64,000 bases of DNA from Pseudolabrys taiwanensis (lineage in GTDB: Bacteria > Pseudomonadota > Alphaproteobacteria > Rhizobiales > Xanthobacteraceae), in contig NZ_CP031417.1 in the NCBI RefSeq assembly GCF_003367395.1, positions 5,171,501 through 5,235,500 of the forward strand, written 5' to 3'. The first letter of the stretch is position 1. Each line of letters opens with the position of its first letter. Below, in pieces: positions 1 to 64,000 of this stretch. The position numbers and the translations under genes are program-made. Under the pieces are notes generated by a model. The model was not told where the DNA came from. It saw only the letters and a program-made list of their open reading frames with translations, and searched no databases.

Positions 1-1
1 C

Positions 2-1267
2 GGCAACTGGCGCGGGCAGGAGATGGGTTCGGGCTCGGACGCCTGGAAATATTGGGACGAGAAGCGCGCCGGCCGCATCAGCGAGGACGACTGGGCCGAG
101 CTCGAAGGCGGCATTGCGCGGTCCTTCGGCACCTGCATGGTGATGGGCACCGCCGCCACTATGATGGCGATCGCCGAAGCCGTCGGCCTGTCGCTGCCGG
201 GCGCCTCGTCGATACCCGCCGCCGACAGCGCGCATCCGCGCATGTGTTCGGCCTCCGGCCGCCGCATCGTCGACATGGTGTGGGAAGATCTCACCCCGCA
301 GAAGATCATGACGCCGGCCGCTTTCGACAATGCCATCCGCGTGCACATGGCGATGGGCGGTTCGACCAATGCCATCATCCACGTCGTCGCCATGGCGCGG
401 CGACTCGGCCTGCCATTCGACATGAAGCGCTTCGACGAGATCTCGCGCGAGATCCCGGTGCTCGCCAATGTGCGGCCCTCGGGCGGCTATCTGATGGAAG
501 ACTTCTATTATGCCGGCGGCCTGCGTGCGCTGATGAACGAGCTGAAAGAGACGCTCGACCTCACATGCCTGACCGTCACCGGCAAGACGATCGGCGAGAA
601 CATCGCCGGCGCGCAGGTCTACAAGCCGGACGTCATCCATCCGCTGAGCGATCCGGTGTCGCGCGAGGGCGCGACCGCCGTGCTCACCGGCAATCTCGCC
701 CCGCGTGGCTGCGTCATGAAGCCGTCGGCGGCCGAGAAGCGGCTGTTGAAGCACCGCGGCAAGGTGATCGCCTTCGAGGACTACAACGAGATGGCGCGCG
801 AGGTGGAGCGCGACGATCTAGACGTCACGGCCGACCACATTCTCGTCTTGAAGAACAGCGGCCCGAAGGGCGGCCCCGGCATGCCGGAATGGGGCATGCT
901 GCCGATTCCGAAGAAGCTGGTGAAGCAGGGGGTGCGCGACATGGTGCGCATCTCCGACGCCCGCATGAGCGGCACCAGCTACGGCGCCTGCATTCTTCAC
1001 GTCGCGCCGGAGAGCTATGTCGGCGGGCCGCTCGCTTTCGTGCAGACCGGCGACGAGATCGAGGTCGATGTCGAGGCGCGCCGCATCCATCTGCATGTCA
1101 GCGACGAGGAGCTGGCGCGCCGCAGGGCGGCGTGGCAGCAGCCGGCGCCGCGCTACCCGCGCGGCTATGGCGCCATCTACTCCATGCACATCGGCCAGGC
1201 CGACGAGGGCTGCGATTTCGATTTCCTGGAGGGCACGGCGCCGATCGCCGAGCCGGAGATTCACTAG
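2..1267 (+). CDS. IlvD/Edd family dehydratase (sugar-acid dehydratase-like), 5' truncated by window edge
   Basis: This is the C-terminal part (about 421 residues) of an Fe-S dependent dehydratase. The reading frame is open to the left edge, so the true start lies outside the window. Family motifs seen are SFGTCMVMGTAATM, whose Cys is the expected cluster ligand, GGSTNAIIHVVAMARRLG, and ISDARMSGTSYGACILHVAPE near the C terminus. Family members dehydrate 2,3-dihydroxy acids, either branched-chain precursors (IlvD) or aldonates. The GTSYGACILHVAPES and DEGCDFDFLEG segments resemble the L-arabinonate/D-xylonate dehydratase branch more than biosynthetic IlvD, so a sugar-acid substrate is the better guess. 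This is an inference, and the upstream neighbours that could decide it are not visible. Confidence 0.9.
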   Translation, partial: GNWRGQEMGSGSDAWKYWDEKRAGRISEDDWAELEGGIARSFGTCMVMGTAATMMAIAEAVGLSLPGASSIPAADSAHPRMCSASGRRIVDMVWEDLTPQKIMTPAAFDNAIRVHMAMGGSTNAIIHVVAMARRLGLPFDMKRFDEISREIPVLANVRPSGGYLMEDFYYAGGLRALMNELKETLDLTCLTVTGKTIGENIAGAQVYKPDVIHPLSDPVSREGATAVLTGNLAPRGCVMKPSAAEKRLLKHRGKVIAFEDYNEMAREVERDDLDVTADHILVLKNSGPKGGPGMPEWGMLPIPKKLVKQGVRDMVRISDARMSGTSYGACILHVAPESYVGGPLAFVQTGDEIEVDVEARRIHLHVSDEELARRRAAWQQPAPRYPRGYGAIYSMHIGQADEGCDFDFLEGTAPIAEPEIH

Positions 1268-1273
1268 TGCGGC

Positions 1274-1328
1274 GGTTCTGAAGTCCGCATCATTCTCGCC
1301 GCGAGTTAGAGATGCGGACTTCGGAACC
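1274..1328. repeat. Long inverted repeat (hairpin) after the dehydratase gene
   Basis: The arms at 1274-1291 and 1311-1328 are 18 bases each and match at 17 of 18 positions around a 19-base loop. It starts seven bases after the dehydratase stop codon. It could act as a terminator or mRNA 3' stabiliser, although there is no T-tract. Confidence 0.7.
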
Positions 1329-1357
1329 AAAGCCACACAAGATCAAATAGGGTACTG

Positions 1358-1423
1358 GTGTCCCGTTTCCGAAGTTCGCTTCAGAGCCAACTGCAAAGCA
1401 AAGTGAACTTCGGAAACGGACAC
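1358..1423. repeat. Second long inverted repeat
   Basis: The arms at about 1358-1377 and 1405-1423 are complementary apart from one extra C in the left arm (GTGTCCCGTTTCCGAAGTTC against GAACTTCGGAAACGGACAC). The CCGAAGT core resembles the first hairpin's GGACTTCGG, so the two may be related members of one intergenic repeat family. Confidence 0.65.
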
Positions 1424-1488
1424 TCGCCGGCCATGATCTCGCCTTGCCGCTTCGGTTCTATCGGCGCGTCGAAAGCGGAGTGCGGGTC

Positions 1489-1824
1489 ATGCGCCTGAGG
1501 CAAGCCATCCTGCCGACAATCGCGCTGTTGGGGACCATGCTGTTCCCGGCCGTGGCGCCTGCGCAGCAGGCGCTCGGCATCGTCGTGCAGAGCCGCCAGT
1601 TCGCGCCGACGCAGTTGCGGGCGACGGCCGATGCGCCGTTCACGCTGAAGGTGACCAATCTCGACGCCAACCCCATCGAATTCGCGAGCGCAGGGTTGCG
1701 TGTCGACCGCATCGTCTCGCCGAACACCAGTGTGACGATCGACGTCGCGGCCTTGCCACGCGGTCGCTACACCTTCGTCGACGTGATGCACGGTTCGCCT
1801 CAAGGCGTGCTCATTCTCGACTAA
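1489..1824 (+). CDS. Exported cupredoxin-like domain protein
   Basis: The protein is 111 aa. The ATG at 1489 is chosen over upstream in-frame starts because it gives a clean signal peptide (MRLRQAILPTIALLGTMLF, cleavage near PAVAPA/QQ) and has a GCGGAG ribosome-binding-like sequence upstream. The mature part, from roughly residue 27, looks like a single small beta-sandwich of the Cupredoxin_1 type (as in EfeO N-terminal domains), with FTLKVTNLDANPIEFAS and YTFVDVMHG segments. It has no Cys and only one His, so the usual type-1 copper ligand set is absent and copper binding is doubtful. It is probably periplasmic. Its partner is unknown, as no EfeUOB-like genes are adjacent. Confidence 0.7.
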   Translation: MRLRQAILPTIALLGTMLFPAVAPAQQALGIVVQSRQFAPTQLRATADAPFTLKVTNLDANPIEFASAGLRVDRIVSPNTSVTIDVAALPRGRYTFVDVMHGSPQGVLILD

Positions 1825-2025
1825 GATATTGCTCGATTAGAATATTGCGTGCGGCGGGTTAAGCGCCGATCTTGCCTACAAATGACGCAAAAGGAACCTG
1901 ACGGTGCGGGCTGCCATGCGCGCCTCTTGCAGCTGACCTCCGTTTCGCACCACGATACCGTTGCACAATCGCGCTCAAGCACGTATGGCGTGATCGAATG
2001 TGGATGCAGGACATGGGCTTTCTGT

Positions 2026-2940
2026 ATGAGTGACGACATTCCCTTCAACAAGAAACTCGAACTCGCCCCGGATATCGTGGACGAGCCGATGCCGGGCGTG
2101 CGCCGTGTGATGGCGAACAATCCCGGGCCGTTCACGTTCAAGGGCACGCTCAGCTACATCATCGGCAAGGGCAACGTCGCCATTGTCGATCCGGGCCCCG
2201 ACGATCCCGCGCATATCGGCGCGCTGCTCGACGCCGTGCGCGGCGAGACGGTGACGCATATCTTCGTCACGCATACGCATCGCGATCATTCTCCGGCGAC
2301 GCCCGCCGTCAAGCATGCGACCGGTGCCACAGTGTATGCCGAGGGGCCGCACCGGCCCGCGCGCGCGTTGCACATCGGCGAGAACAACCCGCTCGACTCG
2401 AGCGGCGATCGCGACTTCCGTCCGGACGTTCAACTCAAGGATGGTGACGTTGTATCCGGCGATGGCTGGACCATCGAAGGCGTGTTCACGCCGGGGCACA
2501 CTGCCAATCACATGGCCTTCGCCTGGAAGGAAAAGAACGTGCTGTTCGCCGGCGATCACGTGATGGGTTGGGCGACGTCGATCGTCGCGCCGCCTGACGG
2601 CGCCATGAGCGATTACATGGCCTCGCTCAACAAGCTCGCGCAGCGCGGGGAAGAAACCTACTTCCCGGGCCACGGGCCGGCCATTCCGGAAGCCAAGCGC
2701 TTCGTCAATTATTACATCCTGCACCGCAAGGCGCGGGAGGACTCGATCCTCTATCGCCTCGGCAAGGGGCCGACCGACATTCCGACGATCGTGCGCGCGA
2801 TCTATATCGGCATCGATCCACGTCTGACCGGTGCCGCCGGCATGTCGGTGCTCGCGCACATGGAAGATCTGGTGACGCGCGGTCTCGTCGAGACCGAGGG
2901 CGAGCCATCGATTGACGGGGTGTATCGATTGGCCGCGTAG
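2026..2940 (+). CDS. MBL-fold metallohydrolase (LACTB2-like)
   Basis: This is a 304-aa metallo-beta-lactamase fold protein. The metal motif HTHRDH (His83, His85, Asp87, His88) is intact. Later ligands are the His in FTPGHTANHM, the Asp in LFAGDHVMGW and the His in YFPGHGPAI. The last 80 residues look like the winged-helix tail found in LACTB2-type hydrolases. The ATG at 2026 (MSDDIPFNKK) is preferred over upstream in-frame starts because the conserved fold begins soon after it and the upstream residues look random. The substrate is unknown; family members include nucleases, thioesterases and lactonases. It is expected to be cytoplasmic. Confidence 0.88.
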   Translation: MSDDIPFNKKLELAPDIVDEPMPGVRRVMANNPGPFTFKGTLSYIIGKGNVAIVDPGPDDPAHIGALLDAVRGETVTHIFVTHTHRDHSPATPAVKHATGATVYAEGPHRPARALHIGENNPLDSSGDRDFRPDVQLKDGDVVSGDGWTIEGVFTPGHTANHMAFAWKEKNVLFAGDHVMGWATSIVAPPDGAMSDYMASLNKLAQRGEETYFPGHGPAIPEAKRFVNYYILHRKAREDSILYRLGKGPTDIPTIVRAIYIGIDPRLTGAAGMSVLAHMEDLVTRGLVETEGEPSIDGVYRLAA

Positions 2941-2957
2941 AAGGTTCGGATGCCTTC

Positions 2958-3806
2958 TTACGACCGCTTATTCGCCGGCGCTGGTTTGCCGGGCTGATTG
3001 CGGCGCGGCTGTTGCGGCGGCTGCGTTTGCCGCGGCTCCGGCGCATTGCTCACCGCGTCGTCGATCTCTTCGAGCAGGCCGCGGATACGCTGCGCGTTCG
3101 CGCCGAAATCGTGCAGCCCGTAGCGGGAGGCTGATCGGATGTCGACGCGTGCGCCTTCGCCCGCCGGCCTGATGCGGATCGATACGTCGTCGCGGAAGCC
3201 CATGATCAGCGAGCGCGCCACCAGCTCGATCGTGCCGTCGCGCCGGGGCGCCGGGGGACGCGCATCCACCACCAGCCACTTGTGCTTGTTCACGAGGCCG
3301 AGCGTGATGTCGTAGACCTGCTTGGGATCGGCATCGGCCATCAGCGGCACGATCTCCGGATAGGCCTTGCGTTGCAGCTCGGCATTGCGTTGCGGATAGT
3401 CATTCGAGCCGCGTGGGCGCAGGCGCGCCAGCACGTCGAAACGGGGTGGGGTCGCGGTGTCGGTTGAGATGTCGTCGATCGCCGGCAGCTTGAGCGCGCG
3501 GCTGCCGATATAGGCCGGATAAGCCAGCAGCAGCAGGCTGACGAAAATGCCGGTAAGGGCGCGTCCCAGTCCCGACGAGCCGTCGCGCCAGATGACGACG
3601 AAAGAGGCCAGGCCGAGCAAGATCGACATGACCGCGAAGACCAATGCCGCGCCGAAGGTCGCCAGCGAGGGAACGATCTCGAGCAAGCCCGAGCGGACGA
3701 TGATGACCGACAGCGCCGCGACGGCCAGCGCGAACCAAGCCAGCCGCGCGCACCACACGGCAAGCTGCGACATCGGTTCGTCGCCAAAGCGTGGTCGTCG
3801 GGCCAT
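2958..3806 (-). CDS. DUF1499 family membrane protein
   Basis: The protein is 282 aa when started at the ATG at 3806, five bases after the stop of the upstream protease gene. An earlier start at 3845 would overlap that gene. The N-terminal half has about three hydrophobic helices (LAWFALAVAALSVIIV, FAVMSILLGLASFVVIW, ALTGIFVSLLLLAYPAYIG). They are followed by a soluble DUF1499 domain of unknown function with the typical YPEIVPL...LVVDARPP...DDVSIRIRP...RYGLHDFGANA pattern. The C-terminal 30 residues are Pro/Gln/Arg rich and probably disordered. It is the last gene of a DUF898 - M48 - DUF1499 operon, which suggests an envelope role. Confidence 0.85.
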   Translation of the reverse strand: MARRPRFGDEPMSQLAVWCARLAWFALAVAALSVIIVRSGLLEIVPSLATFGAALVFAVMSILLGLASFVVIWRDGSSGLGRALTGIFVSLLLLAYPAYIGSRALKLPAIDDISTDTATPPRFDVLARLRPRGSNDYPQRNAELQRKAYPEIVPLMADADPKQVYDITLGLVNKHKWLVVDARPPAPRRDGTIELVARSLIMGFRDDVSIRIRPAGEGARVDIRSASRYGLHDFGANAQRIRGLLEEIDDAVSNAPEPRQTQPPQQPRRNQPGKPAPANKRS

Positions 3807-3811
3807 CGGTA

Positions 3812-4939
3812 TTATCCTGCACAAATGCGCTTGAGCGCCGCCCATTCGGGGGCGCTCAGGAAGGGTATCGGCGGCCCATCGGGGACGATACGGCTGATCG
3901 CGGCGATGCGCGCTTTAGTCTCGGGGTGATCGAGCAGGATTTTCATACCCGGCTCGGTGGCGCCGCCGATCTTGGCCAGCATCGTAGCCAGCGCGCGCGG
4001 GTCGCCATGCACCTTCTTCATCAGTTCGGCGCCGTAGCCGTCGGCGGCCGTCTCCGCTTCGCGCGAATACGAAGATTGCAGCACCGTCTTCGCCGCGTAC
4101 ACCACGGCGCCGCCGCCGACAAAGTCGCCGAGCAGCATGCCGAACAGGAACGACAGGCCGGCACCCTGCAGCATGCCCTTGGTGTTGTCGCGATGCGCGA
4201 CATGGCCGATCTCATGGCCGATCACGCCGGCAACTTCGTCCGGATTGTCGGCCTTCTCGATCAGCCCCTGGAAGACATAGATCTGGCCCCCCGGCAGCGC
4301 GATCGCATTGGCTTCCGGCCGCCGTATCACGCTCGCGCGCAACGGCAGGCCCAGATTGGCCGAGCTCTCGAGCCGCTTGATCATCTTGTCGAGCGCGGCC
4401 CGGCCGGCTTGCTCGTTCGCGTTGTTGCCGCAGTCGAAGCCCGCGCCGGCATTGCGCGTGTCGAGCTGATTGCGCACCTGCATGTTGACGGCTTCGCCCA
4501 GGCGGCGTTCGACCGCGACCGGCACCGCCGGCGCGATCCGGTCGGCGATCGCCGGAATGCCCCAATAGGAGACCGCCACCAGCGCCAGCGTGGCGAGGAC
4601 GGTCCAGCCGATCACGTGCAAGCGCTGCCGCCGGTGAATCGCACCGGTGCGATCGACATATTCCGCGCGCACGTCGATCGCATGTGCAAAGTTCGCGTCG
4701 AACACTTCGAGCCGCGCCAGGACGGGATCGTGGCGACGGCCGAGGCGCAATACATTGTCCGGCGCGTTCAACTCGTCGATCTCGTCATAGGGCCAGTCCG
4801 CCAGCACGTGGCCCGTGCTGTCCGTCATCTGCAAGCCGGACGAGCCGAGCGTCACCCTCACGTTCTGGCGCGCGCTGGTGCGGCCGTCGAAAAAGACGCC
4901 GGGGCCGGAAGTCGGAGCGGGCAGATCGGTCATCGTCAT
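3812..4939 (-). CDS. M48 family membrane-anchored metallopeptidase
   Basis: The protein is 375 aa. Residues 1-105 form an N-terminal PH-like/unknown domain facing the cytoplasm, followed by one transmembrane helix (about 109-131) and a zinc protease domain. The HEIGH motif lies at 242-246 and the third ligand is Glu296 in YSREAETAAD, matching HtpX/Oma1-type M48 enzymes. There are hydrophobic stretches after the HEXXH (SFLFGMLLGDFVGGGAVVYAA). Its start codon overlaps the stop of the upstream DUF898 gene (TGATG), so the two are probably translationally coupled. It likely degrades or quality-controls envelope proteins. The substrate is unknown. Confidence 0.92.
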   Translation of the reverse strand: MTMTDLPAPTSGPGVFFDGRTSARQNVRVTLGSSGLQMTDSTGHVLADWPYDEIDELNAPDNVLRLGRRHDPVLARLEVFDANFAHAIDVRAEYVDRTGAIHRRQRLHVIGWTVLATLALVAVSYWGIPAIADRIAPAVPVAVERRLGEAVNMQVRNQLDTRNAGAGFDCGNNANEQAGRAALDKMIKRLESSANLGLPLRASVIRRPEANAIALPGGQIYVFQGLIEKADNPDEVAGVIGHEIGHVAHRDNTKGMLQGAGLSFLFGMLLGDFVGGGAVVYAAKTVLQSSYSREAETAADGYGAELMKKVHGDPRALATMLAKIGGATEPGMKILLDHPETKARIAAISRIVPDGPPIPFLSAPEWAALKRICAG

Positions 4940-6198
4940 CAGTAACCGCTCACACGTAACGTGTCCGCAAGGCCCTCGCCCAGGGCCGAACTCGGTTGCC
5001 CCTGCGCCGTGACATGGTCCAGCGCCGCAAGGCCCACTAATTGCAGCGATTCCATGCTCAACTGCCAGAGCGCGTAGCCGACGGTGGCCCGATAGAGCGT
5101 CGAATAGCCGAGCGCGGCTGTCACGTAGCCGCCGATCAGCACCAGCGCGGCACCCGCTTCGGCCGCGATCGAGGCATCCTCACCGGCGGTGAGCACACCG
5201 ACGACCCACAGCGCCGGTAGGCTGCCGAGGGCCAGCACCACGCTGAAGGCCAGGGCGAGTCCCAGAAAACGAAGATAGGCGCCGTAGACGCGCCGCATCT
5301 TCAAGTGGGAGCTCAATTCGATGCCACCGAACCGCAGGCCCGACAGCCACCAGCGCAGCATGATCGCCCGATAGGCCGGGAACAACAGCAGCGCGAGCGC
5401 GATCGAAGTGAGTACCATCAAAATCGCGAATACGATGGCGTTCGGCAACTCCGGATTGCTGCGGGCGATGTGTGCCATCACATCGTCGCTTTCGGCGCTG
5501 AGCGCATCGGCCAACGCCACCCAGTCCACCACTTCGATGAAGGCACCGATCGCGAGCGCGAGCGGCGCCATCAGCAACAGCCATAGCGGCAGACCGCGCA
5601 GGAACAGGCGCCAGCCGGCGCCCGCGAAACGGCCGGGAAGATCGCCATAAAACGTATGGCGCATCTTGAAGCGCTCGAGGCTCGCGACCTGAAACGGATA
5701 GGCGAGGCCGATGCTCAGGGCCGTGAGCGCCCACCACAGAAAGGCGCGCACGGCATAGACGCCCGCCGATCCGGTTTGGTGAAAGCGCAGGCCGCGAAAC
5801 ACGGTGCGCGTCAGCCGGTAGCTGCGCGCGCGATAGATGGCGTATTGCCCGGCCAGCCCCAACAGCGCGACGCCAACGATGCCGGACATCTCGCCGAGCG
5901 TGCCGATATCGAGTGCAGCGAGAAAGAAGCCGGCATAGACCGGGATCAGGATTGCCACGGCCGCGAGAAAGCCGATCAGCAGTTCGACCGGGGTGCCGTT
6001 ATATTCGAGGCTTTCGCCGGCGATTTCCGTATTGGCCCACAGGAAGCGGCGCACGTCGGTGTTCAGCCAGAACCGGTAGATGCCGAGGGTGACCATTAGC
6101 AGCACGCCGCCGCGCACGAGCAGCCGCCAATAGGCCTTGCGCGCGCCCAGAAACCGCACGCCGGCCGTGCCTGCGGTTTCGCTTGCCTCGACGGTCAT
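4939..6198 (-). CDS. DUF898 (YjgN-like) polytopic membrane protein
   Basis: The protein is 419 aa from the ATG at 6198. A TTG at 6234 would add 12 residues but its possible Shine-Dalgarno is too close. It contains about eight to ten hydrophobic helices in two DUF898-like halves, with conserved LVRGGVLLMVTLGIYRFWLNTDVRR and SLERFKMRHTFYGDLPGRF segments cut by loops (given here only as landmarks). The DUF898/YjgN family has no known activity. DUF898 genes are often next to M48 peptidases, as here, so it may act with or present substrates to the protease encoded next. It is the first gene of the three-gene leftward operon. Confidence 0.86.
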   Translation of the reverse strand: MTVEASETAGTAGVRFLGARKAYWRLLVRGGVLLMVTLGIYRFWLNTDVRRFLWANTEIAGESLEYNGTPVELLIGFLAAVAILIPVYAGFFLAALDIGTLGEMSGIVGVALLGLAGQYAIYRARSYRLTRTVFRGLRFHQTGSAGVYAVRAFLWWALTALSIGLAYPFQVASLERFKMRHTFYGDLPGRFAGAGWRLFLRGLPLWLLLMAPLALAIGAFIEVVDWVALADALSAESDDVMAHIARSNPELPNAIVFAILMVLTSIALALLLFPAYRAIMLRWWLSGLRFGGIELSSHLKMRRVYGAYLRFLGLALAFSVVLALGSLPALWVVGVLTAGEDASIAAEAGAALVLIGGYVTAALGYSTLYRATVGYALWQLSMESLQLVGLAALDHVTAQGQPSSALGEGLADTLRVSGY

Positions 6199-6254
6199 GG
6201 GCGAAGGGATAGAGGGAACGCGGCGCGCGGGCAATCTCCGCGGTCACGATACGC

Positions 6255-8615
6255 TCAGGCGACGAGGGCCTTGCCGGTGTTCGCCGCCTCCAGGTGGGCG
6301 CGCATGTCCTCGCCGCTCATCGGCCGGCCGAACAGATAGCCCTGGCCTTCGTTGCAGCCGAGCGAGGCGACGAGCTTCATCTGCTCTTCGGTCTCGATGC
6401 CTTCGGCGACCACGATCTTGTCGAGGCCGGCGCCCAAGCTCGCGACGGCCGCGACGATGGCATGCGTGTCGCTCTCGGTGCCGAGATGGCGGGTGAAGGA
6501 CTGGTCGATCTTGATCTTATGGAAGGGGTACTTGCGCAGGTAGTTCAGCGACGAATAGCCGGTGCCGAAATCGTCGAGCGAAATACTGACGCCGAGATTC
6601 TTGAGCTGCTCCATGGCCGCAAGCGTGCCTTCATTGTCCTCGAGCAGGAGCCGTTCGGTGACCTCGAGCTCCAGGCGCTGCGCCGGGAGGCTGGATTTGG
6701 CCAGCGCGGCCACGACCTGCAGCGCCAAGCCGCGTTCGCGGAACTGCACCGGCGAGAGGTTGACCGCGACCTTGACGTTCTTCGGCCATCGCGCCGCTTC
6801 GACGCAGGCGCGGTTGAGGACCCATTCGCCGAGCGCGATGATGAGCCCCGTTTCCTCGGCGACCGGAATGAAGACCGATGGCGGCACGTTGCCCCGGATC
6901 GGATGATGCCAGCGCACGAGCGCCTCGCAGGTCGTGACGCGCCCGGTACGCAGGTCGACCAGCGGCTGGAAGTGCAGCGTGAACTGCTCTTTCGTCAGCG
7001 CTTCGCGCAAATCGAGTTCCAGCGCGCGCCGCGCCTGCGCCGCTTCCTCCATTTCCAGTGCGAAGAACCGGTGATCGCCGCCACCGCCGGTCTTGGCCGC
7101 ATAGAGGGCCATGTCGGCCTTCTTGAGCAGTTCGTCGGCGTTCGCGCCGTCAATCGGCGCCATCGCGATGCCGACCGAGGCGCCGATATCGATGCGGTGG
7201 CCGTCGATCTCGAACGGATCGCTGAGCTTCTGTACCAGGCGCCTCGCCAGCCATTTGGCGTCCTGCGGCCGCTCGGTCTTGGTTTGCAGCACGATGAATT
7301 CGTCGCCGCCAAAGCGCGTGATCATGTCGCCCGGTCCGATGACGGTGCTCAGGCGCCCCGCCACCGCCTTCAGCAGCTTGTCGCCGAGGGGATGGCCGAG
7401 CGTGTCGTTGATCGTCTTGAAGCGGTCGAGGTCGATCAGATGGATGGCGAGATGGTTGTCGCGGTCATGCACCGAGGCGAGCAGAGCGTTGATGCGCTCG
7501 TGGAACTGGGTGCGGTTGGCAAGCCCGGTCAACACGTCAAATTTCGCGAGATGAGTAATGCGCTCCTGCGCGCGTTCGCGTTCGGTGACATCTTCGAGAA
7601 TGATGACGTAGCCGCCGCGCGCCATCGACCGCCGCGACACCGCGAGGGTGCGGTCGCCGGCCCCGATCATCTGCAGTTGATCGAAGCCGTCGTTCTTCAG
7701 CGTCGCCAGAAGATCGCTTACCACGTCCTTCGCGCGCTTGGCCTTGTGATTGCCGGCGCGCATGGAATGGCGCACGAGCTGCGAGATGCGCATGCCGACG
7801 CGGATCGGCGCGCTCTGCAAATTCAGCAATTCGAGGAAACGCTCGTTCCAAACCTGCAGCCGGTCCTGTTCGTCGAGCATGCACAGGCCGTGCGACATGT
7901 TGTTGAGCGCGATGTCGAAGCGCCGGGCCTGCTCCTCAAAGCGAGCGGCGAGCGCGGCTTCCTTGCGCGTGATGGTCAGCGCCTGGATGACGATGTCGCG
8001 GATCGAAAGGGTGATGTCGATCATGCCGTAGATGAACAGCAGCCCGACGAAGCCGAGGACCTTGTGTATCCACGCCGGATAGAGCAGCAGCGCGATCACC
8101 ATCGGCAGCATGACTAAGGTGAACTGGCCGACGGCGATGAAGGGGCGGCCGGCGTTGCGGCCCGCGATCGCGGCGGCATAGCCGGTCGCGGTCGTGATGA
8201 CCGCCATCTGCAGCGCGGCGTTCGTGGTCTGCATGAGCGTGAGCCAGCACAAGAAGCCGAGCAGGCCGGAGAAGCCCCACGCGCCAGCTTCGTAAATGTG
8301 CTCCCACCGCTTGATGATGGTGGGCTGCTCGGCCGCCTTCTTGTAACGGCGGTAGAAGAAGGCCGAGGCGACCCGCAGCATGCCGACCGCGAAGATCGCG
8401 GCCGAGCAGGCCATGATGGCGCGGTTGTTGACGCTCAGCGCAACAGCCATGCCGATGATCGAGCAGTTGACCGCGCCGATCGTCAGCGACGAAATCGGCG
8501 CGAACAAAGACTCCACCAGCGCCGCCCGAACTTCCCCTGGAAGCTCGGCGTCTGTCCTGCGCGTCTGAAGCAGCTTCGTGACCAGCATCAAAGGGAACCG
8601 ACAGGGCTGTCTCAC
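6255..8615 (-). CDS. Membrane PAS-GGDEF-EAL bifunctional c-di-GMP enzyme
   Basis: The protein is 786 aa. Residues about 35-215 hold roughly six transmembrane helices of an uncharacterised integral sensor. A PAS-like domain follows (235-345), then GGDEF (about 355-515, intact RFGGDEF at 434-440) and EAL (about 530-775, intact CEALVRW at 563-569, DDFGTGYSS at 681-689, EGIE at 738-741). Both catalytic sites look competent, so it may make or degrade c-di-GMP. No RxxD inhibitory site is seen before GGDEF. The GTG start at 8615 has a TAGGA-like upstream sequence; an ATG at 8588 is an alternative. It is divergent from an RpfF-like synthase gene, which suggests that its membrane sensor could respond to a fatty-acid signal (inference). 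Confidence 0.93.
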   Translation of the reverse strand: MRQPCRFPLMLVTKLLQTRRTDAELPGEVRAALVESLFAPISSLTIGAVNCSIIGMAVALSVNNRAIMACSAAIFAVGMLRVASAFFYRRYKKAAEQPTIIKRWEHIYEAGAWGFSGLLGFLCWLTLMQTTNAALQMAVITTATGYAAAIAGRNAGRPFIAVGQFTLVMLPMVIALLLYPAWIHKVLGFVGLLFIYGMIDITLSIRDIVIQALTITRKEAALAARFEEQARRFDIALNNMSHGLCMLDEQDRLQVWNERFLELLNLQSAPIRVGMRISQLVRHSMRAGNHKAKRAKDVVSDLLATLKNDGFDQLQMIGAGDRTLAVSRRSMARGGYVIILEDVTERERAQERITHLAKFDVLTGLANRTQFHERINALLASVHDRDNHLAIHLIDLDRFKTINDTLGHPLGDKLLKAVAGRLSTVIGPGDMITRFGGDEFIVLQTKTERPQDAKWLARRLVQKLSDPFEIDGHRIDIGASVGIAMAPIDGANADELLKKADMALYAAKTGGGGDHRFFALEMEEAAQARRALELDLREALTKEQFTLHFQPLVDLRTGRVTTCEALVRWHHPIRGNVPPSVFIPVAEETGLIIALGEWVLNRACVEAARWPKNVKVAVNLSPVQFRERGLALQVVAALAKSSLPAQRLELEVTERLLLEDNEGTLAAMEQLKNLGVSISLDDFGTGYSSLNYLRKYPFHKIKIDQSFTRHLGTESDTHAIVAAVASLGAGLDKIVVAEGIETEEQMKLVASLGCNEGQGYLFGRPMSGEDMRAHLEAANTGKALVA

Positions 8616-9000
8616 TGAGAGCCAATCCTACCGGCCCACCTTCAATAGTATCCAAACAGCCGGGCTTCCCGCGGCAGTCGATGCGCAAATGGCGAATGAT
8701 TGGCTAAGGCGAATGCTAAACTTTACATCGCTGGCCGCATTTTCCGCATGTGGGAACCAATTTCGCCGGATTCCTGCACGTTCACGGCTCTTTTGAAGAG
8801 CGGGACTTGCTGCAATTGCTCAGCAACTTCTCGTGACCATGGTTAATACAGTTTCAACGCGTTATTGGCTTTGAAATCGTTTGGGAATTAGGCCTTGGGT
8901 TCCGAACTACACGCGGCCCGGGTACATAGGCCGACCAACGTCTGATTGTGAATGTGTTAACGATTTGATAAGGTAAAAATGTAGTTAAGCGGTGCGGTGC
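8616..9000. other. Divergent promoter region between the GGDEF-EAL and RpfF-like genes
   Basis: This is 385 bases without a supported gene and is clearly richer in A/T than its surroundings, particularly in 8690-8980. It must carry the start signals of both neighbours. A short inverted repeat (GCTCTT, TTG, AAGAGC) lies at 8787-8801. No operator of a known type was recognised. Confidence 0.6.
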
Positions 9001-9978
9001 ATGTCGACCTTTGCGGTATCGAATGCCGGTTCTGCGGTCCGGGATGGTGCTGGGGTGAGTTCCTCCGCGCCCACGCCCAGCTACAAGTCCGGCGTCGACC
9101 TCAAACTGGTCGATCTCGGCAAGGCCACCGACGCCAACCGCCTCTTCGATCTGAAGCAGCTTGAAGTCACCTTCGACGAGCCGAACGGCGCGTTGTGGGC
9201 TTTCATGCGCGCGCGCGGACGGCCGAGTTACAATCTCGATCTGCTCGACGACATCCACGCGCTGCAGCGCGGCGTCTTCGCCCGGTTCTCCGACAAGCCC
9301 GATCAATTGCGCTACTTGGTCGCCGGTTCGCGGACGCGCGGTGTTTTCAGCCTCGGTGGCGACCTAAATCTGTTCGCGGCCTGTGTGCGCGCGCAGGATC
9401 GGCAGGCACTGGTCGAGTATGGCAAATCGTGCGTGCGCGTCCTGCACGGCTTTCACACCGCGCTCGACCTTCCGATCATCACGCTGGGCGTCGCGCAGGG
9501 CGATGCGCTCGGCGGCGGCCTGGAGTCGCTGCTGTCGTTCGACGTGATCATTGCCGAGCGCGACGCGAAGTTCGGCTTTCCCGAAGCTTTGTTCGGCCTG
9601 TTCCCCGGCATGGGCGCCTACAGTTTGGTGTCGCGGCGGACAAGCGCGGCTTTGGCCGAAGAGATGATGCTCAGCGGTCGCACCTTCACCGCCGACGAGA
9701 TGAAGGAGTTCGGACTCGTGCACATCGTCGCCGAGCCGGGACAGGGCATCGCCGCCGCCCAGGACTACATGCAGCGCACCAACCGCCGCTATGCCGGCGT
9801 GCGCGGCGTTTATCAGGCGGGTCGTGTGGTCAATCCGCTGTCTTTGGCCGAGCTCGACGCCGTCGTCGGCATCTGGGCCGATGCCTGCCTGCGGCTCAGC
9901 GAGCGCGATCTGAAAGTGATGGGGCGCCTGATCTCGGCGCAGGATCGCTTGCAGACGCCACTGCAAGCGGCCGAGTAG
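9001..9978 (+). CDS. RpfF-like crotonase, candidate diffusible-signal-factor (DSF) synthase
   Basis: This 325-aa crotonase-fold protein closely follows the RpfF pattern. LVAGSRTRGVFSLGGDLNLF contributes the oxyanion region, GDALGGGLES carries Glu175, and FPEALFGLFPGMGAYS carries Glu195. Two glutamates 20 residues apart in these contexts match the catalytic pair Glu141/Glu161 of Xanthomonas RpfF, which hydrolyses 3-hydroxyacyl-ACP and dehydrates the product to cis-2-unsaturated fatty acids. A 30-40 residue low-complexity N terminus precedes the core. The ATG at 9001 is chosen; a GTG at 8992 is possible. There is no rpfG/rpfC pair nearby, but a PAS-GGDEF-EAL gene is divergent, reminiscent of Burkholderia rpfF-rpfR. 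A generic enoyl-CoA hydratase role cannot be excluded. Confidence 0.85.
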   Translation: MSTFAVSNAGSAVRDGAGVSSSAPTPSYKSGVDLKLVDLGKATDANRLFDLKQLEVTFDEPNGALWAFMRARGRPSYNLDLLDDIHALQRGVFARFSDKPDQLRYLVAGSRTRGVFSLGGDLNLFAACVRAQDRQALVEYGKSCVRVLHGFHTALDLPIITLGVAQGDALGGGLESLLSFDVIIAERDAKFGFPEALFGLFPGMGAYSLVSRRTSAALAEEMMLSGRTFTADEMKEFGLVHIVAEPGQGIAAAQDYMQRTNRRYAGVRGVYQAGRVVNPLSLAELDAVVGIWADACLRLSERDLKVMGRLISAQDRLQTPLQAAE

Positions 9979-9979
9979 C

Positions 9980-10309
9980 TCACTTCTTCCGCTGTTTCTT
10001 CGACGCGGTCGCGTGCGACCATGCGGTCGTGAGCGCCGGCTTCAGTTCGTCCGCCTTCAAGTTCGCGAGTGTGGCGGTGGTCCAGCCCTGTTGGCCCCAG
10101 GCATTCGGCACCGGCGCGAAGGCGTCAGGCGCGACTGTGCATTTCATCTGCTGTTCGTCGGGTGTGAACTTGAAGTTGGCGGTTTTGCCGTCGGCAGCGA
10201 GCGTCACGTAGATGCGCGCGACCTTGAACGCGGCGCTATCGAAGTGTGGCGCTTCCTGCGTACCCTCGAGCGCGAGCGCCAGCCGGCGCAGATCCTTGGC
10301 GGTTGCCAT
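9980..10309 (-). CDS. MmcQ/YjbR-like protein
   Basis: This small protein (109 aa) starts at the ATG at 10309, which is preceded by a GGAGG-type ribosome-binding sequence; longer in-frame extensions lack one. It has the features of the MmcQ/YjbR fold: a short N-terminal helix (DLRRLALALEGTQEAPHF), a strand with KVARIYVTLAADG, NFKFTPDEQQ, and a C-terminal GWTTATLANLKADELKPALTTAW helix pair ending in a basic tail. The fold resembles a CyaY-like DNA-binding domain, but its function is unknown. It converges with the RpfF-like gene with only one base between the stop codons. Confidence 0.82.
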   Translation of the reverse strand: MATAKDLRRLALALEGTQEAPHFDSAAFKVARIYVTLAADGKTANFKFTPDEQQMKCTVAPDAFAPVPNAWGQQGWTTATLANLKADELKPALTTAWSHATASKKQRKK

Positions 10310-10526
10310 ACGCTCCCGTCCTCCGCAGCAGCGGCCATCAGACCGGCGATTATGGGAGATGGAAAGCGTCCGCGCCGAAAACAGGTTAGACGTCGAACGC
10401 GTACCGATGCGTTGCTGCCGCAGCCAGAAACCGGCAAAATCAGCTGCGTCCGTCAAAATCCCCGTTGCGACCGGTTGTCATCCGGCGCGGACATCGGAAA
10501 AACGTCCGCCACGCGCAGTGGTTCCG

Positions 10527-11429
10527 TCACGCGCCATCCGGCCACAGCCATGCCGCGCCGCGCACCCCGCTCGAGTCGCCGTGCACGGCCCGCACGATTT
10601 TGGTGTCGATGGCGTCGGAAAAGGCGTAGTGCGCGATCAAGTTGCCGAGCCCGTCATAAAGGCCGTCGATATTCGACAGGCCGCCGCCGAGCACGATCAC
10701 CTCCGGATCGATGATGTTGACAATCGATGCCAGGCCGCGCGCCAGTCGCTCCCGATAGACGTTGACGGCCGCGCGCGCTTTGTCGTCGCCGGCCGCCGCT
10801 GCGGCAGCGACGTCGTGCGCGGGCAGGGAAGCCTCAGTATGCAGCGCGTATTCGCGCGCGAGACCCGCGCCGCAGAGAAACGTCTCGATGCAGCCGTGTT
10901 TGCCGCAGTAGCAGAGGTGTCCCGGCAATTCCGACGCCTTGGGCCAGGGCAGGGGATTGTGGCCCCATTCGCCGGCGATGTTGTTGCGTCCGGTCAGCAC
11001 CTGGCCGTTCACGACCAGTCCGCCGCCGACGCCGGTGCCGAGGATGACGCCGAATACGCTTGCCGCGCCGGCGGCCGCGCCATCGACAGCCTCCGACAGC
11101 GCGAAGCAGTTGGCGTCGTTTTCAATGCGGATCGGCCGTCCGATGCGGGCGCTGATGTCGCGATCGATCGGCTTGCCGATGAGGACGACACTGTTGGAAT
11201 TCTTCAACACGCCGGTCTTGCTGGATAAGGCGCCCGGCGTGGCGACGCCGACCGTGCCTCGCCGGCCGAGCTTGCCTTCGACCGCGAGCACGAGGTCGGC
11301 GATGGCACCGATCGTGCCCTCGTAGTCGCCGGACGGCGTTGCCACGCGTTCGCGCGCCAGCGTCGCGCCCGACTCGTCGAGCGCGATGATTTCGATCTTG
11401 GTACCGCCGAGATCGATGCCGATGCGCAT
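10527..11429 (-). CDS. ROK family sugar kinase (fructokinase/N-acetylglucosamine kinase-like)
   Basis: The protein is 300 aa with the N-terminal phosphate-binding motif GIDLGGTKIE (residues 4-13). The catalytic Asp105 is in ENDANCF, and the ATP-site motif is GTGVGGGLV (131-139). The ROK zinc site is formed by His157 in GEWGHNPLPW and the cysteines of CYCGKHGC (173-180). GEWGHNPLP is typical of the bacterial Mak/NagK branch, so the likely substrate is a free hexose such as fructose or N-acetylglucosamine, phosphorylated in the cytoplasm. There is no transcription-factor domain. The FKBP gene lies seven bases upstream... on the same strand the FKBP gene is downstream in coordinate order but transcribed first, so the two may be co-transcribed. 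Confidence 0.92.
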   Translation of the reverse strand: MRIGIDLGGTKIEIIALDESGATLARERVATPSGDYEGTIGAIADLVLAVEGKLGRRGTVGVATPGALSSKTGVLKNSNSVVLIGKPIDRDISARIGRPIRIENDANCFALSEAVDGAAAGAASVFGVILGTGVGGGLVVNGQVLTGRNNIAGEWGHNPLPWPKASELPGHLCYCGKHGCIETFLCGAGLAREYALHTEASLPAHDVAAAAAAGDDKARAAVNVYRERLARGLASIVNIIDPEVIVLGGGLSNIDGLYDGLGNLIAHYAFSDAIDTKIVRAVHGDSSGVRGAAWLWPDGA

Positions 11430-11436
11430 CGTGGCG

Positions 11437-11874
11437 TTACTTCACCGCCAGCAGTTCGACGTCGAAGATGAGCGTTGCGTTCGGCGGGATGACGCCGCCG
11501 GCGCCGCGCGCGCCATAGCCGAGTTCCGGCGGGATGATCAGTGTGCGTTTGCCGCCGACCTTCATGGTGGCGACCCCTTCGTCCCAGCCTTTGATGACGC
11601 GGCCCATGCCGACCGGAAACTCGAACGGCTCGTTGCGGTCGACCGACGAGTCGAACTTCTTGCCCTTGGCGCCATTCGTGTAGAGCCAGCCGGTATAGTG
11701 CACGACCGCGGTCTGGCCGCGTTGCGGCGAGGCGCCGGTGCCGGTCTGGGTGTCGGTGATCTGCAGGCCGGAGGCGGTGGTCATGGTCTTACCTTGCGCA
11801 AGGACGGGGATGGTGGAGGCTGGTACAACGGCAAGCCCGGTGATCAGGGCCAGAGCCGCAAGTGTGGCGCGCAT
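11437..11874 (-). CDS. Exported FKBP-type peptidyl-prolyl cis-trans isomerase
   Basis: The protein is 145 aa. The N-terminal 26 residues form a signal peptide (hydrophobic core [16 protein letters not shown], cleavage around VLA/QGK). The rest is a single FKBP domain with the expected [38 protein letters not shown] and [24 protein letters not shown] segments, including the aromatic binding-pocket residues. It probably assists folding of periplasmic proteins. The stop codon lies seven bases before the ROK kinase start, so the pair is likely one transcription unit despite unrelated functions. Confidence 0.93.
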
Positions 11875-11980
11875 GGCGTCTCCTTATCGAGGTGAGGCGA
11901 GCCTCATACACCCCGAGGATGGGTTTGTCGCGGGGGGCGCAATGAACTTGCCGCTCGCGCCGACGGCGTCATGAACCTCC

Positions 11981-12078
11981 CCCCGTCCTCCTGAGGTGCG
12001 AGCGCGGCGAGCCTCGAAGGATGAACGGCCCCGGCCGTCGCCCTTCGAGGGCCGTTTCGCGGCCACCTCAGGACGGGG
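11981..12078. repeat. Palindromic intergenic repeat (GAGGTGCGAGC family)
   Basis: The outer arms CCCCGTCCTCCTGAGGTG and CACCTCAGGACGGGG are complementary apart from a three-base insertion. Inside are GCGAGCCTCGAAGGATGA and CCCTTCGAGGGC. The same GTGCGAGC...GAGCCTCGAAGGA core occurs at 43409-43530, and related elements lie at 39247-39353 and 54081-54170. Confidence 0.75.
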
Positions 12079-12145
12079 CACGTGCGCTGCCCAGCTTCGT
12101 GGTGCGGGTTAGCTGAAGGCGTTACCAGCCGTGTTTTGATGAAGA

Positions 12146-12169
12146 GCGGATTACGCTTCGCTAATCCGC
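12146..12169. terminator. Candidate hairpin terminator of the acyl-CoA ligase gene
   Basis: A perfect inverted repeat GCGGATTA, CGCTTCGC, TAATCCGC. It lies downstream of the leftward acyl-CoA ligase stop at 12223. No clear T-run follows, so it may instead be another intergenic repeat. Confidence 0.4.
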
Positions 12170-12222
12170 CCCACGGGCTGCTCGTGCCTGACGAATTTCT
12201 CGCCGATGAACCAGAGGCTTCC

Positions 12223-13860
12223 TCATTCCGCCGCCTGCATCGGCAGCACGTAATCCTTGAACTGCGTCCGCAGCCGCGTCTTCAGGATCTTGCCCGTCGC
12301 GGTGTGCGGGATTTCGTCGACGAAGGCCACGTCGTCCGGCATCCACCACTTGGCGCATTTGCCCTTCATGAAGCCGAGGATGTCCTCCTTGGTCGCGGTC
12401 TCGCCTTTCTTCAGCACGATGACAAGCAGCGGGCGTTCGTCCCATTTGGGATGCGTCACGCCGATAACGGCGGCTTCCGCCACTTTGGGATGGCCGACCG
12501 CGAGGTTTTCGAGGTCGATCGACGAGATCCATTCGCCGCCGGACTTGATCACGTCCTTGGAGCGGTCGGTGATCTGCATGTAGCCGTACTCATCCATGGT
12601 GGCGACGTCACCGGTGTCGAACCAGCCTTCTTCGTCGAAGGCCTCGTTGCCTTCGCCTTTGTAATAGCTCTTGGCGACCGCCGGCCCGCGCACCTTGAGC
12701 CGGCCGAACGTCTTGCCGTCCCAGGGGAGGTCCTTGTCGTTGTCGTCGGTGATCTTCATCTCGACGCCGAACGGCGCGTGGCCCTGTTTCATCTCGATAT
12801 CGAGCCTGGCGTCGCCGGTCAGCTGCGCGTATTCCGGCTTCAAGGTGCAGAGCGAGCCGAGCGGGCTCATCTCGGTCATGCCCCAGGCATGGATCACCCG
12901 TACGCCATAGACGTCCTGGAATGTCTTGGTCATGGCGCGCGGGCAGGCCGAGCCGCCGATCACCACGCGATCGAGATGCGGCAGTTTCTGGCCGGTCTTC
13001 TCCAGGTCCTGCAGCAGCATCAGCCAGATGGTCGGAACGGCGGCGGTGAAGGTGACCTTGTAGGTTTCGAGCAATTCGTAGATCGAGGCGCCGTCCATCT
13101 TCGGCCCGGGCATCACCAAGCTCGCGCCGACCATCGGTGCGGTCAATGCGAGGCCCCAGCAGTTGGCGTGGAACATCGGCACCACGGGCAGGATCACGTC
13201 GCGGCTCGACGCCGCCATGGCGTCGGGCATCGCCGCGATCATCGAATGCAACACGTTGGAGCGGTGCGAATAGAGTACGCCCTTCGGATGGCCGGTGGTG
13301 CCGGAGGTGTAGCACATGCCGGCGGCGGTGTTCTCGTCGAACTCCTTCCAGGCGAAATCGCCGTCGACCTCGGCGATCCAGTCCTCGTAGGCGATCGCGT
13401 TCCGGAGCGACGTCTGCGGCATATGCGCGCCGTCGGTGAGGATCACATAGCGCTCGATGCTCGTCAGCTTGTCCGCGATCTTCTCGACGAGCGGCACGAA
13501 GGTGAGATCGACGAACATCATGCGGTCTTCCGCATGGTTGACGATCCAGACGATCTGTTCCGGGAACAGGCGCGGATTGACCGTGTGATAGATCGCGCCG
13601 ATCCCCATGATGCCGTACCAGGATTCGAGGTGCCGCCAGGTGTTCCAGGCGAGCGTCGCGACGCGGTCGCCGAGCTTGATGCCGTCCTTCTCCAGCCGCT
13701 GCGCGACCTTCAACGCGCGGGTGCGGATTTCCGCATAAGTCGTCTCAACGATCGGTCCCTCGACCGAGCGGGTGATGACCTTGCGGCCGCCGTGGAATGT
13801 GGCGGCGTGATCGACGACGCGTTGGCACAACAGCGGCCAACCTTGCATCAGGCCGAGCAT
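12223..13860 (-). CDS. Acyl-CoA synthetase (medium/long-chain fatty acid or 3-methylthiopropionate CoA ligase family)
   Basis: This is a 545-aa member of the ANL adenylating superfamily. The P-loop [11 protein letters not shown] is at 184-194, the aromatic/GMTE motif is [10 protein letters not shown], the hinge Asp region is [12 protein letters not shown], and the catalytic Lys is in TATGKILK near the C terminus. The enzyme would activate a carboxylic acid with ATP to an acyl-AMP and then form an acyl-CoA. The sequence resembles the AlkK/DmdB-like branch, but the chain length cannot be read from the sequence. It stands alone on its strand, divergent from a NarL-type regulator gene. Confidence 0.93.
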
Positions 13861-14007
13861 GGCGGTTCCTCTCTGCGTTTCCGGGCCGCGTTTTTGAGCC
13901 GCGGCGGCATGTATTTTTGGGCCGGCGCCCCTCGCCGGTCAGGCATAAGTTAGCCGCGGGGCTGGGCACCTCGCAATGCTGGCGAACGTGGTAGAGTGAG
14001 TATCGCA

Positions 14008-14712
14008 ATGCCCACGACGATGTTTTCCGAGGAAGGGCCGGTGGCCGTCAGCGCACAGAGAGATCCGATCCGCATCGCGATCGTCGAGGACGATATTGCG
14101 GTGCGGAAAATGCTGGTGTCGGTCCTGTCGGCCGATCCGCAGTATGCCGTCGTCGCCGAATTCGGCGAGGGACTGCCGGCGATCGCGGCCATGCCGCATT
14201 TGGCACCCGACATCGTGCTGGCGGACATCGGGTTACCGGACGTGTCCGGCATCGAGGTCATTCGCGGCATCAAGGCCGTCTGCCCGACCTGCAGTGTACT
14301 GGTCGTAACCACCTTCGGCGATGAGAAGACCGTCACCGCCGCGCTTGAGGCCGGCGCCGATGGCTACCTGCTCAAAGGCCTGGCGCTCGACGAACTCAAG
14401 CGCGACATCCGCGCGCTTCGCGACGGCGGCTCGCCGCTGTCGCCCCTGATCGCCCGCAAGCTGCTCAACCGGTTGCAGGCAGATGGTCCGGGCGCGCGAC
14501 CGGAGATGGCGTCCGACACCGCCTTGACGCCGCGCGAGCAGGAAATACTGCAACTCATCGCTAAGGGGTTCTCCTACGCCGAAACGTCGAAGATCTGCGG
14601 CATCGGCACCGCGACGGTCCACAGCCACCTCAAGAGCATCTATCGCAAGCTCGAGGTGCATTCGAAGACGGAAGCGGTCTACGAGGCGCGTCGCCGCAGC
14701 CTCATCAACTAG
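14008..14712 (+). CDS. NarL/LuxR-type response regulator
   Basis: The protein is 234 aa from the ATG at 14008; a GTG at 13996 and a GTG at 14041 preceded by GAGGAAGG are alternatives. The receiver domain has acidic residues 27-29 (VEDD), the phosphoacceptor Asp73 (VLADIGLPD) and Lys123 (LLKG). A LuxR-type helix-turn-helix follows at about 168-230 (LTPREQEILQLIAKGFSYAE, shown in part). It faces a sensor kinase gene tail to tail, with an eight-base overlap of the 3' ends, and that kinase is its obvious partner. The target genes are unknown. Confidence 0.92.
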   Translation: MPTTMFSEEGPVAVSAQRDPIRIAIVEDDIAVRKMLVSVLSADPQYAVVAEFGEGLPAIAAMPHLAPDIVLADIGLPDVSGIEVIRGIKAVCPTCSVLVVTTFGDEKTVTAALEAGADGYLLKGLALDELKRDIRALRDGGSPLSPLIARKLLNRLQADGPGARPEMASDTALTPREQEILQLIAKGFSYAETSKICGIGTATVHSHLKSIYRKLEVHSKTEAVYEARRRSLIN

Positions 14713-16297
14713 CCGATCGGGGCGCGTCGAGAGTCAGACGGATCGTCGTACCTCGCCCGGGGCTTGAGTTGATTTCAATGGTGGCCCCCGTCGAGATCGT
14801 AGCAACGCGTTTGCGCATGTTCGACAGGCCGCGGCCCGCCGCCGTGGTCGTCTCGTCGAAGCCACGGCCATTGTCGCTGACGCAAATGACGATCGCTGAC
14901 GTGCTGGCGTTGTAGTGTGCGGCCAGCTTGGCGACCGTGGCTTTGGAGTGATGCAGCACGTTGCTGAAGGCTTCCATCAGGACGAGCTTGACCGCCAGCG
15001 TGTCGCGTGGGGTCAGCCCTTCGATCGGCGGCAAGTCGCCGATCTGCCAGTCGAACGCGATCCCCGCCAGCTCGATGCCGCTGCCCATGCGGTGCCGTAC
15101 GTTGCCGAGGAGCAGGCCGACGTCGCCGTCGACGGGCTCGGAGCTGTCGACGAGGAAGCGCAGCTCCATCAGAACCTCGCCGACTTTGCGCCTGACATCG
15201 GCGGCTTGGATGTGGCCGGTCGAGAGCGAAGCCAGCAGCGCGGCGAGGCTGGCGCCGATGCTGTCGTGCATGTCGGCCGAGATGTTCTGCCGCTCGGCCA
15301 CGGCGGAGTTGACGATTTCGAGCTGCGCCTGCCGCTTCACCGTCTCCAGCCGCCGAATGAAGTATGTGGCCGCTACGATGCCGGCGGTCAGCACGAGCCA
15401 GCAGAGGCCAAGGGCGTATAGGAAACCTATATATCGGGCGCGCAGATAGTCATTGTCATAGGCGACGGTGACGTAGAACGGCGTCATCTGCGAGGCGACG
15501 AAGGTGCCGATGCGCAGGACATCGTCCGGCCCGGTGCGCGCATAGAAGGTGCCAACGTTCTCGCCGGCGAGGACACGGCGATAGGCGACGGCAACGCGCG
15601 GGACCTCGTCGCCAAGGCCGATGGTGCCGTTGAACGTGCGGACGCGCACGACCCCGTCTTTGCCCGCGAGCGCGGCGAAGCCCCGGTCGCTGAGCTTGAG
15701 CTTCTCGTAGAGCCGCACGAAGTGGGACAGGCGATAGGAGAGGATCACGACTCCGTAGAATGCTCCGGTCTCGTCCCGCAGCGGTCGTGAGAATTGGATG
15801 ATCCATTCATCGACCATCGCGCTGCGCATCGGCGTGCCGATATAGAGGATGTCCTCGTTCGGTGAGTCCGCGTGGATGCGGAACGCGTTCCGATCCTTCA
15901 GCGACATCGCCGGCACCGCGTCGGTGGTGGCGCTGGCAATCAGCGTGCCGTTGCGGTCGAGAATTGCCGGCCCGATCATTGAGGGTTGTGGCGTGTAGCC
16001 GGAGAGCAGCCGATGGAGTTGCTGTTCGTGCTCGGGCGACACGGCGTCTTTCGGGATGTCGGCCGCAACGCGCGACAGGATCGCGTCTGCGGCGGCCACG
16101 TCGTCTTCGAAGTCAGCGAGGAGAACCTGCGCGACGGTTTCCGTCTGACGATAAAATTCTTGCTGGATGAGCGACTTGAAATGGAGGCCCGCCGCGACGC
16201 ACAGCAGCAGAACGAAAAGCGAGAACGTGCCGCAAATGATCGCGCTCGAGGCGTTCGACAGGCGGCCGGACAAAATGCGCGCTTTGCGTGGGGTCAT
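14705..16297 (-). CDS. Cache-domain sensor histidine kinase (HisKA_3 type)
   Basis: The protein is 530 aa. TM1 lies at about 18-38 and TM2 at about 290-313, enclosing a 250-residue periplasmic sensor that looks like a double Cache domain (MIGPAILDRNGTLIAS, FSRPLRDETGAFYGVVILSY; each cut for brevity). The cytoplasmic part has a HisKA_3 dimerisation helix with His344 in ISADMHDSIGASL. It is followed by a HATPase domain with VLHHSKAT (N box), VSDNGRGFD (G1) and GRGLSNMRKR (G2). Cache sensors often bind small organic ligands. The cognate regulator is the convergent NarL-type gene, whose 3' end overlaps by eight bases. Confidence 0.92.
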   Translation of the reverse strand: MTPRKARILSGRLSNASSAIICGTFSLFVLLLCVAAGLHFKSLIQQEFYRQTETVAQVLLADFEDDVAAADAILSRVAADIPKDAVSPEHEQQLHRLLSGYTPQPSMIGPAILDRNGTLIASATTDAVPAMSLKDRNAFRIHADSPNEDILYIGTPMRSAMVDEWIIQFSRPLRDETGAFYGVVILSYRLSHFVRLYEKLKLSDRGFAALAGKDGVVRVRTFNGTIGLGDEVPRVAVAYRRVLAGENVGTFYARTGPDDVLRIGTFVASQMTPFYVTVAYDNDYLRARYIGFLYALGLCWLVLTAGIVAATYFIRRLETVKRQAQLEIVNSAVAERQNISADMHDSIGASLAALLASLSTGHIQAADVRRKVGEVLMELRFLVDSSEPVDGDVGLLLGNVRHRMGSGIELAGIAFDWQIGDLPPIEGLTPRDTLAVKLVLMEAFSNVLHHSKATVAKLAAHYNASTSAIVICVSDNGRGFDETTTAAGRGLSNMRKRVATISTGATIEINSSPGRGTTIRLTLDAPRSAS

Positions 16298-16475
16298 CGT
16301 TCTTTGGAAGCCGGCAGTCGTGTCCCCGCAATCTAAGTTGCTCGCCTAACCGCGAGGGGATCACCAATTCTGGGGATGAGGGACCGTCCCCTCCGCTCAC
16401 GTAACCATTTCCGGGGGTTGGTCAATAGCATTGCATGGTCCACGTTGCGGCCGAAACCCGCCGGTGGAATGCCCC

Positions 16476-17162
16476 ATGCTCGATAGGCCGTATCGCGTTA
16501 ACCCGACAGCCGCGGCGCCCGTCGCGCTGACCGATAAGCAGATGTTCATGCTGTTTCCGACGCCTCTGTTCATGGGCAAGGTGTCGGATATCAGCTTGTG
16601 CGATCGCGTCGAGACGAAATTGCGTGATCTCAAGAACTCGGGCGTCGGTCATTCTTCGCCGGAAGGCGCGGTGCTCGCCTATATGTCGCCTGACGATATC
16701 CAGACCTTGCCGGAGATGAAGGAACTGGTCGACGTCATCATGCGGGAGTCGGGGCAGATCCTCGACGCCTTGGCGGTCAAGCGAGACTCCCACTACATCA
16801 GCAACATGTGGGCCAATATCGCCAATCCGAACCGGCGGCACCACCTGCACATCCACCCCAACTGTCTGCTCAGCGGCATTATCTACATCGCCACCCCCAA
16901 GCGCTGCGGCCAGACGCTGTTCGTCTCGCCCCGGCTGCTCTCGAAGGGGCTCGAGCCGACCTATACGCAGAAGAACGAGCTCAACGCCGACGTCTTCTCG
17001 TTCCCGGCGGAGAAGGGGCGCATGGTGATGTGGCCGGCGCATCTGCCGCATGGGGTCGAGCAGGGCGCCGCGGAAGAGGCGGACGAGCGGATCGTCGTCG
17101 CCTTCAACATTATGATCCGTGGCAAGATCGAGCAGCACACCGCGCAGCTTAGCCTGCTCTAG
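16476..17162 (+). CDS. Putative 2OG-Fe(II) oxygenase (TIGR02466-like)
   Basis: The protein is 228 aa from the ATG at 16476, with a GGTGG-like sequence upstream. It resembles the TIGR02466 family of putative 2-oxoglutarate/iron oxygenases: FPTPLFMGKV near the N terminus, NMWANIANPN, the metal-binding HHLHIHPN (122-129), LSGIIYIATP, and the distal His192 in HLPHGVE with Arg205 as possible 2OG ligand. Family members hydroxylate unknown substrates and often sit near surface-polysaccharide or secondary-metabolite genes, but no such context is visible here. The protein should be soluble. Confidence 0.8.
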   Translation: MLDRPYRVNPTAAAPVALTDKQMFMLFPTPLFMGKVSDISLCDRVETKLRDLKNSGVGHSSPEGAVLAYMSPDDIQTLPEMKELVDVIMRESGQILDALAVKRDSHYISNMWANIANPNRRHHLHIHPNCLLSGIIYIATPKRCGQTLFVSPRLLSKGLEPTYTQKNELNADVFSFPAEKGRMVMWPAHLPHGVEQGAAEEADERIVVAFNIMIRGKIEQHTAQLSLL

Positions 17163-17213
17163 CGTCCGAGGACCCGTATAAATGCCGTAATTGTTGCGCC
17201 GAGTGGCGCGGCA

Positions 17214-18050
17214 ATGCGAGTTTTACGGGCAATCTCTCTGCTGATGGGGTTCGGCTGTGGCGTGGCGGGGGCGCAGGACGTGCCGTTGCCGCGCGAGCGG
17301 CCGGCTGTAACCCCGCCCGTACCGGGCGCGCCGCATTCGTTCCGCGAGGCCGCCGGACCCGATTTCAACACTTCCGATGTCACTGCGGGCCCCTCGGCCT
17401 GCGACGAGCGTCTCGCCAAGATCGCGACGGCAGTTCCGATGCCGCGCCTCATTGGCCCCGGCGCCTGCGGCGGCGGGGACGTCGTGCGTCTCGACGCTAT
17501 CCTGCTCGGCGAGGACAAGCGCGTCACGCTCAAACCTGCGCCTTATTTGCGCTGTCCGATGGCCGAGCAGCTTGCGCTCTGGGTGCGCGACGACGCGGCG
17601 CCCCGGGCGGCGACACTCGGGGCCGCGCTGTCGGCGGTCGAGACCTACGACGATTTCTCCTGCCGCGGCCGCAACCGGCAGACCGGCGGCAAGCTCAGCG
17701 AGCACGGCAAGGCGAATGCCGTCGATGTTCGCGGACTCACTTTGGCCGATGGTCGCTTCATCGCGCTGACTGATGTGCACGCGTCGAAGGAGCTGCGCAC
17801 GTCGCTGCGCGACAGCGCCTGCGCGCGTTTCACCACGGTGCTCGGCCCGGGCTCGGACAGCTATCACGAGGAGCACATCCACCTCGATCTGCTCGAGCGC
17901 CGCAACGGCTATCGAATTTGCCAGTGGGCCGTGAACGAGCCGGCGCCGCCAAAGCCGACGGTGGTCAGTGTGAGTGCCGAAGCTGTTCCTCTACCGCCGC
18001 CGCGGCCGTCCAACCTGGACAATCGGCCGCACCGAACGCGTGGTTTGTGA
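17214..18050 (+). CDS. Exported extensin-like C-terminal domain protein
   Basis: The protein is 278 aa. A signal peptide (MRVLRAISLLMGFGCGVAGA/QD) is followed by a Pro-rich linker with PLPRERP, typical of rhizobial envelope proteins, then an Extensin-like_C domain (about 65-245). Conserved elements include LRCPMAEQLALW, YDDFSCRGRN, the LSEHGKANAVDVRG motif and HEEHIHLDLLERRNGYRICQW. The His/Asp arrangement resembles D-Ala-D-Ala peptidase-like zinc sites, so a murein-related role in the periplasm is plausible but unproven. The C-terminal tail is again Pro-rich (PLPPPRP). Confidence 0.88.
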   Translation: MRVLRAISLLMGFGCGVAGAQDVPLPRERPAVTPPVPGAPHSFREAAGPDFNTSDVTAGPSACDERLAKIATAVPMPRLIGPGACGGGDVVRLDAILLGEDKRVTLKPAPYLRCPMAEQLALWVRDDAAPRAATLGAALSAVETYDDFSCRGRNRQTGGKLSEHGKANAVDVRGLTLADGRFIALTDVHASKELRTSLRDSACARFTTVLGPGSDSYHEEHIHLDLLERRNGYRICQWAVNEPAPPKPTVVSVSAEAVPLPPPRPSNLDNRPHRTRGL

Positions 18051-18097
18051 ATGTCCTGTCCACGCTCCCTTCACCCATTCCCGGTACCAAATCCCGC

Positions 18098-19018
18098 ATG
18101 AGCATCGGTGATCCCGCAGCTTTCGCCCCGCATGCCGCTCCGGGTGTGAGTCGGCGCGGCCTGCTCAAGGCCGGGCTGGGCGTCGCCGGCGTTGGAGCGC
18201 TGGTCTTTCCAGGCACCGGCGCCTATGCCGCGCTGGAGGCCGCCAACGATCTGGTGATCACGCCGTATCGCCTCACGCCGCCGGGCTGGCGCGCCGGTCA
18301 GCGACTTACCATCAGCGTCATCGCCGACCTGCACGCGGGCGGCCCCAATATGGGTCTTCAGCGCGTGCGGCAGGTGGTCGACGCCGCCAACGCGCTTCAG
18401 AGCGATCTCATCGTGCTGATGGGCGATTACTTCGCCACGCACCGGTTCGTCACCGAAGTGGTGCCGAACGAGGCCTGGTCGGAAGAGCTCGGCCGCCTGC
18501 GCGCGCCGTTCGGCGTCTATTCCATCCTCGGCAATCACGACTGGTGGCACGGCGTCAAAGGCGTGCGCGAGGCACTCAACCGCGTGCACGTGCCGTTGAT
18601 GGAGAACGATGCCGTCCTACTGGGTGATCCCGGCCGCCGCTTCTGGCTCGCCGGACTTGGCGATCAACTCGCGCACTGGCTGGGGCCGAGCCGCTTTCGC
18701 GGCGTCGACGATTTGCCCGGCACGCTCAAGAAGGTCACCACCGACGATCCGGTTCTCCTGCTCGTGCACGAACCGGACATCTTCGTGCAGGTGCCGGAGC
18801 GTGTGTCCCTGACGATTGCCGGACACACCCATGGCGGCCAGATCCGGCTGCCTCTCGTGCCGCCGCTATGGACGCCATCGGCCTATGGCGCGCGCTTCGC
18901 CTACGGCCATATCGTCGAGCGCAACCGACATCTTATCGTCTCGGGTGGGCTCGGCTGCAGCCAAGTGCCGCTGCGTCTCGGCGTGCCGCCGGAGATCCTG
19001 CATATCACGCTGGGGTGA
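18098..19018 (+). CDS. Tat-exported metallophosphoesterase (YkuE-like)
   Basis: The protein is 306 aa from the ATG at 18098. The N terminus has a twin-arginine signal (VSRRGLLKAGLGVAGVG), implying export in folded form. The calcineurin-like core has all metal motifs: IADLHAGG, LMGDYF, LGNHDWWHG, LVHEPD and AGHTHGGQIRLP. YkuE-type enzymes are linked to the cell surface and may act on phospholipids or undecaprenyl phosphates, so the substrate here is open. It lies 47 bases after the extensin-like gene on the same strand and may be co-transcribed with it. Confidence 0.92.
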   Translation: MSIGDPAAFAPHAAPGVSRRGLLKAGLGVAGVGALVFPGTGAYAALEAANDLVITPYRLTPPGWRAGQRLTISVIADLHAGGPNMGLQRVRQVVDAANALQSDLIVLMGDYFATHRFVTEVVPNEAWSEELGRLRAPFGVYSILGNHDWWHGVKGVREALNRVHVPLMENDAVLLGDPGRRFWLAGLGDQLAHWLGPSRFRGVDDLPGTLKKVTTDDPVLLLVHEPDIFVQVPERVSLTIAGHTHGGQIRLPLVPPLWTPSAYGARFAYGHIVERNRHLIVSGGLGCSQVPLRLGVPPEILHITLG

Positions 19019-19066
19019 CCTTATCCCGCATGCGCGCCGAGGGGCTGCTCGAGCTGGCGTCCGCGC

Positions 19067-19846
19067 TCACACGAGCGCGGGGTATGAACCGCCATCGAGA
19101 TGGATGTTCTGTCCGGACATGAACCCCGCCAATGTGCTGCACAGAAACGCGCAGGTCGCGCCGAACTCACGTGGATCGCCCAAACGTTTGGCGGCGATGG
19201 ATTGCACCTGGCGAGCGCGCGCCTCCTCGTAGGAAATGCTCTCGCGCGTCATCGCGGCCTTTGCCATCTGATGCTGCCGGTCGGTATCGAATCGCTCAGG
19301 CAGAAGGTTGTTGATGGTGATGTTGAAGCGGGCGACTTCGAGCGCCAGCGCCTTCATCGCACCTGTGAGCCCCGAGCGCGCACCGGCCGATGGCGCCATA
19401 TGCGGCCGCGGGGTGGTCACCATCGCCGACGTCACGTTGATGATGCGGCCGAAGCGTCGCTCCTTCATGCCGGGAAGAACGCTTCGCGTCAGCATCATAG
19501 GCGCGATCATATTGGCCTCGATCACCTGTATCCAGGCGTCGTGATCGATCTCGCCGAAATAGGCCGGCTTCGGGCCGCCATTGTTGTTGATCAGGATGTC
19601 GCAGACCGGCGCTGCCGCCAGCAGGCGTTGGCGGCCATCACCGGTGGCGAGGTCGGCAACGACCGCGGTGACGGTGCCGCGCGCCAGGGCGACGAGGGTC
19701 TCAGCGGCCTTGTCGAGCTTCGCCTTGTCGCGTCCGTTGAGGACGACGTTCACGCCTTCGGCTGCCAGTGCTCTGGCGCAAGCCAAGCCGAGCCCTTGGC
19801 TCGATCCGCAGACGATGGCGGTTCGGCCGGCGATATCCAGATCCAT
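19067..19846 (-). CDS. SDR-fold protein with atypical active site (BKR-like)
   Basis: The protein is 259 aa, with a Rossmann N terminus (IVCGSSQGLGLACARALAAEG, cut) and NNNGGP instead of NNAG. Ser of VTSAMV is kept, but the catalytic YxxxK is replaced: the aligned stretch is APSAGARSGLTGAMKAL, with Ser and Arg where Tyr and Lys belong. It resembles the known SDR subgroup of beta-ketoacyl-ACP-reductase-like proteins (cd05344-type) that lacks a perfect tetrad. Activity may differ from normal dehydrogenases. It is the last gene of a deacetylase - Bug receptor - SDR operon, 46 bases after the receptor gene, which suggests a catabolic step on the imported compound. Confidence 0.88.
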   Translation of the reverse strand: MDLDIAGRTAIVCGSSQGLGLACARALAAEGVNVVLNGRDKAKLDKAAETLVALARGTVTAVVADLATGDGRQRLLAAAPVCDILINNNGGPKPAYFGEIDHDAWIQVIEANMIAPMMLTRSVLPGMKERRFGRIINVTSAMVTTPRPHMAPSAGARSGLTGAMKALALEVARFNITINNLLPERFDTDRQHQMAKAAMTRESISYEEARARQVQSIAAKRLGDPREFGATCAFLCSTLAGFMSGQNIHLDGGSYPALV

Positions 19847-19892
19847 CGGTCCTTGGTCCTTTTGAATTGATTCCGCAGTGACGTCGTGGCGC

Positions 19893-20921
19893 TTAGTTGT
19901 CGACCTGGATGTGGCTCTTCTTCACCACCTCGCTCCAGACGGCCGTCTGCTCCGTCATGAACTTCGTGAACTCGGTCGGTGTGCTGGGATAGGCTTCGGA
20001 GCCGAGCTTCTCGAAGGCCGCCACCGCTTCGGGCTTGCGCAGCGCCTGGCGCATGACGGCGCTGAGTTTGTCGATGACCTGCTGCGGCGTTCCTTTCGGG
20101 GCATACAATCCGTTGAAGGTGAGACCGGTTACGTTGGGATAGCCGGCTTCGGCCATTGTCGGAACGGATGGCAACTTTTCCATGCGCTTGCCGGCGATGA
20201 CGGCGAGCACGCGCACAGCGCCGCTTTCGACGTGCGGCAGCGCGTCGACGGGCTGAATGAAGGCGGCGTCGACGTGATCGCCGATCAGATCGGTCATCAG
20301 CGGCGCATTGCCGCGGTAGTTGACGCCGAGCCATTTGACGCCGGTCACCTGCTGCATCAACTCGCTGACCATGTTGTTGATGCTACCGACGCCGCCGTAG
20401 CCGACCTTGATCGCTTCCGGATTTTTCCGCGCGTATTCGACGAAGTCGGAAACCGTTTTCGCGGGAAAATCCTTGCGCACCAGCAGCAGTGTGGGAGCCT
20501 GCGAAATCGAGCTAATCGGAATGAACGAATCTTGCCAGCGATACGGCGCGTCCTTGGTGATCAGCGGGCCGAGCAGGATGGGGCCGTTGGATGCGACGAA
20601 TAACGTGTATCCATCCGGCTTCGCGCGCAGCACGAAGTTGCCGGCGATGAGTCCAGCGCCGCCCGGCCTATTCTCGACGATGAGCGGTTGACCGAGCGTA
20701 TCGCCGATCGAACGCTGCAGGATGCGCGCGCTGACGTCGACATTGCCGCCGGGCGGATAGGGGATGACCAGCGTTATCGGTCGCGAAGGATAGGTTTCGG
20801 CGCGTCCCGCCGTGACCGTTGTCGTGTAGGCGATAAGTCCGAGAGCCACGGCGAGCGCCATTCGCGGCGTCGTGCTGCGCGTGGCGTTGCAGGCAGCCGT
20901 CATCGTTCGACCATTTCGCAT
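19893..20921 (-). CDS. Bug/TctC-type tripartite tricarboxylate transporter receptor
   Basis: The protein is 342 aa with an N-terminal signal peptide (hydrophobic ALAVALGLIAYTTTVTAGRA). The TctC/Bug fold is shown by YPSRPITLVIPYPPGG, DVSARILQ, PLIVENRPGGAGLIAGNFV (cut), KPDGYTLFV and VPTMAEAGYPNV. These proteins bind organic acids or related compounds in the periplasm. A GGGAGG ribosome-binding site lies before the ATG at 20921. No tctA/tctB membrane genes are adjacent, so it is an orphan receptor, which is common for Bug proteins. The operon mates (PuuE-like deacetylase, SDR) and divergent LysR regulator suggest uptake and breakdown of one compound. Confidence 0.93.
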   Translation of the reverse strand: MRNGRTMTAACNATRSTTPRMALAVALGLIAYTTTVTAGRAETYPSRPITLVIPYPPGGNVDVSARILQRSIGDTLGQPLIVENRPGGAGLIAGNFVLRAKPDGYTLFVASNGPILLGPLITKDAPYRWQDSFIPISSISQAPTLLLVRKDFPAKTVSDFVEYARKNPEAIKVGYGGVGSINNMVSELMQQVTGVKWLGVNYRGNAPLMTDLIGDHVDAAFIQPVDALPHVESGAVRVLAVIAGKRMEKLPSVPTMAEAGYPNVTGLTFNGLYAPKGTPQQVIDKLSAVMRQALRKPEAVAAFEKLGSEAYPSTPTEFTKFMTEQTAVWSEVVKKSHIQVDN

Positions 20922-20972
20922 GCGTGTACCTCCCTGAATTTGTTATTTTCTATAAGCTGGCTGTGCCCGCGC

Positions 20973-21851
20973 TTAGCGGACCTGTCCGAGAATGTATTTG
21001 ACCGCTTCAGAGCGTGTGCCGACCCAGATATCGTCGGCAGCAGTGGCGATCTCCAGCATCTCGCGGAAGACGGACATGCCGAGCGGGCGTCCAAACACAT
21101 GCGAATGAATGGTCGGATCGAGCCGCGCCGGGCCTTGCTCGTGCTTGCGCACATAGGCGAGCCAATCTTGGAATATCTCCAGCATCACCTTCGGCGGATT
21201 GCCATAGCGCATGTAGAGCGGCAGGTCGTTGCACTCCATGTTGCTGGAGAAGGCGACGATGGTGCCCGTATCGTATTTGACGAGATAGGGAAGGTCGTCA
21301 TTCAGCGAGTCCCCGTGCCATTCGAAGCTTTCCTCGGTCAGCATCTTCGCGGTGCGCTGGCTGGGCGTACCTCGCGGGCTGATCCACCCGGTCGGACGCT
21401 TGCCGCCGGTCGCCTTCACGATCAGGTCGACGGTGCGGCGGATATTGGCGCGTTCGTCCTCCTCGCTGAGATAGACTGGGATGACGTCCATCGCATACGA
21501 ATGCGCGACAAGGTCATGACCCTGATCTGACAACTGCCTGACGATCTCCGGATGACGCTCGGCCATTACGCCCGACAGCATGATGGTCGCCTTCACATTG
21601 AAGGCTGCCAAGGTCTCCATCGCGCGGAAGATGCCGCGGCGATGGCCGTACTCGGCGAACCCGAGCGCGTTCAGATCGAGGAAGCCAGGCTTGAGCGGAT
21701 TGCCCATCGGTCCGATGCCCGGCCAATGGCCGTCCGACCAGCCCTCGAAAGCGCAGCGGAAGAACACGGCGAGACGGCGTCCGCCGGGCCAGCGAAAATC
21801 CGCCGGAAGTGCGATTTCCTCGCCGCCGCTATGCGTGCCGATGTAGCCCAT
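20973..21851 (-). CDS. Polysaccharide deacetylase-fold amidohydrolase (PuuE/allantoinase-like)
   Basis: The protein is 292 aa with a NodB-homology fold. WPGGRRLAVFF at the N terminus, ATIMLSG, ERHPEIVRQL, GHDLVAHSYAMD, RPTGWISPRGTPS and DDLPYLVKY match the PuuE branch, whose members hydrolyse cyclic amides such as allantoin rather than polysaccharides. The usual first-motif Asp pair is not evident (CAFEGW is found there), as in other PuuE-like proteins. There is no signal peptide, which favours a cytoplasmic small-molecule substrate. It is the first gene of the LysR-controlled operon and has a strong GGGAGGA site before the ATG at 21851. Confidence 0.87.
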   Translation of the reverse strand: MGYIGTHSGGEEIALPADFRWPGGRRLAVFFRCAFEGWSDGHWPGIGPMGNPLKPGFLDLNALGFAEYGHRRGIFRAMETLAAFNVKATIMLSGVMAERHPEIVRQLSDQGHDLVAHSYAMDVIPVYLSEEDERANIRRTVDLIVKATGGKRPTGWISPRGTPSQRTAKMLTEESFEWHGDSLNDDLPYLVKYDTGTIVAFSSNMECNDLPLYMRYGNPPKVMLEIFQDWLAYVRKHEQGPARLDPTIHSHVFGRPLGMSVFREMLEIATAADDIWVGTRSEAVKYILGQVR

Positions 21852-21994
21852 GGATGTCCTCCCGTTTCCTTTTCCCGCGAAGAAGGTCGGGGCACAGAAG
21901 CGGTCATGCCGAGCGACACCGACGGTGCTCCGCAGCGACGATGTCGCCCCCGCGCAGGCTTCGCGATCTGCAATCTTGCTTACGCTTGTGTGGC

Positions 21995-22036
21995 GTTTTA
22001 CTCTATAAACACGGATATATATTCAGAATTGATGTG
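21995..22036. promoter_or_regulatory. AT-rich divergent control region of the LysR regulator and its operon
   Basis: The interval 21852-22036 separates the LysR gene from the divergent operon. Its last 40 bases are strikingly A/T-rich in a GC-rich genome and include the palindrome ATTCAGAAT (22021-22029) and a TATAAACAC...GATATATA stretch. LysR regulators usually bind such divergent regions at T-N11-A palindromes, so this is the likely operator and promoter. The exact site is not resolved. Confidence 0.4.
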
Positions 22037-22942
22037 ATGAATAATATAGATATCGAGCTGCTGCGGGCGTTTTGCGCGCTGATGAGCGAGCGCAGTGTCT
22101 CGCGTGCCGCGGCGCGGCTGAATCTCAGTCAGCCGGCGATGAGCCATGCACTCGGCCGTTTGCGCAATGTGTTCCAGGATCCGCTGCTGCTGCGCTCACG
22201 CGGCGGTATGGCGCCGACCGAGCGCGCCGTCGCCGTCGAGCCGCGCATCCGCGCGATTCTGCACGAGCTCGACGCGGTCGTGGCGCCGCCGGAGAAATTC
22301 GATCCGCGCACCTCGACCCGGACGTTTGTCCTCACCGCGACCGAATATGCCGAATTCGTTCTGTTGCCGGCGCTCATGTCCCGCATCGGCACGGAGGCGC
22401 CGGGCATTCGGATTGAGATTCGTGCGCCGAACCAGAACCGCATGTTGGACTGGCTTGAGGCGGGCGAGATCGACATGCGCATTGCCTGGGTGCGCAATGC
22501 CGTGGGGTCGTTGCGATCGCGGGCGCTGTTTCAGGACAGTCTGGTGTGCATTGTCCGCAGCGATCATCCGGTCATCGGCAGCGCATTGTCGCTCGCGCAG
22601 TTCTTCACGCTGCCCCACGCGCGTCCTCAGGTGATCGGCCGCACGACCACGGCTCAGGCCATCGACGAGGCCGTCGCCGCGCGCGGCGGCAAGTTACGGG
22701 TCGGCCTATCGGTGCAGAATTATCTGATCATCCCGCACATCGTCGCGAGCTCGGATTTCATCGCCACCTTACCGCGTCGGCTCGTGGCGGCCTTAACTCC
22801 GCAGTTGCCGATAAAGGTGCTGGAGCCGCCGCTGCGGCTGCCGCGCATGCGTTATGCCGCGTTCTGGCACGACCGTAGCCACACCGATGCCGGCCACCAG
22901 TGGCTGCGGCGCACGATTGCCGACACCGCGAGCCGTCTTTGA
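22037..22942 (+). CDS. LysR-family transcriptional regulator
   Basis: The protein is 301 aa from the ATG at 22037. The LysR winged helix is at residues 1-60 (IELLRAFCALMSERSVSRAA and LNLSQPAMSHALGRLR; each cut). The effector domain starts at about residue 90, with FVLTATEYAEFVLLPALM, and resembles the NodD/NahR/PcpR group. It is divergent from the PuuE-like/Bug/SDR operon with a 185-base intergenic region, so it probably controls that operon in response to the imported compound (inference). Confidence 0.93.
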   Translation: MNNIDIELLRAFCALMSERSVSRAAARLNLSQPAMSHALGRLRNVFQDPLLLRSRGGMAPTERAVAVEPRIRAILHELDAVVAPPEKFDPRTSTRTFVLTATEYAEFVLLPALMSRIGTEAPGIRIEIRAPNQNRMLDWLEAGEIDMRIAWVRNAVGSLRSRALFQDSLVCIVRSDHPVIGSALSLAQFFTLPHARPQVIGRTTTAQAIDEAVAARGGKLRVGLSVQNYLIIPHIVASSDFIATLPRRLVAALTPQLPIKVLEPPLRLPRMRYAAFWHDRSHTDAGHQWLRRTIADTASRL

Positions 22943-22992
22943 GGCAAAAGAGGTTGGGGCGCCCGTCCGGTGCGACCGGCCCGCGAACAAAA

Positions 22993-23018
22993 AAAACGGC
23001 GCCCGAAGGCGCCGTTTT
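22993..23018. terminator. Bidirectional rho-independent terminator
   Basis: The 11-bp-arm hairpin AAAACGGCGCC, CGAA, GGCGCCGTTTT is preceded by a long A-run and ends in T residues. It lies between the convergent LysR and L,D-transpeptidase genes and can serve both. Confidence 0.88.
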
Positions 23019-23042
23019 CGTCATCCCGTTCGCGCGGGCTGA

Positions 23043-23711
23043 TTAGCGGAACAACGAGCTGGTCGAAGCGACGCGCGGATTGAACGGCGCATCGCCCTGG
23101 CCGGGCGCCAGCACCACCACCACCGAGCCGTCCTTGGCGCGGTTGTAGAGGTCGATGACGTCCTCGTTGGTCATGCGGATGCAGCCCGAGGAGATCGCCT
23201 GACCGATGTATTCAGGCTGGTTGGTGCCATGAATACGGTACAGGGTGTCCTTGCCGTTGGCGTAGAGATACAGCGCGCGGGCGCCCATGGGGTTCTGCGG
23301 GCCGCCGGAGACGAAGTTCGGCACATCCATACGCTTCTTGATGTCCGCAGTCGGCGTCCAGGTCGGCCATTCCGCCTTGCGTCCGATCTTGGCAACGCCG
23401 GACCAGGCCAGCGCTTCTTCGCCGACGGTCACGCCGTAGCGGATCGCCTTGCCGCCATCGAGCACGTAATAAAGGTAGCGCGCGTCGGAATCGACCACGA
23501 TCGTCCCGGGCGTTTCCTTGCGGTGATACGTGACGATGTGCCGCTTATACGGCTCCGGAATGTTGACCTTCTCGTACGGCGCCGCCGCCAAGAGCTTCTT
23601 GTCCCGAACCGTCAGATTAGCTTCCGAAGCCGGTTCGACGGTGGACTGCATGCAGCCGCCCAGAACCAGGCCGATTCCCAAGAGAACGACCGACAACCCC
23701 CGTGTTGCCAT
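23043..23711 (-). CDS. L,D-transpeptidase lipoprotein (YkuD domain)
   Basis: The protein is 222 aa. A lipoprotein signal ends in the lipobox LGGC, with Cys20 as the acylation site. The YkuD domain (about 65-200) begins at GTIVVDSDARYLYYVL. It has the catalytic motif HGTNQPEYIG...SSGCIRM, including the invariant His and nucleophilic Cys. Such enzymes form 3-3 cross-links in peptidoglycan or attach proteins to it. The sequence is close to the second L,D-transpeptidase of this window (42.5-43.4 kb): both have KKEWP/RKAEWP, GGPxNPxGARAxYL and SSGCIRM segments. It is monocistronic. Confidence 0.93.
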   Translation of the reverse strand: MATRGLSVVLLGIGLVLGGCMQSTVEPASEANLTVRDKKLLAAAPYEKVNIPEPYKRHIVTYHRKETPGTIVVDSDARYLYYVLDGGKAIRYGVTVGEEALAWSGVAKIGRKAEWPTWTPTADIKKRMDVPNFVSGGPQNPMGARALYLYANGKDTLYRIHGTNQPEYIGQAISSGCIRMTNEDVIDLYNRAKDGSVVVVLAPGQGDAPFNPRVASTSSLFR

Positions 23712-24059
23712 TATTTCTGATCCTTTTCCCCGGTCGCCCCAATAGCGCCCGAACAGAATTTGTAACTGCTGGAATTAACCGAATCGAACGCGGGAAAGCC
23801 ATGTTTTCTAGTGCTTCCCACAACAGCTTCCCGCTTTCTGTTGCAGGAAAGACGCAATTCGACCGAACGCGCGCCACAAGGCCTTCGAACCCCGGAAATC
23901 AATAGTGCCCACAAGACGTTAACGGAGAGTTTACCATAACGGGCGCTGTATTATGGGGTCGTCACGGCCCGCCACTGGCGCGCCGCATCGGTCACGATAA
24001 GACTAAAATTGCCATGCATTTCTGCCCCACTTGCTGGCCATATTAGACCAACGGCTGAC
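23712..24059. other. Gene-free AT-richer interval
   Basis: These 348 bases between the divergent transpeptidase and a small rightward gene are richer in A/T than the genome (for example around 23755-23835 and 23900-23960). They presumably hold promoters for both. No gene or strong repeat was recognised. Confidence 0.5.
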
Positions 24060-24263
24060 ATGGCCGAAAAAAGCCAGACGGAGGAAGCAATGGACGAAGA
24101 CAATAAGGAGCAGAGCTCCGCTCCCGGATCGCCTAGATCGCCCAACGAGCTTGATTCTCGCTACGGCAAGATCGGCATCTCGGCGGTCGCCGCCGCGGTG
24201 CGCTGCCAGCCGGACCAACGCCGGCCGGCGAGCAGCAAGCGCTTCGCGTCCGACAGCGAATAG
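24060..24263 (+). CDS. Small conserved-looking hypothetical protein
   Basis: The protein is 67 aa from the ATG at 24060 (MAEKSQTEEAMDEDN). An ATG at 24090 (MDEDN) is an alternative and is preceded by GGAGGAAGC, a good ribosome-binding sequence. The acidic N-terminal half is followed by LDSRYGKIGISAVAAAVRCQ, a segment that looks like short proteins commonly encoded in Bradyrhizobium-like genomes (recalled, not checked). There is no signal peptide or known domain. The function is unknown. It stands upstream of corA, separated by about 185 bases. Confidence 0.6.
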   Translation: MAEKSQTEEAMDEDNKEQSSAPGSPRSPNELDSRYGKIGISAVAAAVRCQPDQRRPASSKRFASDSE

Positions 24264-24448
24264 CGCAACGGGCCGGCGCGTGCCGGTCGCCAGCACAACC
24301 CCATAGCGTCTCAACGATGACAGGCCGCCCGATGCGCGGTCATTGTCGCCGTGCGCGCGTCATTTCGCTTGCACGCTGGCGCGGGATCGGGCCAAGAGAG
24401 CAAAAGCTCTCCGGCGATGCCTATGCGCGTCGCCGCATCATCGGGTGA

Positions 24449-25423
24449 ATGATGCTCTCGGTCTATGTCCCGCGCGGCCCGACGCTCGAACGTGTCTCGC
24501 TCGAACCCGGTACGCCGCCGCCGGAGGCGGCCGTGTGGATTGATCTGATCTCCCCGACCGTCCAAGAGGACAAGCTGGTCGAGCAATTGCTCGGCATCGC
24601 GGTACCGACGCGCGAAGAGATGCAGGAAATCGAGGTTTCGAGCCGCCTCTACGTCGAGAACGGCGCGCGTTATATGACGGCCACGCTGATGTGCCAGTCG
24701 GAGACCGCGTCGCCGAAGACCACGGCAGTCACCTTCATTCTGGCGGGGCACAGGCTGGCGACGGTGCGCTACGACGACCCGCGTCCTTTTGCGCTGGTCG
24801 AACACCGGCTGGCGCGCGCTTGCCCGCCAAAGGTTTCCGGTGACACGGTATTGTCCGATCTGCTGGATGCGGTGGTCGACCGCTCCGCCGATATTCTGGA
24901 GCGCATCGGCGCGGACGTCGACCAAATCTCGCACGCGATCTTCGAGCCGGAGGAACAGGGCGGGCGCGGCACTTACAACGACATCCTCAAGGCGCTCGGC
25001 CGCAAGGGCGATCTCACCTCGAAGGTGCGCGAAAGCCTGGTGTCCGTTGGTCGCGTCTTGTCGTTTCTCGCCAACGAAGCTGAGGGAATGAAGTGGCCGA
25101 AGGATGCGCGCACGCAGTTGCAGTCGATGCAGCGTGACGTGGTCTCGCTTTCCGACCATGCCACTTATCTCAGCGCCAAGGTGACGTTCCTGCTCGATGC
25201 CATGCTCGGCGTCGTCAATCTGCAGCAGAACAACATCATCAAGATCTTCTCGGTCGCCGCGGTGGTGTTCATGCCGCCGACGCTGGTCGCGTCGATCTAC
25301 GGCATGAACTTCAAGTCCATGCCCGAGCTTCAATGGCACTTCGGCTATCCGATCGCGATCGGTATGATGATCTTAGCGGCGATCCTGCCGTATCTTTATT
25401 TTAAATGGCGTAAGTGGCTTTAG
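24449..25423 (+). CDS. corA: CorA family magnesium/divalent cation transporter
   Basis: The protein is 324 aa. A large cytoplasmic N-terminal domain with long helices is followed by two C-terminal transmembrane helices. The signature YGMNF lies at the end of TM1 (FMPPTLVASIYGMNF), and TM2 is YPIAIGMMILAAILPYLYF. The short basic tail KWRKWL matches CorA. Members form pentameric channels for Mg2+, Co2+ or Ni2+ in the inner membrane. Two ATG codons in tandem (24449 and 24452) make the exact start uncertain by one residue. Confidence 0.95.
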   Translation: MMLSVYVPRGPTLERVSLEPGTPPPEAAVWIDLISPTVQEDKLVEQLLGIAVPTREEMQEIEVSSRLYVENGARYMTATLMCQSETASPKTTAVTFILAGHRLATVRYDDPRPFALVEHRLARACPPKVSGDTVLSDLLDAVVDRSADILERIGADVDQISHAIFEPEEQGGRGTYNDILKALGRKGDLTSKVRESLVSVGRVLSFLANEAEGMKWPKDARTQLQSMQRDVVSLSDHATYLSAKVTFLLDAMLGVVNLQQNNIIKIFSVAAVVFMPPTLVASIYGMNFKSMPELQWHFGYPIAIGMMILAAILPYLYFKWRKWL

Positions 25424-25565
25424 GCATCGGTTGCGCGGTGCAACGAATGCCGCGCGCCCCGCGCTGCTTTCAAGCCATCGTTTTTCGTCGAAACTGCGCC
25501 AGTTTGCAGAAGATGACGCTCCCTGAGGCGCGGAACCTTTGCGCCTGCCGTTGCATTCTTTGTTC

Positions 25566-25769
25566 ATGAAGAAGCAGCGGATCATCGTCACCTGTCCGAT
25601 CACCAACATTGCGGTGATTACCAGCCTGTCGTTCGATGACGTCGCCGCACCGCGGCAGCAGCCGATACTCTTCTCTTGTCCTTGCGGCGAAACGCATAAG
25701 CTCCAATTCGCCGGGCGCCATGCCGATCTCAACCGGCCGCGCCCGGGCGACCGGCAAGGCGCGGGATAG
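25566..25769 (+). CDS. Small putative Cys-containing protein
   Basis: This possible 67-aa protein starts at the ATG at 25566 (MKKQRIIVTCP). It contains VTCPITNIAVITSLSFD and FSCPCGETHKLQFAGRHAD. The CP and CPCGxxH pattern suggests a small zinc-binding fold like short rhizobial proteins whose function is unknown. The last 15 residues (RPRPGDRQGAG) look random, so the coding call rests on the first 50 residues. It has no clear operon partner, and the gap to the next gene is 246 bases. Confidence 0.55.
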   Translation: MKKQRIIVTCPITNIAVITSLSFDDVAAPRQQPILFSCPCGETHKLQFAGRHADLNRPRPGDRQGAG

Positions 25770-26015
25770 GGGGAGCGGCATAGACGTCCGTCGAGCGGCA
25801 TGGCGTTTGCCGGCGCGACCGAGGCGGTTTGCCGCGCGCTTCGATCAATCCCTTCTATGGATTCATGTCGCTTTTGCGTTGCGATAACAGCATGTTGCTT
25901 GCTGCGCGCAATTGCATCGGTGCCCCGGTCCGCCTAGCATTGCCTCGCGCGGGAGGCCGTTTTAAGCAACGCGCTCGCCTTATTTTTCAAAGCAGTGACA
26001 CGGAGCGACACAGCC

Positions 26016-27089
26016 ATGCCGGCACCGAAAAAAATTCTTCTGATGGGAGCATCTTACGGTTCGCTGCTTGCATCCAAACTTTTATTCGGTGGACACAAGA
26101 TTCATCTGGTCTGCTTGCCCGCGGAAGCGGACCTCATCAACGCCGAAGGCTTCAAGGTGACTCTGCCGGTGCGCGGCCGCAAAGAGCCGGTGCTGCTCGA
26201 ATCGCGCAAGTTGCCGGGTGAAGTGACCGCCGGTCCGGCGACGGGCCTCAATCCGGCCGACTACGATCTCGTCGGTCTGTGCATGCAGGAGCCGCAATAT
26301 CGCTCCGAAGGCGTGCGCCAGTTGCTCGACGCCGTCGGCAAATCGCGCGTGCCCTGCATGTCGATCATGAACATGCCGCCGCTGCCGTATATCAAGCGTA
26401 TCCCCGGCCTCGACTACAAGGCGCTGGAAGCGGCCTATACCGATCCGCGCGTCTGGGATTCGGTCGATCCGAAGAAGATCACGCTCAACAGCCCGGATCC
26501 GCAGGCGATCCGCCCGCCAGACGGCAAGGCGAACGAGCTGCTGGTTACGCTGCCGACCAACTTCAAATGCGCCCGCTTCGAGGACGAGAAGGACACGCAG
26601 ATCATCCGCGACCTCGAGAAGGACGTAGACGCGGCGCGCTTCGATACGCCGGAAGGCAAGATCGAGCTGCCGGTGAAGCTCAAGGCGTACGACTCGATCT
26701 GGGTGCCGCTCGCGAAGTGGGCGATGCTACTCGCCGGCAATTACCGCTGCATCACCAAGGACGGCATGCGGACCGCCCAGGAGGCCGTGCACTCCAACAT
26801 CGAGGAGTCGCGTTCGGTCTATAACTTCGTGTTCGACCTCTGCGTGAAGCTGGGCGCCGACGCGAACGACCTCGTGCCGTTCGAGAAGTATGCGGCTGCC
26901 GCGCAGTCGCTGACCCGGCCGGCGTCGGCGGCGCGTGCGCTGCAGAATGGCGCGCCGAATATCGAGCGGGCGGACAAGCTGGTGCAGCTTATTGCCAAGC
27001 AGAAGGGCCTCAGCCATCCGGCGATCGACGCACAGGTCGCATTGGTCGATTCCCGGCTGGAGGCGAATCGGAAGAAGGCGGCGGCCTGA
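26016..27089 (+). CDS. ApbA/ketopantoate reductase-like NAD(P)-binding protein
   Basis: The protein is 357 aa from the ATG at 26016 (MPAPKKILLMGASYGSLLA). The N terminus is a Rossmann strand-loop-helix with GASYGSLLASKL instead of the usual GxGxxG, followed by HKIHLVCLPAEADLINAEGFKV. This is the layout of 2-dehydropantoate 2-reductase relatives. The C-terminal half (AMLLAGNYRCIT, EAVHSNIEESRSVYNFVFD; cut) is helical. It is longer than PanE (about 300 aa), so pantothenate synthesis is not assured. A distinct hydroxy- or keto-acid reductase is equally possible. A GGAG sequence lies about 10 bases upstream, and a terminator follows. Confidence 0.7.
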   Translation: MPAPKKILLMGASYGSLLASKLLFGGHKIHLVCLPAEADLINAEGFKVTLPVRGRKEPVLLESRKLPGEVTAGPATGLNPADYDLVGLCMQEPQYRSEGVRQLLDAVGKSRVPCMSIMNMPPLPYIKRIPGLDYKALEAAYTDPRVWDSVDPKKITLNSPDPQAIRPPDGKANELLVTLPTNFKCARFEDEKDTQIIRDLEKDVDAARFDTPEGKIELPVKLKAYDSIWVPLAKWAMLLAGNYRCITKDGMRTAQEAVHSNIEESRSVYNFVFDLCVKLGADANDLVPFEKYAAAAQSLTRPASAARALQNGAPNIERADKLVQLIAKQKGLSHPAIDAQVALVDSRLEANRKKAAA

Positions 27090-27454
27090 CCGTCCGCACA
27101 GACCGACTCGGCCTCACTCAATCAAAAGCCGCGCCGGCAACGGCGCGGCTTTATGCTTATTCGTTTGAACTCAAACAATTTTTCTCACAGCCTTGCATCG
27201 TTCAAATGTGACAAAGACGCCACAGTCGTGGCTCTTCATGTCGACAACCGCCGTAAACGCCTAAAAAGTCAGCAACTGCTGATGTTTTCAGCTTGCCGCA
27301 TTGCAGCCGTAGATGTGTAAATTTCGTGGTAATGCACGTCCTGTGGCGTACGGGTCGATCGCAGCCGGATCGTTAGAGACGGTTCTGTACGTCGGGGGGA
27401 GCGGGCGGAGTAAGTCGGCTGGAAGTCGATCGAACCAAAAAGGGGCAGGTGGAA
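27090..27454. other. Terminator and leader region of the porin gene
   Basis: This 365-base gap holds the terminator at 27125-27152 and an A/T-rich stretch (27155-27320) expected to carry the porin promoter. The palindrome TCAGCAACTGCTGA (27269-27282) is a possible operator. The remaining 130 bases before the porin start would form a long 5' leader. No gene is seen. Confidence 0.5.
27125..27152 (+). terminator. Rho-independent terminator after the ApbA-like gene
   Basis: The perfect 11-bp arms AAAGCCGCGCC and GGCGCGGCTTT flank a GGCAAC loop, followed by TTTAT. It starts 36 bases after the stop codon. Confidence 0.88.
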
Positions 27455-28381
27455 ATGAAAAAGCTAGTTTTGTCGGTTGTTGCGGCATGCGCAGTCTCTG
27501 CTGCCGCGCCCGCCCTTGCGGCGGATATGGCGGTGAAGGCCGTCAAGGCGCCGGTCGTCGCGGCGCCGAGCCCGTGGGACATCGCCTTCGGCTCCGCGAT
27601 CATGAATGATTACATGTGGCGCGGTTACACGCAGTCGGCCCATCGGCCGTCGGTCGCTGCGTACTTCGAGCCGCGCTACAACATCACCGATACGCTGCAG
27701 CTGTACGCCGGCATGTCGGCCGAGAGCATCAAATTCCCGAACAAGGCTTCCGCCGAAGTCGACTTCTATGGCGGTATCCGCCCGACTGTCGGTCCGGTCG
27801 CCTTCGATATCGGCTTCTGGTACTACTACTATCCCGGCGGCGACAGCACCTACATCCAGAACGGCGCCATCACGCCGGCCTTCAAGAACGCGAGCTTCTA
27901 CGAAGTCTACGGCAAGGCCACCTGGACCGTTAACGACCTCATCGCTCTCGGCGGCAACATCAACTACACGCCGAGCTACCTCGGCACCGGCGCGTGGGGC
28001 ACCTACTATTCGGGCACGGCGAAGTTCACCGCGCCGGGCACTTGGTTCCCGAACGGCATCGGCGCCTACCTCTCGGGCGAAGTTGGCCGTCAGGAGCTCG
28101 GGACCACGGACGTGCTGAGCGTCGATGGTTTCGCGCCGGTCGCGGCGACGAAGCTGCCGAGCTACACGACCTGGAACGTCGGCGTCGGCTTCACCTGGAA
28201 GGTCTTCACCGTCGACCTGCGTTACTCGGACACGAACTTGTCGCGCAGCGACTGCGCCCTGCTCACCGGCGATCCGGGTGCTTCGCCGACCGGTGCTGGC
28301 GGCGCTCTCGAGTCGCGCTGGTGCGGTGCGACCTTCATCGCCAAGCTCTCGGCTGACCTCACGCTCGGCGCTCTGAAGTAA
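27455..28381 (+). CDS. TorF-family putative outer-membrane porin
   Basis: The protein is 308 aa from the ATG at 27455, eight bases after CAGGTGG. The signal peptide (MKKLVLSVVAACAVSAAAPALA/AD) is clear. The mature protein is rich in alternating beta-strand patterns with many Tyr/Trp/Gly residues, including SAIMNDYMWRGYTQSAHRP and FDIGFWYYYYPGG, and ends in strands with TFIAKLSADLTLGALK. This matches the TIGR02001/TorF family of predicted beta-barrel porins. The first residues after the signal (DMAVKAVKAPVVAAPSPWD) resemble rhizobial Omp25-like proteins. It probably forms a channel in the outer membrane. The strong terminator and leader suggest high expression. Confidence 0.9.
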   Translation: MKKLVLSVVAACAVSAAAPALAADMAVKAVKAPVVAAPSPWDIAFGSAIMNDYMWRGYTQSAHRPSVAAYFEPRYNITDTLQLYAGMSAESIKFPNKASAEVDFYGGIRPTVGPVAFDIGFWYYYYPGGDSTYIQNGAITPAFKNASFYEVYGKATWTVNDLIALGGNINYTPSYLGTGAWGTYYSGTAKFTAPGTWFPNGIGAYLSGEVGRQELGTTDVLSVDGFAPVAATKLPSYTTWNVGVGFTWKVFTVDLRYSDTNLSRSDCALLTGDPGASPTGAGGALESRWCGATFIAKLSADLTLGALK

Positions 28382-28410
28382 AGCGACTGCGCGATTGAGA
28401 CGCTAAGTTT

Positions 28411-28443
28411 AGGGCGGCGGCTGGAAACAGCCGCCGCCCTTTG
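28411..28443 (+). terminator. Rho-independent terminator after the porin gene
   Basis: The arms AGGGCGGCGGCT and AGCCGCCGCCCT are perfectly complementary, with a short GGAAAC loop and a trailing TTT. The element also lies downstream of the leftward ABC transporter gene. Confidence 0.88.
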
Positions 28444-28544
28444 CATTGGTGCGGCGCCAATGGCCGCCGGCGTCGTATCGCTGGCGACCTGCCGCTCGGG
28501 ATTGGCGCCGGCCATGCGGCTGGCCGGCCCGCTGCGGTGGCGGC

Positions 28545-30290
28545 TTACTCGGCTGGCGTGAGACTCTCGTCGCGCAACGCGAATTGGCTGCCGTCACGTG
28601 TGAAGCCCAGCCGCCGCTGGTGGAAGGCGACCAGCGTGCTGCGATGGCCGATCGACACGATGGTCGTCTGCGGCAACCGTTCCGTGAGGATGCGATAGAC
28701 CGCGGCCTCCGAGGGCTCGTCGAGCGATGCGGTGGCTTCGTCGAGAAAGAGATAGTCCGGCACATATAGCAGCGCGCGCGCGATGCCGAGTCGCTGCTGC
28801 TCGCCGAGCGACAGCATGCGATTCCAATGCGCTTCCTCGTCGATTCGCTCGGCGAGTGCCGGTAAGCCGACAGCGGCGATGGCCGCCGCGACTTTCTCCG
28901 CGTCGAACTGGCCCGGCTCCGCGGGATAGGCAACGGCCTGCGCGAGCGGCGCGATCGGGAAGTAGGGCCGCTGCGGCAGGATCATCACCTTGGCGTTCTT
29001 GGGCACGTGGATGCGGCCTTGCCCGAATGGCCAGACGCCGGCCAGGGCGCGGAATAGCGTCGATTTGCCGGCGCCCGACGGCCCGCTCACCAGAACGCGC
29101 TCGCCTTGCTTGATGGAGATGTCATGCGCGTTCACCAGCGGCACGCCGCTCGGCAGCTTGACCGTCAGGTCTTCGAAGGCCACCACGCCGCCGTCGTCGG
29201 GCTTGACCGCGATCACCGGCGGCGTCTTCGCCACCGCGCGCGCGGCGGCCACCGACTGGTCGAAGCCGTTCAAGCGCTCGATCACCGCGCCCCATTCGGC
29301 GAGGCGCCGATAGGCGTCGACGAAGAACGACAGTGCGCCTTGCACGCTGCTGAAGGCGGAGGCGGTCTGCGTCAGGCCGCCCAGCTGCACCGCGCCGGCG
29401 AAATAAGCAGGGCTGATGACGATGATCGGAAAGACGGAGGCCACCTGGCCGTAACCGGCGGTGAGGAAGGTCAGCCGCTTGGTGCGCTTCATGATCGCCA
29501 TCCAGTTGTCGACCAATTGACCGAAGCGTCCCAGCAGTTGGTCGCGCTCGGCCGGCTCGCCCTCGAGCAGCGCGATCTGTTCGGAATTCTCGCGTACGCG
29601 CACGAGGTTGAAACGGAAGTCGGCTTCGTAGCGCTGTTGCTGATAGTTCAGCGCGACCAGCGGACGGCCGATCCAATGGGTGAGCGCCGTGCCGAGAATG
29701 GCGTAGAGCAGAGCCGCCCAGAACAGGTAGCCGGGAATATTCCAGGCGACACCGAACAGATGTAACGGCGCGGTCGCCGATAAATTCCATAGGATCACGC
29801 CGAAAGAGCCGAGCGTCACCACTGAGTTCAACAGGCCGAGACCGAGTGGCAGGATGCCGCCGTCGATGAACAGGCGGATGTCCTCGGCGATGCGTTGATC
29901 GGGGTTATCGGCGGCGTCGCCGAGCAACTGCATCCGGTAATGGTTGGACCCGGCGAGCCAATGGTCGAGATAGGTGCGCGTCATCCAGCGCCGCCAGCGG
30001 ATCTGCAGCCACTGGTTCAAGTAGAGCTGGTAGACGGCGACGATGATGAAGATGGTCGCCAGAACGCAGAAATAGCCGAGCTCGTAGACGAAGGAATCCC
30101 AATTGCGGTCCTGCAGCGCGTTGTAAAAGCGCGCGTTCCATTGGTTGAGCAGGACGTTGATCGCGACGATGCCCAGCTCGATGGCGATGATCGCCGCGAG
30201 CAGCAGGCGGGCGGGCCAGCGATCCTCCGACGAAAAGTAGGGACTGGCGATCCGCCAGACGGTGGCAAGGGTCGAAATCATGCGTCTCAC
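28545..30290 (-). CDS. SbmA/BacA/YddA-type ABC transporter (fused permease and ATPase)
   Basis: The protein is 581 aa. The N-terminal ABC_membrane_2-type permease (about 1-340) has around six helices and the family motifs NARFYNALQ and DNPDQRIAEDIR. The C-terminal ATPase has Walker A GPSGAGKST (403-411), signature LSLGEQQRLGIARA and Walker B YLFLDEATASLDE. The GTG at 30290 is chosen because AGGAGA lies five bases before it; the ATG at 30281 is too far away. This family includes YddA, the mycobacterial B12/peptide importer Rv1819c and the rhizobial peptide transporter BclA, so uptake of peptides or of cobalamin-like solutes is plausible. It is monocistronic. Confidence 0.92.
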   Translation of the reverse strand: MRRMISTLATVWRIASPYFSSEDRWPARLLLAAIIAIELGIVAINVLLNQWNARFYNALQDRNWDSFVYELGYFCVLATIFIIVAVYQLYLNQWLQIRWRRWMTRTYLDHWLAGSNHYRMQLLGDAADNPDQRIAEDIRLFIDGGILPLGLGLLNSVVTLGSFGVILWNLSATAPLHLFGVAWNIPGYLFWAALLYAILGTALTHWIGRPLVALNYQQQRYEADFRFNLVRVRENSEQIALLEGEPAERDQLLGRFGQLVDNWMAIMKRTKRLTFLTAGYGQVASVFPIIVISPAYFAGAVQLGGLTQTASAFSSVQGALSFFVDAYRRLAEWGAVIERLNGFDQSVAAARAVAKTPPVIAVKPDDGGVVAFEDLTVKLPSGVPLVNAHDISIKQGERVLVSGPSGAGKSTLFRALAGVWPFGQGRIHVPKNAKVMILPQRPYFPIAPLAQAVAYPAEPGQFDAEKVAAAIAAVGLPALAERIDEEAHWNRMLSLGEQQRLGIARALLYVPDYLFLDEATASLDEPSEAAVYRILTERLPQTTIVSIGHRSTLVAFHQRRLGFTRDGSQFALRDESLTPAE

Positions 30291-30608
30291 GGGTCTCTCC
30301 TGCTGCCGCGCAACACGGCCGGTTAGTCGTCCAACGGCCGCGATACTTTGTCACGACGATGGCGTCTGCGTCCGATCCGGACCGGCGCTTCTTTCGCGGT
30401 CTCACACAATTTCGGCATCGCACATGCGGCTAGTCTGACGCGTTATCGCAGCCGGGCACGGACAGGGATACACGGATAGCGCTAGATTCGGGCTTGCCGC
30501 GTCTTAAAAATAAATACAGACTAACGTTCAAGGCGTCGGTGTTAGTGCTTAAAACTCCATAACAAAACCAAAAGACGCCGAAATCAAAGTCCCAAGGGAG
30601 GGCAATCA
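30291..30608. other. Divergent promoter region before the TRAP operon
   Basis: These 318 bases separate the ABC transporter gene from the TRAP operon. The right half (about 30500-30590) is A/T-rich, includes TTAAAAATAAATACAGAC, and most likely contains the TRAP promoter. A GGGAGGG ribosome-binding site stands just before the dctP start. No gene was recognised. Confidence 0.55.
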
Positions 30609-31748
30609 ATGACCAAGGTAGGGAACACTACACGTGCGACTCGTCGCCGGTTTCTCGGCGGCGCCGCGGTCGCGGGCGTAGCCACGGTGGCGGGGCCGGC
30701 GGTCGTCAAGGCGCAGGGTCCGATCAGCATGCGCTGGCAGAGCACCTGGCCGTCGAAGGACATCTTCCACGAATTCGCGCTCGACTACGCCAAGAAGGTC
30801 AACGACATGACCGGCGGCGATCTCAAGATCGAGGTGCTGCCCGCCGGCGCGGTCGTGCCGGCCTTCGGCCTGCTCGACGGCGTGTCGAAAGGCGTGCTCG
30901 ACGGTGGCCACGGCGTGCTCGTCTATCACTACGGCAAGCAGACCGCGCTCGCCCTGTGGGGCTCGGGGCCGGCCTTTGGCATGGACGCGAACATGCTGCT
31001 GTCCTGGCACAAATACGGCGGCGGCAAAGAGCTGTTGAGCGAGCTCTATTCGTCGATTGGCGCCAACGTCGTGTCGTTCCCCTATGGGCCGATGCCGACG
31101 CAGCCGCTCGGCTGGTTCAAGAAGCCGATCGCCAAAGCCGACGACATGAAGGGCCTCAAGTATCGCACCGTCGGCATTTCCATCGACGTGTTCACCGGCA
31201 TGGGCGCGGCGGTGAACGCATTGCCCGGAGGCGAGATCGTCTCGGCGATGGACCGCGGCCTGCTCGACGCGGCGGAGTTCAACAACGCCTCGTCGGACAA
31301 GGCACTCGGCTTCGCCGACGTTTCGAAGGTCTGCATGCTGCAGAGCTTCCACCAGAACGCCGAGCAGTTCGAGATCATGTTCAACAAGGACAAGTACAAC
31401 GCGCTGCCGGAGAAGATGCGGGCGATCATCGCCAACGCGGTCGATGCGGCGAGCGCCGACATGTCCTGGAAGGCCATCGATCGCTATTCGCAGGATTATG
31501 TCGAACTGCAGCAGAAGAACGGCGTGAAGTTCTACAAGACGCCGGATGCGATCCTCAAGCAGCAGATCGAGATCTACGACGACGTCGCCAAGAAGAAGGC
31601 GGCCGAGAATCCGCTGTTCAAGAAGATCCTGCAGTCGCAGCTCGCCTTCGCCGAACGGGCGGCGCGCTGGGAGCAGGACACGGTCGTCAACCGCCGCATG
31701 GCGTTCGACCACTACTTCGGCGCCAACGGCGCGGCGAAGAAGATTTAA
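30609..31748 (+). CDS. dctP: TRAP transporter solute receptor (DctP/TakP-like)
   Basis: The protein is 379 aa and starts with a twin-arginine signal (ATRRRFLGGAAVAGVATVAG, cut). The DctP fold is shown by ISMRWQSTWPSKDIFHEFA, DLKIEVLPAGAVVPAFGLLD, the ligand-site GLKYRTVGISIDVFTGMGAA and ALPGGEIVSAMDRGLLDAAEFNN; each is only part of a longer match. The sequence is close to the TakP-type branch, which binds 2-oxo acids, but the ligand is not certain. A strong GGGAGGG site precedes it. It is followed by a hairpin and then the two permease genes, so the receptor is probably made in excess of the permease. Confidence 0.93.
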   Translation: MTKVGNTTRATRRRFLGGAAVAGVATVAGPAVVKAQGPISMRWQSTWPSKDIFHEFALDYAKKVNDMTGGDLKIEVLPAGAVVPAFGLLDGVSKGVLDGGHGVLVYHYGKQTALALWGSGPAFGMDANMLLSWHKYGGGKELLSELYSSIGANVVSFPYGPMPTQPLGWFKKPIAKADDMKGLKYRTVGISIDVFTGMGAAVNALPGGEIVSAMDRGLLDAAEFNNASSDKALGFADVSKVCMLQSFHQNAEQFEIMFNKDKYNALPEKMRAIIANAVDAASADMSWKAIDRYSQDYVELQQKNGVKFYKTPDAILKQQIEIYDDVAKKKAAENPLFKKILQSQLAFAERAARWEQDTVVNRRMAFDHYFGANGAAKKI

Positions 31749-31768
31749 CGGCAATAACAAGCAGCAAG

Positions 31769-31799
31769 CACCATTCGGCCGCAAACCGAATGGTGTTTT
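31769..31799 (+). terminator. Hairpin attenuator between dctP and dctQ
   Basis: The perfect 10-bp arms CACCATTCGG and CCGAATGGTG are followed by TTTTG. The genes on both sides belong to one transporter, so this is most likely a partial terminator that lowers permease expression relative to the receptor. Confidence 0.7.
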
Positions 31800-31910
31800 G
31801 CTTGAAACGCAGCCGGACGCAGGGCGCAGGCTCGCGGTCCGGGACCTGGGGGTAGCCTTCACCGGCTGCGCGCGAATGCGCTGCGTTGAAGGCCGGAACG
31901 GCAGGACGCA

Positions 31911-32579
31911 ATGCAAGCGCAGCGATTCCTACACGCGATCGACGGCATCAGCACGTGGGTCGGCAAGGCGGCGGCGTGGCTGATCATCATCTTGATGCTC
32001 GCGGTCTGTATCGAGGTGTTCAAGCGTTACATCATGAACATGCCGACGGCATGGATCTTCGATCTCACCAACATGCTGTACGGCACGTTGTTCATGCTGG
32101 CGGGCGCCTACACCTTGGCGCAGAACGCGCATGTGCGGGGCGACTTTCTCTACTCCTCGATGCGGCCGCGGACGCAGGCCGCCTTCGATCTCGTGCTCTA
32201 CGTCGTGTTCTTCATTCCCGGCATTGCCGCGCTCATCTATGCCGGCGCCGATTATGCCGCGGACTCCTGGCGCATCGCCGAGCACTCGAACGTTACCGCT
32301 AACGGACCACCAGTCTATCATTTCAAGACGGTCATTCCGATCGCCGGCGCGCTGGTCATGCTGCAAGGCGTCGCCGAGATCGTGCGCGCGATCGTCTGCT
32401 TGAAGACGGGCGAATGGCCGAGCCGCCTGCACGACGTCGCCGAGATGGATGTGGTCGGCGAACAGCTCGCCAACAGCGAATATGTCGACGAGGAATCGCG
32501 CAAGACCGCGATCGAGAGGGCGCAGGAGATCGACGAGGTCGCCCGCCAGCGGGGCATGGGTGGAGACCTGAACAAATGA
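31911..32579 (+). CDS. dctQ: TRAP transporter small permease (DctQ)
   Basis: The protein is 222 aa. Four transmembrane helices are expected (AAAWLIIILMLAVCIEVFKRY, LYGTLFMLAGAYTLAQN, AFDLVLYVVFFIPGIAALIY, and FKTVIPIAGALVMLQGVAEI; some shortened). The motif VRGDFLYSSMRPRTQAAFD corresponds to the conserved DctQ HVRVD-type element. The C-terminal tail after the last helix is long (about 65 residues) and charged. Its stop overlaps the dctM start (ATGA), as usual for TRAP operons, so translation is coupled. AGGACG precedes the ATG. Confidence 0.92.
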   Translation: MQAQRFLHAIDGISTWVGKAAAWLIIILMLAVCIEVFKRYIMNMPTAWIFDLTNMLYGTLFMLAGAYTLAQNAHVRGDFLYSSMRPRTQAAFDLVLYVVFFIPGIAALIYAGADYAADSWRIAEHSNVTANGPPVYHFKTVIPIAGALVMLQGVAEIVRAIVCLKTGEWPSRLHDVAEMDVVGEQLANSEYVDEESRKTAIERAQEIDEVARQRGMGGDLNK

Positions 32580-34324
32580 GCGATCCAGCACTCGGGCTCC
32601 TGATGCTGGGGCTCATCGTCGTCGTCATCATGCTCGGCTTCCCGACGGCCTTCACCCTGATGGGGCTCGGCATCGTCTTCGGCTTCATCGCTTTCTACGA
32701 CCCGACGCACCTGTTCGCCGACAACAAGGTGTTCGAATTGATGGTTCAGCGCACCTACGGTGCGATGACCAACGACGTGCTCATATCCATCCCGCTCTTC
32801 GTCTTGATGGGCTACGTGATGGAGCGCGGCGCGCTGGTCGACAAGATGTTCTATTCGATCCAGCTCGCCTTCCGGAACGTGCCGGCTTCGCTCGCGGTGG
32901 CGACGCTCATCGTGTGCACCTTCTGGGGCATTGCCTCGGGCCTGGTCGGCGCGGTGGTGGTGCTGATGGGCGTCATCGCCTTCAATCCGATGCTGCGCGC
33001 CGGCTACGATGTGAAGCTCGCCTCCGGCGTCATCACGGCGGGCGGCACGCTCGGCATCCTCATTCCGCCATCGGTGATGATCATCGTCTACGCGGCGGTC
33101 GCCGGGCAGTCGGTGGTCAAGCTCTACGCGGCGGCGATGTTCCCCGGCTTTTTCCTGTCGCTGCTCTATCTCGTCTACATCGTCGGCTGGGCGATGCTGA
33201 ATCCGAAGATCGCGCCGCCCTTGCCGCCGGAGCAGACGACGGTTCCGGTGCCGGACTGGATGCGCAAATTCCAGTCCGCGTATGGCGAGAACATGTTCGT
33301 CGGGCTGTTGAAGGCGCTGGGTGCGCCGGCGCGGGCCAAGACGCTCCGGACCGACAAAGGGCCGGTTACCTACGGCGCGCTCGTCAAGAACTTCGCCGCG
33401 TCGCTGGTGCCCTTCATCCTGACGGCGGGCACGCTCTATCTCGTGTGGTGGTACGTGGTCATCCATCCGCAGGTGGCGGTGGAAGCCGCGCCGGAGGGCC
33501 TCGAGCAGCTCGGCTCTGCGCCTGCGGCGGCGCCTTCTGCGCCCGTCGATCAGGGACCGGGAAGCAGCTTCTACTGGTGGTTTGCCGGCATCGCCTTGCT
33601 CTGCGCCGTGTGGCAGGTGCGCTACTACGCGCGGCTGAACGCCGATCGGTTGGAGGTGATCAAGCTCCTGTCGTCGTCGATCATGCCGCTCGGCATCCTC
33701 ACCGTCGTCGTGCTGGCGGTGATCCTGTTCGGCATCACGACGGCGACGGAGTCGGCCGCGGTCGGCGCGGCGGGCGCCTTCCTGCTCGCCTTTCAGGCGC
33801 GAACGCTGGACTGGAAGCGGACCAAGGAGGCGGTGTTCCTCACCGCCAAGACGACGGCGATGGTGTGCTGGCTGTTCGTCGGCTCGGCATTGTTCTCCGG
33901 CGTCTTCGCCATTCTCGGCGGCCAGGCGCTGGTCGAGCACTGGGTCCTGTCGCTGAACCTGTCGCCGGTGCAGTTCATGATCCTGTCACAGGCCATCATC
34001 TTCGTTCTCGGCTGGCCGCTGGAATGGACCGAGATCATCGTGATCTTCGTGCCGATCTTCCTGCCGCTGCTCAAGCACTTCAACATCGACCCGATACTTT
34101 GGGGCACGTTGGTCTTCGTCAACTTGCAGGCGGCGTTCCTGTCGCCGCCGGTCGCCATGTCGGCGTTCTATCTCAAGGGTGTGGCGCCCAAGCATGTGAC
34201 GTTGAACCAGATCTTCGCCGGCATGATGCCCTATATGCTGATCGTGATCGTCTGCATGGTCATCATGTATCTCTGGCCAGGTATGACTCTTTGGCTGCCG
34301 GCCTATCTCTACGGCGGCGGTTGA
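32576..34324 (+). CDS. dctM: TRAP transporter large permease (DctM) with internal extension
   Basis: The protein is 582 aa, against about 430 for a typical DctM. The ATG at 32576 overlaps the dctQ stop. The first half has the standard helices and motifs (GLLMLGLIVVVIMLGFPTAF, ISIPLFVLMGYVMERG, GTLGILIPPSVMIIVYA). The end has GITTATESAAVGAAGAFLLA and ATEIIVIFVPIFLPLL-like elements. Between them, about residues 205-370, is an insertion with a charged loop (EQTTVPVPDWMRKFQ) and two extra hydrophobic helices (FILTAGTLYLVWWYVV and FYWWFAGIALLCAVW). It carries the solute through the inner membrane together with DctQ. Confidence 0.93.
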   Translation: MSDPALGLLMLGLIVVVIMLGFPTAFTLMGLGIVFGFIAFYDPTHLFADNKVFELMVQRTYGAMTNDVLISIPLFVLMGYVMERGALVDKMFYSIQLAFRNVPASLAVATLIVCTFWGIASGLVGAVVVLMGVIAFNPMLRAGYDVKLASGVITAGGTLGILIPPSVMIIVYAAVAGQSVVKLYAAAMFPGFFLSLLYLVYIVGWAMLNPKIAPPLPPEQTTVPVPDWMRKFQSAYGENMFVGLLKALGAPARAKTLRTDKGPVTYGALVKNFAASLVPFILTAGTLYLVWWYVVIHPQVAVEAAPEGLEQLGSAPAAAPSAPVDQGPGSSFYWWFAGIALLCAVWQVRYYARLNADRLEVIKLLSSSIMPLGILTVVVLAVILFGITTATESAAVGAAGAFLLAFQARTLDWKRTKEAVFLTAKTTAMVCWLFVGSALFSGVFAILGGQALVEHWVLSLNLSPVQFMILSQAIIFVLGWPLEWTEIIVIFVPIFLPLLKHFNIDPILWGTLVFVNLQAAFLSPPVAMSAFYLKGVAPKHVTLNQIFAGMMPYMLIVIVCMVIMYLWPGMTLWLPAYLYGGG

Positions 34325-34331
34325 TTAAAGG

Positions 34332-34358
34332 CGCGGCGATGGTGCTATCATCGCCGCG
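34332..34358 (+). terminator. Hairpin after the TRAP operon
   Basis: The perfect 9-bp arms CGCGGCGAT and ATCGCCGCG surround a nine-base loop just after the dctM stop. There is no T-run, so termination may be partial and the amidase gene, which starts 25 bases later, may still be co-transcribed. Confidence 0.5.
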
Positions 34359-34382
34359 ACTTCTCACCTGGAAACCAGTCCC

Positions 34383-35708
34383 TTGTCCTCATCCGATCTG
34401 ATCGAACTCACGGCCGCCGAGGCCGCCGCCGACATTGCGCGTGGTGCCATCTCGGCGGAAGACCTGACCCGCGCATGCCTCGACCGCATCGCGGCCACCG
34501 AGCCCGACATTCAAGCCTTTGTCCACGTCGACGCGGACCATGCGTTGGCGCAAGCGCGGGCGCTCGACCGTCACAAGGCCGACGGCGGTCGGCTCGGCCC
34601 GCTGCACGGCGTACCGGTGGGCATCAAGGACATCTTCGATACGGCCGATTACCCGACCGAATGCGGCTCGCCGGTCATGGCCGGCCGCCGTCCGGAAGCC
34701 GACTCGACCATCGTCGCCAAGTTGCGCGAAGCGGGCGCTGTGATCCTCGGCAAGACGGTGACGACAGAGTTTGCTTACTTCCATCCCGGCAAGACGCGCA
34801 ATCCACGCGATTTGACGCGCACACCCGGCGGCTCCTCGTCGGGCTCGGCCGCGGCGGTCGCGGCCGGCATGGTGCCGCTCGCCATCGGATCCCAGACCAA
34901 CGGCTCGGTGATCCGTCCCGCCGCTTTCTGCGGCGTGTTCGGCATCAAGCCGACGCACGGCCTCATCTCGCGCGCCGGCGCGCTGACATTGTCGGGAAAG
35001 CTTGATCACGTCGGCGCCTTCGGCCGCTCGGTTGAGGACCTTGCTTTGATCCTCGACGTGCTCGCCGGCCACGATGCCGCCGATCCCGACAGCCGGGCCT
35101 ATGCCGCGCCTGCTTTCCGCGCGGCGGCGGCGGAGGAGCCGCAGGTGCCGCCGCGCTACGCCTTCGTGCGCACGCCGATGTGGGACAAGGCCGATACCGA
35201 GGCGCAGGAGGCGATTGAAGAGCTGGCCGGCGCCGTCGGCGCCGAAGAAGCCGACCTGCCGGACGGCTTCGCCGGCGCGTGGGAAGCGCAGCGCGTCATC
35301 ATGGCGGCCGACATGGCGCACAATCTTGGATCTTTCGCCGACGAAGGCCCGGTGAGCGAGAAGTTCGCCGCCTTGATCGCGGAAGGGCGTTCGGTCACCG
35401 CCGTGCAATATCTTGCGGCGCTGCGCGATGCCGAGCATTACGCGGAAGGCCTTTGGGGCATTTTCGAGCAACTCGCCGATGCGATCATCACACTATCGGC
35501 ACCGGGCGTCGCACCGCTTGGACAGGACGCAACCGGCGATCCGGTGTTCTGTTCGCTATGGACCCTGGTCGGCTTTCCGGCGCTCAACCTTCCGCTGCTC
35601 ATGAACGACGAAGACCTGCCGATCGGCGCGCAGCTCATCGGCGCACCGGGACGCGACGAGCGTCTGCTGCGCACCGCGAATGCGCTGATCGGGGCGATCA
35701 GCGATTAG
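34383..35708 (+). CDS. Amidase signature family hydrolase
   Basis: The protein is 441 aa starting at a TTG (34383); no in-frame ATG lies nearby upstream. The amidase signature is intact: Lys82 in VPVGIKDIFDT, the cis-Ser region TPGGSSSGSAAAVAAG (148-162), and the nucleophile Ser175 in GSQTNGSVIRPAAFCG. Family members hydrolyse amides to an acid and ammonia. It follows the TRAP transporter with 58 bases and may share its transcript, so it could process an imported amide. No GatB/GatC partner is present, so a role in tRNA amidation is unlikely. Confidence 0.9.
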   Translation: MSSSDLIELTAAEAAADIARGAISAEDLTRACLDRIAATEPDIQAFVHVDADHALAQARALDRHKADGGRLGPLHGVPVGIKDIFDTADYPTECGSPVMAGRRPEADSTIVAKLREAGAVILGKTVTTEFAYFHPGKTRNPRDLTRTPGGSSSGSAAAVAAGMVPLAIGSQTNGSVIRPAAFCGVFGIKPTHGLISRAGALTLSGKLDHVGAFGRSVEDLALILDVLAGHDAADPDSRAYAAPAFRAAAAEEPQVPPRYAFVRTPMWDKADTEAQEAIEELAGAVGAEEADLPDGFAGAWEAQRVIMAADMAHNLGSFADEGPVSEKFAALIAEGRSVTAVQYLAALRDAEHYAEGLWGIFEQLADAIITLSAPGVAPLGQDATGDPVFCSLWTLVGFPALNLPLLMNDEDLPIGAQLIGAPGRDERLLRTANALIGAISD

Positions 35709-35731
35709 GCTCTCGCCGCCACGCCGTTCTG

Positions 35732-35766
35732 GAACATGCCGAGGACGTTCGCTCCTCGGCATGTTC
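35732..35766 (+). terminator. Perfect hairpin after the amidase gene
   Basis: The 14-bp arms GAACATGCCGAGGA and TCCTCGGCATGTTC are perfectly complementary around a seven-base loop, 24 bases after the amidase stop. A T-run is missing, so the call as a terminator is likely but not certain. Confidence 0.65.
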
Positions 35767-35940
35767 GTCTCCCGACGTGTGGCCACGATAGACTACGGCA
35801 GTGCCATGCAGCCGCGCTGTCCGCTGTTCGGTCGGCGATGGTGCTCAGACCTGCGTGAAATGCGGCTTGACTGAACTGGCGTCAGCTTGCATGTGCACCG
35901 TTCGAACGGTCGCGGCCGCGCCCGGTTTCCGGAGACCACC

Positions 35941-36393
35941 ATGAAAACTTATCGCCTGTTCCATGGCAGTCCGGCTCTATGGCGAGCGGTTTGTTGTGCC
36001 GTTGCGCTGACTGTTCTCCTGCCGTTTTGCGCACATGCGGCCGACGAGTTTCCTTTCGAGCGGGAGCTCATTCTGGATGCGAAGCGGATGGGGCCGTCGA
36101 AGCGCTTTCCGATGTTGACCGTTGAGCAGAATGGCAACGCGGTCATCGATCTGTGGTGCAAGACCGTGCCGGGCCGCATCGAAATCACCGGTGGCGCGAT
36201 CAAGATCGAGGCCGCGCCGCTGCCGGAAGAATTGCCAAGCATGATAGGGCCGGGCCAATGCACGCCTGAGCGTATGCAGGCGGATCAGGATCTGCTGACG
36301 GCGCTGACGCAAGTCACCGAGTGGCAAGGCAAGGGCGACACCGTCGTTCTTAGCGGTCCGGCGGCGCTTCGCTTCCACGCTTCAAGCCACTGA
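35941..36393 (+). CDS. Exported META-domain-like protein
   Basis: The protein is 150 aa from the ATG at 35941. The N terminus is a signal peptide (core AVCCAVALTVLLPFCAHA/AD). The mature part, about 115 residues, resembles an HslJ/META domain. It has LTVEQNGNAVIDLWCKTVPGR, GAIKIEAAPLPEE, GPGQCTPERMQADQDLLTALTQVTEW and GDTVVLSGPAALRFH, the typical order of a strand pair, a Cys-containing turn, a helix and final strands (segments shortened). The two Cys could form a disulfide in the periplasm. The function is unknown. Its 3' end overlaps the convergent CDF gene by 44 bases. Confidence 0.65.
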   Translation: MKTYRLFHGSPALWRAVCCAVALTVLLPFCAHAADEFPFERELILDAKRMGPSKRFPMLTVEQNGNAVIDLWCKTVPGRIEITGGAIKIEAAPLPEELPSMIGPGQCTPERMQADQDLLTALTQVTEWQGKGDTVVLSGPAALRFHASSH

Positions 36394-37354
36394 GATCGCC
36401 GAGAATCTTTCGGCGGCGGAGGAAGCGGCCGACGGACGGCATTTGCGGCTCGACCGGCTGCGGCCGGACGAAGACCGCGACCACGTCCGGCTGCGCCTCG
36501 TGAATGCGCCGCTCGAGCGTGTCGATGGTCGTCTCGATTTCGGGCGTCGTCAGCGCATCGTTGAATTCGAGCGCGAGCGCCACGACGATCTGGTCCGGTG
36601 CAAGATGCACGGTAAAGATGATGCGTACGCGCTCGACGCCGGGCGCGCCGCGGGCAATCGCGTAGACGGCCTCGCTTACGCGGCGGCTGGCCGGCTCGCC
36701 GATCAGCAGCCCTTTGCTTTCGCGCGCCAGCACCAGTGCGATGCCGCCGAGCAGAATGCTGATGCCGATCGACGCAACGCCGTCGAGAACCGGCATGTCG
36801 AAGGTCTGCGCCGCGAAGGTGCCGATGAAGGCGATGGCGAGGCCGATCAGGGCCGCGCTGTCCTCGAACAGGACGATGAAGGTCGGCGGGTCCTTGCTGC
36901 GGCGGACGGCTTCGAAATAGCCGACATCGCCCTTCATCTTGCTGAACTGGCGGAGCGCGATCCACCATGTGGCGCCTTCGAACAGCGCCGATAGCCCGAG
37001 GACGATATAGCTGACGTGCGGATCGACGATTTTGTGCGGATTGGCGATGTGCTGCACGCCTTCGTAGAAGGCGACGCCCGCGCCCGCGGTGAAGATGATG
37101 AGCGCGACGACGAAGCTCCAGAAGTAGAGCTCGCGGCCGTAGCCGAGCGGGTGCTGCTCGTCCGGCGGCAGATCGGCGCGGTGCAGGCCGTAGAGCAGCA
37201 GCAGTTGATTGCCGGTGTCGACCACCGAGTGGATGGCTTCGCTCAGCATCGCCGAGGAGCCGGTCCACCACGCAGCGACGAACTTGGTGAGGGTGACCAG
37301 CAGATTGCCGGCGAACGCCGCGTAAACGACGGTCTTTGAGTGCTTAGCGGCCAT
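36350..37354 (-). CDS. Cation diffusion facilitator (CDF) metal transporter
   Basis: The protein is 334 aa from the ATG at 37354; upstream in-frame codons lie in a hairpin region. CDF features are SSAMLSEAIHSVVDTGNQLLLLYG, HPLGYGRELYFWSFVVAL and, in TM5, LFEDSAALIGLAIAFIGT (shortened), with Glu/Asp and His residues at the metal sites. The C-terminal cytoplasmic domain ends with an EIETTIDTLERRI helix and a basic tail. CDF proteins export Zn2+, Co2+, Fe2+ or Mn2+ by proton antiport. The specificity is not readable here. The last 44 bases overlap the META-like gene on the other strand. Confidence 0.92.
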   Translation of the reverse strand: MAAKHSKTVVYAAFAGNLLVTLTKFVAAWWTGSSAMLSEAIHSVVDTGNQLLLLYGLHRADLPPDEQHPLGYGRELYFWSFVVALIIFTAGAGVAFYEGVQHIANPHKIVDPHVSYIVLGLSALFEGATWWIALRQFSKMKGDVGYFEAVRRSKDPPTFIVLFEDSAALIGLAIAFIGTFAAQTFDMPVLDGVASIGISILLGGIALVLARESKGLLIGEPASRRVSEAVYAIARGAPGVERVRIIFTVHLAPDQIVVALALEFNDALTTPEIETTIDTLERRIHEAQPDVVAVFVRPQPVEPQMPSVGRFLRRRKILGDLSGLKRGSEAPPDR

Positions 37355-37400
37355 GGGCAACCAACGCGCAGAGCGGGTTCCGGTTTCTGTCGCGCGCAGC

Positions 37401-37427
37401 AAAAAGGCCGCCTCGCGGCGGCCTTTT
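37401..37427 (-). terminator. Rho-independent terminator of groESL
   Basis: The arms AAAAGGCCGCC and GGCGGCCTTTT surround a TCGC loop, and the minus strand continues with a T-run. It lies downstream of groEL after the tandem hairpin units and upstream of the CDF start. Confidence 0.85.
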
Positions 37428-37440
37428 CGTCGTTTCTGGA

Positions 37441-39655
<2,215 letters not shown>

Positions 39656-39716
39656 GGCTTCCTCGTCGGCGCTGATGCGCGTCTCGTGTACCGGAAAGTC
39701 TCGATTTCTTAAGCCG

Positions 39717-39743
39717 TTAGCACTCGCTTACCCAGAGTGCCAG
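39717..39743. promoter_or_regulatory. CIRCE element (HrcA operator) of groESL
   Basis: TTAGCACTC, a nine-base spacer, then GAGTGCCAG. The left half matches the CIRCE consensus TTAGCACTC exactly, and the right half matches GAGTGCTAA at seven of nine positions. Spacing and location upstream of groES are as expected for repression by HrcA. Confidence 0.92.
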
Positions 39744-39908
39744 AAGGCTGCCCGGGAGATATTTGGTAACGGGCAGGGAGTCAAGCTGGGCGGCTGCAAC
39801 CGCGACCGGAACGACACAGCCCGTCCGTTCGTTTGCGGCTACCACAAAGCGCGCTTGCGCTTGCCGCCGATGCCACGCAATGTTCCCCTCCATTCCCAAG
39901 GAGTCCCG

Positions 39909-40472
39909 ATGAGCCGTTTCAAGACCCGTCCGTCGTCATTGCTGGCCATTGCTGCTTTGGCCGTGGTTTTGGCGGGATGTTCGAGCTTGTCGACGACGAC
40001 ACCGCCGACCGAGCCGCCTCCGCCGCCGGTCACGCCGACCCTGCCGCCGGCCTTCCCGTCGCAGGACATCGTCGGGCGCTGGGGCCTCGCCGCCTACCAC
40101 CGCGACGAAGACCGGGCGCGCACCGAGGCGGCCGCCGCTGGCGGATGCCGTCAGCCTTACGTCATCACCATGGGACCGACCGGCGGCGTCATGATGCACC
40201 TTGCCGACCAATCGACCCCGACCGAGCTGCGGCTCAAAGGCGCGCCGGGCGGCAAGACCTACGTCGGGCCCGCCGAAGACCCGCCGGGCAGCCAGCAGGA
40301 CCGCGAAGTCGTTCAATTCGACGGCCGCGTCTTGATCCTGCGTTGGATGGATCCGGAAGTGCAGGGTCGTTACGGCACGATGGTGTATGTCCGCTGCGGC
40401 GCCGAAGGCCAGAAACCGGCCAAGCCGCGCCGGCCGGCCGCCAGAAAGCCGGCGCCGAAGCCTAAGACCTGA
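39909..40472 (+). CDS. Putative lipoprotein with Pro-rich linker
   Basis: The protein is 187 aa from the ATG at 39909, seven bases after AAGGAG. The signal peptide ends in the lipobox VLAGC, with Cys24 or so as the acylated residue. A Pro-rich linker (TEPPPPPVTPTLPP) leads into a compact beta-rich domain with IVGRWGLAAYHRDED, GGCRQPYVITMGPTGGVMMHLAD and EVQGRYGTMVYVRC. The C terminus is a basic Lys/Pro/Ala tail. It resembles conserved rhizobial lipoproteins of unknown function. It is probably membrane-anchored in the periplasm. It is divergent from groES, so it may share the control region. Confidence 0.82.
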   Translation: MSRFKTRPSSLLAIAALAVVLAGCSSLSTTTPPTEPPPPPVTPTLPPAFPSQDIVGRWGLAAYHRDEDRARTEAAAAGGCRQPYVITMGPTGGVMMHLADQSTPTELRLKGAPGGKTYVGPAEDPPGSQQDREVVQFDGRVLILRWMDPEVQGRYGTMVYVRCGAEGQKPAKPRRPAARKPAPKPKT

Positions 40473-40502
40473 CCTCGTCCGGTCCATTGCCGGGTGCATC
40501 CC

Positions 40503-40666
40503 TTGCAAGTCGGCTTTGCCCGACTTGCAACAAGCTATCGGCCAGAACGCGGGTAGACCCGCATTCTGTTGCAATCCATGATGAGAATCCGGAAAAGCAG
40601 GCCCCTGTGAGCTAATCCTTCGTGGCCGCTCATCATGGATGCGTGGGCTGAGCCCGCGCATGACGG
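40503..40666. repeat. Cluster of three hairpin repeats before the MFS gene
   Basis: TTGCAAGTCGGC, TTT, GCCCGACTTGCAA (40503-40530), then AGAACGCGGGT/ACCCGCATTCT, then a CATGGATGCGTGGGCTGAGCCC...GCGCATGACGG element around 40632-40666 (shortened). The AGTCGGGC/GCCCGACT core of the first is shared with the groEL-tail hairpins. Because these repeats cover the first codons of a longer MFS reading frame, they argue for a downstream start of that gene. Confidence 0.65.
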
Positions 40667-40682
40667 AGACCGTGGGGCCATT

Positions 40683-41873
40683 GTGATTGGACTGCGCGAC
40701 TTCATCTCCGGCCCTTGGCGCGCGGTGCCGGTGCTCGGCGTCACGCAGATCCTGGCCTGGGGCTGCATCTTCTACACGCCCGTTCTGATCGTGCCTTTGA
40801 TCGCGGCCGAGCGGTCCTGGTCGATGTCCTTCACCATGGGCGGGTTTTCGGTCGGGCTGCTCACCGCCGGTATGATGGCGCCTTACGTCGGGCGCTCGAT
40901 CGACCGCCTCGGTGGCCACATGACCATGTCGCTCGGTTCGCTCGTCGGCGCGCTCGGACTCGTGCTGATCGCCTACGTCACGCACCCCGTCGCTTATTAC
41001 GCGGTGTGGATGCTGCTCGGTGTGGCCCTCGCGGCCAGCCTTTACGATGCCGCCTTCGCGACGCTCGGCCGCATCTTCGGCGCAGCCGCGCGCCAGCCAA
41101 TCACCGCTATCACGCTCGCCGGCGGCTTTGCCTCCACTGTGAGCTGGCCCACAACGCATGTCTTGATCGAGCGCGTTCACTGGCAAGGCACGTATCTCGT
41201 CTACGCCGCACTGCTCGCCTGTATCGCCGCACCGCTCCACGCCTTTGTGCTGCCGCGCAGCCGTTACGAGGCCAAGCCGCCGAAAGACGGCGAATCGCGC
41301 GCCACGGCGCAGGTGCTGCCGGCGCACGGACTTGCGTTCACCTTGGTGGCCGCGGCGTTCGGCGCCTATGCCTTCGTGCCGTCCGGCCTGTCCGCGCATC
41401 TTCTCGCGATCTTCGGCCGCAGCGGCATCGACGCCGGCACCGTGGTGATGATCGGCGCGCTGTTCGGCCCCGCGCAGGTCGGTGCGCGGATCATCGAGTT
41501 TGTGTTCGGACGCGACGTGCATCCGTTATGGGTCGTGCGCGGCGCGCTCACGGCGTTGCTCTGCGCCTTCGTGATGCTGGCGCTGCTCGGCATGTCGGTG
41601 CCGGTGGCGGCGGCGTTCGCCTTGATGTTCGGCGGCGCCAACGGACTCGTCACCATCGCGCGCGGCGCGGTGCCACTCTCGCTGTTCGGCGCGGCCGGCT
41701 ACGGCCTGCTGGTCGGGCGCATCGCCAAGCCGTTCTTGATGATGCAGGCGGTGGCGCCACTGGTGATGGCTTTTGTCGTCGAGCGCGTATCGGATGGCGC
41801 GGCGCTGGCGCTCGCCGACGTCTTCGTTGCGATCGGTCTTGGCTGCTTCGCCGTGATCAAGCGTCCGGCTTAG
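40683..41873 (+). CDS. MFS transporter
   Basis: The protein is 396 aa if started at the GTG at 40683. An ATG at 40635 would add 16 residues, but these are encoded by a repeat-like sequence. There are about 12 hydrophobic helices. MFS motif A-like elements are seen as GRSIDRLGGH after TM2 and FGRD between the halves. The sequence VLGVTQILAWGCIFYTPVLIV near the N terminus resembles the 'MFS transporter, unknown substrate' group found in Bradyrhizobium-like bacteria. The gene is monocistronic. Its 3' end overlaps the convergent cheZ-like gene by four bases. Confidence 0.88.
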   Translation: MIGLRDFISGPWRAVPVLGVTQILAWGCIFYTPVLIVPLIAAERSWSMSFTMGGFSVGLLTAGMMAPYVGRSIDRLGGHMTMSLGSLVGALGLVLIAYVTHPVAYYAVWMLLGVALAASLYDAAFATLGRIFGAAARQPITAITLAGGFASTVSWPTTHVLIERVHWQGTYLVYAALLACIAAPLHAFVLPRSRYEAKPPKDGESRATAQVLPAHGLAFTLVAAAFGAYAFVPSGLSAHLLAIFGRSGIDAGTVVMIGALFGPAQVGARIIEFVFGRDVHPLWVVRGALTALLCAFVMLALLGMSVPVAAAFALMFGGANGLVTIARGAVPLSLFGAAGYGLLVGRIAKPFLMMQAVAPLVMAFVVERVSDGAALALADVFVAIGLGCFAVIKRPA

Positions 41874-42421
41874 CCGAACAACTGATCGATCTCGCGCTGG
41901 CTGATATGGCCGCTTGCACCGTCGAGCTTGGGGCCGTTGAGGAGGCGATCCTCCGACTCTGTCGCGGCGGACGTCGCGGCATCCTCGGGGGACAACATGG
42001 CGGCGAGGCGGATTTCCATCATGCTCAGCAGCTCGATCACCTTGCCGATCCGTTGGCCGGCGAGATCCTGGAAATTGCAGGCCTCGTAGATCTCCGCGAC
42101 TTGGCTCTGAATGCTGCGCGAGAGTGCCTGCACGTTGTCGTCGCTCGTTGTGCTCAGCTTCCGTGCTTGCGCATCGATGCCTTCCGCCGATTTCAGGATG
42201 TCGTGCGTCGCCTTTTCCATCGACTCGACCGCGGCGCCGAGCTCTCCGGCAGCCAGCGTCATGCGGCGCTGCTTGCCGTCGTGAATGAGGGCGGCGAGAT
42301 CTTGCTTCTGGCGGGTGACGAGGTCGTGCAAAGCGACGAGATCGTGCGCCGGCGCCGCGGTCGCGCGGCGTCGCTCGTTCGACGTCATCATCTGCTCGAT
42401 GCGGAAAGTCTTGCGCTGCAC
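41870..42421 (-). CDS. cheZ: CheZ-like CheY-phosphatase
   Basis: The protein is 183 aa and is predicted to be mostly long helices. The catalytic motif YEACNFQDLAGQRIGKV keeps the Asp and Gln of the CheZ DxxxQ motif (DLAGQ). The C-terminal tail, ISQREIDQLFG, matches the CheY-binding peptide of CheZ. It should speed dephosphorylation of CheY-P in chemotaxis. No other che gene is adjacent; a CheY-like gene is found 18 kb away. The first residues (MQRKTFRIEQMM) may be slightly over-extended; an internal ATG at MTSNER is possible. Confidence 0.85.
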   Translation of the reverse strand: MQRKTFRIEQMMTSNERRRATAAPAHDLVALHDLVTRQKQDLAALIHDGKQRRMTLAAGELGAAVESMEKATHDILKSAEGIDAQARKLSTTSDDNVQALSRSIQSQVAEIYEACNFQDLAGQRIGKVIELLSMMEIRLAAMLSPEDAATSAATESEDRLLNGPKLDGASGHISQREIDQLFG

Positions 42422-42541
42422 GCGAGTGCCCCTTCAGAGGCGCAACCTAGCTCAACGGCCATTAACGCGGCGTTGCGCCACAGCGACACGATGCGTTTAC
42501 CATGTCGATGCGGCTTTTACCCAAAATAAAGCCTGATCATC

Positions 42542-43387
42542 ATGGTGCATGCGCAGTTTACCATTCGGTTGCGGTTTGGGCTTTGTATCGTCGCCATGTC
42601 ACGTGCGTTCCTCCTCGCTTCGACCGCCTTGCTGATCGCCAGCAACGCCTCGGCACAACAGTATTACGCGCAGCCGCAGCCGCGCATGGTGGTGGTCTCG
42701 CAGCCACCGCAGGTGCGCGGCGATCTCGGCGGCGGCTTCATCGAATATGTGTTCGGTGATCGCCCGCGCGGCTCCATCCCGCCGCCGCAATACGCTGCGC
42801 CACCGCAATATGCGGCTCCGCAGTACGCGGCGCCGCCACAATATCCGCAGCAAACTTATGCGGCGCCGCCGGACCGGCAGGTCTACGCCAACGCGGATCC
42901 GAACGAGCAGGTCCTCGAGCCGCAACGTCCCGGCTTCCAGATGGATCCGCAGTTCATGCGGCAGGAAGTTGCTTACAACGGTAAGGAAGCGCCCGGCACG
43001 GTCGTCATCGATACGCCGAACCACTTCCTCTATCTCGTGCAGCCCGGCGGGCGCGCGCTGCGTTACGGCGTCGGTGTCGGCCGTCCCGGTTTCACCTGGG
43101 CCGGCGTGCACGCGGTCTCGGCGAAGAAAGAGTGGCCGGATTGGGTGCCGCCGAAGGAGATGCTGGAGCGTCAGCCTTACCTGCCGCATCGCATGGCCGG
43201 CGGACCGAACAATCCGCTCGGCGCGCGCGCGATGTATCTCGGCTCGACGCTTTACCGCATCCACGGCTCCAACGAGCCCTGGACCATCGGTCACAACGTG
43301 TCGTCGGGCTGCATCCGCATGCGCAACTCGGACGTCATCGATCTTTATGAGCGCGTGAAGGTCGGCGCCAAAGTGGTGGTGATGTAA
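42542..43387 (+). CDS. Exported L,D-transpeptidase with QYAAPP repeats
   Basis: The protein is 281 aa from the ATG at 42542; the ATG at 42596 (MSRAFLLASTALLIASNASA) gives a tidier signal peptide and is equally likely. A Gln/Pro/Tyr/Ala-rich linker with near repeats of PPQYAA (about residues 75-115) precedes the YkuD domain. The domain starts at GTVVIDTPNHFLYLV and has the catalytic HGSNEPWTIGHNVSSGCIRMRN (shortened) with the invariant His and Cys. It probably cross-links peptidoglycan or attaches proteins to it. The catalytic half resembles the lipoprotein transpeptidase at 23 kb. Confidence 0.92.
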   Translation: MVHAQFTIRLRFGLCIVAMSRAFLLASTALLIASNASAQQYYAQPQPRMVVVSQPPQVRGDLGGGFIEYVFGDRPRGSIPPPQYAAPPQYAAPQYAAPPQYPQQTYAAPPDRQVYANADPNEQVLEPQRPGFQMDPQFMRQEVAYNGKEAPGTVVIDTPNHFLYLVQPGGRALRYGVGVGRPGFTWAGVHAVSAKKEWPDWVPPKEMLERQPYLPHRMAGGPNNPLGARAMYLGSTLYRIHGSNEPWTIGHNVSSGCIRMRNSDVIDLYERVKVGAKVVVM

Positions 43388-43408
43388 TTCACTTGCGGCG
43401 CTAATGAG

Positions 43409-43530
43409 CCGTCATCCGGAGGTGCGAGCGTCGCGAGCCTCGAAGGACGCGGTTGTTCGTTACGCAGGCTGTCGCGTCGGCCGTCTATCTTTCGAGGCTC
43501 GCGCTGCGCGCGAGCATCTCAGGATGACGG
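43409..43530. repeat. Palindromic intergenic repeat (GAGGTGCGAGC family)
   Basis: The outer ends CCGTCATCC and AGGATGACGG pair. Inside are GGTGCGAGCGTCGCGAGCCTCGAAGGA (shown in part) and TTTCGAGGCTCGCGCTGCGCGCGAGC. The core matches the repeat at 11981-12078. It lies between the convergent L,D-transpeptidase and DUF2076 genes. Confidence 0.8.
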
Positions 43531-43558
43531 GACGAATATCGACTGCGCGCAATGACCG

Positions 43559-44344
43559 TCACGCCGAATCGTCGCCGCCGAAGTCGCCACCACCGAAATC
43601 ATCGCCGCTGGCATCGTCGCCATAGTCGTCGTTGTCGGGATTGCCGCCGAACAGACCCGCGGTCTGCTGATCGGACGAGCCGCCGCGGCTGCCGACATCG
43701 TTTAAGCCGGCGTCGCGCGCGAGATCGCTGTTCGCGGCGTTGCCGCCCCACGGCGAGGTATCCGAGGGCGTCGAGGCGAAGGCCTGTCCGCCATGGTGGC
43801 CGAACATCGATGAGATTGAATTGAGCAGCATGCTGCCGGCGATCACGCCCGCGGCCGAAGCCGCCGCCGTGCCGAGGAACGAACCGCCGCCGCCACCTGG
43901 CTGCGCTCCGTATCCCGGCTGCGCGCCGACGCCGGGCTGTGCGCCATAGCCCGGCTGTGCGTTGTAGCCCGGCGCGGGCTGGCTCTGGTACGTGCCGCCT
44001 TGATTCCACCGCTGATCCGGTCCGGGTCCGGCATCGCGGCCGAGCGGGACGCTGGGGACCGAACCGCGCGCGCGGCCGAGAAAAGCCTCGCGCATGCTAT
44101 CGAGGAAGCCGGCTCCCTGCTGCGGTTGCTCGCTTTCGCCGGAGAGCTCGCGGATGCGCGCATCGGCGCGCTTGAGTGCCTCGTCCTGCACCAAAACGGT
44201 CTGCACCAGCGCGTAGACCGCGTTCGGCGCGCGCCGGAGTCCTTCGATGATCGAATGCTCGGCGTCGGGATCGCGCGGCGCGGTCTCGAGCTTGGCGAGG
44301 CGATCGAAAAGATCGTCGACCAGTTGGCGTTCTTGCGGGGTCAT
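43559..44344 (-). CDS. DUF2076 family protein with GYGAQPG repeats
   Basis: The protein is 261 aa, with GGGAGGAAG upstream of the ATG at 44344. The N-terminal 65 residues are the DUF2076 helix pair (MTPQERQLVDDLFDRLAKLE, PNAVYALVQTVLVQDEALKRAD; shortened). A linker with five PGYGAQPG-like repeats (about 120-155) follows. A hydrophobic glycine-rich helix (LGTAAASAAGVIAGSMLLNS) and a long acidic tail with DDFGGGDFGGDDSA close the protein. DUF2076 proteins are described as periplasmic ligand-binding sensor-like, but the function is not established. The GYGAQP repeats suggest a flexible, prion-like linker. Confidence 0.88.
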   Translation of the reverse strand: MTPQERQLVDDLFDRLAKLETAPRDPDAEHSIIEGLRRAPNAVYALVQTVLVQDEALKRADARIRELSGESEQPQQGAGFLDSMREAFLGRARGSVPSVPLGRDAGPGPDQRWNQGGTYQSQPAPGYNAQPGYGAQPGVGAQPGYGAQPGGGGGSFLGTAAASAAGVIAGSMLLNSISSMFGHHGGQAFASTPSDTSPWGGNAANSDLARDAGLNDVGSRGGSSDQQTAGLFGGNPDNDDYGDDASGDDFGGGDFGGDDSA

Positions 44345-44380
44345 TGCTTCCTCCCAATGCGCGCTGGCACGAACCGGTAT

Positions 44381-45244
44381 CTAGGCGGCGCCCCTCGCTT
44401 CGCCAGAGGGCTGCGCCAAGGTGACGCCCGATTCCGCGAGCACGTGCAGGAAAGCATCCGAATTGAAAAAGGCGAATTCGTGCTCGCGCAACGTCGTCAC
44501 CGGATCGAGGCTTTGTAAGGCCGAATCGACGAAGCCTGGATGACACATGATCAGGCCGCCATCCGGCAGGCCTCTGAGGAAGCGCGGGAAAATGCGCGAG
44601 AAGCGCGCCTTGGGGGTAAAGGCATAGGCGCCGGCGAAAGCCGGATTGGTGGTCAGCCCGTGGCGCGCGGCCTGCGATTTGAAGCCGAGGCTCAGCACGT
44701 CGAGGACCAGCGATTTCGGATCGTGCAGCGCGCGGCCGGCACGGACGCGGCCGCATTGCCGCACCCAGGCGTTGGGTGCGATCTCGCTCACCACCCTGAG
44801 GAAGGCGTTGCGCACCTGCGGCAGCAGATGCACGTGCTGATGGCCATCGACGAAATCGGGCATATGGCCGAAGGCGGACAGGAACGCCTGTAGTTGCGTG
44901 GCGATCTCGATCGTCAGCAGCTCGATGTCGAGCCGCCGTGTCATGGCGAGCCGCATCATGTCGTTGATCGGCGGGAAGGCGCCGCCGCGCAGCGGCGCAA
45001 AGCCGTTGCTCATCGGCTTGAACGGCGCGGTGAGGGTGACGTGCAGGCCGATGGCGGCGCGGGTCGTGCCGGCGTTGAGCATTTCCAGCGCATCGACTTC
45101 GTCGGCGCCGATATATGCCGCCGGCATCATCACCGACGTGGCGTTGAGCCGGCCGTTGAGGATGAGCTGGCGGATGGCGTCGTTGACGCCGGGCGCCATG
45201 CCGTAATCGTCGGCGCAGAGCCAGATCCGGCGGGTCGCGGTCAC
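44381..45244 (-). CDS. ChbG/HpnK (YdjC) family carbohydrate deacetylase
   Basis: The protein is 287 aa starting at a GTG one base after the stop of the glycosyltransferase gene. The metal motifs are ADDYGMAPGVNDAI near the N terminus, LHVTLTAPF, and DGHQHVHLLP. The final third has MCHPGFVD. Members remove acetyl groups from chitobiose-type sugars (ChbG) or act in hopanoid-linked clusters (HpnK). Together with the upstream glycosyltransferase and divergent GtrA gene it probably modifies a lipid-linked sugar at the membrane. Confidence 0.9.
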   Translation of the reverse strand: MTATRRIWLCADDYGMAPGVNDAIRQLILNGRLNATSVMMPAAYIGADEVDALEMLNAGTTRAAIGLHVTLTAPFKPMSNGFAPLRGGAFPPINDMMRLAMTRRLDIELLTIEIATQLQAFLSAFGHMPDFVDGHQHVHLLPQVRNAFLRVVSEIAPNAWVRQCGRVRAGRALHDPKSLVLDVLSLGFKSQAARHGLTTNPAFAGAYAFTPKARFSRIFPRFLRGLPDGGLIMCHPGFVDSALQSLDPVTTLREHEFAFFNSDAFLHVLAESGVTLAQPSGEARGAA

Positions 45245-45245
45245 G

Positions 45246-46289
45246 TTATTCCGCCACGTGCAAGGCCGACGGCTTATCCGTCTCGGTCTCGTCGGCGTGC
45301 TTGACGCTGTGTTCGGCGACGAAATAGACCGGCCGCGCTTTGATCTCGGACAGCATCTTGCCGATGTATTCGCCCAGGATGCCGATCATCAGAAGCTGCA
45401 CGCCGCCGATGATCATGATGCTGACGACCAGCGAGGGATAGCCGGGCACGTCTTTGCCGAACAGGATCGTCTCGAGCATGATCCAGATGCCGAAAAGAAG
45501 CGCGGTCGCCGCGAACAGCGCGCCGAGCAGGCTTGCGAGGCGGAGCGGCGCCACCGTGAACGAGGTCAGGCCCTCGATCGACAGGCCGATCAGCGTCCAG
45601 ACGTTCCAGGTCGTCTTGCCGTGCTCGCGCCGCGCCGGTTCGTAATCGACGCGCACCTGCCGGAAGCCGATCCAACTCGACAGGCCTTTGAAGAAACGGT
45701 TGCGCTCCGGCATCTGGCGCAGTGCCGCGGCCGCGCGCGCCGACAGCAGGCGGAAGTCGCCGGCGTCTTCCGGAATTTTCTGACGCTGGCCCCAGTTGAT
45801 CAGGTCGTAGAAGAACTTCACGCCGAGCGTGCGCAGCTTGGGCTCGCTCTCGCGGTGCGCCTTGGCGGTATAGACGACGTCGTAGCCATCATCGAGCCAG
45901 CGGGACACCAAGGTTTCGATCAGGCTCGGCGGATGCTGGCCGTCGCCGTCCATGAACATGACGGCGCCCAGGCGGGCATGGTCGAGGCCGGCGAGCAGAG
46001 CCGCTTCCTTGCCGAAATTGCGTGACAGCGAGACGACCTGAACGTCCGCCGCGGTGGCCGGCAGCGCCTGCGCCACCAGGTAGGTGTCGTCGCGGCTGCC
46101 GTCGTCCACATAGACGATCTCGACGGCGAGGCCGCGCTTGGCGTGCAGAAAACGCGCCACCTCGGAGATGCGCTCGTGCAGGGAGGGCAGTCCCTTGGAC
46201 TCGTTGAACACCGGCACGACGATGGACAGCCCCTGGGTGGCGCGCGTCTGCGCCGTCCGCGTGCTGGATCGTGTGGTTTGGGCCGTCAT
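45246..46289 (-). CDS. Membrane glycosyltransferase family 2 (GtrB/ArnC/DPM1-like)
   Basis: The protein is 347 aa. The catalytic GT-A domain (about 18-230) has VVPVFNESKGLP, VYVDDGSRDDT, the DxD-containing MFMDGDGQHPP and a downstream YEPARREHGKT. Two transmembrane helices at about 240-310 (LASLLGALFAATALLFGIWI, SLVVSIMIIGGVQLLMIG; shortened) place it in the polyprenyl-phosphate glycosyltransferase group (GtrB, ArnC, DPM1). It is expected to load a sugar onto undecaprenyl phosphate on the inner face. The divergent gtrA gene would supply the flippase. The next gene, a ChbG-type deacetylase, is one base away. Confidence 0.93.
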   Translation of the reverse strand: MTAQTTRSSTRTAQTRATQGLSIVVPVFNESKGLPSLHERISEVARFLHAKRGLAVEIVYVDDGSRDDTYLVAQALPATAADVQVVSLSRNFGKEAALLAGLDHARLGAVMFMDGDGQHPPSLIETLVSRWLDDGYDVVYTAKAHRESEPKLRTLGVKFFYDLINWGQRQKIPEDAGDFRLLSARAAAALRQMPERNRFFKGLSSWIGFRQVRVDYEPARREHGKTTWNVWTLIGLSIEGLTSFTVAPLRLASLLGALFAATALLFGIWIMLETILFGKDVPGYPSLVVSIMIIGGVQLLMIGILGEYIGKMLSEIKARPVYFVAEHSVKHADETETDKPSALHVAE

Positions 46290-46399
46290 CGTCGTGAAAC
46301 CTGCTGTGCTGTCGCCTTCGCGCGACCTATACCGTACCGCCGGGTTGATGTCGCGCCCCGCCCTACCAGGATGCGCCGCACCATGCTAAGCGGGAAATA

Positions 46400-46873
46400 A
46401 TGACCTTCAAGTCCCTACGAAACATCCGCGACCGATTGACCGAGGCTTGGCACGAGCGCGCCATCGTGCTCAAGGCGATCAGCTTTGCCTTTGTCGGCCT
46501 CATCAATTCGGCGATCGATTTCGCCATATTCTCGTTCGCCTACTACTATCTGGGGTTGCCGATCATCGTCGCCAATACGCTGGCTTGGATTGTGGCGGTG
46601 ACCGGCTCCTACGTGATGAATTCCACCATCACCTTTGCCGCCGAATCCGGGCGCAAACTGGGCTTCAGCCAGTACCTCGGCTTTGCCGCGTCGCAATTCG
46701 CCGGCTTCCTGGCCAACACGGCGACGGTCTGGTGTTTGGTGGAACTCGCCCATATCCCCGCCTGGGCGGCGAAAGTGGTCGCGATCGCGGTGAGCTTCGT
46801 GGTCAACTTCTCCCTGTCGCATTTCCTGGTGTTCCGCACCGAGAAGCCCAAGGCCGATCGCGGACAATCGTAA
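46400..46873 (+). CDS. GtrA family membrane protein
   Basis: The protein is 157 aa with four hydrophobic helices and the GtrA pattern: AISFAFVGLINSAIDFAIFS, ANTLAWIVAVTGSYVMNS, YLGFAASQFAGFLANTATVW, and AVSFVVNFSLSHFLVFR (shortened). GtrA proteins are thought to flip polyprenyl-phosphate-linked sugars across the membrane. It starts 110 bases from the divergent GT2 gene, so the pair shares a control region. Confidence 0.93.
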   Translation: MTFKSLRNIRDRLTEAWHERAIVLKAISFAFVGLINSAIDFAIFSFAYYYLGLPIIVANTLAWIVAVTGSYVMNSTITFAAESGRKLGFSQYLGFAASQFAGFLANTATVWCLVELAHIPAWAAKVVAIAVSFVVNFSLSHFLVFRTEKPKADRGQS

Positions 46874-46882
46874 CGACGCGCG

Positions 46883-48073
46883 TTAGGTCGGGGCGGGCCC
46901 GGTGTAGCGGGCGCGCGGGCGAATGATCGCGCCGCTCGCTTGTTGCTCCAGCGCATGTGCGATCCAGCCGGCCGTGCGCCCGACCGTGAAGAGCGCGAGC
47001 GCGGCCCCGTAGGGCAGTTGCGCCGCGCGCCGCAGCGACACTAGCGCGAAATCGACATTCGGCGTGTGTCCACCGATGGCGCCAATGGCGTCGATCAATG
47101 CGTTGCGGGTCTTGTCGGCGGGCAACAGGCGCAGCAGCGCGCGGCTGCGCGGATCGCCGTCCGGATAGAGCGGGTGGCCGAAGCCGGGCAGCTGATCGCC
47201 GCGCCGCAGCCGCTCACGCACCACGCGCGTTGCGTCGCCGACGCGATCGACTTCGTCGAACAGCATTTCAACGAGGCTCGTCGTGCCGCCGTGCAAGGGA
47301 CCCGACAGGGCGCCGAGACCGCCCGACAGGCACGCGCTCAAGGACGCGCCGGTCGATGCGATCACGCGTGCGGCGAAGGCCGAGGCATTGAGTTCGTGAT
47401 CGGCGCACAGCACCAGCGCGGCGCGGATCAATTCCGCCTTGCGTGGGCCGGCGCGCCACGCCTGCGCCAGATGCCGGTGGATCGGCAGCGTGCTTGGCTC
47501 GGTCGCGGTCGCCGCGGCGGCCATCGCGCGAAGGAGACCGGCGGCATCCGTCCACAAACTTTGCGCCGCATGCCGCCATGTCACGGTGGTGCCGATCCCG
47601 GCCAAGGGCAGCAGCGCCGTGCAACGCTCGGTCGGCAAAGCGTCGCGCATTTGTTTGCCGACGATGGGCCAGCTCGCCGACGGGCGCGGCGCCGGCGCGG
47701 CGAAAGGATCGGTGTCGCCGCAGTCCCACAGCAAGCGCGCGACCGCCTCGAGGCTCTGGTCGTGCGCGAGCTTGGCCGCGTCCTGGCCGCGGTAATACAG
47801 TTTGCCGCCGTCGATCAGCGCGATGCGCGAGTCGAGCGCCGGCAATCCCCAATCGAGCGTCGTCGCGGCGATGACGGCGGGCTTGCGTCCGCGTGCTTTC
47901 GCCTTGGCGAGCCGCGCGATGTCGTCGGCGCTGTAGAGCCGGCGGCGCGGGTCGTCCGGATCGGCGTGCGTCTGCACGAGATGGCGGCTGACATAGGCGT
48001 ACAAAGTCGCGCGCGTGATGCCGAGCCGGGATGCCGCGCTGGCGGCGTCGATGAGGTTCCGTGTCATGGCCAT
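46883..48073 (-). CDS. Citrate synthase family protein with N-terminal MerR-like DNA-binding domain
   Basis: The protein is 396 aa. Residues 5-60 form a helix-turn-helix (IDAASAASRLGITRATLYAYVSR, shortened) with a MerR-like wing RRRLYSADDIARL. A citrate synthase domain follows (about 70-396). All main catalytic features remain: His226 in ADHELNAS, His261 in LHGG, His300 in GFGHPLY, Asp341 in NVDF, and Arg366 and RPRARY. This suggests that it either still makes citrate or binds the substrates as a sensor. It is divergent, with an 81-base gap containing two palindromes, from a second citrate synthase gene. It may therefore be a metabolite-sensing regulator, or a bifunctional enzyme. Neither has been shown here. 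Confidence 0.9.
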   Translation of the reverse strand: MAMTRNLIDAASAASRLGITRATLYAYVSRHLVQTHADPDDPRRRLYSADDIARLAKAKARGRKPAVIAATTLDWGLPALDSRIALIDGGKLYYRGQDAAKLAHDQSLEAVARLLWDCGDTDPFAAPAPRPSASWPIVGKQMRDALPTERCTALLPLAGIGTTVTWRHAAQSLWTDAAGLLRAMAAAATATEPSTLPIHRHLAQAWRAGPRKAELIRAALVLCADHELNASAFAARVIASTGASLSACLSGGLGALSGPLHGGTTSLVEMLFDEVDRVGDATRVVRERLRRGDQLPGFGHPLYPDGDPRSRALLRLLPADKTRNALIDAIGAIGGHTPNVDFALVSLRRAAQLPYGAALALFTVGRTAGWIAHALEQQASGAIIRPRARYTGPAPT

Positions 48074-48154
48074 AGATTGATTATATCAATCAATATTGAC
48101 GATTTATGAGATTACCACAATCTTCGCAGCGAGGTCATTCATCGAGGTATCGCC
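48074..48154. promoter_or_regulatory. Divergent promoter with palindromic operator candidates between citrate synthase genes
   Basis: This 81-base gap is A/T-rich. It contains TTGAT, TAT, ATCAA at 48077-48089 and the perfect palindrome CAATATTG at 48091-48098. Two palindromes so close together between a gene for a HTH-citrate synthase and its neighbour suggest an autoregulatory operator. A GAGG sequence upstream of 48155 is the likely ribosome-binding site. Confidence 0.55.
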
Positions 48155-49258
48155 ATGTCGCAAACCAACGCCGAAGTCAGAACCCAATCCGGTCTGGACA
48201 ACGTCATCGCCGCCGAAACCGTCCTGAGCCATGTCGATGGCGCCGCCGGCCGGTTGATCGTGCGCGGCTTCGATCTGGAAGAAGTCGCGGGCTACAGCGT
48301 CGAGGCGATGCTGGCGCTGCTATGGGACGGTTTCGTCGACCATGCCTGCACCGAACAGGACATCCGCGTCGCGCTCGGCAAAGCGCGGGTGGAGGCTTTC
48401 GCAACGCTCGGCAAAATCCAGCCGGTCGCCGCATTGTCCGAAGTCGAAGAGTTGCGCCTGTTATTGTCGAGGCTCCCCGACGCTAGCCCGACGCCGCATC
48501 ATTTGCTCGCGGTCGCCGCGACCGCGGTGTTCACCGCCGCCATCGTGCGACGCCGGCGCGGCGAGACGCCCATCGCCCCCGACGCGAAGCTTGGGCATGC
48601 GGAGGATTTCCTGCGCATGATCCGCGGTACATCGGTTTCCAAAGCGCATGCCCGTGCCTTGGAAGCCTATCTCGTCACCGTGGCCGATCATGGTCTCAAT
48701 GCGTCGACCTTCACCGCGCGTGTGATCGCTTCGACGCGCGCCGGTCTGTTGTCCGCTGTGGTCGGCGCGTTGTGCGCGTTGAAGGGGCCGTTGCATGGCG
48801 GTGCGCCGGGGCCGGTGCTCGATATGCTGGATGCGATCGGCAGCGAAGCGAACATTCGGCCCTGGCTCGACGATGCGCTGGCCGACGGCGAACGGTTGAT
48901 GGGCTTCGGCCACCGCGTCTACCGCGTGCGGGATCCGCGCGCCGACGTGCTCAAGCGGGTAGCGTCGGATCTGCGCGAGGGCGGACGCATCCGCTTCGCC
49001 GAGAAGGTGGAGGCGGTGGCGCTGGAAGCGCTGGCGGTGCACAAGGCAAACCGCAAGCTCGAAACGAACGTGGAGTTCTACACCGCGCTGGTGCTGGAGG
49101 CGCTCGGACTGCCGCGCACGACCTTCACCAATGTGTTCGCCGTCGGCCGCGTCGCCGGCTGGACCGCGCACATCCTGGAGCAGGAACAGAGCGGCCGCAT
49201 GATCCGGCCGCAATCGCGCTATGTCGGGCCGAGCCCGAAGCAACCGCTGGCCGCTTAG
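48155..49258 (+). CDS. Citrate synthase/methylcitrate synthase family protein
   Basis: The protein is 367 aa. Catalytic features are His179 in VADHGLNAS, His214 in LHGGAP and His253 in GFGHRVY. At the position of the usual catalytic Asp it has Glu307 (NVEFYTA), which differs from the Asp of the best known enzymes and of the neighbouring protein; this may be normal for its subgroup. It condenses acetyl-CoA or propionyl-CoA with oxaloacetate; the branch (citrate or 2-methylcitrate) is unclear. No prpB or prpD gene is adjacent. It is divergent from the HTH-citrate synthase gene and its 3' end overlaps the convergent hisG by four bases. Confidence 0.92.
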
Positions 49259-50235
49259 GCAGCCGGCAGCTTGCTCTCGAGCTTGGCGTAAAGCGGATTG
49301 TCCTTGGAGAACACGTAACCGAGCTCGGCGACCGACACCGCTTCGGCGCCGCGCTCGCGCATGAAGCTCGTCAGCGCGTAGACCTGCGCGGGCGGGCAGT
49401 GCAGCGTCAGCATGCCCGACGACGTCGGGCCGCCGAACGGCGTCTCGACGCCGTACTTCTGCTTGGCCTCTTCGACCAATTTGCCGTCGCAGGCGGCAAA
49501 GCGCGCGCGCACTTCACGGAAGGCTTTGGCGCGCGCTTGCGCCGTGATGCGGTCGAGGATGACGCGGGCGAGGTCGCGCTGCTCGCTGGTCCATTCCGCC
49601 TTGCGCGCGGCGACCAGATTGGCCTGCGAGCGCAGGATCACGCCGTCGTCGACGATCTTGAGCGCATTGGCCGCGAGCGTCGTGCCGGTCGTCGTGATGT
49701 CGACGATCAGTTCGGCGGTGCCGGCGGCCGGCGCGCCTTCGGTCGCACCGGCGCTCTCGACGATACGATAGTCGATGACGCCATGCGTCGAGAAGAAGTC
49801 GCGCGTGAGGTTGATGTACTTCGTCGCCACCCGCATCTTGCGGCCGTGGTGATGACGGAACGCGGTGGCAACGTCGTCGATGTCGGCCATGGTGCGCACG
49901 TCGATCCAGGCCTGCGGTACGGCGACGACGACATTGGCGAAGCCGAAGCCGAGCCCCTCGATCAGCACCACACGCTCGTCGGCGTCGGGCATCTGCTCGC
50001 GCACGAGGTCTTCGCCGGTGACGCCGAGATGCACGGCGCCGGCGCCGAGCTGTGCGGTGATTTCGGACGCGGACAGATAGGCGACTTCGACGCCGTCGAG
50101 ACCGGCGACCGCGCCGCGATAATCGCGGGCGCCGCGCGGCTTGACGAGATTGAGGCCGGAGCGCGCGAAGAAGGCTTCGGCGTTTTCCTGCAGCCGGCCC
50201 TTGGCCGGCACGGCGATGATGAGCGGCGCGCTCAT
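49255..50235 (-). CDS. hisG: ATP phosphoribosyltransferase (HisG)
   Basis: The protein is 326 aa from the ATG at 50235. It carries out the first step of histidine biosynthesis, joining ATP and PRPP. Family features are [18 protein letters not shown], the [12 protein letters not shown] loop, [10 protein letters not shown] and the PRPP-binding [16 protein letters not shown] (shortened). The C-terminal 90 residues look like the regulatory domain, the pattern seen in rhizobial HisG that also use HisZ. The start overlaps the stop of hisZ (ATGA), so the subunits are translationally coupled. Confidence 0.96.
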
Positions 50236-51386
50236 TGGACGCCTCCATAGACGGCGAGGCGTTCGATCCAAACTGCGAAACCGACGGCGGGGATCGGCGA
50301 GGGGGCGCCGAGGCGCGTCAGCAGGCCGTCGTAGCGGCCGCCGGCGACCAGCGGATCGCCGGTGCGCGCAGGATCGGTCAGCTCGAACACGAAGCCGGTG
50401 TAATAGTCGAAGCCGCGCCCGAACGACGTCGAGAGCTGCACGCGCTTGAGGTCGATGCCGCGCGCTGCAAGAAAGCCGGTGCGGCTCTCGAACAGGTCGA
50501 GTGCCGGCGACAGTTCGCCCAGCATGCCGGCTTCGGCGGCGAGTGCGCGCAACTCGACGGCCGCTTCATCCGGATCGCCGCCGATGGCGAGGAAGCGCTC
50601 GATCAGCGAGCGCACGTCGCGCGGCAGCTTGGTCGATGCGCCGAGGGCCGATTGTTCGAGAAAGCGGTCGGCGATTTCGGCCACCGAGCGGCCGCCGACG
50701 GCACTGATGCCGGCGATCGACAGCAGATCGGTGACGAGCGCGTGCGCGCCTTTCGGGTCGGAACCGGCAAGCGCGGCGAGCACGCCCTGATATTCCGGCC
50801 GCGCATTGTTGCCGCCGAGCATGAGGCGCTCGAGGTCCTGCGCCAGGTTGGTCTTGCGGTTGAAGTCCTTCACCAGCCGCCGCTTCCAGGCCGCCGGCAA
50901 ATCGAGCGCCGCGATCAGTGCGGCGAAGAGGGCGACGTCGCCGATCTGGATCGAAGGCGCCGCGAGGCCGTAATGCGCGGTCGCTTCCAATCCGAGCGAG
51001 AGCATCTCGGCGTCCGCCGCGGCGGTGTCGGCCCGCCCGAAGCTTTCGATGCCGGCCTGAAGAAACTCGGCAGGATCGTCGGCGCGATGTCGGAAGACCG
51101 GGCCGAGATAGCAGAACGCGGCGGGCTGACCGGCAGCCGGCGAGGCGAGGTAATCGCGCGACACCGGAATGGTGAGGTCGGGGCGCAGACAGAATTCGGC
51201 GCCGCCTGGCGCGGTCGTCAGGTACATGCGCTTGCGGATGTCCTCGCCCGAAAGGTCGAGGAAGGGCTCCGCCGGCTGCAGGATGGCAGGCGTGACCCTG
51301 GCATAGCCGGCACGCTCGTAGGAGGCGACCAGCGCCTCCGCCCGCGTTTCCGGTCCCGATCCCGGTACTCCTACGCTCCCATCCAT
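50232..51386 (-). CDS. hisZ: ATP phosphoribosyltransferase regulatory subunit (HisZ)
   Basis: The protein is 384 aa from the ATG at 51386; a GTG at 51437 would extend it by 17 residues with no support. HisZ is a histidyl-tRNA synthetase-like protein without aminoacylation activity that activates HisG. Motif 2-like [31 protein letters not shown] and [16 protein letters not shown] are seen (shortened). It lies upstream of hisG with an ATGA overlap. In related genomes hisS-hisZ-hisG are adjacent; here hisS is separated by an NTF2-like gene on the opposite strand. Confidence 0.95.
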
Positions 51387-51656
51387 CGCACGTCCCAACT
51401 GCAGACTCGTCTGATCGCCGCCCTTTTGGGCGTCCACTTCCCGCCGCCCTTTAGCACGGGCGCCTTAAGGATTCGACGCCGTTCGCCGCGCGGCCTTAAC
51501 GGCTTTCTGAGCCAAATACCTGCCGTCGTTAATAAATTTTTGCCGGCGGCCGCGGCGAACCGATGCCCGTGATCGGTAATCAGCTGCCGTGTCCTCTTGA
51601 GCGTAATAAAATTTCAATGCAACTTGGGTCTACTGCGGTAAGTGGGGAGGCAGCCC

Positions 51657-52121
51657 ATGGGCTACGCCGTATCGCGAGAGGTCGCCGAGACCTTTTTCAA
51701 GGTCTACGCCGTGCGCGACATGGTCAGGGTGGCACCGTTCCTGAGGGACGACGTGCTTTGGACCATCAGCGGCCCCGTCGACCTGCTGCCGTTCTGCGGC
51801 ACCCGCCGCGGCAAAGCCGCGGTGATCGATCTGCTCGGCCGGACAGTGCCGACCGTGCTGCGCGTATTCAGGTTCACCACTGAGTTGTTGCTGGTCGATG
51901 GCGATCGCGTCGCTTCGCTGAACCGCCTCTCGGCGCGGGGTACGGCGGACGGCCGTACCATCAGCTACCGGGTCGCGCACTTCATGCGCTTCGCAGACGA
52001 CAAGGTGGCGGAGAATTTTACCTTCATTGACAGCTTCGACGCGGTGGAGCAGGTGCTCGGCCACACCTCGCCGGTCCACGACACGCCCTCCCTGCTCGGG
52101 AACGACATTGTCGCGCTCTGA
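51657..52121 (+). CDS. NTF2-like/SnoaL-type small protein
   Basis: The protein is 154 aa. The ATG at 51657 is preceded by GGGGAGG with six-base spacing, which settles the start. The pattern SREVAETFFKVYAVRDMVRVAPFLRDDVLWTISG (shortened), PFCGTRRGKAAVIDLL, VDGDRVASLNRLSARGT and VAHFMRFADDKVAENFTFIDSFDAVEQ is the typical cone-shaped NTF2 fold with a helix-rich start and curved sheet. Such proteins act as isomerases, dehydratases or binding proteins, and the function here is unknown. It sits on the opposite strand between hisS and hisZ. Confidence 0.85.
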   Translation: MGYAVSREVAETFFKVYAVRDMVRVAPFLRDDVLWTISGPVDLLPFCGTRRGKAAVIDLLGRTVPTVLRVFRFTTELLLVDGDRVASLNRLSARGTADGRTISYRVAHFMRFADDKVAENFTFIDSFDAVEQVLGHTSPVHDTPSLLGNDIVAL

Positions 52122-52124
52122 GGA

Positions 52125-52388
52125 TTACAGCGGCTGAGGCTCAGGCACGATTTCGGCGGGTGGGGCGCTTTTGCCCGGCGCCGCCTGTTCGGCGGGCGGC
52201 GCCTCCTCGGGCACCGTCGACGGAGCGACCTTCGGCTTCACATAGCGGCAACCGGTGTGCCGTTGCATGGCCTGAGCAACCGGGTAGCACCAACGTTCGG
52301 CCATCACGCACCTCGACGCATTCTTGTTCTGGATTGCACAAGAAATGCGCGGACGGTCGTCCCGGTTCCACGCATGCGACACCGGCAT
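52125..52388 (-). CDS. Possible small Cys-containing protein (uncertain)
   Basis: This possible 87-aa product has a Cys-bearing stretch (CAIQNKNASRCVMAERWCYPV and HTGCRYVKP) followed by an acidic Pro/Ala/Glu tail (EEAPPAEQAAPG). It resembles short secreted rhizobial proteins but has no clear signal peptide or ribosome-binding site. A second frame over the same bases is also open, so the coding frame is not certain. It would be immediately downstream of the hisS 3' end on the same strand. Confidence 0.3.
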   Translation of the reverse strand: MPVSHAWNRDDRPRISCAIQNKNASRCVMAERWCYPVAQAMQRHTGCRYVKPKVAPSTVPEEAPPAEQAAPGKSAPPAEIVPEPQPL

Positions 52389-52477
52389 TCGTGGTGACGA
52401 ACGTCGTGCGCGTGCGCCGTTAGAGCCGCTTGGCGTTAACGCCGTGTGTCGTTGCGACGACGGTTTGATGGCACGGT

Positions 52478-53968
52478 TTACGAAAGTCCGTGGCGAGCCA
52501 GCACCTGCCGCACCGCGTCGACAAGCTTGTCCTCGGCGACGGCGAACTGCGCTTCGGCCTGCTTCTTGAGATAGTCGTCGCGTTCTTTGGACAGCCCGGC
52601 GATCTCGGCGCCGAGGATAAGATCCTTGATCTGCACCTCGCCGCGCATTTTTTCATCGCCGCCTTGAATGACGGCACAAGGCGAGCCCCGCTTGTCGGCA
52701 TATTTGAGTTGGTTGCCGAAGTTCTTCGGGTTGCCGAGATAGAGTTCGGCGCGGATGCCGGCGCCGCGCAACTGCGACACCATGCGCTGATAGTCGGCGA
52801 CGCGGTCGCGGTCGAACACGGTGACGACCACGGGCCCGGCGTCCGGCTTCGACGAAATCTTGCCGAGCGCGGTGAGGGCGGCCTGCAGGCGCGAGACGCC
52901 GATGGAAAAGCCGGTAGCCGGCACAGGCTCGCCGCGGAAGCGCGAGACGAGACCGTCGTAACGGCCGCCGCCGCCGACCGAGCCGAAGCGCATCGGCCGG
53001 CCCTTCTCGTCCTTGATCTCGAAGGTGAGCTCCACCTCGTAGACCGGACCGGTGTAATATTCGAGACCGCGCACCACCGACGGGTCGATGCGGATGCGAC
53101 CGTCGTCATAGCCGGCTGCGCTCACCAGTTCGCCGATCGAACGCAACTCGTTCACACCGTCGAGGCCGGCATTGGAGCCGGACACCAGCGCTTCCATCTG
53201 GTCGAGCATCTGCGGCACGTTGTGCGTTTCGACGCGCAGAAAACCGAGCACGGTGTCGCAGGCCTTCTCGTCGAGGCCCGCGCCCTTGGTGACGTCGCCG
53301 CTCTCGTCCTTGCGGCCGGGACCGAGCAGATCGCGCACGCCGTCGAGGCCGAGGCGGTCGAGCTTGTCGATGGCGCGCAGCACGGTGAGACGGCGGCCGG
53401 CATTGGCGTCGCCGCCGAGCTCGATGGCTTCGAGGATGCCGTCGAGCACCTTGCGGTTGGATACCTTCACCACGTAATCGCCGCGCGGAATGCCGAGCGC
53501 CTCGATGGTGTCGGAGGCGAGCATGCACATCTCGGCGTCGGCGGCCATGGTCGCGGCGCCGACCGTGTCGGCGTCGAATTGCATGAACTGGCGGAAACGG
53601 CCCGGGCCCGGCTTCTCGTTGCGGAACACCCAGCCGAAGCGATAGCTGCGGTAGGGCAGCGCCAGGAACTGATAGTTCTGCGCGACGTAGCGCGCGAGCG
53701 GCGCGGTCAGGTCGTAGCGCAGCGACAGCCACTGCTCGTCGTCGTCCTTGAACGAGAACACGCCTTCGTTCGGCCGGTCGAGGTCCGGCAGGAACTTGCC
53801 GAGCGCATCGGTGTATTCGATCGCCGGGGTCTCCACCGGCTCGAAGCCGAAGCGCTCGAACGTCGTGCGGATGGTCTCGACCATCGTACGCGTCGCGGCG
53901 ATTTCGGCCGGGCCGCGGTCGGCGAGGCCATGCGGCAGGCGGGCTTTGAGCTTGTGGGGTTTCGCCAT
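52478..53968 (-). CDS. hisS: Histidyl-tRNA synthetase
   Basis: The protein is 496 aa from the ATG at 53968. It charges tRNA-His. Class II features are [16 protein letters not shown] (motif 1 region), [20 protein letters not shown] (motif 2, shortened), the histidine-binding [12 protein letters not shown] and [17 protein letters not shown], and a C-terminal anticodon-binding domain ([21 protein letters not shown], shortened). A 30-residue insert around 210-235 with [12 protein letters not shown] is typical of the alphaproteobacterial form. The ATG at 53968 is chosen over a GTG at 53980. Confidence 0.97.
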
Positions 53969-54080
53969 AGTCGCGTGCACAATGTGTAGGGATGTTGATT
54001 GTCAACGGCGTGGTAGCAGCCGTTTGTCGCTTTGTCATTATTGGCGAAAGCGGCTAAGCCGTTGCGCAGCCTAGTCCCGC

Positions 54081-54170
54081 CCTCATCCTGAGGAGCCGGA
54101 AGCCCGCGTCTCGAAGGATGAGGGCGGCCCCATGGTTCGAGACGCGCCTTCGGCGCTCCTCACCATGAGG
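54081..54170. repeat. Palindromic intergenic repeat (CTCATCCTGAGGAGC family)
   Basis: CCTCATCCTGAGGAGC on the left and GCTCCTCACCATGAGG on the right pair with a bulge; inside are CCGCGTCTCGAAGGATGAGG and TTCGAGACGCG. The same family occurs between groES and groEL (39247-39353). It lies between the divergent hisS and aminotransferase genes. Confidence 0.8.
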
Positions 54171-54204
54171 CCGAGATAGGCTCAGGCATTTTGTGAGGTC
54201 TCTC

Positions 54205-55533
54205 ATGGCTCAAGTCGCCACCGTTCCCAACGATCTCGAACCCTATTGGATGCCGTTCACGGCCAACCGGGCCTTCAAGGCGCGGCCGCGCTTCGTCTCC
54301 GGCGCCAAGGACATGCACTACTTCACGCCGGACGGCCGCAAGCTGCTCGATGGCGCGGCGGGCCTTTGGTGCACCAATGCCGGCCATAACCGCGATCCGA
54401 TCGTGAAGGCGATCCAGGCCCAGGCCGGTCAGCTCGACTACGCGCCGGCCTTCCAGTTCTCGCACCCGCAGGCCTTTGAACTGGCGAGCCGCATCGCCGC
54501 GCTGGCGCCAGGCGATCTCGATCACGTCTTCTTCTGCAATTCGGGCTCGGAGGCGGTCGACACCGCGCTCAAGATCGCGCTCGCTTATCACAACGTGCGC
54601 GGCAACGCTTCGCGCGTGCGCATGATCGGCCGCGAGCGGGGCTATCACGGCGTCGGATTCGGCGGCATCGCCGTCGGCGGCATCGTCAACAACCGCAAGC
54701 ATTTCGGCGCGCTGTTGGCCGGCGTCCATCATCTCTCTCATACCTATAACCGCGCCGAGCAGGCGTTCAGCGTCGGTGAGCCGGAGTGGGGCGCGCATCT
54801 CGCGGACGAGTTGGAGCGCATCGTCGCGCTGCACGACGCGTCGACCATCGCCGCCGTCATCGTCGAGCCGATGGCCGGCTCGACCGGCGTGCTGGCCGCG
54901 CCGAAGGGCTATCTGCAAAAGCTGCGCGCCATTTGCGACAAATACGGCATCCTGCTGATCTTCGACGAGGTCATCACCGGTTTCGGTCGCCTCGGCTATG
55001 CCTTCGCCGCCGAACGGTACGGCGTCGTGCCCGACCTCATCACTTTCGCCAAAGGCATCACGTCCGGCAGCGTGCCGATGGGCGGCGTCCTGGCGCGCAA
55101 GGGCATCTACGACGCCTTCATGCAGGGTCCCGAGCATGTGGTCGAGCTGTTTCACGGCTATACTTATTCGGCGCATCCTCTCGCCTGCGCGGCCGGGCTC
55201 GCCACGCTCGATCTCTATCGCGAGGAAAAGCTCTTCGAACGCGCCCGTGCGCTGGAGCCGAAATGGAGCGAAGCTGCCATGGCGCTCAAGGGCCTGCCCA
55301 ACGTGCTCGACATCCGCACCATCGGCCTCACGGTTGGCATCGATCTCGCCAGCAAGCCGGATGGTGTCGGCAAGCGCGGCTTTGAAGCCATGGACCGCGC
55401 CTTCCACGAGCAGGACATGACCATCCGCGCCGTCGGCGACACCTTGGCGCTGTCGCCGCCGCTGATCGTCAGCGAGGCGCAGATCGACGAGATGTTCGGC
55501 AAGCTCGCCAAGGTGATCAAGGCGGTGGCGTAG
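54205..55533 (+). CDS. Class III omega-amino acid:pyruvate aminotransferase
   Basis: The protein is 442 aa from the ATG at 54205, with GTGAGG upstream. Class III PLP aminotransferase features are NSGSEAVDTALKIA, the IFDEVITGFGRLG motif with Asp254, and Lys283 in ITFAKGITSG, which forms the aldimine. WCTNAGHNRDP near residue 55 and GYTYSAHPLACAAG are typical of the beta-alanine:pyruvate transaminase branch (BauA/OapT). It probably converts beta-alanine or other omega-amines to semialdehydes. No dehydrogenase for the product lies adjacent. Confidence 0.92.
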   Translation: MAQVATVPNDLEPYWMPFTANRAFKARPRFVSGAKDMHYFTPDGRKLLDGAAGLWCTNAGHNRDPIVKAIQAQAGQLDYAPAFQFSHPQAFELASRIAALAPGDLDHVFFCNSGSEAVDTALKIALAYHNVRGNASRVRMIGRERGYHGVGFGGIAVGGIVNNRKHFGALLAGVHHLSHTYNRAEQAFSVGEPEWGAHLADELERIVALHDASTIAAVIVEPMAGSTGVLAAPKGYLQKLRAICDKYGILLIFDEVITGFGRLGYAFAAERYGVVPDLITFAKGITSGSVPMGGVLARKGIYDAFMQGPEHVVELFHGYTYSAHPLACAAGLATLDLYREEKLFERARALEPKWSEAAMALKGLPNVLDIRTIGLTVGIDLASKPDGVGKRGFEAMDRAFHEQDMTIRAVGDTLALSPPLIVSEAQIDEMFGKLAKVIKAVA

Positions 55534-55536
55534 CAG

Positions 55537-55635
55537 TTGTCGTCCCGCGCGAGCGTTAGCGAGGCCCGGGACCCATACGCCGCAGCTTATCGCTAGCGCA
55601 CGGCGTATGGGTCTCCGCCTTCGCGGGGACGACAA
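55537..55635. repeat. Palindromic intergenic repeat (TCGTCCC family)
   Basis: The outer arms TTGTCGTCCC and GGGACGACAA pair perfectly, with an inner pair CCCATACGCCG/CGGCGTATGGG. A shorter copy of the outer arms is at 59706-59750. It lies between convergent genes and may aid termination. Confidence 0.85.
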
Positions 55636-55640
55636 GTAAG

Positions 55641-57173
55641 TTAAGGTCGTATCTGCGCATAAGCCGGCTGCGGCAGCAGGATTGCCCAGCCGACATTGAC
55701 GCTGGAATCGCCGCGCCGGTCCTTCAGCAGGAACGACGGCTGCACCGACGCCTCGCCGGCGATGTTGCGGTATTCGATCGGGATCACCTTGAGGTCGCCG
55801 GTCGTCCACACCACCACACCGCCGCGCGTGCGCAGGTCGTTGAGATTGATCCACGGCGCGCGCTCCGGCTTGCCGTCGATCAGGACGCGTGGATGGTCGG
55901 GCGAGTAATGCGCGACATTGCCGCCGTCCCACATCGTGCCGACCACATAAGCGAGCTTGCGGCCGGTCACGGCCCGGTAACGGTCGGTGATCTCGCGCGC
56001 CAGGGCGTCGCCGGGGAAGAACACTGCACGGTAACGGTGGTCGAAGCGCGGCAATACGTCGTAGTTGACGACGAAGGCGGCCGCGAGAGCGGTGAAGATA
56101 ATGGCCCATGTGATGCCGATGCGCGCGAGCCGCATCTGTTCGAGCGCGCGCCCCGCCACGAGCACCAGCCATACGCCGGAGAACAGGAACAGCGGATAAC
56201 CCCACATCGCCACGGTGCCGCGGCCGCTCACCGCGGACATCGCCAACACGGTGACGAGCGGCCCGAAAGCGAGCCAGGTGACGATCCGCCGGTCGAACGC
56301 GTCGGCGAGCGAAGCGACGGGTGGTTCACCGGGCTTGCGCCGTGGAATAAACAGCGGCGCTGCGATCAGCAGGGACGGAATCAGAAAAAAGAGCTGGCTG
56401 ACGGCGAACTGCAGCGGATGCCACAGATGGTCGTACCAGCCGCGCGATAATACGGCGCGGTGCTCGGCATAGCCAAACGGCAAGAAGTCGTTGCGGACCA
56501 GCCAGACGAGATGCGGCGCCATCACCAAGACCGCGACGGCCATTGCGACGTAAGGGCCGGGCGTCTTCAGGCTCTGTCGCGCCTGCGCGTCGACCAGGAC
56601 GAACAAAGCCAGCGGCGCGGCGAGCACGACGACGAAATATTTCGCCCACAGCGATAGGCCGACGGCGAGGCCGAGCAGAATCCAATCCCGCATCCGTCCG
56701 ACCCGGAGGCCGCGATGAAAGGCATAACCGGCAAGCGCCCAGAATGGCAGCTGGATGACGTCGTGATTGAACTTGGCCGACGTGTAGTTGAGGTAATGTA
56801 ATCCGTCGACGATCAGCACCGCGACCAGGGCGCCGAGCGGGCCGGTGAGCGGCCGCGCCATCACGAAGATGAGCGCCAATGCCGACACCACGGCGAGTTG
56901 GGCCAGCAGGTAATAAGCGTAATCGTGGCCGGCGATCCGGTAGGCGATCTCCACCAGCCACCACGGCAAGGGCGGCAGCTTGTCATACCCCAGCTGCCAT
57001 TCGCGGCCATAGAGCAGCGCTTCGATCAGATCGAGCGGCAGGTTGGGGTAGAGGAGGGTCGGCAGAACGGTCCAAACCAGCGCGTGCACGGCCAGGATGG
57101 CGGCCAGGGCTTGGCCCGGCGCGGCGGCGGCCCAGGCGATGAGGGGAAAGCGGCGGGGTTCCAAGAGTCTCAA
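55641..57173 (-). CDS. Glycosyltransferase family 39 (ArnT/PMT-like) membrane protein
   Basis: The protein is 510 aa with about 10-12 transmembrane helices in the first 370 residues and a C-terminal periplasmic domain. The PMT_2 pattern is clear: YPNLPLDLIEALLYGREWQLGYDKLPPLPWW (shortened) with the acidic loop in the first periplasmic segment, NYTSAKFNHDV, and ARDxxVGRMRDW. Such enzymes transfer a sugar from a polyprenyl phosphate carrier to lipid A, protein or another acceptor in the periplasm. It is a possible user of the carrier-linked sugar made by the GT2/GtrA pair 10 kb to the left, but this is speculation. Confidence 0.9.
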   Translation of the reverse strand: MRLLEPRRFPLIAWAAAAPGQALAAILAVHALVWTVLPTLLYPNLPLDLIEALLYGREWQLGYDKLPPLPWWLVEIAYRIAGHDYAYYLLAQLAVVSALALIFVMARPLTGPLGALVAVLIVDGLHYLNYTSAKFNHDVIQLPFWALAGYAFHRGLRVGRMRDWILLGLAVGLSLWAKYFVVVLAAPLALFVLVDAQARQSLKTPGPYVAMAVAVLVMAPHLVWLVRNDFLPFGYAEHRAVLSRGWYDHLWHPLQFAVSQLFFLIPSLLIAAPLFIPRRKPGEPPVASLADAFDRRIVTWLAFGPLVTVLAMSAVSGRGTVAMWGYPLFLFSGVWLVLVAGRALEQMRLARIGITWAIIFTALAAAFVVNYDVLPRFDHRYRAVFFPGDALAREITDRYRAVTGRKLAYVVGTMWDGGNVAHYSPDHPRVLIDGKPERAPWINLNDLRTRGGVVVWTTGDLKVIPIEYRNIAGEASVQPSFLLKDRRGDSSVNVGWAILLPQPAYAQIRP

Positions 57174-57327
57174 GTTCCTGCGAATAAACGGCTTCCGGCC
57201 CTTACCATATCAGGTGTTCGTTATTGCGCAGACCCGCCAGGTCGGGAACATTACAATCGGCTCGCGCGAATCAAATTACTGTGGGAAGGGGCCCTTCGGC
57301 GGAAAAAGGGCCGGTAGGATCAACGGC

Positions 57328-58665
57328 ATGCGTCGTTTCAGCGCCATCTTCATCGCGATCTGCATGATAGCGATCGCCGCCTCGGTCGGCGGGGTCCTCT
57401 ATCTTGCCTTCCAGGTCGATGCGCCGACGTCGGCGATCGTGGCGCTGGCCTTCTTGATCGGCCTCGCTCTCTATAACACCATCAGCAACCGCCTGCGCGA
57501 TCGCGGCGAGCTCGGCAGTCAGATCGGCGATCTGTCGCGCGGCACGGCGGATCTTGCGCGCCAGGTCGCGGAATTGTCGCGCCGGCTCAACGCCATCGAG
57601 ACCAATGTGACGGAGACGGTGAATCGCGCGCGTGGTGCCGTCGACCCGATCGAAGCCGAGATCAACGAGCTCGGCGGCTTGATGCGCCAGCTTGCCGACA
57701 CGGTCGCGACGCACGAGGAGTTGTTGCAGGAGCAGGGCGTGCTGCCGGTGCGGCCCGTGCTGGTGTCCTCGCAGCCCGAACCGGTCATGCCGGTCGATAC
57801 GGCTCCGGAAGCGCCGCTCGCGCTGCAAGAGAACGAGGCGGTCGATGTTCCGCGCTTGTTCGGCGGGATGACCCGCGAAGCGATGGCGGAAGCCGTCGCC
57901 TACGCGGTGAAAGAGAACCGAATCGATCTTTATCTGCAGCCGATCGTGACATTGCCCCAGCGTAAGGTGCGCTACTACGAAGCAATGTCGCGACTGCGGA
58001 CGACCGATGGCGACATCCTGCCCGCCGCCGACTTCATCGAGATCGCCGAACTCACCGGCCTGATGCCGAAGATCGATAATTTGTTGGCTTTCCGCTGCGT
58101 GCAGGTGACGCGGCGGTTGCAGCTCAAGAGCCGCGACGTCGGCCTGTTCTGCAATGTCAGCCCCACCACCTTGGCCGACGCCAACTACTTCAAACAGTTC
58201 CTCGATTTCATGGAGGCCAACCGCGCGCTGGCGCCGGCCCTGGTGTTCGAGTTCACCCAGCGCGCGTATCGCGCCTTTGGCGCAATCGAACAGGAAAGTC
58301 TGGCGGCGCTGGCCGAACTCGGCTTCCGCTTCTCGATGGACAACGTCACCGACCTGCGGCTGGAGCCGAAGGAGCTGTCCGAGCGCGGCTTCCGCCACCT
58401 CAAGGTGCCGGCGAAGCTCCTGGTCGGAAAAAGCGGCGGCCTGCAGACCGACATTCACCCGGAAGATCTCGCCGATCTGCTGGCGCGCTACGGCATAGAT
58501 CTGGTCGCCGAGCGCATCGAAGGCGAGAACATGGTGGTCGATCTGCTCGACTACGATGTGCGCTTCGGCCAGGGCTTCCTGTTCTCGGCGCCGCGCCCGG
58601 TGCGGGCGGAGGCGCTGCAAGGCTCGGGCGCCCAGGCCGGCACGGCGTTCGCCGCGGCAAGCTGA
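57328..58665 (+). CDS. TipF-like membrane protein with degenerate EAL domain
   Basis: The protein is 445 aa from the ATG at 57328, eight bases after TAGGAT. Two transmembrane helices (about 5-27 and 34-50) are followed by a coiled coil (58-138), a Pro-rich linker and an EAL-type domain (180-430). The signature is YYEAMSRL instead of EAL, the DDFG motif is replaced by MDNV (337-340), and ELTE is FEFTQ. Metal-binding residues are therefore missing and phosphodiesterase activity is unlikely. This order matches Caulobacter TipF, a c-di-GMP receptor that places the flagellum at the pole. A role in flagellar or polar assembly is inferred. No flagellar genes are nearby. Confidence 0.88.
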   Translation: MRRFSAIFIAICMIAIAASVGGVLYLAFQVDAPTSAIVALAFLIGLALYNTISNRLRDRGELGSQIGDLSRGTADLARQVAELSRRLNAIETNVTETVNRARGAVDPIEAEINELGGLMRQLADTVATHEELLQEQGVLPVRPVLVSSQPEPVMPVDTAPEAPLALQENEAVDVPRLFGGMTREAMAEAVAYAVKENRIDLYLQPIVTLPQRKVRYYEAMSRLRTTDGDILPAADFIEIAELTGLMPKIDNLLAFRCVQVTRRLQLKSRDVGLFCNVSPTTLADANYFKQFLDFMEANRALAPALVFEFTQRAYRAFGAIEQESLAALAELGFRFSMDNVTDLRLEPKELSERGFRHLKVPAKLLVGKSGGLQTDIHPEDLADLLARYGIDLVAERIEGENMVVDLLDYDVRFGQGFLFSAPRPVRAEALQGSGAQAGTAFAAAS

Positions 58666-58677
58666 CTTGTCTTACCG

Positions 58678-58796
58678 CCCCCTGAAAGGGGGAGGTCGCC
58701 CGCTGCAAGCGGGCGGGTGGGGTCAATTCCCTGCAACATCGATTCCATGTAATGACCCCCTCCCTGACCCTCCCCCTTTCAGGGGGAGGGAATTGA
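58678..58796. repeat. Palindromic intergenic repeat (CCCCCTGAAAGGGGGAGG family)
   Basis: Left arm CCCCCTGAAAGGGGGAGG and right arm CCTCCCCCTTTCAGGGGG pair perfectly over 18 bases, with an inner GGGTGGGGTC/GACCCCC pair and a GCCCGCTGCAAGCGGGC hairpin. It separates the TipF-like and HAD genes. Confidence 0.85.
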
Positions 58797-58836
58797 AAGT
58801 CCTTGCCGGTCCAACGGCAAAACCAAGCGACGTGTC

Positions 58837-59700
58837 ATGACCTTGCCGCCTTTGCTTCCGCATCTCGCTCCGCTGGCGCCTGACTACGACGCCGTTCTCT
58901 CCGACATCTGGGGCGTTCTGCATAACGGCGTCGTTGCCTTTCCGAATGCCTGCGACGCGCTGATGCGTGTGCGCGCGCGTGGCGCGGCCGTCGTGCTGGT
59001 GACCAATGCGCCGCGGCCGAACGAGGTGGTGGCGCGGCAGCTCGACAGCCTGCACGTGCCGCGCGAGGCTTACGATGCCGTGGTGTCCTCCGGCGACGTC
59101 ACGCGCAGCGTCATCGTGCAGCGACGGGGACAGACGGTGTTTCATCTCGGTCCCGAACGCGATGCGTCGATCTTCACCGGGCTCGACGTGCATTTCGCGC
59201 CGCTCGAAAGCGCGGATTATGTCGTCTGTTCCGGGCTCGTGGACGATGAGAAAGAGACGCCGGACGACTACCGCGCGCGGCTCGAGCTGATGCTCAAGCG
59301 CAAGACGTTCATGATCTGCGGCAATCCGGACGTGGTGGTCGAGCGCGGCGACACGCTGGTCTATTGCGCCGGCGCGATCGCCGACCTCTACGCGACGATG
59401 GGCGGCGAGGTGCTCTACGCTGGCAAGCCGTATCGGCCGATCTACGACTTGGCGCTTGCCAAGGCGGCGGAGGCGGCCGGCCGCACGGTGGCGCCTGAGC
59501 GCGTGCTGGCGATCGGCGATTCCGTGCGCACGGACCTGAAGGGCGCGCGCACGGCCGGCATCGATTTCCTGTTCGTCACCTCGGGCATCCATGCCGAGGA
59601 AGTGGGTGGCCGCGACAAGCCCGACACGAGCGCCCTCAAGACCGTGTTCGCCGCCGCCGGCGACATGCCGAAAGCGGTCATGCGCGAATTGGCGTGGTGA
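58837..59700 (+). CDS. HAD-IIA hydrolase (TIGR01459 type)
   Basis: The protein is 287 aa. Motif I is DAVLSDIWGVLHNG, which has the first Asp of the DxD but not a second canonical one (SDIWG), motif II is VLVTNAPRPN, and motif III is near the Lys of GGEVLYAGKPYRPIYD. Motif IV is GDSVRTDLKGA. This fits the HAD subclass IIA subfamily of unknown function that in alphaproteobacteria sits beside ribF, as here. A role in flavin or nucleotide metabolism is therefore possible. The cap domain lies between residues 80 and 200. Confidence 0.9.
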   Translation: MTLPPLLPHLAPLAPDYDAVLSDIWGVLHNGVVAFPNACDALMRVRARGAAVVLVTNAPRPNEVVARQLDSLHVPREAYDAVVSSGDVTRSVIVQRRGQTVFHLGPERDASIFTGLDVHFAPLESADYVVCSGLVDDEKETPDDYRARLELMLKRKTFMICGNPDVVVERGDTLVYCAGAIADLYATMGGEVLYAGKPYRPIYDLALAKAAEAAGRTVAPERVLAIGDSVRTDLKGARTAGIDFLFVTSGIHAEEVGGRDKPDTSALKTVFAAAGDMPKAVMRELAW

Positions 59701-59705
59701 TTTCG

Positions 59706-59750
59706 GTCGTCCCGGGCGGGCGAGCGCGCTGGCCCGGAATTGGGGACGAC
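59706..59750. repeat. Short palindromic intergenic repeat (TCGTCCC family)
   Basis: GTCGTCCC on the left pairs with GGGGACGAC on the right. It is a shorter relative of the repeat at 55537-55635 and lies between convergent HAD and cheY-like genes. Confidence 0.7.
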
Positions 59751-59772
59751 AGCGCTCAAAATCCAGGTGAAC

Positions 59773-60174
59773 TCAAGCCGCCGGAACCTGCAGATCCGGG
59801 AACACGGCTTCGATCTTGCTGCGCAGGGTCTGGGCGTTGAACGGCTTGACGATGTAATTCGACACGCCGGCCTTCTTGGCCGCGATCACGTTCTCGGTCT
59901 TCGACTCGGCCGTCACCATGATGAACGGCGTCGCCGCCAGGGCCGGATCGGCGCGCACTTCCTTGAGCAGCGCGTAACCGGTCATCGGCTCCATGTTCCA
60001 GTCCGAGATCACCAGGCCGTATTTGCGCGCCCGCATCTTCTCCAGCGCCGAGGCGCCGTCGCTGGCATCGTCGATGTTCTGGAAGCCCAACTGCCGCAGC
60101 AGGTTACAGATGATCCGCACCATGGTGTTGTAGTCGTCCACGACCAGGACCGGCATTGACAGATCTACAGCCAT
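59773..60174 (-). CDS. CheY-like single-domain response regulator
   Basis: The protein is 133 aa, a stand-alone receiver domain. The acidic pocket is Asp13-Asp14 (VVDDYNTM), the phosphoacceptor is Asp58 (ISDWNMEPMTG), Thr88 (MVTAES) and Lys110 (IVKPF) complete the active site. It resembles chemotaxis CheY proteins, which bind the flagellar motor when phosphorylated. A CheZ-like gene at 41.9 kb could be its phosphatase. No kinase gene is adjacent, so CheA would have to be elsewhere. Confidence 0.93.
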   Translation of the reverse strand: MAVDLSMPVLVVDDYNTMVRIICNLLRQLGFQNIDDASDGASALEKMRARKYGLVISDWNMEPMTGYALLKEVRADPALAATPFIMVTAESKTENVIAAKKAGVSNYIVKPFNAQTLRSKIEAVFPDLQVPAA

Positions 60175-60352
60175 GGCAACGGCCCGCGCGCGGGTCCTCT
60201 CAAAAGGGTGCCGGACGGTAACAACGGGCGCTGAATACTCCGTTAATTTGAAACTTTGTTAACCTCACGCTAACCGTCTTGCCCATGATCAGGCCGCTTG
60301 ACGAAATAGTGGGGAAAGCTTTGAACACGCGCCGCAAGATGTTCCAGTTCTG

Positions 60353-61345
60353 ATGAAGCAGCCCCCTCGCTCTCCAAACGCTTTCCACGTCGTGCACGGC
60401 GGCGCCGAGGGCGTCGACGCCGGAGCGCTTGCCGGCGCGGTCGTGGCCATCGGCAATTTCGACGGCGTGCACCGCGGCCATCGCGCGGTGATCGGCGCGG
60501 CGCTCACGCGCGCCCGCGCGCTCGGGCGCAAGGCGGCGGCCCTGACCTTCACGCCGCATCCGCGTCAGTTCTTCCGGCCGCAGGATGGACTGTTTCTCCT
60601 GTCGAGCGAGCGCGACAAGCTGCGGCTGCTGGCGACCACGGGGCTCGATGGCGCGGTGATCATGCGTTTCGATGCGGCGCTCGCTGCCACGTCGGCGCAG
60701 GACTTCATCGAGCGAATCCTGGTCGAGAGCCTGGGTGTCGGCGGCGCCGCCATCGGTTTCGACTTCCATTTCGGCCACAAGCGCGCCGGCTCGCCGGCCT
60801 ATCTCGCTGGCCAGGGGGCGACGCTCGGCTTCGACGTGGACATCGTGCCGCCGCTCGAGGACGAGGGGCGGCCGGTCTCGTCCGGCGCGGTGCGGACGGC
60901 GCTGACCGACGGCAAGGTGGTGGAGGCCGCCGAGCTTCTGGGCGCGCCCTGGTTCATCGCCGGCGAGGTGATCCACGGCGAAAAGCGCGGCCGCGATCTC
61001 GGTTTCCCCACCGCCAATATCCGGCTCGATCCGGCCTGCGGCCTCAAGCACGGCATTTACGCCGTGCGCATGGACGTCGACGGCACGCGTTATGACGGCG
61101 TCGCCAGCTTCGGCCGGCGTCCCATGTTTGATAATGGGGCTCCCTTGCTGGAGGTGTTCCTGTTCGACTTCTCGGGCGACCTCTACGGTAAGCGGGTCGA
61201 CGTCGCCTTCATCGGCTGGATCAGGTCCGAGCAGAAGTTCGCGTCCATCGACGCGCTCAAGCGCCAGATGGACGACGATGCGGCCCGCGCCAAAGACGCG
61301 CTGGCGCGATCGGGCGGGGCGTTTCCGATTCTGGGCATGATTTGA
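60353..61345 (+). CDS. ribF: Bifunctional riboflavin kinase/FAD synthetase
   Basis: The protein is 330 aa. The N-terminal FMN adenylyltransferase domain has VVAIGNFDGVHRGHRAVIG (shortened), a nucleotidyltransferase HxGH-like site, and FDFHFGHKRAG. The C-terminal riboflavin kinase domain has GEVIHGEKRGRDLGFPTANI and YDGVASFGRRPMFDN. The enzyme makes FMN and FAD from riboflavin and ATP. It lies between a HAD hydrolase/CheY gene pair and ileS, an order common in alphaproteobacteria. It starts at the ATG at 60353. Confidence 0.96.
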   Translation: MKQPPRSPNAFHVVHGGAEGVDAGALAGAVVAIGNFDGVHRGHRAVIGAALTRARALGRKAAALTFTPHPRQFFRPQDGLFLLSSERDKLRLLATTGLDGAVIMRFDAALAATSAQDFIERILVESLGVGGAAIGFDFHFGHKRAGSPAYLAGQGATLGFDVDIVPPLEDEGRPVSSGAVRTALTDGKVVEAAELLGAPWFIAGEVIHGEKRGRDLGFPTANIRLDPACGLKHGIYAVRMDVDGTRYDGVASFGRRPMFDNGAPLLEVFLFDFSGDLYGKRVDVAFIGWIRSEQKFASIDALKRQMDDDAARAKDALARSGGAFPILGMI

Positions 61346-61431
61346 CCCTGCGTTGTCGCGCGCTCGCCCGGGGCGACAGCAAAGAGCCCCGGCCTTTCGC
61401 CTCATAAATCACCCTGCTACAAGCCCGTCCC

Positions 61432-64000
61432 ATGTCGAAACCAGAGCGCGATTATTCCGAGACCCTGTTCCTGCCGCAGACGGATTTTCCGATGCGCGCG
61501 GGCCTGCCGCAGAAGGAGCCCGAACTCCTCAAGCGCTGGCAGGACACCGATCTGTACAAGCAGCTTCGCGAGAACGCGAAGGGACGCGAGAAGTTCGTCC
61601 TGCACGACGGGCCGCCTTACGCCAACGGCAACATTCATATCGGTCACGCGCTGAACAAAATCCTCAAGGACGTGGTGACGCGCAGCCAGCAGATGCTCGG
61701 CTACGACTCCAACTACGTGCCCGGTTGGGACTGCCACGGTCTGCCGATCGAGTGGAAGATCGAGGAAGAGAACTACCGCTCCAAGAACAAGGGCAAGCCG
61801 AACTTCTCCAATCCGGAGGCAATGGTCGCATTCCGTCAGGAATGCCGCGCCTATGCCGAGAAGTGGCTCAACGTACAGCGCGACGAGTTCAAGCGTCTTG
61901 GCGTCGAGGGCGATTGGCAGCACCCTTACACAACGATGAGCTTCCCGGCCGAGGCGCAGATCGCGCGCGAACTGATGAAGTTCGCGACCAACGGCACGCT
62001 CTATCGTGGCTCGAAGCCGGTGATGTGGTCGGTGGTCGAGAAGACCGCGCTGGCCGAAGCCGAGATCGAGTACGAGGATTACACCAGCGATACGGTGTGG
62101 GTGAAGTTTCCGGTCAAGGACGCTGATGTCCTTGCGCGCAATGCCGGCACCCACACGGACCGGCTGACGCTGACTGAGCACCTCTCGCATGCATCGGTCG
62201 TCATCTGGACCACCACGCCGTGGACGCTGCCAGGAAATCGCGCGGTTTCGTTCTCGCCGAAGATCGCTTACGGCCTCTACAAGGTCACCGATGCCGCACC
62301 GGACAATTGGGCGAAGTTCGGCGACCTGTTCATCCTGTCGGAAAATCTTGCGGGCGAGGTGTTTAAGCAGGCGCGCGTCGCTGCCTACGACAAGGTTGCC
62401 GATGTCCCGGCCGAGGTACTCGCTGAACTGACTTTGAAGCATCCCTTCGCCGGCAAGGGTTACGACTTCACCGTGCCGCTGCTCGCCGGCGATCACGTCA
62501 CCGACGACACCGGTACCGGCTTTGTGCACACCGCGCCCGGCCACGGTCGTGAAGACTTCGACGTCTGGATCGCCAACCGCGCCAATCTCGAGGCCCGCGG
62601 CATCAATTCGTCGATCCCCTATACCGTCGATGAGAATGGCGCGCTCACCGATGCCGCGCCGGGCTTCACCGGCAAGCGTGTCATCAACGACAAGGGCGAG
62701 AAGGGCGACGCCAACGAAGCGGTGATCAAGGCGCTCATCGAAGCCGGCATGATCATCGCGCGCGGCCGCCTCAAGCATCAGTATCCGCACTCGTGGCGCT
62801 CGAAGAAGCCGGTCATCTTCCGCAACACGCCGCAGTGGTTCATCGCCATGGACAAGCAGTTTTCGCTGTCCATCGGCGCGGCATCGTCGCCGGGCATTGC
62901 GCGGAACGATCAGCGCACCTTGCGGGAACGCGCGCTCGACGCCATCGCCGAAACGCGCTGGGTGCCCGCTGCCGGCGAGAACCGCATCAACGGCATGATC
63001 GAGAGCCGCCCGGACTGGGTGATCTCGCGCCAGCGGGCCTGGGGCGTGCCGATCGCGGTCTTCATCAAGGAGAGGCCGGACGGCTCGGTCGATATCCTGC
63101 AAGATCCGGACGTGAACGTGCGTATCGTCGAAGCCTTCGAGGCCGAAGGCGCCGATGCCTGGTACAAGGAAGGTGCCGCCGAGCGCTTCCTGGGCAAGCG
63201 AGCGGCCGAAGGCTGGAAGAAGGTCGACGACATTCTCGACGTCTGGTTCGACTCAGGCTCGACGCATGCCTTCGTGCTCGACGATGCGCTGCATTTCCCC
63301 CAGCTCGCCGGCATCAAGCGCAAGGTCGATGGCGGCGATGACACCGTGATGTATCTGGAAGGCTCGGATCAGCATCGCGGCTGGTTCCACTCGTCGCTGC
63401 TGGAGAGCTGCGGCACGCGCGGCCGCGCGCCTTTCGACGTCGTGCTGACGCACGGCTTCGTGCTCGACGAGAACGGGCGCAAGATGTCGAAGTCGCTCGG
63501 CAACGTCGTGGCGCCGCAGGACGTCATCAAGCAGTCCGGCGCCGACATTTTGCGCATGTGGGTTTGCGCCTCGGACTATGCCGACGACCTGCGCATCGGG
63601 CCGGAGATCCTCAAGACCACGGCGGACACTTATCGCAAGCTGCGCAACACCATCCGCTGGATGCTGGGCTCGCTCGCGCATTTCAAGGACGATGAGCGCG
63701 TCAGCGCCGAGAAGATGCCCGAGCTCGAGCGCTTGATGCTCCATCGTCTGGTCGAGCTCGATGCAGTGGTGCGGCAGGCTTACGCCGATTTCGACTACAA
63801 GAAGATTTTCGCCGCTTTGTCGGCCTTCATGACCTCGGATCTGTCGGCCTTCTATTTCGACATCCGCAAGGATGCGCTGTATTGCGATCCTTATTCGTCG
63901 ACGACGCGTAAGGCGAGCCTGACGGTCATCGACTATCTGTTCCGCTGCACCGTGACCTGGCTCGCGCCGATGCTGTGCTTCACGGCGGAAGAGGCGTGGC
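61432..64000 (+). CDS. ileS: Isoleucyl-tRNA synthetase, 3' end beyond window
   Basis: The first 856 codons of ileS are present from the ATG at 61432 ([15 protein letters not shown]). The HIGH motif is in [12 protein letters not shown] near residue 65, the editing (CP1) region includes [11 protein letters not shown], and KMSKS is at 684-688 ([10 protein letters not shown]). The frame is open to the right edge, so the C-terminal anticodon-binding part is cut. The enzyme charges tRNA-Ile and proofreads valine. It follows ribF by 86 bases. Confidence 0.97.

Follow-up and report, generated by a model that had tools for sequence, protein, structure and literature searches.

A helix-turn-helix/citrate synthase fusion predicted to act as a one-component regulator through a conserved 25-bp operator

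The 64-kb stretch of DNA that we analyzed (the window) encodes a protein, HTH-CS, in which a helix-turn-helix head is joined to a citrate synthase domain, and which faces the gene of a second citrate synthase, CS2. Judging from comparative sequence evidence, it is quite probable that HTH-CS is a one-component regulator, with a MerR-like head and a citrate synthase sensor, that binds a 25-bp operator and controls its partner gene as well as its own. The original prediction had already cast the protein as a regulator of its neighbor and of itself, and this role is now strongly supported, on comparative grounds, by the conservation of the element, the recovery of the gene pair by a search on DNA only, and the presence of the element at a distant partner gene.

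The HTH-CS protein and the divergent gene pair

The HTH-CS ORF encodes 396 amino acids on the minus strand (46883-48073) and was assigned as a helix-turn-helix/citrate synthase fusion, and proposed regulator, from the ORF listing, Pfam, and full-length protein matches. CS2, the proposed target gene, is divergent from it (48155-49258, plus strand, 367 amino acids). The 81-bp gap between them (48074-48154) and both ORFs lie where they had been placed by the original prediction. The DNA-binding domain (HTH and wing, residues ~8-66; 47876-48052, minus strand) was delimited with Pfam and alignments, one of which has 36 sequences, and contains a nearly invariant TLYAYVSR; within it, residues 13-59 match MerR_1 with 23.2 bits for a cut-off of 21.6. 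The citrate synthase domain (residues 75-387; 46913-47851, minus strand) rests on a residue alignment and on a Pfam match to Citrate_synt (PF00285; E 1.8e-62) that spans positions 3-357 of the 357 of the profile. Both matches are above cut-off, which bears out, on a profile basis, the claim of an HTH joined to a full citrate synthase. CS2 matches Citrate_synt with an E of 2e-97 and also passes the cut-off (332 bits) of the citrate synthase family NF009005 (PRK12350), with 432.7 bits; HTH-CS fails it with 191.4 bits. Only 15 residues separate the end of MerR_1 (59) from the start of the citrate synthase match (75) in HTH-CS, as judged from the Pfam limits and the sequence, which leaves no apparent room for a long coiled-coil dimerization helix after the HTH. 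In citrate synthase structures, the domain is itself a dimerization part.

Similar proteins occur in many bacteria. For each of two fusion queries, the best 120 protein matches listed covered 94-100% of the query, and 7918 and 7867 of the 8000 scored candidates passed an E of 0.001, although the HTH is not necessarily present in all of them. The 130 N-terminal residues of HTH-CS had matches in 83 of 72,556 plasmid records. To describe the family we used 53 aligned HTH-CS sequences (the window, 17 of the 120 listed proteins, and 35 of the 80 loci presented below; the row of L117, taken from an ORF on the wrong strand, was left out), among which MerR_1 was matched in 41.

The mean majority conservation is 0.68 in the HTH head (residues 8-66) and 0.71 in the C-terminal half of the enzyme. 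The head is thus about as conserved as the enzyme half, which is compatible with a sensor and with a live enzyme alike. This similarity also suits another reading, in which HTH-CS is a spare citrate synthase whose HTH-like head has some other role, while the operator belongs to an unrelated regulator. The window protein is barely above the MerR_1 cut-off, and the sources that name such proteins nearly always call them citrate synthase, citrate synthase family protein, or citrate/2-methylcitrate synthase. We nevertheless consider a spare enzyme improbable, since HTH_17 is matched in 48 of the 53 members, HTH-CS is the constant gene across the partner types seen, and the site described below is rare (one exact copy in a 5.6-Mb genome) and tracks HTH-CS.

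Outside the pair, the neighboring genes in the window show nothing unusual. CS2 adjoins hisG (identified by Pfam), followed by hisZ/hisS-like ORFs recognized by eye (49255-53980), and on the other side lie genes of GtrA (46400-46873), a family 2 glycosyltransferase (45246-46289), a YdjC-like protein (44381-45244), and DUF2076 (43559-44344).

A retained active site

Eight residues (H226, H261, H300, R309, D341, R366, R385, and R387) are invariant in the 53 HTH-CS sequences. We take H261, H300, and D341 to be the catalytic His and Asp residues, and the invariant set presumably holds the two catalytic His, the catalytic Asp, and oxaloacetate-binding His and Arg. The claim that HTH-CS keeps its catalytic His and Asp therefore agrees with the alignment. 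The retention of these residues makes it plausible, on sequence grounds, that the pocket senses acetyl-CoA, oxaloacetate, or a homolog.

HTH-CS might also be a trigger enzyme, functional as a (methyl)citrate synthase or as a related enzyme of the Claisen type, with its regulation coupled to turnover or substrate occupancy. This fits the invariance of the eight active-site residues, and the motifs of HTH-CS around the two His, the Asp, and the Arg line up with those of the housekeeping citrate synthase encoded in the genome of the window. Against it stands the R-x-x-K/R motif after the second catalytic His, which reads RVYK in the housekeeping enzyme and RVYR in CS2 and is replaced by PLYP in HTH-CS; position 304 is P in 47 of the 53 sequences, R in 5, and A in 1. 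The basic residue lost there is one that we assume to contact CoA. On balance a trigger enzyme seems to us rather unlikely. A broader version for the whole family, equally speculative, would have a catalytically competent active site serve as the sensor, so that condensation flux or occupancy sets how much is made both of the regulator and of one swappable acyl-CoA enzyme (CS2, a CoA-transferase III, or an HMGL-like synthase).

CS2 has a Glu (in NVEF) at the position of the catalytic Asp of HTH-CS and of the housekeeping enzyme. This Glu is shared in the alignment by 2c6x, presumably Bacillus subtilis CitA.

A 25-bp element between the two genes

Two palindromes had been noticed in the gap. 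The first, TTGATTATATCAA, stands at 48077-48089 as reported, whereas the second is the 10-mer TCAATATTGA at 48090-48099 and not the segment 48091-48098 given originally. Both were read directly from the sequence, and both are parts of one conserved 25-bp element at 48076-48100, with the consensus GTCAAYnTTGAYT-n6-RTCAAY. Conservation, pattern searches, and a position weight matrix (PWM) lead us to propose this element, GTCAATATTGATTGATATAATCAAT on the minus strand, as the operator.

The PWM was trained on 80 rows, the window among them, and gives 50.8 at the window site, far above chance. In the gap, two overlapping opposite-strand matches reach 3.5 and 0.4; the remainder of the window reaches at best -10.0 on either strand. 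The 5.6-Mb genome of the window has one exact element and a single other site within two mismatches (L119). Hence, the system looks local, and no wide regulon was seen in this genome at up to two mismatches.

The element across genomes

We gathered 80 loci (L005-L084) by protein search and anchored their upstream regions on TCAAYnTTGA, a motif picked by eye, ahead of the PWM, whose letters are conserved by construction. The element was found upstream of HTH-CS in 79 of these loci, in addition to the window, and is absent at L038; conservation of the palindromes in orthologous loci was one of the points on which the original prediction had been staked beforehand, and on this point it held. The letters outside the anchor are also conserved: a G precedes it in 76 of 80 rows, and each position of the TCAA at +19 to +22 is kept in at least 78 of 80. 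The anchor sits 22-77 bp before the inferred start of HTH-CS. Over the 80 loci, the highest second PWM score was 3.4 (716,733 bases; second site in the top six for 78 of the 80).

Searching 289 alphaproteobacterial genomes, that of the window included, with the DNA pattern only, we identified 15 sites, one in each of 15 genomes; the reversed pattern gave none in the same genomes. Of these, 12 are flanked by an HTH-CS gene and a divergent CS2-like gene, in one case (L132) at only 40% identity. The other three (L122, L130, and L133) are inside ORFs of genomes where no HTH-CS was matched, and are thus probably chance sites. Using the 130 N-terminal residues as a query, we found HTH-CS in 34 of the 289 genomes (G243 being marginal and G207 in two pieces), including all 12 genomes with a site at the gene pair. 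Two of these 12 loci, L125 and L126, we judged to be the training loci L044 and L039 from identical match identity and element. The co-occurrence of site and HTH-CS has a Fisher p of 3.5e-10, kinship being ignored.

The half-sites of the palindrome, TTGAT/ATCAA, are those of FNR, and one might thus have expected an FNR/FixK-type site under global control. The FNR half-sites are spaced by 4 bp, and those of the element by a conserved 7 bp. Moreover, a global regulator would have many sites, and the exact element occurs once in the genome of the window and once per genome in the 15. We therefore rejected this candidate, which we hold to be very improbable, on half-site spacing and single copy.

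Upstream of the 30 HTH-CS loci from the alphaproteobacterial draw, the PWM reached at least 15.2 in 27, with shuffled sequences at 7.1 or less. When the window and two training loci are set aside, the count is 24 of 27. Among the three low-scoring loci, L160 is at a contig edge, and L152 and L163 (~34% identity) come from one family. These two lack the operator; hence, not every HTH-CS member fits. Two genomes of the same order as the window have the site (L085 and L086), and L216 has a weak one, with a PWM score of 10.3. A draw of 398 genomes over the phylum gave six sites, three of them at HTH-CS pairs (the window, L131, and L199) and one (L198) preceding a second HTH-CS by 2.9 kb; the remaining two (L197 and L200) are inside ORFs of genomes where no HTH-CS was matched. 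Taken together, the sites outside reading frames show the element accompanying HTH-CS or its presumed target, as expected of a regulator's operator.

Closer to the window, the 35 genomes searched from its genus had no matched intact fusion, and one of them has a decayed copy (L096, G028:C67) that is interrupted by an in-frame stop and lacks the element. This suggests that HTH-CS is sporadic in the genus, and we rejected vertical inheritance within it on the same grounds.

Partner genes

The gene opposite HTH-CS is not always the same, whereas the element is kept with few exceptions. A divergent CS2-like gene is next to it in 35 of the 80 loci, and a CoA-transferase III gene in 40 (34 identified by Pfam and six by tblastn). 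The Pfam scan took 35 neighbors from the 45 loci without CS2, the 35th being the DinB gene of L032. In the remaining loci, the partner copy is truncated (L041), cut by the contig end (L071), or missing (L038 and L075). No such partner stands beside the HTH-CS of L032 or of L075, and the element of L075 is damaged.

Further partners came from outside this set. In three loci of one family (L154, L156, and L157), a DUF2332-like gene (by Pfam on L154 and L156) lies opposite HTH-CS and the element is kept. DUF2332 is a family without known function, and the sharing of an element with HTH-CS is a lead to its role. On a Deinococcus plasmid (L165, 2880-3060), HTH-CS and an HMGL-like gene flank the element, whose spacer is shorter there by one base; a transposase gene is nearby. 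The CS2 pair is present on plasmid At of Agrobacterium fabrum C58 (ATU_RS25365/ATU_RS25370).

We plotted the partner types on a quickly built tree of 114 protein rows, from which L137 and L139 were dropped as duplicates and in which the decayed L096 was not used. The tree has several long branches, and 38 of its 111 inner branches are weakly supported. Having or lacking CS2 changes nine times along it and CoA-transferase six times, for shuffled means of 38.4 and 34.8; the starred branches force three and four of these changes, respectively. Once the 13 rows lacking all three named partner types are set aside, switches between these types total four. Partners are thus distributed by clade but have been exchanged a few times, the element being retained. 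Apart from the divergent pair, there was no sign of a wider conserved operon, as no gene cluster occurred in more than 11 of the 80 loci (ORFs of at least 120 amino acids, up to 4 kb on each side). The set of partners, i.e., CS2, CoA-transferase, HMGL-like protein, and the 2-hydroxyacid dehydrogenase described below, gives a hint of acyl-CoA and 2-oxo/hydroxy acid metabolism.

Sites at genes away from HTH-CS

In 26 genomes from the 80-locus set we looked for sites beyond the locus; 25 of them, all but that of L075, have a site with at most one mismatch. Stella vacuolata (L038) has a single matched HTH-CS, with neither element nor partner beside it. Its only site within one mismatch precedes an intact CoA-transferase gene ~1.3 Mb from HTH-CS, and this CoA-transferase is the sole homolog in the genome at an E of 1e-60. 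A similar arrangement was found in Herbaspirillum ASV7 (L041), where the CoA-transferase gene beside HTH-CS is a truncated remnant and a second site precedes an intact one on another contig. The element at a distant intact CoA-transferase gene in these two genomes implies action in trans.

Second sites also precede a CoA-transferase paralog (37%) in Trinickia (L063), and a second HTH-CS in Acidovorax CF316 and Pandoraea ASV26. In genome G669, the first HTH-CS has a weak site and is partnered by a CoA-transferase. A second HTH-CS paralog lies 3' of SDR and MFS genes (L215, G669:C3:428000-436000), and two sites stand between the SDR-MFS stretch leading to it and a D-2-hydroxyacid dehydrogenase gene. 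These operator-like sites opposite the dehydrogenase gene possibly reflect an enlarged catabolic regulon.

Promoters and a possible mechanism

A plain scan of the gap for -35/-10 promoters found nothing, for HTH-CS or for CS2, and the candidates that follow were read from the sequence. A putative extended -10 of HTH-CS, TGATATAAT, is inside the operator (48080-48088, minus strand), and with it the HTH-CS message would start at or near the ATG. The possible CS2 promoter (48096-48123, plus strand) would have a -35, TTGACG, at 48096-48101, overlapping the operator, and a candidate -10, CAATCT, at 48118-48123. Across loci, the best partner -10 matches cluster at spacers of 16-17 (22 of 36 CS2 loci and 25 of 44 others, with ties broken towards 17), yet the mean -10 match over the 80 loci is no better with a 16-bp spacer than with one of 14 bp (or, in one group, 21 bp).

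The overlap of the operator with both possible promoters favors repression, which a ligand bound in the citrate synthase pocket would lift. HTH-CS would be the protein bound to the operator, its binding would repress both genes, and the binding would be switched by a 2-oxo acid (e.g., oxaloacetate), an acyl-CoA, or both, held in the retained active site. The partner enzyme would then be made as its substrate builds up.

HTH-CS may instead activate its partner, from beside the -35 or in the manner of MerR. Regulators with MerR-type heads are often activators, and the element includes the TTGAC of the possible partner -35. In the MerR family, the operator lies inside the 19-20 bp spacer of the target promoter. 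At our loci, the column counts single out no -10 position for such a geometry, and neither they nor the promoter scan located a partner -10. Activation is therefore a sizeable possibility, which we do not prefer to repression.

Relation to known systems

PutA, BirA, and NadR each combine an enzyme and an HTH transcription factor in one polypeptide; their catalytic folds are unrelated, and none uses citrate synthase. An enzyme-derived one-component regulator is thus a known idea, of which HTH-CS, as read from its sequence, would be a new, citrate synthase version. The original prediction had cited no characterized example of this design, and our search of the open-licence PMC literature, by title and start of abstract, likewise found, among the matches listed, no fusion of the HTH-CS type described as a regulator. 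Type II citrate synthases (2c6x, NF009005) have their fold and active-site residues in common with HTH-CS, but no HTH head, and HTH-CS is below the NF009005 cut-off.

HTH-CS resembles the MerR family, as outlined in PMC9909328, in its N-terminal HTH and wing, which match MerR_1/HTH_17, and in forming a proposed autoregulated unit; it differs in leaving no room for the coiled-coil helix and in having a citrate synthase domain as sensor. BldC, too, is MerR-like in its head and lacks the classical coiled coil, but, from the account in PMC5859096, it is a protein of 68 residues with no effector or enzyme domain.

In Caulobacter, according to the main text of PMC7083601, the citrate synthase CitA is a moonlighting protein whose cell-cycle role is independent of its activity. 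It resembles HTH-CS as a citrate synthase with a regulatory role and differs in acting on the cell cycle. The same text describes a further pair of citrate synthase genes, citB/citC, whose locus tags follow each other, and reports that CitB complemented an Escherichia coli gltA deletion and CitC did not (PMC7083601). If CitC, a putative HTH-CS, belongs to the family, its failure to complement argues against the trigger enzyme. The term "helix-turn-helix" is absent from this main text, and its single mention of "DNA-binding" concerns CtrA (PMC7083601). That citB/citC is the same pair as CS2/HTH-CS is our guess.

If HTH-CS is a regulator, so are "citrate synthase" proteins of many Alpha- and Betaproteobacteria, of a record titled Pseudomonas, and of a Deinococcus plasmid, and their metabolic annotation changes. 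The family would then be direct evidence that the fold of a central-metabolism enzyme can serve in transcriptional sensing, with an exact sequence at hand for the proposed operator. Membership in HTH-CS, if it holds for Caulobacter CitC, may also explain why some additional citrate synthases fail to complement. The name "Citrate synthase family protein" also appears once in PMC12542777, in an expression table.
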